Below are positions 1-36,734 of a DNA stretch of 36,734 nt, piece after piece (within the stretch, counting starts at the first letter, position 1; the number at the start of each line of letters is the position of its first letter). The notes beneath the pieces are model-generated. The model was not told the origin of the DNA. It saw only the letters and a program-made list of their open reading frames with translations, and ran no database searches. The stretch comes from Chloroflexota bacterium (GTDB taxonomy: Bacteria; Chloroflexota; Anaerolineae; Anaerolineales; Villigracilaceae): NCBI GenBank assembly GCA_016235425.1, contig JACRLC010000099.1, forward strand, positions 1-36,734, read 5' to 3'. A program made the translations under genes and the position numbers.

Positions 1-49
1 ACATTTTTCGCAGACGCGCAATCTTGACTTGTTTTTCTGTTTTGCTCAT
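1..49 (-). CDS. Start of a small unknown gene, cut by the left window edge
   Basis: On the minus strand an ATG at 49 opens a frame that stays open to the window edge and reads MSKTEKQVKIARLRKM. An AGG lies about 8 nt upstream. It starts 15 nt after the stop of the YD-repeat gene, on the same strand. The basic, hydrophilic start resembles a small DNA-binding or antitoxin/immunity-type protein, but 16 residues are too few to assign a family. The position directly behind a YD-repeat protein is where an immunity gene would sit; that is inference from context only. Confidence 0.35.
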   Translation of the reverse strand, partial: MSKTEKQVKIARLRKM

Positions 50-63
50 TGGGTTGCCTCATA

Positions 64-3000
64 TTATCTGAAGTTTTTTACCCAGAGTGTATCGCAAGAC
101 CTTTCAGTTTTTGGAAAAAACTTTTCTGGACAGCTATACGTGTATTGGTAGGAAGCCAGCTCGCTTTCGGCTGTGACATGTTGGAGCTGTGCTAATCTGC
201 CCGCTGCATCATACGTATAGGTCGAGTCTACGCCGTTGGGCCGCAAAATGGCCGCAAGCCGCCCGATCGGGTCGTATGTGTATTGCGTGGTCTTGCTCGA
301 GTCATTGACCTGGGTCAAACGATTGGCGGAATCATACGCGTAATTTACAGTTCTGCCGTCTGGATAGGTTAATTGCGTGCGGTTACCGACTGCATCATAG
401 GAGTAGCCTACACTGTCTGAAAACGGATCGGTAATGACAGCAGGCCGGTTGAGCTTGTCATATTCCCAGGTCGTCGCGCCCAATTCATCCGTCATATTGA
501 TGCGGCGCCCGCCCGCATCATAGGCAAAGAAAACGTCTGCCTGCGGATCAGGGTAGTCAATCACAGTGAGTTGGTTGCGGGCGTCATATCCATAATAGAT
601 CCAATTACCGTTCGGGTCGAGTGTCACAGTCTGATTTCCAACTGCATCGTAACCGCGTGCCCATAAGCTGCCGAGGGCATCTCTCTCATACATTAGGCGG
701 TTGAGGTCATCATAAACAAAATTCGTGATGTGACCATTGCCATCCTTGATCGTCAGGCGGTTGCCGTTCTCGTCGTATGTATATTCCGTGCGGATGTTGG
801 TTTCGTAGTTTGGTAGTTGAGCCATTGAGTAGTTTTCAATGACGGCAGTCAGGCGTCCGAGTGCGTCGTATTCGTAGCCGGTTGCAATGCCGTTGGCGTC
901 CAGCATGCTCGTCGTGCGGCCGGCGGCATCATACGTGTACTGCGTTGTATTACCGAGAGCATCCGTAACGGAGGCCTGTTGTCCAAGCAGGTTATATGTA
1001 AAAGATGTCGTTTTGCCAAGCGGGTCGGTGGCTGAGACCACTTGTCCTGCCGCGTCGTACGTGGTGGAACTTGTATTGCCCAGGGGGTCAATGACCACAA
1101 CGGGGCGATTCAGGGCATCGTAGGTGGTCGTGGCAGCAGAGCCTCTTGCATCCGTCATCGTCAAACGATTGCCCAACGCGTCGTACGCGAAGGAAGTCTC
1201 TCCGCCGATTGCATCAACCTGGCTCGTCAGGCGGCCAAGATTATCGTACTCGAAGGTAGCATCGTTTCCATTTGCGTCTGTGCGGGAGATCACCTGCCCC
1301 AGCGCATCGTATTCGGTATGAGTGACGTACCCAAGCGGGTCGGTCACGGCGGTCACACGGTCGAGAGCATCGTACGAAACACGCACCACGTTCCCCAACG
1401 CATCAGTGCGAGAGATCACCCGCCCGAGCGCATCGTATTCGGTGGAGGAGACGTTCCCCAGCGCATCGGTCACATTGGTTTGCCTGCCCGCGTCGTCATA
1501 CGCGTACGTGGTTGCTTTGCCGCGCGCGTCTTTCGTTTGGATAAGCCGTCCTGCCGCGTCGTAGAAGCTTTCTGTGACTCCGCCCAGCGGATCGGTCGTC
1601 TTGATCAATCGTCCCAGTGCGTCGTACTCGTAATGAGTTACATTATCAAGTGTATCGGTCACTGCCGTCAAATTACCGGCCGCATCATACGTGTTTTGTA
1701 TCGTCCCGCCGCCCGGCTGGGTTGCTGTGACGACGCGCTTCAAGTCATCGTAGGTGTAGCTTGTTGTCCTTCCAAGCGCGTCGGTTGTGCTCGCAACGGT
1801 GCCGTCGAGGTTGTAAATTGTACTTGTGGTATTGCCAAGCGCGTCGGTGGTGGAGATCAACCTGCCTGCATCATCGTATGTGTAGCTCGTCGCGCGGCCC
1901 AGCGCATCGGTCGAAGCAGCCAGGCGGCCTGCCTCATCATAAGTACCCGTCGTTTCGCTGCCGATGGGATCGGTGGTCTTAACCAGCCGCCCTTCCGCAT
2001 CGTATTCGTACGATGTAGTCCGCCCGAAAGTATCCGTGACGGAGGTCTGGCTGCCGCGCAAATCATAAACGTAGGCGGTGACGATATTCCACTGATTGGC
2101 ATCATTTTGTAGGCGGGCAGGATCGTAGTTCTGCGTGACGCGGGTCAGCCTTCCTGCCGCATCGTATTCATTATGGGATACACGTCCAAGCGGATCAGTG
2201 GAATCCACCAATCGTCCAAGATCGTCGTAGGAATACGTCCATGTATTGCCAAGCGAGTCGGTCATCGAAGTCCGCTGGCCGTGGGAATCATAAGTATGGG
2301 ACGTCGTCTTGCCCGACGGATCGGTGACCGTTTCAAGATAGCCTTCCGCCGTATACGTGTAAGTCGTCTCCCCGTTCAGCGCGTCGGTGACGCTTGTCAG
2401 CCGCGTCCCTTCATATCCGTACGTGGTCAGATGGCTAAGCGGGTCGATCACCGAGGTGGGGTTATTGAGCGCATCATACGTGATGTCGGTTCGGCCGCCC
2501 TCCGCATCCACCACGCGCGTCAGATTTGCACCGTTCGCGCTCCAGCCAAGCATAGTGACGCTTCCGTTCGTATCCGCGATCGTGGAGGGGCGCATGTTGA
2601 GATCATACGTTTTTGTTGTCTGTGCGCCATTCTGGTCTGTATCTTTGTTTCGGATATTCCGATGATCGTAATAGTCTGTGCGCGCATGTCCGAGCGCATC
2701 CGTGAGTGTGGTTGAGCCATTTGCATGATAGGTAAGCGAAACCACCAAGTCTCCGTCCCCGTTATATTGGCGGATTGCACGCGCGTCGGAGGTGTCGGAT
2801 TCGTACTCTGTGCGTTCGACTATTTTCCCGTCGGGATCGGTCACCCGGGTTAAGTGGTGCCAATCATCGTATGAATACGTCCAGGTTTCTGCTAATAGAT
2901 CTTGCGCAGAAGCAAGGTTGCCGTTTATATCGTAAGTGTAAGTGATCCCTCTCCCTGTATGATCTGTGATCGAAGCGATCCTGGTTTCGCCGCCGGAGTA

Positions 3001-4674
3001 TGCAAGGGCCAGGAACCGCTGTTCACCCTGGTCGCTTATCTTCGTGAGCCTGCCTTCCGCGTCGTACGTGTAAAGAAGTTTCTGGCCGTTGGGATCCGTG
3101 CGGGAGATCAGTTTGCCGCTGGTCAGGTCGAAGTCATATTCATTCTGCGCCTTATCCGTCAGGATAAAAGCAGACGCGCCCTGCGTAAGCGAAGCAAACA
3201 CGCCATTGTACGGCGTCAGGGTTGTTGAGCCTTCTTCCTGAAAAAAGTCGTACTGGTTTGCAGTGCTTCCCTTAAGTGTGACAGTCCTAATACCCGTTGT
3301 TGTGTCATAAGGGCCAAAAGTCAAATACAAATCATGGTTGTGCGTCCAGCCATATCCCAGGCTGGCGGAATAAAGGGAGGTGGCAAGCGATGAATAGGTG
3401 CGCTCGAAAGAGATTTCCCCTGCCGCACTTGGGATGGATATATCGGTTACAGCGTAATCGTATCCTCCCGTACGCGTGTTGATCGGTCCAGCAACATTGC
3501 CTTGCGTGCTTTCTGCGCAGGATATGTTGCAATCGCCATTGGAACTGTATATACCATCAACACCGGCCAATGATTCCACACGAAAATATTGAAGGTTTCT
3601 GCCCATTCCGGTCGCGCCGGTAAAGCCAAACCACACATTTGGATTGCCCTCAAAACGAGTGCTCACGAAATCTTCGGTATAAGTGAACCAGGTGGTTTCC
3701 CCGCCCTCGTTCAGCGACGACACAATGAGTTGGTGGGCTGAGGCGATCCACCGAAATCGAAATGTCCGTTCCTGTCCGTTCTCGAAGGAACTCGACGAGC
3801 TGACGAGGGGCAATGAACCGCCGTGGGTAACACTGCCGCTGCTTAAGAGCGCCACGTGATTGTCTGTCCCTGAGGAACCTGGAGCAGGATCGTAGTGATT
3901 GGTGTTTCGGTATGTATCGAATTCAACCGCTACAGCAGGGGAGATGCCATGATACCCCAAGCCGGCACCCTGTTCGCCCAATGCACTGGTTCCTCTCCTC
4001 TGCAAAACAAAAGCAATACCATCTGCGCTCCAGACCTCGCCCTGGCGGGAACCCAGATAAATATTAAATGCCATATCAAAGTCTTTGCTCAGATCAATTT
4101 GTTGCGCGGACCATGCAGAACCGCCCTCCCAATAGTTGTCGCTGGTTAATTTTATGGCGTCGGGTACCGCCGTTGAATCTGCATTTCCATTAAGAATCCA
4201 ATCCATTCCACCGGATGTAACGGATTGTGATGCGGCCCTCATAATGCCATCGGGCCGGGCTTCTAAATTATTTTCTGGCATTGCCGAAGGTACTGGTGTT
4301 AGTGGTATGGGGGTGGCTTGAGAGATGGGGGGGCTAATGATTTCAGGTTCGGTGGCAGATGGCTCAGCAGGTTGATCAACTTCTTGTGTTGGGCTTTCCG
4401 GTATTTGTACAGGTGCATTAGCAGATGACAGTTGCTCTGTTGGTCTTTCCCCCATTACGGGTTCCGGATGAATATATTCTGGCGGCACATAATTGTTCTG
4501 GCTACTGGGTGGCTCGGAAGGTTGAACAACCTCCGGCATTGGGCTTTCTGGTGTTTGTGTAGTTTGCGGTCCGCAACTCGATAAAACCAATGCGAGAAGC
4601 ACCAAAACATCCAGCAATTTCCGCATCGGAAAAAGCTTGATTGCCATAGAACGGTTACCATTTATGCCAAACAT
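64..4674 (-). CDS. Secreted lectin-domain YD-repeat (RHS-like) lipoprotein, truncated C-terminus
   Basis: The start at 4674 is chosen because GGAGG lies 7 nt upstream; an ATG two codons earlier sits too close to it. The N-terminus is a long basic lead, a hydrophobic stretch and a lipobox LSSC (Cys34), so the protein should be an exported lipoprotein. A Pro/Glu/Thr-rich linker follows to about residue 150. Residues ~153-370 look like a bacterial L-type lectin domain (VAVEFDTYRN, later DNHVALL). A DUF6531-like segment follows (GPINTRTGGYDYAVTD, ~390-470), then about 1000 residues of YD repeats (TYDAAGRL, EYDALGR). In this family YD repeats form a shell or cell-surface fibre. The usual RHS core end and variable toxin tip are missing: after SYQYTYS come 22 unrelated residues and a stop. 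It is probably a surface adhesin or a broken RHS gene. Confidence 0.9.
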   Translation of the reverse strand: MFGINGNRSMAIKLFPMRKLLDVLVLLALVLSSCGPQTTQTPESPMPEVVQPSEPPSSQNNYVPPEYIHPEPVMGERPTEQLSSANAPVQIPESPTQEVDQPAEPSATEPEIISPPISQATPIPLTPVPSAMPENNLEARPDGIMRAASQSVTSGGMDWILNGNADSTAVPDAIKLTSDNYWEGGSAWSAQQIDLSKDFDMAFNIYLGSRQGEVWSADGIAFVLQRRGTSALGEQGAGLGYHGISPAVAVEFDTYRNTNHYDPAPGSSGTDNHVALLSSGSVTHGGSLPLVSSSSSFENGQERTFRFRWIASAHQLIVSSLNEGGETTWFTYTEDFVSTRFEGNPNVWFGFTGATGMGRNLQYFRVESLAGVDGIYSSNGDCNISCAESTQGNVAGPINTRTGGYDYAVTDISIPSAAGEISFERTYSSLATSLYSASLGYGWTHNHDLYLTFGPYDTTTGIRTVTLKGSTANQYDFFQEEGSTTLTPYNGVFASLTQGASAFILTDKAQNEYDFDLTSGKLISRTDPNGQKLLYTYDAEGRLTKISDQGEQRFLALAYSGGETRIASITDHTGRGITYTYDINGNLASAQDLLAETWTYSYDDWHHLTRVTDPDGKIVERTEYESDTSDARAIRQYNGDGDLVVSLTYHANGSTTLTDALGHARTDYYDHRNIRNKDTDQNGAQTTKTYDLNMRPSTIADTNGSVTMLGWSANGANLTRVVDAEGGRTDITYDALNNPTSVIDPLSHLTTYGYEGTRLTSVTDALNGETTYTYTAEGYLETVTDPSGKTTSHTYDSHGQRTSMTDSLGNTWTYSYDDLGRLVDSTDPLGRVSHNEYDAAGRLTRVTQNYDPARLQNDANQWNIVTAYVYDLRGSQTSVTDTFGRTTSYEYDAEGRLVKTTDPIGSETTGTYDEAGRLAASTDALGRATSYTYDDAGRLISTTDALGNTTSTIYNLDGTVASTTDALGRTTSYTYDDLKRVVTATQPGGGTIQNTYDAAGNLTAVTDTLDNVTHYEYDALGRLIKTTDPLGGVTESFYDAAGRLIQTKDARGKATTYAYDDAGRQTNVTDALGNVSSTEYDALGRVISRTDALGNVVRVSYDALDRVTAVTDPLGYVTHTEYDALGQVISRTDANGNDATFEYDNLGRLTSQVDAIGGETSFAYDALGNRLTMTDARGSAATTTYDALNRPVVVIDPLGNTSSTTYDAAGQVVSATDPLGKTTSFTYNLLGQQASVTDALGNTTQYTYDAAGRTTSMLDANGIATGYEYDALGRLTAVIENYSMAQLPNYETNIRTEYTYDENGNRLTIKDGNGHITNFVYDDLNRLMYERDALGSLWARGYDAVGNQTVTLDPNGNWIYYGYDARNQLTVIDYPDPQADVFFAYDAGGRRINMTDELGATTWEYDKLNRPAVITDPFSDSVGYSYDAVGNRTQLTYPDGRTVNYAYDSANRLTQVNDSSKTTQYTYDPIGRLAAILRPNGVDSTYTYDAAGRLAQLQHVTAESELASYQYTYSCPEKFFPKTERSCDTLWVKNFR

Positions 4675-5009
4675 AATCATCCCTCCACGTGAACCATGAT
4701 GTTGAATTGTTTTCTTTTGGGGAGCCGCACTTCGTCCCCCTGGCTAAATACAAGAGTTTTTATTCCAATGATGACATTATGGAAAATTCCTTCATATTGG
4801 ACAAGTGACAAATGTCATATAAGCCTTACAGTTTCGATAAGACAGTATCAGCGAAAAGAATTTGGTCGCTTTGTAATTGCAGCACTTCATAGCTGTTTAT
4901 AACGGATTTTGCATACCATCTCGCAGGTTTCCTGGTAAACGCGGTTGCTTCATTCCAGCCTGCAGGAGTTCTGCGGTAGGACTGCACTTAAACGTGATCA
5001 GGCTCTTTG

Positions 5010-5077
5010 TCCGCGAATTCACGCGAATTTTCGCTATTTTCCAAACCAATTCGCGCAGATTAGCGTAAATTCGCGGA
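5010..5077. repeat. Imperfect inverted repeat (TCCGCGAATT type)
   Basis: The left arm begins TCCGCGAATTCACGCGAATT and the right arm ends AGCGTAAATTCGCGGA. The reverse complement of the right side matches the left arm over about 30 positions with several mismatches, giving a long imperfect hairpin. It is non-coding and has no clear T-tract, so it looks like a dispersed repeat rather than a terminator. Confidence 0.6.
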
Positions 5078-5259
5078 TAGGTTTTGCCTGGAAAAAGCTC
5101 CACGCTTAATTGTGGTAACACCAGTTCTGCGTAAGGTGGAGCTTATGAACTATAACCCCATCACCAACTTCGGATGATATTGCAATGCCTCCGCCAAATG
5201 CGGAATTGCCTCAATTCCACAGCACTTCAAGTTCGTTTGGAAATCAACTCGATTTACTC

Positions 5260-5288
5260 TAGATAAATAAGATAACCTTTGGTACAAT
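5260..5288 (+). promoter_or_regulatory. Possible sigma-70 type promoter for ndh
   Basis: TACAAT at 5283-5288 is a good -10 box. TAGATA at 5260-5265, 17 bp upstream, matches 4 of 6 positions of TTGACA. Transcription would start about 40 bp before the ndh start codon. This is assigned by eye. Confidence 0.3.
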
Positions 5289-5333
5289 ATTAGTGAGGTA
5301 TTTCACAATTCAAAGAGTTTTATAGAGGCGACT

Positions 5334-6584
5334 ATGATGACTCAAAACCTCCCCCACATCGTGATCGTCGGGGCGGGGTTTGGCGGGATGGAAACTGCCA
5401 AAAAGCTGAAAAATGCTCCCGTGCGGATCACGTTGATTGACAGGCAGAACTATCATTTGTTCCAACCCCTGCTCTATCAGATCGCCATCGCGGGCGTTGT
5501 CCCTTCACAAATTGCATATCCGCTTCGCGCGATATTTCGGAGGCAGAAAAACCTCAACTTCCAAATGGGCGAAGTGACAGGCATTGACCTGGACGCGCGC
5601 TACGTCCGGCTCAACGGCTCGGTTATCGCGTATGATGTGCTCGTCCTTGCCGTGGGCGGGCAGACAAACTTCTTCGGGATGAAATCAGTGGAAGAAAGGG
5701 GATTCCAGGTGAAGGATATCGAGTCCGCAGTGAAGACGCGCAATCACCTGCTCGACATGTTCGAACAGGCCAGCCGTGAAGCGGACGCGGAAAAACGACG
5801 CGCCCTGCTGACCTTTGTCGTGGCTGGAGGCGGGCCGACGGGTGTGGAAACTGCGGGCGCGCTGGGGGAGTTAATCACACACGTGATGGCGAAGGATTAT
5901 CCGCACATGGATTTGAACGAGGTGCGCGTGATCCTGCTTGAAGCGGGCGGGAGTCTGATGGGTGTTTACCCGGAGGAACTTCGCAAGGCGACGTTCGATC
6001 TCTTACGCGGTAAGAACGTGGAAATCATGCTCAACGTGAAACTGGAAAACTACAACGGGGAGCAGATCACATTTGGCGATGGAAGGCGAATCCGCACACG
6101 CACATTGATATGGACGGCGGGCGTGAGAGCGGCCGGGATGTTGGATTCTCTTGGGGTTCAGCAGGCAGGCTCGGGCCGGGTAAGAGTTGATTCCAGTTTA
6201 AGGGTACCCACTCACCCGGAGGTCTTCGTCATCGGGGACGCGGCTTATTTGGAGAACGGCAACGGTCAACCTTTGCCAATGTTAGCCACTGTCGCCCAAC
6301 AGCAGGCGAATGTCACAGCGCAAAACATCCAAAAAATAATCAAGGGCAGGGAGCCTGAACCGTTTCACTACAAGGATCCCGGCCTGCTTGCAACGGTGGG
6401 ACGCAACGCAGCGGTGGCGCGGATTTTCGGGCTGTCGTTCAGCGGGTTCATCGCGTGGCTGATCTGGGTCGTCCTGCACATCTACCGGCTGATCGGTTTT
6501 CGCAACAGGCTTTTGGTGCTCATCAACTGGGCGTGGGATTATTTATTCTACGAAACGCAGGTGCGGTTGATCACAAAGGAATGA
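5334..6584 (+). CDS. ndh: Type II NADH dehydrogenase (NDH-2)
   Basis: A 416-aa FAD-dependent oxidoreductase that passes electrons from NADH to quinone without pumping protons, on the inner face of the membrane. The first dinucleotide fold has GAGFGG (residues 13-18, FAD). The second has VVAGGGPTGVETAGALGEL near 162-180 (NADH). A later GDAAYLENG supplies the FAD-contacting Asp and is followed by ATVAQQQA, typical of the family. The C-terminal ~60 residues are hydrophobic/amphipathic (SGFIAWLIWVVLHIYRLIGF) and fit membrane docking. GAGG lies 6 nt before the ATG. The gene stands alone and ends 2 bp from the convergent CPBP protease gene. Some relatives act on other quinone or sulfide substrates, but the cysteines of sulfide:quinone reductases are not seen. 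Confidence 0.9.
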   Translation: MMTQNLPHIVIVGAGFGGMETAKKLKNAPVRITLIDRQNYHLFQPLLYQIAIAGVVPSQIAYPLRAIFRRQKNLNFQMGEVTGIDLDARYVRLNGSVIAYDVLVLAVGGQTNFFGMKSVEERGFQVKDIESAVKTRNHLLDMFEQASREADAEKRRALLTFVVAGGGPTGVETAGALGELITHVMAKDYPHMDLNEVRVILLEAGGSLMGVYPEELRKATFDLLRGKNVEIMLNVKLENYNGEQITFGDGRRIRTRTLIWTAGVRAAGMLDSLGVQQAGSGRVRVDSSLRVPTHPEVFVIGDAAYLENGNGQPLPMLATVAQQQANVTAQNIQKIIKGREPEPFHYKDPGLLATVGRNAAVARIFGLSFSGFIAWLIWVVLHIYRLIGFRNRLLVLINWAWDYLFYETQVRLITKE

Positions 6585-6586
6585 GG

Positions 6587-7309
6587 TTATGGAAGCACGC
6601 CTGGGATTTGGGTCACGGCGAAGGCAACGCACAACCCAAAAGAATTGACCGTGAAATGCAGGATCATGCCAGGCCAGAGCGAATTGGTTCGGTGAAAAAT
6701 GTAACTGAACGTAAAGCCAAGCACAAACGTCGGGATGAGGGCGGCGGGGTCAAGGTGACTGGCCGAGAAAATCAGAGAGCTGAGCAAAGCGGCCTTGAGC
6801 CAGCCCATCTTTTCGCGAAAGCCCTGGAATAAAAAGCCGCGAAAGAAAATTTCCTCCACCAGGGGCGCAAGGATAATTCCGACGAACAAGAACCAACCGG
6901 GCGCATCGAGCGAGTTGAAAATAGAGACCAGTGTCTCGCCCTGTGTATTCACGCCGAGAGCGATGAGCAGTGTGTTGTGAACGATCACAATGGCATAGCC
7001 CCCGATCAATAATCCGCATCCGAGCGCGAGGGATTCCCAGGTAAATTTTCGGAAGCCGATGAATTTCCAGCCGGTATGACGCCAGAGAAAAACAGTGGCA
7101 ACGGGAAGCAGATAGAAAAGCTCCACGGCGGCCAATCCTGCGTTTTGGGTAAATTTCGCTTTGGGAAAGGAAAGCAAAACAAAAACCAAAACTGCTTCAA
7201 TGAGAACGAGCAGGGCAACGCCGATCCAGACATCGCGGATAGTCCAGGGAATGGATGGAATGGACGGCTCTGGTTTTATTACCGGCCGGGGATTTGGATT
7301 TTCAATCAT
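6587..7309 (-). CDS. CPBP family intramembrane metalloprotease (CAAX protease-like)
   Basis: A 240-aa multi-pass membrane protein. The three family motifs are present: EEIFFR (E152, E153, R157), FSASH (F181, H185) and HFTVN (H218, N222), which build the metal site inside the membrane in Rce1/CPBP enzymes. Hydrophobic segments surround them (ALLVLIEAVLVFVLL, FLFVGIILAPLV, ALIPTFVLGFTFSYIF). Bacterial members take part in peptide processing, immunity to bacteriocins or protein sorting; nothing here fixes the substrate. It lies 24 bp downstream of the DUF6504-like gene on the same strand and is probably co-transcribed with it. Confidence 0.87.
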   Translation of the reverse strand: MIENPNPRPVIKPEPSIPSIPWTIRDVWIGVALLVLIEAVLVFVLLSFPKAKFTQNAGLAAVELFYLLPVATVFLWRHTGWKFIGFRKFTWESLALGCGLLIGGYAIVIVHNTLLIALGVNTQGETLVSIFNSLDAPGWFLFVGIILAPLVEEIFFRGFLFQGFREKMGWLKAALLSSLIFSASHLDPAALIPTFVLGFTFSYIFHRTNSLWPGMILHFTVNSFGLCVAFAVTQIPGVLP

Positions 7310-7333
7310 GACCGAATTTATTTCCCTTTCACC

Positions 7334-7696
7334 TTATTTTGCGGATAATTCCCGATACACAAACCATTGACCCTTGCGGTCGTCCACGTTTTTCATGGCG
7401 CGGTCGTAGTAGATATCAAAGATTTGACCTGTATTCACTTTGACACGGAAATAATATCTGCCGACATTCAAAGAGCCGCGTGTTGCCGCGACGGTCGCGT
7501 GCGCGGGACGCATGTTTTTGGCATAGCGTCCGCGGCGTGTGAAATCTGTCCATGAGGAGAGCATTTCTGTGATGTGATAGGTTTTGGAATCCCAGATAAA
7601 TCCGTTTGGGCAGTCGGGAACTTTTTCGCGGATGGGAGGTACGTCAAAAATGGGTTCAATTGGATGGTCGAAGAAATGAAGCGGGGTGAAATCCAT
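7334..7696 (-). CDS. DUF6504-like protein of unknown function
   Basis: A 120-aa soluble protein from ATG at 7696. An upstream in-frame TTG at 7714 has GGAG only 1 nt away, too close to work well. The middle holds a short beta-rich unit (GFIWDSKTYHITEML, then GRYYFRVKVNTGQIFDIYYD, then GQWFVYREL) that resembles DUF6504, a small family of Chloroflexota and Actinobacteria with no known function. The family call is from pattern memory and is moderate. The gene precedes the CPBP protease by 24 bp. Confidence 0.72.
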   Translation of the reverse strand: MDFTPLHFFDHPIEPIFDVPPIREKVPDCPNGFIWDSKTYHITEMLSSWTDFTRRGRYAKNMRPAHATVAATRGSLNVGRYYFRVKVNTGQIFDIYYDRAMKNVDDRKGQWFVYRELSAK

Positions 7697-7740
7697 GTCC
7701 GTATTATCGCACAAACTCCATGCAAGATTGGATATTCAAA

Positions 7741-7763
7741 GTCCCCGCCATAGCGGCGGGGAC
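7741..7763 (-). terminator. GC-rich hairpin after the TrkA-type gene
   Basis: Perfect 9-bp arms GTCCCCGCC / GGCGGGGAC flank a 5-nt loop, 20 nt past the stop of the minus-strand gene at 7784. On that strand it is followed by only TTT and then mixed sequence, so termination may be weak. It marks the likely 3' end of the cation island. Confidence 0.6.
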
Positions 7764-7783
7764 TTGTCTCATCTTTACCAGGT

Positions 7784-8455
7784 TTATTTATTCGGCCTGC
7801 TCAATAGTTTCGCAAGCTGCTCGCGGGCAGGGTCATCCACCAAAGCGAGGACCTCATCTCCTTCTTCGAGAATCGTCGTGCCTCTTGGCAGAATCATGTC
7901 GCCATGACGGATAATGCCTGAGATGACGCAGTTGTTGGGAAACGATATATCCTTGATTGCCAGACCAATCGCGGGCGCGCCAGGAGCGATCTTTTCCTCC
8001 ACGATGGAATACTTTCCGCGGCGGATTTTCAACATGGTCATCATATCGCCAAGGGACATTTCCTCAGCGCTCAAACGCGCGAGGATCTCCGCCTGGTTGA
8101 GGGAAACGTCCACGCCCATTTCAGGTGTGAAGAGCCACGCATTTTTTGAATTATTGATCCTGGCAATTACACGTTTTACGTTGAATTCAAACCGACCCAA
8201 AGAGGTGATAACCAGATTGGTTTCATCGGAACCCGTCACTGCCGCCAGAACCTGCGCCTTGTGAATCCCAGCCTTTTCAAGAACAGCGGGTGAACTTCCA
8301 TCGCCATTAATGATGGCGTCCGCTGGAATTTCCTTTGCCAGTTTTTCAAGCACAGCGGGACGTTCCTCAATGACACGCACGCTATGCCCCGCCTCAATCA
8401 AAAATTTCGCCAATTGCGAACCCGTGTTTCCACCGCCAACAACGATTACAAACAT
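7784..8455 (-). CDS. RCK/TrkA-type K+ transport regulatory protein (second of a pair)
   Basis: A 223-aa cytoplasmic protein with a TrkA_N Rossmann fold (VVGGGNTGSQ near the start; acidic VIEER closing beta 2) and a TrkA_C domain (~135-215, ending GDEVLALVDD). RCK proteins bind NAD(H) or ATP and gate K+ channels or transporters. The TrkA_C part binds c-di-AMP in some KtrA proteins; whether it does here cannot be read from sequence. It starts 2 bp after the stop of the paralogous gene, so both are surely co-translated. No trkH or ktrB membrane subunit lies in the window, so the partner is elsewhere or is one of the island's transporters. Confidence 0.9.
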   Translation of the reverse strand: MFVIVVGGGNTGSQLAKFLIEAGHSVRVIEERPAVLEKLAKEIPADAIINGDGSSPAVLEKAGIHKAQVLAAVTGSDETNLVITSLGRFEFNVKRVIARINNSKNAWLFTPEMGVDVSLNQAEILARLSAEEMSLGDMMTMLKIRRGKYSIVEEKIAPGAPAIGLAIKDISFPNNCVISGIIRHGDMILPRGTTILEEGDEVLALVDDPAREQLAKLLSRPNK

Positions 8456-8457
8456 GG

Positions 8458-9114
8458 CTACATCCTCTCGATCCCGAGCAATTCTTCCAGCCTGAGCATG
8501 GCCGAGGGAATCACTGCGAGATAAATCACATCCCCCTCCTGGAATTCCGTGCCCGAAACCGGAATGAAGGTGTGGTCGTTTCGGGTAATTGCAGTGACCG
8601 ACACCTCACTTGGGATATTCATCTGCGCCACGCGATGACCATTCAACCGCGCAGGAGCCTCGACGCGGACAAGGGTCGTGCCGCCATCCCGGAAGACGTG
8701 AAGCACGTCCAGGTCGGCGTGCGTGACGACTTCCACGATTCTTTCCGCCCCCCAGGCTGTGCTCGATATGGTGGTCAATCCCAGCCGCTGATAGACTTCC
8801 GCGCGTACGGGATCGTAGAGACGAGCCACCACTCTCGGCACACGAAAGATATTGCGCGCGATCCGCGCCGCGACGATATTGGCGTTGTCCGACGAACTGG
8901 CCGCGACAAATCCTTCGGCAGTCTCAACGCCCGCTTCCAGCAGAACGTTTCGGTCAAAGCCAAGCCCGCGCACAACTTTGCCTTTGAACTCCGTGCCCAG
9001 ACGCGCGAGCGCATTGGCATCATGGTCAATGACGGTCACTTCGTGACCATGGCGAACCAATAACAGGCTCACCTGTGAACCGACTCGTCCACAACCCATA
9101 ATGATGATTTTCAT
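8458..9114 (-). CDS. RCK/TrkA-type K+ transport regulatory protein (first of a pair)
   Basis: A 218-aa protein with the same TrkA_N + TrkA_C layout as its neighbour: GCGRVGSQ nucleotide-binding turn, acidic VIDHD at the end of beta 2, and a C-terminal domain ending GDVIYLAVI. The ATG overlaps the ATPase stop codon (ATGA), a sign of translational coupling. Paired single-RCK proteins encoded in tandem are known for CeuAB/KtrA-like systems and can form hetero-assemblies; here that is inference. Direct coupling to a P-type ATPase gene is unusual for RCK proteins. Confidence 0.9.
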   Translation of the reverse strand: MKIIIMGCGRVGSQVSLLLVRHGHEVTVIDHDANALARLGTEFKGKVVRGLGFDRNVLLEAGVETAEGFVAASSSDNANIVAARIARNIFRVPRVVARLYDPVRAEVYQRLGLTTISSTAWGAERIVEVVTHADLDVLHVFRDGGTTLVRVEAPARLNGHRVAQMNIPSEVSVTAITRNDHTFIPVSGTEFQEGDVIYLAVIPSAMLRLEELLGIERM

Positions 9115-11936
9115 CGGTTAACCTCCTGAAGGGAGAGAGTGGAAGGTTTTCCATTACGCATATTTTTAAAGCCGCGCACGATGGCTTTGCGGATCCACTC
9201 AATCGAATATAACACAAGCGCGTTCAACCCCAGTCCAATCCACATCCACCCCGGCAAAGGGATATGGTTGAATATCCTGGCAAGGAAGGGCACATGGACA
9301 ATGCTGACGATGCCAAGCAATTCGATGAAAATGCCAATCCACAAATATTTGTTGCTCAGCCATCCAAGAGCTGAACTGCGCGTGCGGTCCGACCTGCATG
9401 CCAGGGCATTCCCAACCTGCGATGTGACCACCCCTGCGTGATAAACCGTGGCGGCTAAAATCATCGCCTGTTCAAAAGATAAAGACAGCCTGAAATCTAC
9501 AAGTCCCGCCAATGGTGCTAGAAATGGCAGTCCAATTTCATCGGCATAACCTGAGAGAACGAAGATGGAGAGGAATCCCGCAAAGCACAACGCCGCTTCA
9601 ATCATCCCCAGCCAGAGTGCGCGCGACAACAAACCGCGGTCAAGCAGCGGCTGGCTGCGCGGCCGCGGCGGACGTTTCATTACGTCGGGTTCGGGTTTCT
9701 CCATGCCAAGCGCAAGCGCAGGGAACATGTCTGTGCCAAGATCAATGGCGAGGATTTGCCGCACGCTCAAAGCCAGCGGTATCAACGGCAAATTTGCCTT
9801 GACGATGAATGGCATTAATTCAGGGATATTGCTCGAAAAAATATAAGTGATGAACTTGCGGATATTGTCGTACACGCCGCGCCCCTCTTCGATTGCGGCG
9901 GTAATTGCGCCAAAATCATCGTGGGTCAAAATAATATCAGCGGCTTCCTTCGCCACGTCCGTGCCGACGATGCCCATCGAAATGCCAACGTCCGCTTTAC
10001 GCAGGGCAGGCGCGTCGTTCACGCCGTCGCCCGTGACAGCCACCACTTCGCCGCGTTGCTGGAAAGATGAGACGAGTCTCATCTTGTGCTCGGGAGCCAT
10101 GCGGGCAAAGAGGACCTCTTTATCGAGTAATTCCTGCAAGGCTATATCGGATAATTCGTCTAACTCCGCACCGGTGAGAATAAGGGAATTTTTTGTGGTC
10201 AACATCCCAACGCGTCGCGCAAGAGACTCGGCAGTCAGTCCATAATCTCCGGTGATCATCACGATGCGAATATTGGCTTCACGGCAGGTTTGAACGGCCT
10301 TTTCAACCTGCGGCCTCGGCGGGTCCATCATGGCCATCAAGCCGAGGAAGGTCAAATTCTGTTCGATACTTTCAGCAGTGTAAGCGCCCGTGCGCGGAGG
10401 CAGGTCACGCCGCGCCAGGGCCAGCACGCGCAATGCGCCGCGCGCGTAATCGTCATTGACTCCCAGAATTTCAGCGCGCAGTTGATTCGTAAGAGGCACG
10501 ACCTTGTCATTGAACAATATTTTTGTGCAAAGCTGCAGAACCTCACGCGGCGCGCCTTTGACAAACGCAATCTCGCGGTTCACTTCGCGATGGATCGTCG
10601 TCATCCTCTTGCGGCGCGCGTCGAATGGAATTTCATGCACACGCGGCAGGATGCGATTCACCGCCTCTTCCAAAATTCCCCCTTTCATCGCCGCCACTTT
10701 CAACGCGGCTTCGGTCTGGTCGCCGAGGCTCGTCCACCCAGGGTGCTCCATCGAAGGCGGATTGATGCGCGCATTGTTACAGCAGGACGCGACTTCCAGC
10801 AAACTCAGCAGGTCTCTCTCCCAAACTTGTCCTTTCGAATCTGGCGAAAAAGCTCCCTGTGGCTCATATCCAATCCCAGTGACCTTGATCCGCTTGCGCG
10901 CCACCCAGATATCGCGCACAGTCATTTGATTCTGGGTCAACGTGCCGCTTTTATCGGTGCAGATGACCGAAACCTGACCGAGCTTTTCCACCGTCAAGAG
11001 TTTCTTCGCCAAAACGCCTCTTTGCGCGAGACGTTGAACTGCCGCCGCTAAAGAGAGAGTGAGCGTAGCGATGAGTCCTTCCGGTATCACCGCGACCACA
11101 ATGCCGAGCGCCAACAACGTCACTTCCTTGACAGGAAATTCAAGGGAAAAATAACCCACCGCGACAACGATCCCGCCAATCCCCAAAGCGATCCACGCGG
11201 TGACTTTGCTCAGGTGATTGAGTTCTTTTTGAAACGGAGTCGGCTCCTCGGCAATGGATTGGGTCAGGTGGGCGATCCGTCCAAACTGGGTGGACATTCC
11301 AGCAGCGGAAACAACCGCCCGTCCAGTTCCTGAAGCGATGGATGTCCCCGCAAAAATCAAATTGGGCTGATCCAATTCGCTGATCCCAGTTTGATGCGAT
11401 GGATCAGCCGTCTTGCGGGCCGGAATTGCTTCGCCTGTGAGCGTCGCATTATTCGTCCGCAAGCCGTATTCTTCGATGACGCGCGCATCGGCAGGGATGT
11501 TATCCCCTTCCGCGAGAACCAAAATATCACCGGGGACAACATCGCTCGACGGAATATAACTTTCGATACCCTCGCGAATGACGTGAGCGAAGGACGGCAA
11601 AATCTCGCGCAGTTTTTCGATGGCCTGTTCCGCGCGGTATTCGCGCCAGAAGGAGAATCCCGTGTTGACGAGGATGATGCTCCAGATGATTACTGCAAGA
11701 ACCACATCGCGTTGAAACAATGCGGCCAACCCAACAATCAGCAAAACCAGAGCGGGCGGATGCACAAATTCTTGAAGAAGTTTTTCCCAGACAGGTTCCT
11801 TCTTTTGCTTCGAGAGGATGTTATGCCCATACAACGAGAGACGCGACTCAGCCTCCGCGTTCGAGAGACCGTTTGGAGATGTCTCGAGCGCTTCGATGAC
11901 TTCCGTCACGCGCAGGCTGAAAATCGGGGTGGACAT
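9111..11936 (-). CDS. P-type ATPase, P2C (Na+,K+-ATPase-like) class
   Basis: A 941-aa cation pump. It has an N-terminal cation-ATPase domain, M1/M2, an actuator domain with TGEA (167-170; usually TGES), M4 with VIPEGLIATLTLSLA (PEGL 285-288), a phosphorylation site DKSGTLTQNQM (Asp328; usually DKTGT), KGAP (460-463), TGDGVNDAP (635-643), then M5 SSNIPELMPF (~701-710) and M6 IDLGTDMFPALALGMEKPE (731-749). The M5/M6 pair matches animal Na+,K+-ATPase (SNIPE and DLGTD) rather than SERCA or PMCA, so K+ and/or Na+ is the favoured cargo. A cation-ATPase C domain ends the protein. There is no clear SD before the ATG. Product tools would call it a generic cation or calcium ATPase; the neighbours support a monovalent cation. 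Confidence 0.9.
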   Translation of the reverse strand: MSTPIFSLRVTEVIEALETSPNGLSNAEAESRLSLYGHNILSKQKKEPVWEKLLQEFVHPPALVLLIVGLAALFQRDVVLAVIIWSIILVNTGFSFWREYRAEQAIEKLREILPSFAHVIREGIESYIPSSDVVPGDILVLAEGDNIPADARVIEEYGLRTNNATLTGEAIPARKTADPSHQTGISELDQPNLIFAGTSIASGTGRAVVSAAGMSTQFGRIAHLTQSIAEEPTPFQKELNHLSKVTAWIALGIGGIVVAVGYFSLEFPVKEVTLLALGIVVAVIPEGLIATLTLSLAAAVQRLAQRGVLAKKLLTVEKLGQVSVICTDKSGTLTQNQMTVRDIWVARKRIKVTGIGYEPQGAFSPDSKGQVWERDLLSLLEVASCCNNARINPPSMEHPGWTSLGDQTEAALKVAAMKGGILEEAVNRILPRVHEIPFDARRKRMTTIHREVNREIAFVKGAPREVLQLCTKILFNDKVVPLTNQLRAEILGVNDDYARGALRVLALARRDLPPRTGAYTAESIEQNLTFLGLMAMMDPPRPQVEKAVQTCREANIRIVMITGDYGLTAESLARRVGMLTTKNSLILTGAELDELSDIALQELLDKEVLFARMAPEHKMRLVSSFQQRGEVVAVTGDGVNDAPALRKADVGISMGIVGTDVAKEAADIILTHDDFGAITAAIEEGRGVYDNIRKFITYIFSSNIPELMPFIVKANLPLIPLALSVRQILAIDLGTDMFPALALGMEKPEPDVMKRPPRPRSQPLLDRGLLSRALWLGMIEAALCFAGFLSIFVLSGYADEIGLPFLAPLAGLVDFRLSLSFEQAMILAATVYHAGVVTSQVGNALACRSDRTRSSALGWLSNKYLWIGIFIELLGIVSIVHVPFLARIFNHIPLPGWMWIGLGLNALVLYSIEWIRKAIVRGFKNMRNGKPSTLSLQEVNR

Positions 11937-11988
11937 GGGAATGCAAAGGATGAATTAGGAAGGATGAAGGATAAATAAAAGACAATTC

Positions 11989-12110
11989 ATGTCGTTGCGA
12001 GACGGTGTTCTTCCGTCGAAGCAATCTCCGATTAAGCAGAGAATATTTCTCGATGAGATTCTCCTGTTTAACTGGGGGATTGCTTCGGGCTAACGCCCTC
12101 GCAACGACAT
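11989..12110. repeat. ~125-bp palindromic intergenic element, copy A
   Basis: It has perfect 13-bp terminal inverted repeats ATGTCGTTGCGAG / CTCGCAACGACAT. Inner inverted motifs CGAAGCAATCTCC and GGGGATTGCTTCGGGC allow a long two-armed hairpin. It carries no gene. It fills almost the whole gap between the permease stop and the P-type ATPase start. A second copy is at 15902-16029. The structure suggests a MITE or REP-like element moved by a transposase encoded elsewhere. Confidence 0.85.
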
Positions 12111-12118
12111 GGCTAAAA

Positions 12119-13945
12119 CTACAAATCTTCTTCGCCAGAGACCGTTTCCTTCGGCACGCCGCCAAGTTTCGGTTCGGGATGATCGAGATACTGATCGAGC
12201 AGAGATGGCGCTTCGGGATGATCCACATGCAGAGCATGGTCGTAATCTCCCGCAGGGGCAGGTTCAGGTTCAAAACGAATCGGGCGGTGGACACCGAACA
12301 ATTCAAAGAAGTGGGCAATGGCAACCAACACAGAATAACGATATTCCTGCATCCTGAGCGATTGCCATTCGACGATGGAGGCCATCGCGCCCCTAACACG
12401 GGCCTTATCGCGCACGATGCGATGAATCTGTTTTGGTTCACGGAATCCGATGGGAGAGATCAGCAGTGCATTGGATCCCAGAACAAGCAGGCCAAATGAA
12501 ACCAAGACCACCCAACCGCCCTCCGTCCATTTGCCAACGATTTGCCCGACAAATACCATTGCAGAAAGCACACCAGCCGTCCCAGCACCGAAAGCGCCCC
12601 ACTTGCGTTTGGTGCCTGTGTAATGCGCCAGAATATGCTTGCGGATGGCAAAGCCCATCACCATAATCGGCATGAAAACACCCACGCCATAGAATGGAAC
12701 TGCCGCACTGGTATTCCCCTTCACCAGAAATTGAATCAGCACCGTGACGATAAAACCGATGGTGACTGAGCGTGTGAAAGTTCCCTGCTGGTTTCGATAT
12801 ACGATAAATTCAGGCAACTCACCGATGGCGACATCACGCCATTCCGTAGCCTGTAAATCCTGGAATGCAGTCATGGAAGCGGCAGAGAGAAGAGCCACGG
12901 CTAATATCTGGTAGGCCCAATACAGGATAATCCCGCCTCCGCCCGGCATTTGACTAAAGCCAATAAACGCCAAGTTACCAACCAGGGTGCGGCCAAGAGT
13001 TCCATCGAAAACATTGAAGTGAACTGCAAAATATGCCAGCAAGGAAGTGGTGATGGCGCCATAGAACAGGAACGAGGTCTGTACCATGCGACCAATGCCT
13101 GATTTGCCGCTGTAATAATTCCAGAGGCCGTTCCACTTGGGCATATGCTTCTTCCCCCACTTGACCAGACCAAAGTCTTCGTTTTTGACAAATTGAATCC
13201 CGTTCGACATAGCCTCCAAGCCCGTCAAAGCAACGAGACCTTTCATAGAGGCCGAAAGCATATAGTAAGCCGCTTCCCACAGGGATGGCGCATCTGTTGA
13301 TTCGGTAAATGGTTCGGGTGAAACTCCATTTCCTTTGGCAATAAAGAGACCAATCGCCATAAGGAATGTCATCATAACGAAGACGCCTAGCATTGTAAAA
13401 ACCACGCGAGACGATTCGCCGCGTCCACGGATGGTCAGCCACCACGTCACACCAGCCATCAGCGCGCCCAACCCAAAACGGATGAGCCACACGGTATTGT
13501 ATGAATTTGTCAGGGATAAAAGCTGGTCAACACCCGAAAGGCTTGAGACCACGATGGTGAAGATGTAGTCCTGAATTAAAACCACTGCAACGACCAGACT
13601 CAACCCAGGCGAAAGGTAGCGCATGGAGGCCGTGTACGACCCGCCACCTTCGTTAAATACTCCAAGTGAATACATGTAGAGAAAGCCAAAGACGGCGTTG
13701 AAAATTGCAATCACGATGACCGCGATATAGCCATATTGTTGCAAGCCATGCGGATGCAACGCGCTCATCATTTCGCCTGTAGCGTAGTAATACGAAGTGA
13801 AGTAATCCACGCCAAAGAGGGCAAGAGCAGCTAAAACGCCAATCTGACCTGCGCCATGAATGTGAGCGTCTTCCTGACTCTCACGCGGCGCGGCGCGAAG
13901 TGCAACAACGAATACAACAATTAAGAGAGCGATTGAGAATAACAT
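12119..13945 (-). CDS. KimA-like APC-superfamily permease, probable K+ importer
   Basis: A 608-aa membrane protein with about 12 membrane segments plus an extra hydrophobic N-terminal segment and a hydrophilic C-terminal tail of ~110 residues. Sections resemble the Bacillus K+/H+ symporter KimA: GVDYFTSYYYATGEMM, EGGGSYTASMRYL, VALTGLEAMSNGIQF and FYGVGVFMPIMVM. KimA belongs to the KUP branch of APC transporters and its C-terminal region binds c-di-AMP. A generic amino-acid permease is the alternative, but the island (KdpD/E-like pair, RCK proteins) favours K+. The start has TAGGT 7-8 nt upstream, overlapping the stop of the preceding gene 8 bp away, so the two are likely coupled. Confidence 0.78.
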   Translation of the reverse strand: MLFSIALLIVVFVVALRAAPRESQEDAHIHGAGQIGVLAALALFGVDYFTSYYYATGEMMSALHPHGLQQYGYIAVIVIAIFNAVFGFLYMYSLGVFNEGGGSYTASMRYLSPGLSLVVAVVLIQDYIFTIVVSSLSGVDQLLSLTNSYNTVWLIRFGLGALMAGVTWWLTIRGRGESSRVVFTMLGVFVMMTFLMAIGLFIAKGNGVSPEPFTESTDAPSLWEAAYYMLSASMKGLVALTGLEAMSNGIQFVKNEDFGLVKWGKKHMPKWNGLWNYYSGKSGIGRMVQTSFLFYGAITTSLLAYFAVHFNVFDGTLGRTLVGNLAFIGFSQMPGGGGIILYWAYQILAVALLSAASMTAFQDLQATEWRDVAIGELPEFIVYRNQQGTFTRSVTIGFIVTVLIQFLVKGNTSAAVPFYGVGVFMPIMVMGFAIRKHILAHYTGTKRKWGAFGAGTAGVLSAMVFVGQIVGKWTEGGWVVLVSFGLLVLGSNALLISPIGFREPKQIHRIVRDKARVRGAMASIVEWQSLRMQEYRYSVLVAIAHFFELFGVHRPIRFEPEPAPAGDYDHALHVDHPEAPSLLDQYLDHPEPKLGGVPKETVSGEEDL

Positions 13946-13953
13946 TCGCGGAC

Positions 13954-15060
13954 CTATTGGTTTGCAGTTTCAAATGCCTGTTCGAGCAGTTCAAGCAAAT
14001 GAAGCAGGTGTTTGCGGGTGGATGGGTTGAGGCGCGTATCCTGGCTAACCTTCACTTCCTCCTGCCGAACGGCGCGCACAACAAAGGCGGGAACAAACAT
14101 GATCCGTCCCGATGGGATGACTTCGAAGTTCGAGATGTCAATCTTCAAATCCTGGTCATCGAAATACGGCAAGCTCAGGCGCAGGCCGCGGTTCAAACTC
14201 CCCGCCTCGGCGCGTTCTTTGATTCGGGCGACGATTTCCTTCGTCTGATAAATCGCCAGCGCGCGTCCCTGATTGACCAATTGCCCCAACATGCCATATC
14301 GTTTTTTGGCATACTCCCCATCGGCGGAAATGTACGGGGCAAGCGCGACCGCGAGGAACAAAACTTCCATGAACCTCTGCATGGATTTGACGTGAGCGTT
14401 AGCCTCATCCACGGACTTAACCAGCGTTTCACCGTTTTCATTGAAGGCCACCCACTGCGGCAGGAAAAACAGACGCGCGTAAGGCACATAGGGCACGAGC
14501 AGATCGCCGCGGCCCTCGTCAACTTTGCCCTCCTCGGCAATCGCGTCACTCGCGGACGTGATGGCGGATTCCGGTTCGAGGCCATCATCCACAGGGACAG
14601 AGGGGATCGTTTCCCCCTCGTCCGCGGGTTGGTATGCAACCGTCCGCCCCGCGGGGAGCATTTGATAAACCATGTGCATGACGGTGGCATGTCGCAATAA
14701 TCCCGCCGCGACGGAAACCGCGCGGTCAGGCGATTGTTCCAACTCGGTGAGCACGTGCCGCAATTCCTTGAACAGTTCCACTTTGCGGAAGCGATTCATG
14801 AAACTCCCCGCGGAACGCACGCGTTGATTTTGAGGGATGGTCACCAGCGCGGGCTGGGCCACATTTTCCAGCGTGCAAACCACGCGGTCGGGCAGCGTAA
14901 AGTTGACCTGTGAATCGCCGTCCACGATGGCCTGCGCGATCTGCCTTCCCTGTACTTCGAGAAAACGCTGGATGATCGCAGGCTGGGCTGAGAGCAGGCC
15001 TTGCTGGCGTTCGTAATCTTCTGCCAGTCTTGCTAAGACTTTTGGATTTGTTTCTGACAT
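13954..15060 (-). CDS. Conserved-looking protein of unknown function, paired with the permease
   Basis: A 368-aa soluble protein; no family recognised. It has no signal peptide or membrane segment. It is rich in charged helices, with an acidic low-complexity stretch around 165-200 (VDDGLEPESAITSASDAIAE) separating two halves. The second half contains YVPYARLFFLPQWVAFN and ends in helices (RKHLLHLLELLEQAFE). AGG lies 7 nt before the ATG. The gene ends 8 bp before the KimA-like permease and its stop codon overlaps that gene's RBS. This tight pairing suggests a cytoplasmic partner or regulator of the transporter, which is inference only. Confidence 0.8.
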   Translation of the reverse strand: MSETNPKVLARLAEDYERQQGLLSAQPAIIQRFLEVQGRQIAQAIVDGDSQVNFTLPDRVVCTLENVAQPALVTIPQNQRVRSAGSFMNRFRKVELFKELRHVLTELEQSPDRAVSVAAGLLRHATVMHMVYQMLPAGRTVAYQPADEGETIPSVPVDDGLEPESAITSASDAIAEEGKVDEGRGDLLVPYVPYARLFFLPQWVAFNENGETLVKSVDEANAHVKSMQRFMEVLFLAVALAPYISADGEYAKKRYGMLGQLVNQGRALAIYQTKEIVARIKERAEAGSLNRGLRLSLPYFDDQDLKIDISNFEVIPSGRIMFVPAFVVRAVRQEEVKVSQDTRLNPSTRKHLLHLLELLEQAFETANQ

Positions 15061-15082
15061 TCTTAACCTTTTTGAAATTTAG

Positions 15083-15140
15083 AACGTCCCGCAGGTTTCC
15101 TGATAAAACAAGGTTGAATTGCTCAAACCTGCGGGACGTT
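15083..15140. repeat. Perfect 16-bp-arm hairpin (CGTCCCGCAGGTTTCCTG family), copy 1
   Basis: Arms AACGTCCCGCAGGTTT (15083-15098) and AAACCTGCGGGACGTT (15125-15140) pair without mismatch. A T-run follows on the plus strand, where no gene ends, so it is not an obvious terminator for the minus-strand genes on either side. It shares its left 20 nt with the hairpin at 16748-16802. Confidence 0.85.
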
Positions 15141-15145
15141 TTTTA

Positions 15146-15781
15146 CTAGAACAATGAATTCCACATCCATATCAATCCAACTTCAACAAGGATGGAAAGA
15201 TAAAGAAATGATGTGTGAGCCCAATCCTGAGGCAACTGAGTAAGTTTCAATTGAAGCCAAAAGAAACCGAGGATGATTCCAATGGAACCTGTCCACGCCA
15301 TCGCGGCAAACGCTCTGTTTGAACGCGAACGTTCGGGTGGGCAGAGTCCCGAAAGCACGTAGACCGTCGCATTCAAATTCGATTCCAGAATCTGGCTCAA
15401 CGGCCTGCGCGCCAATCCTGCGCGCTGTTCTGCAAAGCAGGCAATCACATCCCCTTCGCGCCAGTTGGCTTTAACCATATCCAGCCAGTCCCTTCCGAAT
15501 TCGATTTTGGATTCGACGAGGACATTGCCATCTCCCACCATCGCGGACAACGTGACCATCTGCCTGCGGAGGCTGGGTTCGCTTGCCGCATCTTTGCTTA
15601 GACCAAGGAACTGGACGCGGCTTCCGAGAGCATTTGCCAACTCCCAGATTTTTCGCGCCGCGTTGGCGGTATCCGCCTCGGATTCAGGCACAAGGACAAT
15701 TAAACGGCGGGCAGGCCCACGGTCAAAGTGAGAAGCGGGGGATAAAGACAAAGTTGGAGGAATTGAGTCAAGTTTGTTCAT
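15146..15781 (-). CDS. UspA-like protein with two C-terminal membrane segments
   Basis: A 211-aa protein. Residues ~25-140 look like a universal-stress-type Rossmann domain (RRLIVLVPESEAD; later ASEPSLRRQ; DVIACFAEQRAG; NLNATVYVLSG). Two hydrophobic segments follow (AMAWTGSIGIILGFFWLQL and FLYLSILVEVGLIWMW), which would hold the domain at the inner face of the membrane. Classical KdpD kinases carry a USP domain next to their membrane part, and the kinase in this island lacks one. This protein could supply that function in trans; this is inference. GAGG lies 4 nt before the ATG. Confidence 0.72.
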   Translation of the reverse strand: MNKLDSIPPTLSLSPASHFDRGPARRLIVLVPESEADTANAARKIWELANALGSRVQFLGLSKDAASEPSLRRQMVTLSAMVGDGNVLVESKIEFGRDWLDMVKANWREGDVIACFAEQRAGLARRPLSQILESNLNATVYVLSGLCPPERSRSNRAFAAMAWTGSIGIILGFFWLQLKLTQLPQDWAHTSFLYLSILVEVGLIWMWNSLF

Positions 15782-15866
15782 GTCACCTCACGGATAAATA
15801 AATCCTAACTACCCCGCATAAAACGGTGACAAAAATTTCAGCCAATCACATAAAGGACAAATAAAA

Positions 15867-15886
15867 ACGCCCTTTTGCAAGGGCGT
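15867..15886 (-). terminator. Intrinsic terminator downstream of the KdpE-like gene
   Basis: An 8-bp stem ACGCCCTT / AAGGGCGT with a 4-nt loop is followed on the minus strand by TTTTAT. It lies about 145 nt after the stop of the response regulator gene, beyond repeat copy B, and about 85 nt before the UspA-like gene. It probably separates the kdpDE-like unit from the downstream genes. Confidence 0.75.
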
Positions 15887-15901
15887 TGTAAGGTTAGTCT
15901 C

Positions 15902-16029
15902 ATGTCATTGCGAGGAGCGTTCGTTGCGACGAAGCAATCTCCCGTTTAATATCCAATTCTCATCGAGCGGCATTCACCATTTAATCGGGGATTGCTTCGG
16001 GCGGGAGAGCACCGCCCTCGCAACGACAT
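15902..16029. repeat. ~125-bp palindromic intergenic element, copy B
   Basis: This is the same element as at 11989-12110: ends ATGTCATTGCGAG / CTCGCAACGACAT (one mismatch) and inner motifs CGAAGCAATCTCCC and CGGGGATTGCTTCGGGC. The centre differs from copy A. It lies directly behind the KdpE-like gene, only 3 nt from its stop. Confidence 0.85.
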
Positions 16030-16032
16030 AGC

Positions 16033-16728
16033 CTATTCATCCGCGATAAACCGATACCCAATCCCGGGTTCGGTGAGAATGTACTGCGGGCGTTCGGGAT
16101 CAACTTCGAGTTTCTTGCGAAGCTGGCGCATGTACACGCGCAGATATTCGGTGTGGTCGGCATCGGCGGGATCCCAAACGTGCGTGAGGATGCTTTGATG
16201 CGTGAGCACGCGTCCGTGATTGGATGCGAGATAGGCAAGCAATTTATGTTCGGTGGCGGTCAGTTTGATTTCTTCATCGCCGCGCCTGACGATGTGCCAC
16301 GCAAGGTCAATCGTCAGCGAACCAGCATGGATGACCTTGCCCTGCATCCCCTGTTTGCTCGCTGAGTGACGCAACGCCACACGCACGCGCGCCAGCAATT
16401 CTTCGATGCCAAATGGTTTCGTCAGGTAATCGTCCGCGCCCTTATCGAGCGCGGCGACTTTATCGCGTTCGCTGTCGCGCACCGACAAAATGATGATCGG
16501 GCACTGCGTCCACTCGCGCAGGCGCGTGCAGACTTCGACGCCGTCCATGTCGGGCAGGCCCAGGTCGAGAATCACGATGTCAGGTTCGTTCACCGCGGCC
16601 AGGGTCAGGCCTTCTTCGCCGCGGCTCGCCGTCGTGACCCTGAATCCTTTTTCAGTCAGGATGGTGCGGATCGCGCGCTGGATTTGCGGCTCGTCGTCAA
16701 TGACGAGGATGTGCGGTGCGTTGGTCAT
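16033..16728 (-). CDS. kdpE: KdpE-like OmpR-family response regulator
   Basis: A 231-aa DNA-binding response regulator. The receiver has the acidic pair in VIDDEPQ, the phospho-acceptor in VILDLGLPDMDG (Asp56 region) and the conserved Lys in LTKPF. The C-terminal winged helix is typical (KLTATEHKLLAYLASNHG, ILTHVWDP, YLRVYMRQLRKKLE, GIGYRF), including the VYMRQLRKKLE segment seen in KdpE. AGGTGA lies 5-6 nt before the ATG. It follows the KdpD-like kinase by 88 bp, with a hairpin repeat in between. KdpE usually activates kdpFABC at low K+; here the likely targets are the island's own transporters. Confidence 0.85.
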   Translation of the reverse strand: MTNAPHILVIDDEPQIQRAIRTILTEKGFRVTTASRGEEGLTLAAVNEPDIVILDLGLPDMDGVEVCTRLREWTQCPIIILSVRDSERDKVAALDKGADDYLTKPFGIEELLARVRVALRHSASKQGMQGKVIHAGSLTIDLAWHIVRRGDEEIKLTATEHKLLAYLASNHGRVLTHQSILTHVWDPADADHTEYLRVYMRQLRKKLEVDPERPQYILTEPGIGYRFIADE

Positions 16729-16747
16729 TTACTCACCTTACAGAGAA

Positions 16748-16802
16748 CGTCCCGAAGGTTTCCTGGAAAAAACCATGTCGAGACTTCAAAACCTTCGGGA
16801 CG
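16748..16802. repeat. 14-bp-arm hairpin (CGTCCCGAAGGTTTCCTG family), copy 2
   Basis: Arms CGTCCCGAAGGTTT and AAACCTTCGGGACG are perfect complements. The left arm continues CCTGGAAAAA, parallel to copy 1 at 15083. The G/C difference in the left arm (CCCGAAGG vs CCCGCAGG) is matched by a compensating change in the right arm, so pairing is kept. It sits between the kinase and regulator genes and could separate their expression. Confidence 0.85.
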
Positions 16803-16816
16803 GTGCGTAACATCGT

Positions 16817-18283
16817 TCATTCGGTTTCCGTGTCCATTGGAAGTTGCGGGGGCGGCGCGCCCTCCCAAATCAACGGCAAAGTGAAATTAAATGCCAAACC
16901 ATCCGGCATGTTCTCTGCCCAAATCCGCCCGCTGTGCGCTTCGATGATTCCCTTGCAGATCGAAAGTCCAAGCCCCGTGCCAGTCACACGGTCTGCGGCA
17001 GTAATGCGGAAAAACTTGTCGAAGATCCGTTCGAGATGTTCCTGCGGCACCTGTGGTCCCTGATTACTGACCAGCACGTGAATTGACTCACCTTCCACAA
17101 ATGCACGCACGCGGATCACGGTTTTTTCCGGCGCATACTTCACGCTGTTGCTCACCAGATTCGTAAAGACCTGCTCCATCTGCACATAGTCCACGGGCAC
17201 GAGCGGCAGGCTTTCAGGCACATCCACTTCGAGTTGATGCTCCCCCGCCAGATGCTTCATGCGCGCCAACACACTCCCGACGATCTCAGGCAAAATATTC
17301 CACTCGCGCTTCGGTTTGAGCGCGCCCGACTCAATCCGCGACATGTCCAGCAAATTTCCGACGAGCATGTTCAAATGATCGGCCTCGTCGTCAATCGCGG
17401 CAATCAACTCGGGCCGCGCGGCGGAATCCCAACTCACTTCATTGCTCCTCAGACTCGATGAGGCGGCCTTGATGGTCGAAAGCGGCGTTCGCAATTCGTG
17501 CGAAACAGACGACAAGATCGCGGACTTCAATCGGTCGCTTTCTTCGAGGACCCTTGCGCGGGACTCTGCCTGCGCGAGCCGCGCCCGTTCGAGCGCCAGC
17601 GCGCCCTGACTGGCAAACGTCTGCAACAACCGCTTCTCACTCGACGTTATGGCTGGCGCGGCCCTCCAGAGCCGAATCTCCCCAAGAGCACCGCGCGCCA
17701 CCTGTATGGGGACAACCCATTCCGGCAGGCGAGTCGGCATGATCGATTCAGGCAGACGAAAAGCGAAAGGCTGTGTCCCAGTGATACTCAGTTCCACCGC
17801 TTCGCCCTGCGAGACATCCTGCACCTGCTTCGCCAGGATTTCCGCGATGGCGCGCTCATCGTGCAGACCTGCCAGCGCAGTGCTGAGTTCGTAGAGTTGC
17901 GTAGCTTCGCGCTCGCGCGCGGTCGCCGCGGCAAGACTGACCTGCATCCGCCCGACCAACTGGCTGATCACAATCGCCACGATCAAAAAAATGACGAGGA
18001 TCACCACGTCCGTTGGGCGGTGAACTGCGAAGGTGTAATACGGTGGGATAAAAAAGTAGTTGAACGTCAGAAACGTGATCAACGCGCTGGTGATGCCGGG
18101 GCCAAGTCCCCACAGGGCGGTGATCAAACCAAGCGGGATCAAATACAAAAGCGCAATCAGGGTCGTGTCGAGCGCGTCACGCAGGGCGAAGAAAGTCGCC
18201 GTGATCACCGCGATCAATCCGAAAGCAAACAGGTATTGCCCGAACCGCGAGATAAAAGAAGAACTTCGCATTGCGAAGTTCAT
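16817..18283 (-). CDS. KdpD-like sensor histidine kinase lacking the N-terminal KdpD domain
   Basis: The start at 18283 is chosen because AAGG lies 4 nt upstream; an in-frame ATG at 18313 has no such site. The 488-aa protein has a four-helix DUF4118 membrane unit (~15-115; FALRDALDTTLIALLYLIPLG, NYFFIPPYYTF), a GAF-like domain (~130-240), HisKA with SVSHELRTPLS (His262) and a HATPase domain (NLVSNSVKYAP, GTGLGLSICKGI). DUF4118 and the FFIPPYYTF signature are typical of KdpD. The ~370-residue KdpD sensor and USP domains that normally precede them are absent. It likely pairs with the downstream KdpE-like regulator. A 21-bp palindrome overlaps codons 2-8. Confidence 0.88.
   Translation of the reverse strand: MNFAMRSSSFISRFGQYLFAFGLIAVITATFFALRDALDTTLIALLYLIPLGLITALWGLGPGITSALITFLTFNYFFIPPYYTFAVHRPTDVVILVIFLIVAIVISQLVGRMQVSLAAATAREREATQLYELSTALAGLHDERAIAEILAKQVQDVSQGEAVELSITGTQPFAFRLPESIMPTRLPEWVVPIQVARGALGEIRLWRAAPAITSSEKRLLQTFASQGALALERARLAQAESRARVLEESDRLKSAILSSVSHELRTPLSTIKAASSSLRSNEVSWDSAARPELIAAIDDEADHLNMLVGNLLDMSRIESGALKPKREWNILPEIVGSVLARMKHLAGEHQLEVDVPESLPLVPVDYVQMEQVFTNLVSNSVKYAPEKTVIRVRAFVEGESIHVLVSNQGPQVPQEHLERIFDKFFRITAADRVTGTGLGLSICKGIIEAHSGRIWAENMPDGLAFNFTLPLIWEGAPPPQLPMDTETE
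18261..18281 (-). promoter_or_regulatory. Palindrome overlapping the kinase start region
   Basis: GAACTTCGC-ATT-GCGAAGTTC has perfect 9-bp arms and begins 1 nt after the ATG start base pair (18283-18281). In the mRNA it would form a hairpin spanning codons 2-8, next to the ribosome site, and could lower translation. It might equally be an operator. Seen directly; the function is a guess. Confidence 0.45.
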
Positions 18284-18402
18284 TATACCTTTTTGAAAAT
18301 CGGATGCGAACATCTTTGGCGGCTGTCCCCGCGGCTTTCCGCTTCTTCCAACGCTCCGACGAGGGGATTGAGAAATGGAGGCCTTCTGACAGGGGCGCTA
18401 TT

Positions 18403-19422
18403 TCACCAAAAAAATTCGTTCAGGAATTCCTGCGCCACGTTCGTTACTTCGAAATCGGGATCACCAAATTGCATTGCGAGCTGAGAATGTGTCAAATTCA
18501 AATCGCCATACAGGACCGCCGAAGCGCCCGCGCTCCTAAGCGCCTCCACAAATAGTTCGGATTGACGCCTGGATAATTCCTGCGGATCGCCGCCCCGCTC
18601 CGGGCCATTCCCCGTGTAAACAACTAAAAACGCCGGGTGCTTTTTCGCTGCGTCAATATGTTCCATCGGAGACGCCGCTTTCTGGGTTTCAATATCGGTC
18701 GTAAAGAATTTCGGAAGGTTCGCCGCCGCCGCGGGGTAATCGAAATCCTTCCCCTCTGTGATGGCTCGCGGGATATCGTACGCATCCACATCGAAGCACA
18801 TCACGCTGTCAATCGCCGAAAGATCCAATCCCTCCGCCTGAAGATATTGCTCATCCGTGCCGGCCAACGCGGCCAGATGCGCCCCGGAGGAATATCCAAA
18901 AAGCGCAATTCGCTTCGGGTCTCCTCCGTAATCGGAAATGTGATCGCGCACCCAGCGCACCACGGAAGCTACGTCAGACGCCTGGTCGTGATAGGTGGTG
19001 TTTGGCGATAATTCGCTCTGCATGAGGCGGATGTTCGCGCTTACCAATACCGAATTGTTCTTCTGAAAAAATTCAACGAAGCGGCTGCCCCTTTGCACAT
19101 TGCTTTTATCCCCGGATATCCACGTTCCTCCGTGAATGAAAATGACCACCGGGGCGGGTTGAGCGTTCCAGCTTGAATACACGTCAAGCATGAGCAGGGA
19201 CGGATCCGTTCCCGCGATATTTTTATACACAATATTCTCGCCATGGCCGGCTGGCGTGGTGGGATGCGGTTCCTGTGTCGGATCCAACGGGGGCTGTGTC
19301 GGCGCTTCCGTGGAAGGATTCCCATCCTGGCTCTTGCCCCAGCTCGCGCACGCAAGACTGGACGCAAGCAGGGAGATGACCGCGATCATTACAACGAATT
19401 TGGATGACAGCTTTGAAGACAT
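18403..19422 (-). CDS. Lipoprotein alpha/beta hydrolase (esterase, BD-FAE/carboxylesterase-like)
   Basis: A 339-aa exported lipoprotein: signal peptide with lipobox ending SSLAC (Cys25), then a Pro/Thr-rich linker to ~60. The hydrolase has the oxyanion motif HGGTW (97-101), nucleophile elbow GYSSG (Ser178) and a C-terminal His in LTHSQLA. HGG and GxSxG together are typical of the hormone-sensitive-lipase/BD-FAE group. It would act on ester substrates outside the membrane; the substrate is unknown. AGGAG lies 6 nt before the ATG. It is 120 bp upstream of the kinase gene on the same strand and may share transcripts with the cation island, though its function is unrelated. Confidence 0.87.
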   Translation of the reverse strand: MSSKLSSKFVVMIAVISLLASSLACASWGKSQDGNPSTEAPTQPPLDPTQEPHPTTPAGHGENIVYKNIAGTDPSLLMLDVYSSWNAQPAPVVIFIHGGTWISGDKSNVQRGSRFVEFFQKNNSVLVSANIRLMQSELSPNTTYHDQASDVASVVRWVRDHISDYGGDPKRIALFGYSSGAHLAALAGTDEQYLQAEGLDLSAIDSVMCFDVDAYDIPRAITEGKDFDYPAAAANLPKFFTTDIETQKAASPMEHIDAAKKHPAFLVVYTGNGPERGGDPQELSRRQSELFVEALRSAGASAVLYGDLNLTHSQLAMQFGDPDFEVTNVAQEFLNEFFW

Positions 19423-19520
19423 AAGAATCTCCTCGTTTTGAATTTCCCCAATTAGACTATGAATGTATTAATTCGATGTAACGAGGATGAAACCTTTTTG
19501 TAAAATTTATGTCCCCGAGT

Positions 19521-19564
19521 CGGCGATCAAGCCAAGCAGGATCAAATATAGAAGCGTGATCAAT
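19521..19564 (-). pseudogene. Remnant of a KdpD/DUF4118 kinase gene
   Basis: This stretch matches 18118-18160 inside the KdpD-like gene at 35 of 42 positions, and all seven differences are transitions. On the minus strand it reads LITLLYLILLGLIADSGT then stop, against LIALLYLIPLGLITALWG in the intact kinase. Flanking sequence does not match. It is a short decayed fragment in the gap between the small channel-like gene and the esterase gene. Confidence 0.55.
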
Positions 19565-19591
19565 TTTGGAGATGAGGGCCAGTATGAATTG

Positions 19592-19966
19592 TCATTGAGG
19601 ATCATCAGCGTCCGCACTGCCTTCGGCCTCATCTTCAAGATGGAAACGGTGCATGAAGCGATGGAAGATGGGGGCGGCCAATACACCTACCGAAGCCAGC
19701 AAAACCACCCCCGAGTACAAAGCATACAAGGAAGCAAAAAATTTTCCGGCGGATGTATGCAATGGCGCTACGGGTCCCATGCCGCCAAGGATCATCGAAG
19801 CGTTCAGCATTGCATCAATCCATGACATGTTTTCGAGAAAATGATATCCGAGCATGCCGAGTCCCAATGAACCAAAGATGACGCCCGCTGCAAGAAGACC
19901 ATTCAACCCCAGGCGGCGGACAAATGTTTTTCGGCTGGCAAGCGGTTGTTTATGGTGCTCGTACAT
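19592..19966 (-). CDS. Small membrane protein with a channel-like pore-helix layout
   Basis: A 124-aa protein. A basic N-terminus precedes one membrane segment (LLAAGVIFGSLGLGMLGY, 24-41). Then comes a short helix plus loop (SWIDAMLNASMILGGMGPV, 48-66), a second segment (KFFASLYALYSGVVLLASVGV, 75-95) and an acidic tail. This is the helix-pore loop-helix order of two-TM K+ channels (Ion_trans_2), but the filter TVGYGD is replaced by GGMGPV. The fold call is inference. The ATG directly follows the stop of the glycosylase gene, and the RBS GGAGG lies inside that gene's last codons, so translation is coupled. Confidence 0.75.
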   Translation of the reverse strand: MYEHHKQPLASRKTFVRRLGLNGLLAAGVIFGSLGLGMLGYHFLENMSWIDAMLNASMILGGMGPVAPLHTSAGKFFASLYALYSGVVLLASVGVLAAPIFHRFMHRFHLEDEAEGSADADDPQ

Positions 19967-20872
19967 TTAGCCTCCGTTATATTTCCAATCCCAAAACCAA
20001 AATGCGAAGCCTTTGTACTCGCCCCATTTCTCGAAGGCTTTTTGCACTTCCTTCTCTGTGACAGGCTTGCCCTTGTGCCATTCATGCGAGACGAGTTTCA
20101 GCGCCCACGAGTCCACGGGGATGAAATCGGGGCGGCCAAGAATCAACAGCAGATTCGCGGCGGCGTAGGGACCGATGCCGTTGAGTTCCATCAACTCATT
20201 GCGGAGGTCAAGCGTGGGGAGTGTGGAAGTTTTGAGGGACTCTAAATCCAAACTGCCTGACGCAACCTGGGCGGCCAACTCATGCAGGGCGGGCGCGCGA
20301 TAGCCAACCCGCACCGCTTCCTTCAGGACCTCGGGGCTGGACGCGGCGATTCTATCGGCAGTGGGAAATGCCTTTTTAATCGGCCCTTCGACTTCGCTCA
20401 GGGAGGCAGGCAGAGGGTCCCCGAAAGAGGCGATGAGTTTTTGAGTCATGCTTTTGGTTGCGCCCCACAATGTATTCGTCGTGAAGAGCGTCTTGACCAC
20501 GTCTTCAAAAAGAGTCGGGGAACGCAGGACGCGCCCGTAGGCGAATTTGATGGCTTTCTGAAGTTTCGGTTCCCTGCGCGCGGCTTTGTGGAAGGACGAG
20601 AAATCCGCGTCGAGGGCGAACATCCACGTGACGGCTTCCTTCACTTCGTTTGATTCAAGTTTGTTGAGCCTGCCTTTGGCGTTCACTGAGACGCCTGTGT
20701 TTGCATCGCGCATGTCGAGTTGCATGACGCGCCCATTGGAGGCGCGCAGGATGTACGAAAGCGTGGAGGTTTGCTCGTCAAAGGTGAACGGCGCGAGTTG
20801 ACGCCATCCGTGCGAATTGACAACGGACATGAAGTTGAACGGCGGGCGCGCGGCGAGGGTAAAGGAGGCCAT
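19967..20872 (-). CDS. HhH-GPD DNA glycosylase, AlkA/OGG-like, monofunctional type
   Basis: A 301-aa base-excision repair enzyme. An N-terminal beta domain (1-~95) precedes the helical HhH-GPD domain. The hairpin is LNGIGPYAAANLL (230-242) and the catalytic Asp is in IPVDSWAL (Asp254). The Lys that OGG1-type lyases carry in the hairpin (GVGTKVAD) is Tyr here, so the enzyme should remove damaged bases without strand cleavage, like AlkA. The preferred lesion (alkylated or oxidised purine) cannot be told. It starts 3 bp after the DUF3592 gene and runs into the channel-like gene, forming a three-gene operon. A second alkylation-repair gene lies 3 kb away. Confidence 0.85.
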   Translation of the reverse strand: MASFTLAARPPFNFMSVVNSHGWRQLAPFTFDEQTSTLSYILRASNGRVMQLDMRDANTGVSVNAKGRLNKLESNEVKEAVTWMFALDADFSSFHKAARREPKLQKAIKFAYGRVLRSPTLFEDVVKTLFTTNTLWGATKSMTQKLIASFGDPLPASLSEVEGPIKKAFPTADRIAASSPEVLKEAVRVGYRAPALHELAAQVASGSLDLESLKTSTLPTLDLRNELMELNGIGPYAAANLLLILGRPDFIPVDSWALKLVSHEWHKGKPVTEKEVQKAFEKWGEYKGFAFWFWDWKYNGG

Positions 20873-20875
20873 GTG

Positions 20876-21343
20876 TTATTTTTTTCGTCCCATGAAGAAA
20901 TTCAGGTATACGAGGGCAATGCTCATTACGGGGATGACAACGAGCGGAAACACCCAGCGGTCTGTCCAGTCGTCAATTTCGGCGGATTGCGGATTGGCGA
21001 AGTCATATCGGACACGCACCTGTTCCCCATCGCGATACGCAGGCGGGTATTCCATATTTTTGCTTTCAAACGTAATCGCCTGTTCATTGACGGTGAATTC
21101 AACGACGGGCGCATAAAGGAAACCGTCGCCAACGTCACTGGGGTCATAGTTCGGGTCGGTGTGTTTTTCGGATCGAACGATTTTTCCCGTTGTTGTGTCG
21201 CCTTGCTTTTCAATTTGCCAGGCTGTGTATGCGCCGTATAAGCCGCCCAACAAGGCAATGATAAATGCCAGATTGAAAAAACCTTTCGTAAACCCCAACT
21301 GCGGCGCTTCCCCCGCTTGATTCTTGCTCGGTAACTCAGACAT
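20876..21343 (-). CDS. DUF3592-like membrane protein
   Basis: A 155-aa protein with a membrane segment near the N-terminus (FFNLAFIIALLGGLYGAYTAW) and another at the C-terminus (WVFPLVVIPVMSIALVYLNFF). Between them is an extracytoplasmic beta domain (TTTGKIVRSEKHTD; APVVEFTVNEQ; GEQVRVRYDFANPQSAEI). That VRYDxxNP pattern is characteristic of DUF3592, whose function is unknown. The start is ATG 21343 with GAGG 8 nt upstream; a GTG three codons earlier overlaps the RBS. It is the first gene of the operon with the glycosylase and the channel-like protein. Confidence 0.82.
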   Translation of the reverse strand: MSELPSKNQAGEAPQLGFTKGFFNLAFIIALLGGLYGAYTAWQIEKQGDTTTGKIVRSEKHTDPNYDPSDVGDGFLYAPVVEFTVNEQAITFESKNMEYPPAYRDGEQVRVRYDFANPQSAEIDDWTDRWVFPLVVIPVMSIALVYLNFFMGRKK

Positions 21344-21400
21344 GGATTTCACCTCAGGAATTTTGATGTCCCCATTTTAACCCGTAAAAAGAATTCAGAA

Positions 21401-21467
21401 GCCCTGCCGAAAAACTGATGTGCGGCTGGCAGCTCTTTCCTTGTTAACGACATCAGCCGCGCAGGGC
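21401..21467. repeat. Imperfect inverted repeat between the HAD and DUF3592 genes
   Basis: Outer arms GCCCTGC / GCAGGGC (21401-21407, 21461-21467) and inner arms CTGATG / CATCAG (21415-21420, 21451-21456) allow a branched hairpin. On the minus strand a TTCTTTTTACG stretch lies about 10 nt beyond it, so it may act as a weak terminator for the HAD gene. The rest of 21344-21559 shows nothing coding; 21530-21560 resembles a short CACAGATT-type repeat. Confidence 0.4.
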
Positions 21468-21559
21468 GATATTCATCAACTGCGGCTTCGCGATGCGGAT
21501 GTAATCATCCTGAGAGACTGTTTCTTAAAGAATCTCTTTGTACACAGATTGGACAGATT

Positions 21560-22075
21560 TCACAGAATCGCACGGAAAAAAGCCGTAAAAAATGAGCGCA
21601 ACTCCCGCATCGAGTGGACCGTGAGGTGAAGTTCGCCGGTGCGGTTCTCGTCCGAACGCGGGTTGAACCACACGGCAAATATCCCGACATTGTTGGCGGC
21701 CAGAACATCCTTCTCGAAACCATCGCCAACCATTAATGCTTCGGAAGGCTGGACACCAAGATCGTTCAGGATGTGCCGGTAAAATGCTTCCCCTTTCGGC
21801 AAGCCGGTATTCTTGAAACAGAAGATGCGAAAGAAATACTTATCGAGGTCCGCGCGCCCCAATGCCGCATGTATCTGGGATTCATCCGAAATGGACGCGC
21901 TGGTAGCCAGCACGATACGCCATCCGCTGGCATGGAGATGGGCGAGCACGTCGGCGATCCCATCCACGGCTTCGACGGTCGGCCATTCCACCATCGGCAC
22001 GGTGGAGACGGGGTCATCTTTCATCACGGTGTCACCCCAATCGAAGAGGATGGTTGGGTAGAGGAGGAAGTTCAT
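21560..22075 (-). CDS. HAD-superfamily hydrolase (phosphatase)
   Basis: A 171-aa soluble protein with all four HAD motifs: LFDWGDTVM (motif I, nucleophile and acid Asp), LATSAS (II), LPKGEAFY (III Lys) and MVGDGFEKDVLAA (IV). A small cap lies between I and II. It resembles phosphoglycolate- or pyrophosphatase-like HADs; the substrate is not evident. The last ~20 residues (RELRSFFTAFFRAIL) run into the CACAGATT-type repeat and may be a repeat-derived extension. It lies 42 bp after the alpha/beta hydrolase gene on the same strand. No clear SD is seen. Confidence 0.87.
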   Translation of the reverse strand: MNFLLYPTILFDWGDTVMKDDPVSTVPMVEWPTVEAVDGIADVLAHLHASGWRIVLATSASISDESQIHAALGRADLDKYFFRIFCFKNTGLPKGEAFYRHILNDLGVQPSEALMVGDGFEKDVLAANNVGIFAVWFNPRSDENRTGELHLTVHSMRELRSFFTAFFRAIL

Positions 22076-22117
22076 GATTAGGTCAGGATGCGAGCATTTT
22101 AGCTTATGAGCGCGTCA

Positions 22118-22723
22118 TTAAACTGCCGATGTTTTGCACGTTGCCAGGAACCGGATCAATTCGCGGTTGAACAATATCGGGTCGTTCATGTACGGTGCAT
22201 GACTCCCGTTCGGAATGATGACCAACTGACCATGCTTCACCGACTTCACCAGCAACTCTGCATCACTGATGGGTATGGTCTTGTCATGTTCGCCCCAAAT
22301 GGCAAGAACCGGCACGGTAACCAAATGAAGGCGTTCGCGATATGTGCGAATGCTGATCGGCGCCACCGCAACAAATCCGGTGGTGCGCTCAGGGTGGGAG
22401 GTGATGAAAGGCAGGACATATCCGCCGCTCATTGACGCCGCCAATAGGACAGGTGACTTGATGCTCAATTGATCCAGGAGTTCCGCCAGCCAGGTGTCCC
22501 GTGGAATGGTGGCCGATTGCGATTGTCCAAATCCGGGCAGGTCAATGGCGAAGGCGCGATAGCCGGCTAAGGCAAGTGCTTCAAGCGTACCTGTCTCTTT
22601 CCAGGTTGCCGCAGAGAAACTTGCGCCATGTAACAGTACAACAGGCTGGTTGTCCTGCGGGCCAACCACGAGATAATGCACTTGTATACCCGCTACGGTT
22701 GTAAACTGTGAGTTCATTTCCAT
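22118..22723 (-). CDS. Alpha/beta hydrolase
   Basis: A 201-aa protein from ATG 22723. The frame is open further upstream, but that part reads like the shadow of the neighbouring DUF385 gene. It shows [11 protein letters not shown] (oxyanion loop), the nucleophile in [12 protein letters not shown] (elbow SMSGG rather than the common GxSxG), an acid in GEHDKTIP and the His in GSHAPYM. Length and layout are as in small serine hydrolases related to lysophospholipase/CIB-type alpha/beta hydrolases. The substrate is unknown. It lies 34 bp after the DUF385-type gene in a run of minus-strand genes. Confidence 0.83.
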
Positions 22724-22757
22724 TTTACACGACCTTATTTCCTTCCAAATGCTCCCA

Positions 22758-23174
22758 TCACTGCGTATTGGGAGATTCCAAATCAACTGCCGCCACCAAT
22801 GCCGTGCGCGCCCAACCGCTGAACGGACGTCCCTCACGCCAATGCTGGTATTTCGCGGCCAACAAACGCCGGGCAAGGCCCTCTTCTTCGCCGCTCACAA
22901 AACGCGCCATGCCCGCAAAAGTGCGCTTCGCAATACGCACCGTTACCCCTGGATGCGCGCGCATGTTTTTGACCCAATCGGAACTTTCACCACCACCGGA
23001 TAAGAGATAAATTGTGTTGTTATTCATTCCAAACCAGATTTCGATCTCGTGCGGCCGCCCACTGACACGGCCTGTTGTGGTCACGTAACAATATTCTTCC
23101 TTCGCCAGCCGTGGGAGAACCGCAGATATATCCCCTGGGTTTTTATCTTTTATGATTTGCGTTTCTCCAACCAC
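22758..23174 (-). CDS. DUF385/Ddn-like flavin or deazaflavin-binding oxidoreductase
   Basis: A 138-aa split-barrel protein. [17 protein letters not shown] and [17 protein letters not shown] (then HPGVTVRI) follow the pattern of the nitroreductase/quinone reductase family that uses F420 or FMN. The proposed start is GTG at 23174 with GGAGG 7 nt upstream. It lies within the last codons of the AlkD-like gene (25-bp overlap), giving translational coupling. Longer ATG-started frames run deep into that gene and are unlikely. Whether the host makes F420 cannot be judged from this window. Confidence 0.8.
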
Positions 23175-23830
23175 TTCAACGCCTCCCTCGCGCTGAGCGG
23201 ACTCAACGGAGTCTCCGCCACGAACTGTCTCACCGCCTGCGGATCGATGCACGTGTATTGCCTCAACGCCCAGCCAATCGCCTTGTTAATGAAGAATTCC
23301 TTCGAGCCCAGGTTTTCGCGGATGATCTCGCACAGCAGGTCGAAATCGGTCTCCTCCTTGTAATTGAGTTGAAAGAGAATGCAGGCGCGCCTCAACCAAA
23401 AGTTCCCGGATTTTCGCCACTTCATCAGGCACTTCCTGCGGACTTTTGGATAGCGCTTGAAATGAACGCCCAAAATGCCGCCTGAAATCGTATCCACCGT
23501 GTCCCACCACGATTTGTTGACAAGCAAATATTCAAGCGTCTCGATGAATTCTTCAGGTAATTGCTTCTCGAATTTTCCAATCAGGCTGGTCGCCGCATAT
23601 TGAAATTCGCGCTGAGGCAATGACCACAGTTCGCACACAATAACATCAAGCTCGGAAATATCGGGAAGTCCATTTTCAGCATAATGCTCTTTGAGCAACT
23701 CCCCCATTTTGGGACCCTTGATCCCCAAATATTCAAACTGCCCGCGCATGTAGCGCTTCATCGGCGCAGCGGCTTTTGGGTCGGCGTGTTTCTCGAACAT
23801 CCTTCGAATAGACCGGGCATAGGGGTGCAT
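23150..23830 (-). CDS. AlkD-like DNA alkylation repair glycosylase
   Basis: A 226-aa all-helical protein of tandem HEAT-like repeats that removes bulky or cationic alkylated bases. Family landmarks: FEKHADPKAAAPMKRYMRGQ at the N-terminus, ELWSLPQREFQYAA, NKSWWDTVDTISG (Trp and catalytic Asp region), FWLRRACILFQLNYK and NKAIGWALRQY. The chosen ATG (23830) is 1 nt after the stop of the papain-like gene, so the two are coupled; upstream in-frame codons are a shadow of that gene. Its last codons overlap the start of the DUF385 gene. With the AlkA/OGG-like enzyme at 19967 it makes two alkylation-repair genes within 4 kb. Confidence 0.87.
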   Translation of the reverse strand: MHPYARSIRRMFEKHADPKAAAPMKRYMRGQFEYLGIKGPKMGELLKEHYAENGLPDISELDVIVCELWSLPQREFQYAATSLIGKFEKQLPEEFIETLEYLLVNKSWWDTVDTISGGILGVHFKRYPKVRRKCLMKWRKSGNFWLRRACILFQLNYKEETDFDLLCEIIRENLGSKEFFINKAIGWALRQYTCIDPQAVRQFVAETPLSPLSAREALKWLEKRKS

Positions 23831-23831
23831 C

Positions 23832-24395
23832 TTAGCTCTGCAAAACCTGTTCGTTCGAAAGAAAATACGTCTGCGCCGGCAGGAGCAGGTGCTTGCGTCT
23901 GCCTGTGGCATAGACGGTTGTACAGGAGGAACGCGGCAAACGCTTAATTAGCGCCGAGTCGTATAAAAGGATGGAACGGCTTGTAATGCTCTCAATCACC
24001 GTCCAGTGGTCGTGATAGCCGTTCAAGCCCAGGATGATGGCGCGCCCCGGTGTGCCGTCCAGAAAACCCTGCATTGACCTCCAGAATGTCGTCAGGTCCG
24101 GGTTGGGTACGCCGCGCCAGGGAATTTGCACATTCGAGATGCGTTTCTTTCCCACCACCCGGTTCAGGATCATGAGCATTTGCGTGTGGATGACGCCGCC
24201 GCTCAACAAGGAAGCCAGCAGTCTCCTTCGCGAAAGATAATGCACAATATCGTCGAACAACAATTGCGCGTCATCGTCCAGCGAATGATTGATAAATCTC
24301 TCCGCGTTGACAATGCTGTACAAGCCGCAGAGTGAGTCCAAACCGCCCTGCTGAAAGGGCGGTAATCCCAGGTTAGGTCTCGTGTACCTTCTCAT
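23832..24395 (-). CDS. Papain-like/C39-like cysteine peptidase fold protein
   Basis: A 187-aa cytoplasmic protein. QGGLDSLCGLYSIVNA (Cys23) looks like the nucleophile helix of papain-fold enzymes, preceded by the Gln that would shape the oxyanion hole (Gln15/16). A His sits in NGYHDHWTVIESI (His130) and an Asp in LLYDSAL (Asp146), giving the Cys-His-Asp order of C39-like peptidases. No known family is recognised beyond that. An ATTATA-type -10 (24412-24417 on the other strand) precedes the gene, and AAGG lies 9 nt before the ATG. It is first in the AlkD/DUF385 operon. The substrate is unknown; it is not next to a bacteriocin or ABC transporter. Confidence 0.7.
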   Translation of the reverse strand: MRRYTRPNLGLPPFQQGGLDSLCGLYSIVNAERFINHSLDDDAQLLFDDIVHYLSRRRLLASLLSGGVIHTQMLMILNRVVGKKRISNVQIPWRGVPNPDLTTFWRSMQGFLDGTPGRAIILGLNGYHDHWTVIESITSRSILLYDSALIKRLPRSSCTTVYATGRRKHLLLPAQTYFLSNEQVLQS

Positions 24396-24497
24396 TCGAT
24401 TTCGCCTTCGTATAATAAATATCCAAGCCGCAGGGAAACAGAAAACGTCCCTTCTTCGCGGCGTACATTCACCCGTTGAAAAAAGCAGTATAACGCG

Positions 24498-25703
24498 CTA
24501 TTTTACGCGCCGCCATAACAAAACGCTTGCGAGCAGTGCCAGGGAAGCGCCAAAATAGAAAGGTGCCGAGGGGCCGAATCCTGCCCATTGTCCCGCGCCC
24601 TGCCACAAAAGTCCCGCGAGAAGCGAGGCCGGGAGGGCAGTGATGCCGATCGCCGCGTTAAAAAGCCCATAGGCCGATCCGCGCTGGGAGTCCGGCACCA
24701 AATCCGCCACGAGCGCTTTGGCAACACCTTCCGTCGCCGCGTAATAGATCCCGTAGAGTCCGAATAAAAGCCAAATGTGCCAGCCTGCGCCCGCCAGCGC
24801 AAACCCCAGATACACCAGCCCATACGCCAGCCAGCCGCCGATGATGAGCTTGCGCCGCCCCACCCTGTCCGAAAGAGCGCCGAGCGGCCCGGAAAGGATC
24901 GTGTAGATCGCGGTGAAAGTCATCAGCATGAACATCGTCTGCAAAACCGAGAGGCCGCGTTCCTGCGCCCGCAGGATGATAAATGAATCGGAAGAATTTC
25001 CAAGCGTGAAGAGGACCACGATAAAGAGGAATGTCTTGAACTTTGAGTCCATCCCGCTTAGCGATAAACGCATCGCCTCTGACCTTTGGCCTGCCACCGT
25101 TATTTCTTTTGCTCCCGCCGCCAAAACGACCACCGCCAACACCGCCGGGACGATACTCACCAGCACCGCCAGCCTGAACGTTTCAGGTGCAAGCAAATTG
25201 GAGTTCGCCTGTGTGAACCAAATGATCAGCGCCGCCACACCGATGCCGATGAATGCGCCCGCCGTATCCCCGGCACGGTGCAAACCAAACGCCAGCCCGC
25301 GCTGATTCTGATCCGTGCTCGCGGCCACCAGCGCGTCGCGCGGCGGGTTGCGGATGCCTTTACCCACGCGGTCGCCAAAGCGCACGCCCATCACCCAGCC
25401 CCACGAATTCGCAAAAAACAGGAACGGTTTCGCAACCGTCGAAATGCCATAGCCAAGGACCGCCAGCCATTTGCGCTGGCCGAGCCTGTCTGAGAGCGCG
25501 CCCGAATAGATTTTCAGCAAACTTGCCGTTGTCTCCGCCACCCCATCAATCAGGCCGATGACCGCCGTCCGCACACCAAGCACATTGGCAAGGAACAAAG
25601 GGATCAGGTACACGAGCATCTCGGAGGAAATATCCGTGAGAGAGGATGTGGCCGTGACGACCCAAATATTGGGATGTAGTTTGCGCAGCGATGATTTTTG
25701 CAT
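24498..25703 (-). CDS. MFS transporter
   Basis: A 401-aa integral membrane protein with about 12 membrane segments. The start at 25703 is supported by GAAGG 4 nt upstream. The loop 2-3 signature of MFS is seen in GALSDRLGQRKW and repeated in the second half as GALSDRVGRRK. DRVGKGIRNPPRDAL and FGLHRAGDTAGAFIG are typical of a bacterial MFS group often annotated as drug or quinolone-type exporters. The substrate is unknown. It is flanked by the papain-like gene (102 bp downstream) and by repeat-rich sequence upstream. Confidence 0.88.
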   Translation of the reverse strand: MQKSSLRKLHPNIWVVTATSSLTDISSEMLVYLIPLFLANVLGVRTAVIGLIDGVAETTASLLKIYSGALSDRLGQRKWLAVLGYGISTVAKPFLFFANSWGWVMGVRFGDRVGKGIRNPPRDALVAASTDQNQRGLAFGLHRAGDTAGAFIGIGVAALIIWFTQANSNLLAPETFRLAVLVSIVPAVLAVVVLAAGAKEITVAGQRSEAMRLSLSGMDSKFKTFLFIVVLFTLGNSSDSFIILRAQERGLSVLQTMFMLMTFTAIYTILSGPLGALSDRVGRRKLIIGGWLAYGLVYLGFALAGAGWHIWLLFGLYGIYYAATEGVAKALVADLVPDSQRGSAYGLFNAAIGITALPASLLAGLLWQGAGQWAGFGPSAPFYFGASLALLASVLLWRRVK

Positions 25704-25736
25704 TGATCCTTCTTTTGAATAAAGCCGCTTCCGACA

Positions 25737-25790
25737 GGATTTATCCATAGATTTTTCTTTTCGTTTTCTGCGTAATCTGCGGATGAATTT
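25737..25790. repeat. Degenerate copy of the GGATTCATCCGC...GCGGATGAATCC repeat
   Basis: CTGCGTAATCTGCGGATGAA at 25768-25787 matches the right arm of the inverted repeat at 35198-35220. A decayed left arm (GGATTTATCC) starts at 25738. It lies just upstream of the MFS start and is non-coding. Confidence 0.5.
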
Positions 25791-25827
25791 TGGTTCTTTC
25801 CCGTAAAGACCGGGAAGCTAAAAAATA

Positions 25828-25861
25828 ATTGCAGGCTGAAACATAAGCCTCAACCTGCAAT
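25828..25861 (-). terminator. Intrinsic terminator of the MBL-fold gene
   Basis: Stem ATTGCAGG / CCTGCAAT, with further pairing possible inside the loop (AGGCT/AGCCT), is followed on the minus strand by TATTTTTT. It lies about 30 nt after the stop of the MBL-fold gene. Confidence 0.72.
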
Positions 25862-25889
25862 CATCTACTCGCGTTCTTTTCTCCCGGCG

Positions 25890-26720
25890 TTATTCTTCGT
25901 TGATCTGGTTATACAAAGCCCGCAGGTTGCGCTGGTGCAGGGTCTGCGCCAGGCCGCCCAAATAAACCCGACTCTTGCCGCATTCCTCGATCCTGATCGA
26001 ATCCAAAAACTCATCCGCCGACTTGCGCCTGGCCGCACCCTTCACTGCCTTCTTGATACTTGTAAGGTAATTCAGGTTCTCTTTCACAGCCGCGTCGATC
26101 TCACCGCGCAGGATGATATCTCCGTGCCCCTGGATGATGTTTTCCAGACCCATGCGTCCCACACGCTTGATGGACGAGATCATATCATCCACATCGCCGT
26201 CCACAATGTAAGGCAGGGGCATAAAGGAATCGCCTGCAAACAGAACACGGTCTTCCTCCACCATCACCGCGATTCCGTCATCGCTGTGACCAAAGGCCGG
26301 GAAGATCGTCAGGTTCTTCTTGCCTACGCGCAGAGTCAACTCGCCGGAATCAAACGTCATGTGCGGCAGAACGATCTTCACCTGTCTCAGGTTTGCGTTT
26401 TGCTTGCGGGCTGATTCGAGCGAAGGCCGTCCGCGTTCGAGCAACAACTCGCGGCAACGCGCGTGTGCGATCACAGTGGCACCGGGGAAGAAACAATTGC
26501 CCCAGGAATGGTCGGCGTGGTAATGGGTGTTGATCACGTAACGGACCTGTACACCCAATTCATGCTCGATGAACTCGCGCATGCCCAGCGTCTCTTCGGG
26601 CAAAGCCAGGGTATCGATAACCACCGCCCATTGCGGCCCCACGATCACGCCCGCAGTGACTTGCGCGTAAACTTCACTTTGGAACCAAAATACATTTTCA
26701 GAAACACGTTCACGGTGCAT
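25890..26720 (-). CDS. Metallo-beta-lactamase-fold hydrolase
   Basis: A 276-aa soluble enzyme with the full binuclear metal set: THYHADH (His66, His68, Asp70, His71), FGHSDDG (His145), FAGDS (Asp164) and IQGHGD (His199). The layout resembles quinoprotein-relay or glyoxalase-II-like MBL proteins. There is no signal peptide, so it is unlikely to be a periplasmic beta-lactamase. The C-terminal ~60 residues are basic and helical. The start is ATG 26720 with GAGGG 6 nt upstream; the preceding in-frame GTG is too near the RBS. It is transcribed alone, divergent from the receiver-Roadblock-Y1 gene, with a dyad in its leader. Confidence 0.87.
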   Translation of the reverse strand: MHRERVSENVFWFQSEVYAQVTAGVIVGPQWAVVIDTLALPEETLGMREFIEHELGVQVRYVINTHYHADHSWGNCFFPGATVIAHARCRELLLERGRPSLESARKQNANLRQVKIVLPHMTFDSGELTLRVGKKNLTIFPAFGHSDDGIAVMVEEDRVLFAGDSFMPLPYIVDGDVDDMISSIKRVGRMGLENIIQGHGDIILRGEIDAAVKENLNYLTSIKKAVKGAARRKSADEFLDSIRIEECGKSRVYLGGLAQTLHQRNLRALYNQINEE

Positions 26721-26740
26721 CACTTACCCTCGATCATAGA

Positions 26741-26757
26741 ATAGAATAGTTTTCTAT
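26741..26757. promoter_or_regulatory. AT-rich dyad upstream of the MBL-fold gene (operator candidate)
   Basis: ATAGAA-TAGTT-TTCTAT has perfect 6-bp arms and lies 21 bp before the MBL start codon in a very AT-rich divergent intergenic region. It could be a repressor site for the MBL gene. No regulator gene adjoins it. Confidence 0.35.
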
Positions 26758-26888
26758 TGTTAATAGCATAAATAGACACAAATTTCAAGTTGTATAGACG
26801 TATATTGGAAATTCTCCCTATGCCATGCTGAACCTGCCAACCAGCAAGGCTTTTGGCATTTTGCGTAGACCATAAATAGCCCCACAGG

Positions 26889-26920
26889 TTGACTTGCCTC
26901 GGCTTATTATGCGTGATAAA
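26889..26920 (+). promoter_or_regulatory. Promoter candidate for the receiver-Roadblock-Y1 gene
   Basis: TTGACT (26889-26894) is a good -35 and GATAAA (26915-26920) a fair -10, but the spacing is 20 bp, longer than usual. If used, transcription would begin within a few bases of the start codon. With no SD before ATG 26930, this would make a leaderless mRNA. Confidence 0.3.
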
Positions 26921-26929
26921 CTTTAGTTG

Positions 26930-28564
26930 ATGACCGCAAATATTCTCGTGGTCACTTCTTCAACAAGTTTTGGGGAAGCCGTCCGTCGAACCATCGAAGA
27001 GACGGATGTTTACCGCGTCCATATCGTCAACAACAAAGCCTCAGCGGTAGTGCGTGCGGATGAATACGCCACCCCCCTTGCCCTCCTCGATATCTCCCTC
27101 GGCGAGGATTGGGTTCTTGAAATTGGCCAGGCATTACGCACCATACGCCCACAAATCAATCTTGTTGTTCTTTGCGGCAGTGGAGTTCCTCCCGCCCTCG
27201 ATGGCATTCGCCCCTGGGTTCTTGTCCGTAAACCGTTTCACGTGGCTGATCTTATGAACGCACTTAACCAACAACCCCCAAGCGCAGCAACTGCCGTCGC
27301 ATCTACAAATTTACCGTGGCTGAGCGATCCGGCCAAAGCCGCCCAACATCTTACACGTCTCACACTCGAATCCTCCGCGCAAGCCGCCCTCATCACGCAA
27401 AAGAACGACCTGTGGGCCTACGCCGGCGGACTCTCGCAAAGCGCGGCCAAGGAAGTGGCGCAAACCGTCACCCGCAACTGGGATGGGCAAAAAGGCTCCG
27501 ATCTTCTGCGCTTCATCCGCCTCGAAAGCACAAAAGCCGAGCACATGCTCTACGCCACCCGCCTCGCCGCAGACGTTGTGCTGGCCCTTGTCTTCGATGC
27601 AGAAACGCCCTTTAGCACCATCCGCTCGCAGGCCAACCAGCTCATCACCAACATCGGGAGCGAACGCCCCGATGTCCAAAAGTCACCGGCACCCCTGCCT
27701 CAGCCTTCCCTTGAATTTACCGAGGAACAATTGGATGAAGAGGACGACGTTGAGATTCCAGCCATCACAGACATTCTCACCAACATCCCAGCACCCAATC
27801 CTCCACCATCCGCTTCCACGCGGGACCTGAAAGAGGCCCAGCCTCAAGAGACATCTGACGCCGCCCTGGGTGTAACCCGCATTTCAGCGCCCCTTTCGGA
27901 TGCATCCGTTTTTACCCGCGAAGAATCCCCCTCCATCCCGCTGAACCACCTCGTTACTGTGGAACAGCCCAAAGGTCAGAAAGAGAACGCGCTTCCCCAG
28001 GCAATGCTGGACGAGATCGAAGTTACCGCGCCGTCCAAGTCACGCCGCAGGCCCGAGACGCCCGTCGTAAAACCTGCGCCCGGTGAAATGGATGTGACCC
28101 GCGCCAGCGCAACGACGGAAGCCGCGCGCAAAGTCACATTCGAGCCGACAACTGCCGGGCTGTATCATCTCACCTACGCGTGCCTGCTCGTGCCGCGCTT
28201 CTCGTCGCATTATCTGACGGGCGATCTGGCAGACCGGCTCTCGGAATGGCTTCCAAACATTTGCGTCGCCTTCGGCTGGCGGCTGGAATTTCTCGCGGTG
28301 AGGCCTGAGTATCTTCAATGGGTCGTGAACGTCCAGCCGAATACGTCGCCCGGTTATCTCATGCGAGTCATGCGCCAGCAGACCTCCGAAAAAATATTCA
28401 ACGATTTCGGGCGTTTGAAGAAAGAGAATCCCTCCGGCGATTTCTGGGCACCCGGCTACCTGATCATGGGCGGAACCCAGCCTCACCCGCCGCAACTGGT
28501 GCGCGACTACATCCGCCAGACACGCCAGCGGCAGGGACAGGAAGCGCTGAACCAGCGTCACTAA
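26930..28564 (+). CDS. Receiver + Roadblock/LC7 + degenerate IS200-type (Y1) transposase domain fusion
   Basis: A 544-aa protein with three domains. Residues ~3-115 are a receiver-like fold: the acceptor Asp is kept in ALLDISLGE and the Lys in VRKPF, but the acidic pair after beta 1 is lost (VVTSSTS). Residues ~128-245 look like Roadblock/LC7 (SSAQAALITQKNDLWAYAGG; VVLALVFDAETPFSTIR). A Pro/acidic linker runs ~248-405. Residues ~409-531 follow the TnpA_IS200 (Y1) pattern: GLYHLTYACLLVPRF, WLPNICVAFGWRLEFLAV, a PEYLQWVV where HUH enzymes read PDHVHLLV, then GDFWAPGYLIMGG and VRDYIRQTR with the Tyr kept. Both HUH histidines are replaced (Tyr, Gln), so DNA nicking is unlikely and the domain looks co-opted, perhaps for DNA hairpin binding. 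There is no SD. Confidence 0.8.
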   Translation: MTANILVVTSSTSFGEAVRRTIEETDVYRVHIVNNKASAVVRADEYATPLALLDISLGEDWVLEIGQALRTIRPQINLVVLCGSGVPPALDGIRPWVLVRKPFHVADLMNALNQQPPSAATAVASTNLPWLSDPAKAAQHLTRLTLESSAQAALITQKNDLWAYAGGLSQSAAKEVAQTVTRNWDGQKGSDLLRFIRLESTKAEHMLYATRLAADVVLALVFDAETPFSTIRSQANQLITNIGSERPDVQKSPAPLPQPSLEFTEEQLDEEDDVEIPAITDILTNIPAPNPPPSASTRDLKEAQPQETSDAALGVTRISAPLSDASVFTREESPSIPLNHLVTVEQPKGQKENALPQAMLDEIEVTAPSKSRRRPETPVVKPAPGEMDVTRASATTEAARKVTFEPTTAGLYHLTYACLLVPRFSSHYLTGDLADRLSEWLPNICVAFGWRLEFLAVRPEYLQWVVNVQPNTSPGYLMRVMRQQTSEKIFNDFGRLKKENPSGDFWAPGYLIMGGTQPHPPQLVRDYIRQTRQRQGQEALNQRH

Positions 28565-28579
28565 TCATCACCGCTCACA

Positions 28580-28615
28580 AGCGCAGAGCATCGCCACCCC
28601 TCGGCGCTCTGCGCT
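28580..28615 (+). terminator. Intrinsic terminator after the receiver-Roadblock-Y1 gene
   Basis: Perfect 10-bp arms AGCGCAGAGC (28580-28589) and GCTCTGCGCT (28606-28615) are followed by TTTTTATTTTG. It lies 16 nt past the stop codon, so polA has its own promoter. Confidence 0.85.
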
Positions 28616-28736
28616 TTTTATTTTGAAACATCAATGTTTTCTTCAGCAGTTGAACTGCCGAAGAAACAAACTGACAACCGACCAATGATAAATCCAAAGT
28701 CTGGAGACTTTGGATTCCAAAAAACTGGAAACCAAC

Positions 28737-31565
28737 ATGCCCCCCACCCTTTACCTCATTGACGGACACGCTCTTGCTTATCGCATGTACTTTGCCCTCA
28801 CGGCGGGAACTTCAAACCAGCGCTGGCAGACATCCAAAGGCGAATTCACCGCGGGAACCTACGGTTTCGCGCGCGAGTTGATTCGCATCCTCGAACAGGA
28901 AAAGCCGGAATATCTGGCGGTTGCCTTCGATACCGGCAAAACCTTTCGCGATGAAATCTTCCCCGCCTACAAAGCGACACGTGCCAAAATGCCCGAAGAT
29001 TTGCGCCCGCAGATCGAACGCATCCGCGAAATGGTGGACGCCTTCAACATCCCGCGTCTTGAAATGGAAGGCTACGAAGCCGATGACGTGTTAGGCTCGG
29101 TCGCAGGGATCGCCGCCGAAAAAGGACTCGGCGTCAAGATCATCACCGGCGACCGCGACCTGCTTCAACTGGTCAATGAGCGCACTGCGGTCTACCTCGC
29201 GGGCGACGACCAGATGTACATCACAGACCAGGACGTGATCAAAAAGCTGGGTGTGCGCCCCGATCAGGTGGTGGATTACAAGGCCATCGTCGGCGACAAA
29301 TCGGATAACATCCCCGGCGTGCCTGGCGTGGGCGAAAAGACTGCCATTTCGTTGCTCGAAAAGTTCGGCACACTGGACAACGTCTACGCACACATGGATG
29401 AGGTGGAAAACCGCTGGAAGAATAAACTTGAGCAGGGAAAAGAGTCGGCTTACCTTAGCTACAACCTTGCAAAAATCAAAACCGACCTGGACATCAAACT
29501 CGATCTCGAACACGCAAAGGTCGGCGAATTCGACCCGGCACCGCTCGAAACCATTTTCAGGGAACTCGAATTTCGCACACTCCTGCCCAAGGTCGGGCCG
29601 TTGAGCGGGAAAGTCCCGGCAGTTGAGTCCGCGCCAGCGACAGCCAAGCCGGAATCCCGCCGCGTTTCAGCAGGGAAAGCGGGACAGCAAATGTCGTTAT
29701 TCGTGAACGAGCCGCAGGTTGTCATCGAACCGCCCAAAATAAATTCAAACATCGAGGTGGTGATCGTTGATAACGAAGATAAACTCTCTGCCTTGGCCAA
29801 GGAACTTTCAAAAGCGAAGGTGATCTCGTTCGATACCGAGACAACCGCCACCGAAGAAATGCAGGCGGAACTCGTCGGCATCTCGCTCGCAGTCAAAGAA
29901 GGACAGGGCTATTACATTCCCATCGGTCACAAAACCGGCGCGAACCTGCCGTTGAAAAAAGTGATCGCCGCGCTCGAAAAACCTCTCACGGATCCAAAGA
30001 TCGGCAAGGTGGCGCACAATGCCAAATATGATTACATCATGATGGCGCGTCACGGGCTTGTCGTTTCGCCCATCACATTCGACACGATGATCGCTGAATT
30101 TGTCGTTGACCCATCCTCGCGCAACCTGGGTTTGAAGAACCTCGCGCAAGTCCGTCTCGGCGACGAAATGACCCACATCGAAGATCTGATCGGCAAGGGC
30201 AAGAAACAGATCAGCATGGCCGATGTCGTTTCCGCATCGGCAGCCGCCTACGCCGCCGCCGATGCGGAAACGACCCTGCGATTGATGTCCGTCATGCAGG
30301 CGGAAGTCAAACGCGTGAACGGCGAAAAATTGATGGCTGAAATCGAAATGCCGTTGATCTCGGTGCTGGCAGAGATGGAAATGACCGGCGTATTGCTCGA
30401 CCTGCCGTTCTTCGCGCAGTTGTCGCAGAAGCTCACCTCCCGCATGGCCGAGATCGAGAAACAAATTTACGAATCTATCGGGAAGACGTTCAACATCAAC
30501 TCGACTCAACAGCTCTCGGATATTCTCTTCAACCGCCTGCGCCTCGAACCGCCCGACAAAGGGCGCAAAACTGCCAGCGGACATTTCTCCACCTCCGCGG
30601 ATATTCTCGAAGCCCTGCGCGGCAAACATCCCGTTGTGGATATGGTTTTGGAGCACCGCGAATATTCAAAGCTCAAGTCCACCTACGTGGATGCACTGCC
30701 CGCCGCAGTGGATCCACAAACGGGACGCGTACACACGTCCTACAGCCAGACCGGCGCGGTGACGGGGCGTCTCTCCTCGTCCAACCCAAACCTGCAAAAC
30801 ATCCCCATCCGCACCGAGTTGGGACGCCGCGTCCGCAACGGGTTCATCGCGGACAAGGGCAACGTTCTGCTCTCGGTGGATTACTCACAGATCGAACTGC
30901 GGATCGTGGCGCACATGTCTGGGGATGAGGCGATGTTGGCGGCATTCCGCGCGGGTGAAGATATCCATGCCACTACAGCGGCGGCAGTTTACGGGGTCCA
31001 GAAAGAAGCGGTGACGAAAGAGATGCGCCGCCATGCAAAGGCGATCAACTTCGGTCTGATCTACGGCATGTCTACTTTCGGCCTGAAAAACACAACCGGC
31101 CTCACACTGGCCGAAGCCGAGAATTTCGTCAAAGCCTATTTCGAAAAGTTCCCCGGCGTGAAAAAATATCTCGATGGCACGCGCAAACTTGCCGCACAAC
31201 AGGGCTACGTCGAAACACTGCTTGGCCGCCGGCGATACTTCCCCGCGTTACAAGGCAGTTTGAACCAGGCCATGAAAAACCGCGAAGAACGTGAAGCCAT
31301 CAACTCGCCTGTGCAGGGAACCGCCGCGGACGTGATGAAACTCGCCATGTTGAAAATCCCGGATGCGCTCAAGAAAGCAAAGCTGAGCGGCAAGATGCTT
31401 TTGCAAGTGCATGATGAACTCGTGCTGGAATGTCCGCGCGCAGAAATGGAAAAGACCGCGCGCGTCGTTCAGGAAACCATGGCAAACGCCTACCCAATGA
31501 GCATCCCGCTTTCCACCGAAGCGCGCTGGGGCCAAAGCTGGGGCGAGATGCAGGTGTTGGAGTAA
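28737..31565 (+). CDS. polA: DNA polymerase I with active proofreading domain
   Basis: A 942-aa repair and replication polymerase. The start MPPTLYLIDGHALAYR at ATG 28737 is typical; an upstream TTG at 28710 adds nine residues unlike the family. The 5'-3' exonuclease covers ~1-290 (YEADDVLGS, ITGDRDLLQL, GDKSDNIPGVPGVGEKTA). The 3'-5' exonuclease (~335-520) keeps its acidic residues: SFDTETT, HNAKYDY and AYAAADAE. The polymerase domain has motif A (SVDYSQIELR), motif B (RRHAKAINFGLIYG) and motif C (QVHDELVLE). Many bacterial Pol I proteins have lost proofreading; this one should have it. It follows the terminator at 28615 and precedes a GC-rich repeat and the TPR gene. Confidence 0.97.
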   Translation: MPPTLYLIDGHALAYRMYFALTAGTSNQRWQTSKGEFTAGTYGFARELIRILEQEKPEYLAVAFDTGKTFRDEIFPAYKATRAKMPEDLRPQIERIREMVDAFNIPRLEMEGYEADDVLGSVAGIAAEKGLGVKIITGDRDLLQLVNERTAVYLAGDDQMYITDQDVIKKLGVRPDQVVDYKAIVGDKSDNIPGVPGVGEKTAISLLEKFGTLDNVYAHMDEVENRWKNKLEQGKESAYLSYNLAKIKTDLDIKLDLEHAKVGEFDPAPLETIFRELEFRTLLPKVGPLSGKVPAVESAPATAKPESRRVSAGKAGQQMSLFVNEPQVVIEPPKINSNIEVVIVDNEDKLSALAKELSKAKVISFDTETTATEEMQAELVGISLAVKEGQGYYIPIGHKTGANLPLKKVIAALEKPLTDPKIGKVAHNAKYDYIMMARHGLVVSPITFDTMIAEFVVDPSSRNLGLKNLAQVRLGDEMTHIEDLIGKGKKQISMADVVSASAAAYAAADAETTLRLMSVMQAEVKRVNGEKLMAEIEMPLISVLAEMEMTGVLLDLPFFAQLSQKLTSRMAEIEKQIYESIGKTFNINSTQQLSDILFNRLRLEPPDKGRKTASGHFSTSADILEALRGKHPVVDMVLEHREYSKLKSTYVDALPAAVDPQTGRVHTSYSQTGAVTGRLSSSNPNLQNIPIRTELGRRVRNGFIADKGNVLLSVDYSQIELRIVAHMSGDEAMLAAFRAGEDIHATTAAAVYGVQKEAVTKEMRRHAKAINFGLIYGMSTFGLKNTTGLTLAEAENFVKAYFEKFPGVKKYLDGTRKLAAQQGYVETLLGRRRYFPALQGSLNQAMKNREEREAINSPVQGTAADVMKLAMLKIPDALKKAKLSGKMLLQVHDELVLECPRAEMEKTARVVQETMANAYPMSIPLSTEARWGQSWGEMQVLE

Positions 31566-31569
31566 CTTG

Positions 31570-31642
31570 CCCTCACCCTAACCCTCTCCCGAGGGGAGAG
31601 GGCACTCCCTTCCCCCTTCGGGGGAAGGGTCGGGGATGAGGG
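31570..31642. repeat. Nested palindromic repeat (CCCTCACCCTAACCC type)
   Basis: It is bracketed by CCCTCACCC and GGGGATGAGGG. Inside are two hairpins, CCTCTCCC-GA-GGGGAGAGG and CCCTTCCCCC-TT-CGGGGGAAGGG. It fills the gap between polA and the TPR gene. Elements of this sequence type are common between genes in many bacterial groups. It could also attenuate or terminate polA transcripts, though no T-tract follows. Confidence 0.85.
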
Positions 31643-31668
31643 AAAATCAGCGGTAGAATTGGAACACT

Positions 31669-33978
31669 ATGCCCGGACGAGATGACGTTTTCCAAAAAGC
31701 AATGAACGACGGCCACTCGGCGGCCTGGGACCAGGAATGGGAAAAGGCCGCCGCCGCGTATCGCAAGGCCTTGCAGGAATTCCCCGACCACCCAAAGGCG
31801 CTCAATAGCCTTGGGCTGGCCCTCTACCAACTCGGCAGTTTTGACGAAGCATTGCAAATCTACGTTCATGTTGCCAAACTTTCACCGGACGATCCCATCC
31901 CCATGGAAAAAGTGGCGCAACTCTCCGAGCGCATCGGCAACCTGAAAACCGCAATCGACGCGGCCATGAAGGCGGGCGATCTGTTCCTCAACCAGCGCGA
32001 TGCCGATAAAGCCATCGAAAACTGGGTGCGCGTTACAAACCTGAATCCCGACCATGCCATTGCACATTCACGCCTGGCACAAGTCCATGAGAAGCTCGGC
32101 CACACACAACAGGCCATCACCGAATATCTTGCCATCGCAAGTTTATTCCAACGCGCAGGCAACGCGGAAAAAACAAAGAACCTCGTCGACAAAGCCCTGC
32201 AGCTCCTGCCGCAAAGCATGGAAGCCAAACAAGCGCAGACTTTATTGAATACCGGGCAACTCCTGCCCAAACCGATGCGCGGCAAAGGCGGGACCGGACC
32301 CATCCGCATGGCGCAGGTCAAACAGCTTCAACAACCCAAACTGGCCGCCTCAGGCCTGGACCCGATAGCTGAGGCGCGCCAAAAAGCATTGACCCAGCTG
32401 GCAGAGATCCTCTTCGATTACTCCGACGAAAGTCCCGCCGCCCAGCAGCGCCGCGGGCTGACCGCAATCGTCAAAGGCACAGGGCAACTCGCCATGCAAA
32501 ACAGCGAGCAATCGAAAGTGGTCATGCATCTCAGCATCGCCATTGACGCCCAGACCAAAGGCAAGGACTCACAAGCCGCCGAAGAACTGGAACGCGCCAG
32601 CGAGGCGGGCTTCAAACATCCATCCCTGTATTTCAATCTCGGCATGTTGCGCGCCAAAACCGAACGGTTGGAAAGCGCCTTGCGCTATCTTCAATATTCG
32701 ATCAAACACAACGAATACGCTCTCGGCTCCCGCCTGCTTCTGGGTGAGATCCAATTCAAAAAAGGCAAGATCAAAGAATCGGCGCTGGAATACCTTGAAG
32801 CGTTAAAACAAGCCGATTCGATGACGGTATCCGAAGAACAAGCCGATGAAGTGCGCCAGCTTTACGAGCCGCTGATCGAGGCCCACCAGCTTCAAAATGA
32901 CGAGGATGCCCTGCGCCGCTTGTGTGAAAACGTCAAAAGCCTGCTCATGCGGCCTGATTGGCGCGAACACCTGCACCGCACGCGCGAGCAAATGCCGAAA
33001 CAGGAAGGCGGCATGGTCATGCCGCTGGCCGAGGTCATTTTGCAGGCGCAATCCAGCTCCGTGATCGAGTCCGTAAATATGATCAACCAACTGGCGCGCT
33101 CGGGCAGCCTGCGCTCCGCAATGGACGAAGCCTTCGATGCCGTGCAACACGCCCCAACCTACCTGCCCCTGCACACCCTGATGGGCGATCTGCTCGTGCA
33201 GGAAGGCCACCAGCAGGAAGCAATTGTCAAATATGGAGTGGTTGCTCACGCATACAGCGTCCGCGGCGAAGTGGCCCAGGCCACCAAACTTTTGCGCCGC
33301 GTCATTCAACTCGCCCCAATGGACATGTCTGCCCGCACGCGCCTGATCGACCAGCTCGTGGCACGCGGCCACATGGACGAAGCCATCAACGAATACATCG
33401 AGCTGGCCGATATCTATTACCGCCTCGCCGAACTGGACATGGCACGCAAAACCTTCACCACCGCCCTGCGCGTGATCCAGCAAGGCAACGCCAGCCGCGA
33501 TTGGAATGTGCACATCCTCCAGCGCATGGCTGATATTGACCTGCAGCGCCTCAACTGGAAACAAGCCCTCCGCATCTTCGAGCAGATCCGCACCCTGCGC
33601 CCGGATGATGAAGGCGTCCGCAAACAACTGGTTGATTTGAACCTGCGCCTCGGACAGCAGGATCAAGCCATGAGCGAACTGGACAATTACCTTACCTATC
33701 TCGAAGGCAATAGTAAAACGGGGAACGCCGTCGCCTTCCTCGAGGACCTGGTCAAGGAACACGATAACCAGTTACTGCTCAAACGCGCCCTCGCCGAACA
33801 ACTTCATCGTTCGGGCCGCACACAGGAAGCCGTGTCCCAGTTGGATGCCCTCGGCGAAACGCTGATGGAGGCAGGCAGGAAAAAAGAAGCCCTGGAAGTG
33901 ATCAACCAGATCGTCCTGATGAACCCTCCCAACGTGGAAGATTACAGGCAGTTGCTCTTTCAGATGCAAAATAGTTAA
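31669..33978 (+). CDS. Large tetratricopeptide-repeat protein
   Basis: A 769-aa soluble protein made almost wholly of TPR-type helical pairs: early units AAAYRKALQEFPDHPKALNSLG, AIENWVRVTNLNPDHAIAHSRL and AITEYLAIASLFQRAGN, then further sets at ~300-370 and ~480-760 (ATKLLRRVIQLAPMDMSAR, ALRIFEQIRTLRPDDEG, ALEVINQIVLMNPPN). A basic linker near 200-230 (PKPMRGKGGTGPIR) divides the first and second blocks. There is no signal peptide or catalytic domain. TPR proteins act as scaffolds; the partner is unknown. It follows polA by 100 bp. The receiver-Roadblock-Y1 gene upstream has a similar GC-rich, acidic style, but no link is shown. Confidence 0.87.
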   Translation: MPGRDDVFQKAMNDGHSAAWDQEWEKAAAAYRKALQEFPDHPKALNSLGLALYQLGSFDEALQIYVHVAKLSPDDPIPMEKVAQLSERIGNLKTAIDAAMKAGDLFLNQRDADKAIENWVRVTNLNPDHAIAHSRLAQVHEKLGHTQQAITEYLAIASLFQRAGNAEKTKNLVDKALQLLPQSMEAKQAQTLLNTGQLLPKPMRGKGGTGPIRMAQVKQLQQPKLAASGLDPIAEARQKALTQLAEILFDYSDESPAAQQRRGLTAIVKGTGQLAMQNSEQSKVVMHLSIAIDAQTKGKDSQAAEELERASEAGFKHPSLYFNLGMLRAKTERLESALRYLQYSIKHNEYALGSRLLLGEIQFKKGKIKESALEYLEALKQADSMTVSEEQADEVRQLYEPLIEAHQLQNDEDALRRLCENVKSLLMRPDWREHLHRTREQMPKQEGGMVMPLAEVILQAQSSSVIESVNMINQLARSGSLRSAMDEAFDAVQHAPTYLPLHTLMGDLLVQEGHQQEAIVKYGVVAHAYSVRGEVAQATKLLRRVIQLAPMDMSARTRLIDQLVARGHMDEAINEYIELADIYYRLAELDMARKTFTTALRVIQQGNASRDWNVHILQRMADIDLQRLNWKQALRIFEQIRTLRPDDEGVRKQLVDLNLRLGQQDQAMSELDNYLTYLEGNSKTGNAVAFLEDLVKEHDNQLLLKRALAEQLHRSGRTQEAVSQLDALGETLMEAGRKKEALEVINQIVLMNPPNVEDYRQLLFQMQNS

Positions 33979-33991
33979 GAGGATTGACCCG

Positions 33992-34019
33992 AATGCCCGT
34001 CGCAAAAACGATGGGCATT
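33992..34019 (+). terminator. Intrinsic terminator of the TPR gene
   Basis: Arms AATGCCCGTCG / CGATGGGCATT (one G-T pair) flank a CAAAAA loop and are followed by TTTTC. It lies 13 nt past the stop codon. Confidence 0.85.
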
Positions 34020-34123
34020 TTTCTCTTCCCGCCTCAAACCGGACCCTGTGCCTGCCTCCGCTAAACACGGGTATTCCCATGCCCCATGCTATAATCCCAG
34101 CGATTTCATTTTTGGAGAATAAC

Positions 34124-35158
34124 ATGCCCACTACCCAAAATCGCGCCGTGATGAATTGGCTGTTTATTTTTGCCTTCGTCGTGGCGTTTCTCGTTGTGTT
34201 CGGGGGATTTGTGCGTCTCACCCGCTCCGGCCTTTCCATCGTCGAATGGAACCCGATCAGCGGCGTCGTCCCGCCCATTGGACAGCAAGCCTGGGAGGAG
34301 GAATTCGTCAAATATCAAGCGACCCCTGAATACCAGAAGATCAACACCGGCATGACGCTGGGCGAATACCAGTTCATCTTCTACATGGAATGGATCCACC
34401 GCATCATCGCGCGCCTCGCAGGATTGTTCTACGCCATCCCTGTTTTCTATTTCCTCTTCAAAAAGATCATTCCGTTCAAGGAGTTCGGCATCTATTTTTG
34501 GATGGGCATGCTCTTCATCGGTCAAGCCTTCATGGGTTGGTACATGGTCTACAGCGGGTTAATTGACCGCCCCGCAGTGAGTCACTTCCGGCTTACCGTT
34601 CACCTGCTCTTTGCAATCACCCTGCTCGGCCTCGCGCTGTGGACCGCGTTCGGGCATAAATATGGGTTTTCAGATGCCGGCAAAAAAGCCAAATGGTCAC
34701 TGCCATCGAAACTTGCCTTCTGGTCAACCGTTGTGCTCATCATCCAAATCTCCTACGGCGGCATGACGGCGGGACTCAAAGCCGGTCACGTTTCAGATAC
34801 GTGGCCGCTCATGCTCGGCAAATGGATTCCCGCTAATCTCTTCAACTCGTGGATCAACCTCCTCGAAATGCCGCAGACCATCGTCTTTGTCCATCGCTGG
34901 TTCGCATGGCTGGGAATCATCCTTGTGCCAGTGGTTTTCTATATCGTGAAGAAACAGAATTATCCGCGTGGCATTCAAAATGGCTTATTGTGGCTCACAG
35001 GCGCAGCTGCCTTGCAAATCACCCTCGGCATCTGGACAATTCTTTCTTACGTGAACATCGCCGTGGCACTTGTCCACCAGGCGAATGCGCTGGTGCTGTT
35101 CGCGCTGGCGATTTATTTCATCCACCGCTTCCGGGCGTTGGATGCGGAAAAAGCCTGA
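34124..35158 (+). CDS. ctaA: Heme A synthase, long COX15 type
   Basis: A 344-aa membrane protein with eight predicted membrane segments that oxidises heme O to heme A for aa3-type cytochrome oxidases. GGAG lies 8 nt before ATG 34124. Landmarks: GGFVRLTRSGLSIVEWNPISGVVPP in the first half (COX15 signature), EYQFIFYMEWIHRIIARLAG (first heme-ligand His), SHFRLTVHLLFA, FVHRWFAWLG and ALVHQANALVLFA. The sequence is closer in style to the proteobacterial/mitochondrial COX15 class than to the short Bacillus CtaA, whose paired loop cysteines are absent. No oxidase subunit or ctaB lies in the window. The gene has its own leader after the TPR terminator. Confidence 0.93.
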   Translation: MPTTQNRAVMNWLFIFAFVVAFLVVFGGFVRLTRSGLSIVEWNPISGVVPPIGQQAWEEEFVKYQATPEYQKINTGMTLGEYQFIFYMEWIHRIIARLAGLFYAIPVFYFLFKKIIPFKEFGIYFWMGMLFIGQAFMGWYMVYSGLIDRPAVSHFRLTVHLLFAITLLGLALWTAFGHKYGFSDAGKKAKWSLPSKLAFWSTVVLIIQISYGGMTAGLKAGHVSDTWPLMLGKWIPANLFNSWINLLEMPQTIVFVHRWFAWLGIILVPVVFYIVKKQNYPRGIQNGLLWLTGAAALQITLGIWTILSYVNIAVALVHQANALVLFALAIYFIHRFRALDAEKA

Positions 35159-35162
35159 AGCA

Positions 35163-35220
35163 GGATTCATCCGCTGATTACGCAGACTCTCTTTTATCTG
35201 CATAATCAGCGGATGAATCC
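35163..35220. terminator. Long inverted repeat between convergent genes, possible bidirectional terminator
   Basis: The 23-nt arms (35163-35185 and 35198-35220) pair with one mismatch around a 12-nt loop; the outer ends read GGATTCATCCGC and GCGGATGAATCC. It exactly fills the gap between the ctaA stop (35158) and the stop of the convergent small membrane gene (35221). A decayed relative lies at 25737-25790, so it is also a dispersed repeat. Confidence 0.7.
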
Positions 35221-35415
35221 CTATCTTCTCTTTATAGTAGTCAACATTGCCAGCCCAATCATCCCAAGAAACAACCCGCCCACCGACGCGCCCCAACTGA
35301 AAAAGTTGAGGAAGAACGTGGATGGGACAATTTTCAGTACCATCAAAAAGGGAAGAATCCAGCCCAATAGAAGCAGGATCAGACCAAAGGTCAGAAGGAA
35401 GCGGGGAGATTTCAT
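35221..35415 (-). CDS. Tiny two-segment membrane protein
   Basis: A 64-aa protein from ATG 35415: MKSPRFLLTFGLILLLLGW then PFLMVLKIVPSTFFLNFFSW and GGLFLGMIGLAML, ending TTIKRR. Two membrane helices with a basic C-terminus. No SD is seen. An in-frame ATG at 35469 would add 18 residues with no hydrophobic or conserved character. The function is unknown. It converges on ctaA and is followed 136 bp upstream by an unrelated ABC permease gene end. Confidence 0.6.
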   Translation of the reverse strand: MKSPRFLLTFGLILLLLGWILPFLMVLKIVPSTFFLNFFSWGASVGGLFLGMIGLAMLTTIKRR

Positions 35416-35551
35416 TTTGATTGATAAAGCCAGCAGGCCGCCGAATGATCCGGTTCGGGGACAGATCACATATCCATCAGCGGCGGCATAAAGGCAGAAA
35501 AATCAACCCGATCATTATGTGAGTCGGATTGATATCAAAGCAAGTTATTGC

Positions 35552-36583
35552 TTACTGCGTGCCTCGCAGGCGGGGGTCGAGCGCGTCGCGCAGGCCGTCA
35601 CCAAGGAAATTGAAGGCAAACATGGTAATCGCCAAAGCCAGCGCCGGGAAGATGGCCTGGTTGGGATAGGTGCGGATGGCCCTGGACCCGTCCGAAATCA
35701 TTGAGCCCCAGGAGGGGGTCGGTGGATTTACGCCCAAACCAATAAAGGAGAGGAAGGCTTCGGTTGCGATATACCCGGGAATGGCTAATGTTTCAGCTAC
35801 AATCAGCGGGCCGACAATGTTGGGAAGGATGTGGCGGAACATAATCCGCAGGTTCGAAGCGCCGATTGTATGCGCCGCTTCGATGAATTCTTTTTCACGC
35901 ACGGAAAGGACCTGGCCGCGCGTCAGACGGGCCATGGTTTGCCAGGCCGTCAAACCAATGCCGATGAAGATGAAGAGCATTCCTCCCATACTCTCATCCA
36001 ATTTATTGATCCAATATGCGAATGTACCCGGCTGAATATCGGACAGGGTGGAGCGGAAGAAGGCCATAAGCAGGATGATGAAAAGCAGGCTGGGAAAGGC
36101 ATACAGCACGTCCACGATACGCATCATGATGTTATCCACGCTACCGCCAAAGTAGCCGGAGATACTGCCGTAAATAACGCCTATGACCAGGCTAATCAGC
36201 GGACCGATAAAAGCGACCGTCAGCGAAATGCGCGCGCCGTAGATGATGCGGCTGAACAAGTCACGGCCAACGTAATCTGCGCCCAGAGGATATTCGCTCG
36301 AATACTTGGCGTATGGCCCAACGGAGGGAAAGACCGAAACCAGCCACTCCGGCACTTTGTTCTGATCAACCAGCACCTGGACCTCAAACGGCTTGACGGC
36401 GATCAGCGGAGCCAGCAGCGCCACCAGGATAAGCAGCAGGATGGTTAATCCGCCTATCACAGCCGCGCGATTACGGAGCAGCCGCCGGAAGCCATCCTGC
36501 CACAGGCTCTCGCGTTTTTGAGTCCGCGGCATTCCACCAGCGCCGATCGATTTGGGGGCAACTTCAGATTTTACCTGTGCCAT
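35552..36583 (-). CDS. Oligopeptide/dipeptide ABC transporter permease (DppC/OppC family)
   Basis: A 343-aa inner-membrane permease. A cytoplasmic N-terminus is followed by TM1 (AVIGGLTILLLILVALLAPLIAV), a periplasmic loop with HPLGTD-like SEYPLGADYVGRDLFSR, then the transport domain. The ATPase-coupling EAA loop is EFIEAAHTIGASNLRIMFRHILPN (233-255). The C-terminus GDGLRDALDPRLRG is diagnostic of the DppC/OppC class. AGGAGG lies 5 nt before the ATG, a strong site. Normally a DppB-type gene stands directly upstream; here an insertion-sequence-like end comes instead, so the transporter operon may be interrupted. The substrate (peptides, sugars or nickel) is not evident. Confidence 0.94.
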   Translation of the reverse strand: MAQVKSEVAPKSIGAGGMPRTQKRESLWQDGFRRLLRNRAAVIGGLTILLLILVALLAPLIAVKPFEVQVLVDQNKVPEWLVSVFPSVGPYAKYSSEYPLGADYVGRDLFSRIIYGARISLTVAFIGPLISLVIGVIYGSISGYFGGSVDNIMMRIVDVLYAFPSLLFIILLMAFFRSTLSDIQPGTFAYWINKLDESMGGMLFIFIGIGLTAWQTMARLTRGQVLSVREKEFIEAAHTIGASNLRIMFRHILPNIVGPLIVAETLAIPGYIATEAFLSFIGLGVNPPTPSWGSMISDGSRAIRTYPNQAIFPALALAITMFAFNFLGDGLRDALDPRLRGTQ

Positions 36584-36597
36584 AACAACCTCCTAAC

Positions 36598-36734
36598 TGT
36601 CGTGTCCGACGACATCGGGCACAATTAAGTCCAGAGACATCGAACACATTTTTTGGATCGGGGGAGTCCGGCGTTGGGTTAACCATAGCCTCGGTGGATA
36701 TTTTCGTTCATACTGCCTCTTTGAGGAGGTCCTA
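36598..36734 (+). mobile_element. Probable end of an insertion sequence, cut by the right window edge
   Basis: Beginning TGTCGTGTCCGA just upstream of the ABC permease RBS, it contains a 20-bp direct repeat with a 25-bp period: GTCCGACGACATCGGGCACA (36604-36623) and GTCCAGAGACATCGAACACA (36629-36648), 15 of 20 identical. A strong plus-strand RBS, GAGGAGG, stands at 36723-36729, with a start codon expected just beyond the edge, as if for a transposase. Repeated sites near a TGT end recall IS481-type elements; the family call is from memory and weak. Confidence 0.45.

Follow-up and report, generated by a model that had tools for sequence, protein, structure and literature searches.

A Catalytically Dead Y1 Domain of Probable IS200-Type Origin in a Conserved Host Protein of the Chloroflexota

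Introduction

Among the systems described so far, the protein reported here is closest to the TnpA transposases of the IS200/IS605 elements, such as those of IS608 and ISDra2, with which its C-terminal domain shares the fold, the order of the structural elements, the tyrosine in the last helix, and a sequence match above the Pfam cut-off. According to the cited parts of the literature, the metal ligand four residues after this tyrosine (Tyr+4) is Q131 in IS608 (PMC5934647), and the pattern Y---Q is the signature of the IS200/IS605 TnpA (PMC6006769). In contrast to these transposases, the protein family considered here has neither the HUH motif nor the glutamine ligand, is immobile, is fused to two signalling domains, and has a lower net charge. 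The TnpA-REP or RAYT proteins are likewise low-copy, housekeeping-like descendants of the Y1 family, as far as the cited part of PMC8266576 goes. The RAYTs, however, keep both the HUH motif and the tyrosine, carry a Y---NP signature, go together with dispersed REPs, and have a patchy distribution. One survey kept only those Y1 proteins that had both the HuH and the Y motifs and took the absence of a core motif as a sign of a non-functional protein; the dead-Y1 family would therefore be excluded from it, and a receiver or Roadblock fusion is not mentioned in the cited parts of that survey (PMC6006769).

On the signalling side, the MglA-MglB-MglC-RomR module of Myxococcus also brings Roadblock proteins, a receiver protein, and a Ras-like GTPase together (PMC4316618 and PMC12719032, in the parts cited). 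In our case, by comparison, a receiver and a Roadblock-like domain lie in one chain with a transposase-derived domain, and no link to motility is known here. TldR proteins are derived from TnpB. They are RNA-guided, whereas the dead-Y1 protein almost certainly derives from TnpA. In the cited part of PMC13418256, TldR represents a sister case, in which an accessory protein of the same transposon family was turned into a dead regulator. For the receiver/Roadblock/Y1 architecture itself, we found no description in the open-access literature.

Gene and Domain Organization

The window, by which we mean the whole stretch of 36,734 nt that was analyzed, comes from a Chloroflexota bacterium with a 5.0-Mb genome (G000), in which the three-domain gene is present as a single copy. 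The features used in the following sections are:

26930..28564, plus strand: gene of the receiver/Roadblock-like/dead-Y1 protein (ATG start, 544 aa)
26930..27283, plus strand: receiver-like domain, residues 1-118; acidic pair lost, D54 and K101 invariant
27314..27667, plus strand: Roadblock/LC7-like domain, residues 129-246, from the predicted model and structure matches
27668..28126, plus strand: linker, residues 247-399; long, acidic, poorly conserved, of low pLDDT
28127..28549, plus strand: catalytically dead Y1 domain, almost certainly of IS200 type, residues 400-540, from sequence and structure matches
28304..28321, plus strand: P-E-Y-L-Q-W in place of the HUH motif, residues 459-464, from the alignment
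28508..28510, plus strand: codon of Tyr527, the catalytic tyrosine position, from the alignment; T531 replaces the metal-ligand Gln (IS608 roles from the cited part of PMC5934647)
26894..26922, plus strand: sigma-70-type promoter TTGCCT-17-TAAACT with a TG extension, 7 nt before the ATG (motif in 51/53 loci)
28579..28624, plus strand: gene-polA hairpin, arms 28579-28589 and 28606-28616, then a T tract
28737..31565, plus strand: polA (DNA polymerase I), the conserved downstream neighbour
25890..26723, minus strand: metallo-beta-lactamase-fold protein, the divergent upstream neighbour (21/55 loci)

The linker ranges from 120 to 203 aa in the family, is acidic, and is the fastest-evolving part of the protein. 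At the other end of the window, the minus strand encodes a 1538-aa protein (64-4680) with many repeats, which we take to be YD/RHS-like.

Y1 Domain and Its Lost Active Site

The first-pass annotation had read the C-terminal domain as an IS200-type Y1 domain, and both sequence and structure comparisons agree with this. The Pfam family Y1_Tnp matches residues 412-530 with 47.3 bits against a cut-off of 23 (E 2.7e-12), and the NCBIfam IS200/IS605 model gives 58.2 bits for the Y1 domain alone and 54.1 bits for the whole protein, the cut-off being 55. A PDB sequence search returned 2ec2 (1.2e-10) and 2fyx (5.8e-9), and all the matches below E 1e-6 were transposases of this kind. A profile built from family rows without any TnpA also matches 2ec2 (1.7e-11), as well as the TnpA of locus L113 with 98.4% probability. 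In an earlier model of the whole protein, the pLDDT of the Y1 domain was only near 50; the model built from a deeper alignment has a mean pLDDT of 92.6 and a pTM of 0.84. Because divergent rows and TnpAs went into this second model, TnpA sequences have in part shaped the fold that it shows. With this model, the best 29 Foldseek matches were all TnpA chains, and VIA gave Z 16.8 for 2ec2 (rmsd 1.5 over 108) and Z 14.2-16.8 for the TnpA entries, compared with Z 8.2 for the RAYT structure 4er8 and Z 7.9 for the first unrelated entry. We therefore have little doubt that the domain descends from an IS200-type transposase and lost catalysis. It has the TnpA fold but is not mobile, being single-copy, surrounded by conserved neighbours, and found family-wide.

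The active site was compared in an alignment of 52 of the 55 sequences, which leaves out L046 (frameshifted) and L052 and L054 (partial). The former HUH site reads P-[ED]-Y-x-Q-W (P459-E-Y-L-Q-W464 in the window protein), with Y461 and Q463 invariant in 52/52 orthologues, and Y527 is invariant in the same 52 sequences, so that the loss of the histidines and the retention of the tyrosine, first noticed in the window protein, are traits of the whole aligned family. The residue at Tyr+4, the equivalent of IS608 Q131, is Thr in 51 of the 52. In other words, the third metal ligand has been lost too, a point absent from the earlier annotation. Tyr527 is followed by I-R-Q-T-R, and neither the Y---Q nor the Y---NP signature is found there.

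When the divergent members are included (22 aligned rows), both histidines are kept in none, the first histidine position is Tyr or Phe in 20, the catalytic tyrosine position is Tyr in 12, Phe in eight, and Leu in two, and a Gln at Tyr+4 is found in four. It should be mentioned that the family Y1 profile detects no domain in L094, L101, and L102 at E < 1, so that their Y1 identity depends on the alignment; without these three, both histidines are kept in 0/19 rows, and the tyrosine position is Tyr in 12 and Phe in seven. By comparison, H-x-H is present in 12 of 13 TnpAs of the class (L108 has H-V-R), the tyrosine in all 13, and the Gln in 12. Since the site is dead across the 22 rows and the tyrosine has been exchanged in divergent members, the loss of catalysis looks old, and the tyrosine is dispensable outside the window's family. 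The invariance of Tyr527 in the 52 sequences could also mean that the protein is still an active nickase, which uses this residue with other metal ligands. However, both histidines and the Gln ligand are gone, and 10 of the 12 divergent members have Phe or Leu instead of the tyrosine and still keep the domain; we regard this explanation as very improbable.

Conservation and Distribution

In one scan, 54 related loci were found, with 43-75% identity in the best segment; their records are titled as Chloroflexota, mostly as Anaerolineales or Chloroflexi, and the full-length members share one architecture. In a scan of 298 genomes of the class, the gene was present in all 14 genomes of the window's family and also in some other class genomes, counts that are lower bounds, because a broader profile adds the class genomes G009, G019, and G035. 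The scan with the broader profile matched 18 family genomes, and none was among the 20 misses listed (256 others being unlisted). One genome outside the class matches as well (E 6.5e-7). Among plasmids, 12 records matched, none of them covering 80% of the query, and each of the 10 listed was an IS200/IS605 tnpA. No match to the protein came from phages or viral contigs. The three-domain order recurs in other Chloroflexota, across the Anaerolineae, where divergent members have similar architectures. These divergent proteins range from 475 to 1256 aa in length and have kept all three kinds of domain (receiver, Roadblock-like, and Y1-like); in others, no Y1 domain can be recognised (L098, L099, and L103), or the Roadblock-like part alone is present (L104). 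The proteins of L090-L094 are 954-1256 aa long, with very long linkers and Y1-like domains of net charge 0 to -8, and L091-L094 lie directly before polA.

Invariant residues make up 59 of 144 positions in the Y1 domain and 43 of 127 in the middle domain. Summed over the 40 pairs with the lowest Y1 dS of 51 (38 pairs for the receiver and linker), dN/dS is 0.077 for the Y1 domain, 0.058 for the Roadblock domain, 0.117 for the receiver, and 0.205 for the linker. The most conserved domain is therefore the Y1 domain by invariant residues and the Roadblock domain by dN/dS. Together with the single copy, the presence in 14/14 family genomes, and the conserved position before polA (50/53 loci), the low Y1 dN/dS bears out the earlier proposal of a co-opted host gene: the catalytically dead Y1 is a conserved domain of a host protein under strong purifying selection. 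If the protein were a degenerating transposase joined to the other domains by accident, or an artefactually joined open reading frame, only the loss of the catalytic residues would be accounted for. Such a decaying pseudogene is ruled out by the 54 related loci, with the same architecture in the full-length ones, by the 59 invariant Y1 residues, and by the Y1 dN/dS, and we give it practically no chance.

In the tree, a single branch (98/96) separates the 22 dead Y1 rows from the 13 TnpAs, and the HUH-bearing TnpA of L113 adjoins the dead group; the long branches of L102, L101, L114, L090, L097, and L159 are placed unsurely. Judging from these sequences, the simplest reading is that the dead Y1 domains would all stem from one capture.

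Receiver-Like and Middle Domains

In the predicted model, the N-terminal domain has a receiver fold (VIA Z 16.8 to 3f6p, rmsd 2.1 over 116). The receiver of the window protein itself stays below the Pfam cut-off, and matches to Response_reg, at E values of up to 1 (best 1.3e-7), are seen for 28 of the 32 family rows. The absence of the acidic pair, noted in the first pass, is real, with the qualification that D54, at the phospho-acceptor position, and K101 are kept and are invariant in the aligned family. Phosphorylation in the usual Mg-dependent way is unlikely. Two family genomes (L062 and L063) have receiver-less open reading frames, and the core of the protein would accordingly be Roadblock plus Y1. 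L062 keeps the promoter motif despite the loss of the receiver, which leaves a leader.

The Roadblock domain of MglB and MP1/p14 is known as a dimer-forming platform for GTPases. The middle domain of our protein has the element order of this fold, a-b-b-a-b-b-b-a, in the predicted model (pLDDT about 86), and Foldseek matched it to MglB (6izw, 1.4e-5), MP1/p14 (1sko, 2.7e-5), and Ragulator. The sequence support is marginal: Pfam Robl_LC7 reaches E 0.08, below the cut-off, in one of 32 family members and at best E 0.0083 in 2/30 rows of near and divergent members, with none in the window protein, and PDB profile matches to MglB lie at 0.07-0.12. Fuz_longin_3 was matched weakly in 5/32 family members, and the longin fold, a related one, is a less likely alternative. 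When the profile of the middle domain was set against the genome's own canonical Roadblock protein, no match resulted, and a search of a viral structure library gave none at or below 1e-3. Because the VIA list for the whole-protein model consists of receivers only, it has no bearing on the Roadblock assignment, either way. The fold match on the predicted model speaks for the earlier Roadblock/LC7-like assignment, and the middle domain very probably has a Roadblock fold.

Neighbourhood and Transcription

Of the 53 loci with 300 nt of DNA or more, 50 have the gene for DNA polymerase I, polA, downstream on the same strand, at a distance of 69-315 nt in 45 loci and 497-1328 nt in five. For the divergent members, polA is downstream in 10/16 loci, where the two genes either overlap slightly or are up to about 155 nt apart. 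Among 40 class genomes drawn for polA, a family domain lies upstream of it in four: both receiver and Roadblock in L141, Roadblock in L166, only a receiver in L137, and all three domains, 1.4 kb away, in L159. In this sample, five of the 40 regions are short (L136, L139, L149, L170, and L174; 275-1843 nt), and the polA start was not located in 14, including L140 (receivers only).

A sigma-70-type motif, TTG-N3, spacer 17, TG-[AT]-TA[AC]A[AC]T, is present in 51 of the 53 loci, with the spacer of 17 in all 51, and lies 6-10 nt before the ATG in 50. The motif was defined after inspection of the same sequences, elsewhere in which it occurs with about 0.0006 matches per 80 nt. A generic promoter scan of the window (at least 9/12 consensus letters) does not list the promoter at 26894-26922. 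Its distance from the ATG would imply a leaderless mRNA. A simple operon with polA in the family was rejected, because the gene is flanked by its own promoter and by a terminator-like hairpin.

The constant neighbourhood (polA next in 50/53 family and 10/16 divergent loci) may suggest that the protein is an accessory factor of Pol I in repair or Okazaki-fragment processing, whose dead Y1 domain would hold single-stranded DNA or the polymerase. The main objections to this view are that the gene and polA look separately transcribed in the family, that polA is nearly universal (116/120) whereas a family domain precedes it in only 4/40 class genomes, and that REC-Roadblock versions without Y1 (L098 and L099) also precede polA. 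Such a role therefore appears improbable to us.

As to the other neighbours, a conserved protein of 187-196 aa lies upstream in 29/55 loci, and in many relatives it is encoded where the window has the metallo-beta-lactamase-fold protein; its L012 copy (just upstream of 6001) has no Pfam match at E 0.01. A 769-aa TPR protein (31669-33978) is encoded after polA in the window and is often next after polA in relatives.

Hairpin between the Gene and polA

An exact 7-bp stem, CGCAGAG/CTCTGCG, lies between the gene and polA in 39 of the 53 loci. In 34 of these 39 loci, the window not among them, TATAAT lies within the loop or adjoins it, and a T-rich tail follows in 37. The next pair outwards from the stem shows compensatory change, being G-C in 24 loci, A-T in 13, C-G in one, and G-T in one. 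In L019 and L053, a different hairpin occupies the place of the terminator and TATAAT is kept. The generic terminator scan of the window lists the 3' part of the hairpin, with two sites found against 3.4 expected in shuffles. Because L019 and L053 swapped the hairpin yet kept TATAAT, we read the structure first of all as an intrinsic terminator that overlaps with the promoter of polA. A terminator would not require such constancy of the stem sequence.

The hairpin is also the best candidate ligand of the dead Y1 domain. As a hairpin-binding regulator, the protein would bind one folded single-stranded hairpin, of DNA or nascent RNA, most likely the one before polA, and would control itself and polA, with the receiver and Roadblock domains as a gate. 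Several observations agree with this idea. In 654 kb of family loci, 36 copies of the stem lie in the gene-polA gap and one elsewhere, namely in the enlarged gap of L035; the exact TATAAT-loop pattern has one copy each in 10 of 61 family genomes (G000 lacks that loop); the stem is retained with an altered loop in the window, L028, and L045; the residues at the former active site are invariant; and a conserved adjacent hairpin is what would be expected of an autoregulator. The REP-associated TnpA genes, too, are flanked by their hairpins, according to the cited part of PMC6006769. On the contrary, a terminator plus a polA promoter would suffice to explain the T-rich tail and TATAAT without any protein, the hairpin has been exchanged in L019 and L053, and it was not found in L041, L047, L048, or the scanned divergent loci, which keep family domains. 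The lowered charge of the Y1 domain, described below, also counts against such a regulator, and on balance we consider it rather unlikely, if less so than a Pol I factor.

Dispersed Repeats and Y1 Charge

The window also contains the dispersed palindromic repeat ATTGCGAG...GAAGCAATC (11987-12113 and 15900-16032), with 113 pattern matches in G000, and binding of the window's hairpin repeats had been proposed for the Y1 domain. This repeat occurs in 101/298 class genomes: in 12 of 14 family genomes, in 3 of the other 17 in which the family was matched, and in 86 of the 267 with no such match; it is absent from G164 and G192, which keep the gene. The hairpin linked to the gene is single-copy, and the presence of the dispersed repeat, the one family examined, does not track that of the gene. 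Averaged over 13 TnpAs of the class, the net charge of the Y1 domain is +6.8; the mean is +2.8 for the family (10 rows) and -3.1 for the divergent members (12 rows). Over the 52 family sequences, it is +2.4, which is mildly basic. The lowered charge and the distribution of the repeat argue against a general DNA-hairpin role, and we rejected binding of this dispersed repeat as the main function, because it is distributed independently of the gene. Nevertheless, the mildly basic Y1 domain of the family and its invariant positions at the former active site also fit a nucleic-acid ligand.

A GTPase-Linked Adaptor?

An MglA-like GTPase, for which the first-pass annotation had suggested looking in the genome, is encoded in all of the 21 family genomes, the window's own included, with 85-95% identity. 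Its gene is unlinked to the three-domain gene and lies beside that of a DUF4388/PATAN protein (L203, 1342-2783); MglA-type GTPases near PATAN proteins have been described (PMC4316618, in the part cited). The genome also encodes one strong canonical Roadblock protein, and this Pfam family is over the cut-off in 21/21 family genomes. A partner is therefore available, and binding to it is a putative step.

Because of the lowered Y1 charge and a repeat that is independent of the gene, we favour a dimeric, GTPase-linked signalling adaptor with a non-catalytic, TnpA-derived binding module, a role that we put at about even odds; hairpin autoregulation is its main rival. In the proposed adaptor, the gene would be transcribed from its own promoter, in the family usually with a terminator-like hairpin before polA. 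The Roadblock domain would dimerise and dock a small GTPase, for which the MglA-like protein of the genome is a candidate; we regard the chances of such docking as evenly balanced. The receiver may contribute an input or an interaction surface, and the dead Y1 domain, on its long acidic tether, would act as a non-catalytic module for recognising a single partner, which is more probably a protein than DNA hairpins in general. We put an output mainly through protein binding at about even odds, and an output through nucleic-acid binding is somewhat less likely. Finally, it is improbable, though still worth considering, that the dead TnpA is the output of a GTPase/receiver-coupled regulator that reads the gene-polA hairpin and ties a small-GTPase signal to the expression of polA; if true, this would be a TnpA-derived counterpart of the nuclease-dead TnpB regulators.

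Conclusions

The domesticated Y1 transposases described so far (RAYTs) retain their active site, whereas the present protein has lost that site and preserved the fold. Surveys that discard HUH-less homologues as non-functional would miss such cases. The protein is open to experiment, because it offers invariant positions at the former active site, a candidate ligand nearby, and a candidate GTPase partner. These observations show that exaptation can turn the TnpA fold into a non-catalytic module, and they join descendants of mobile elements to Roadblock/GTPase and receiver signalling. In the bacterial family of the window, the Y1 fold is under strong selection, with a decayed form of it elsewhere in the class.
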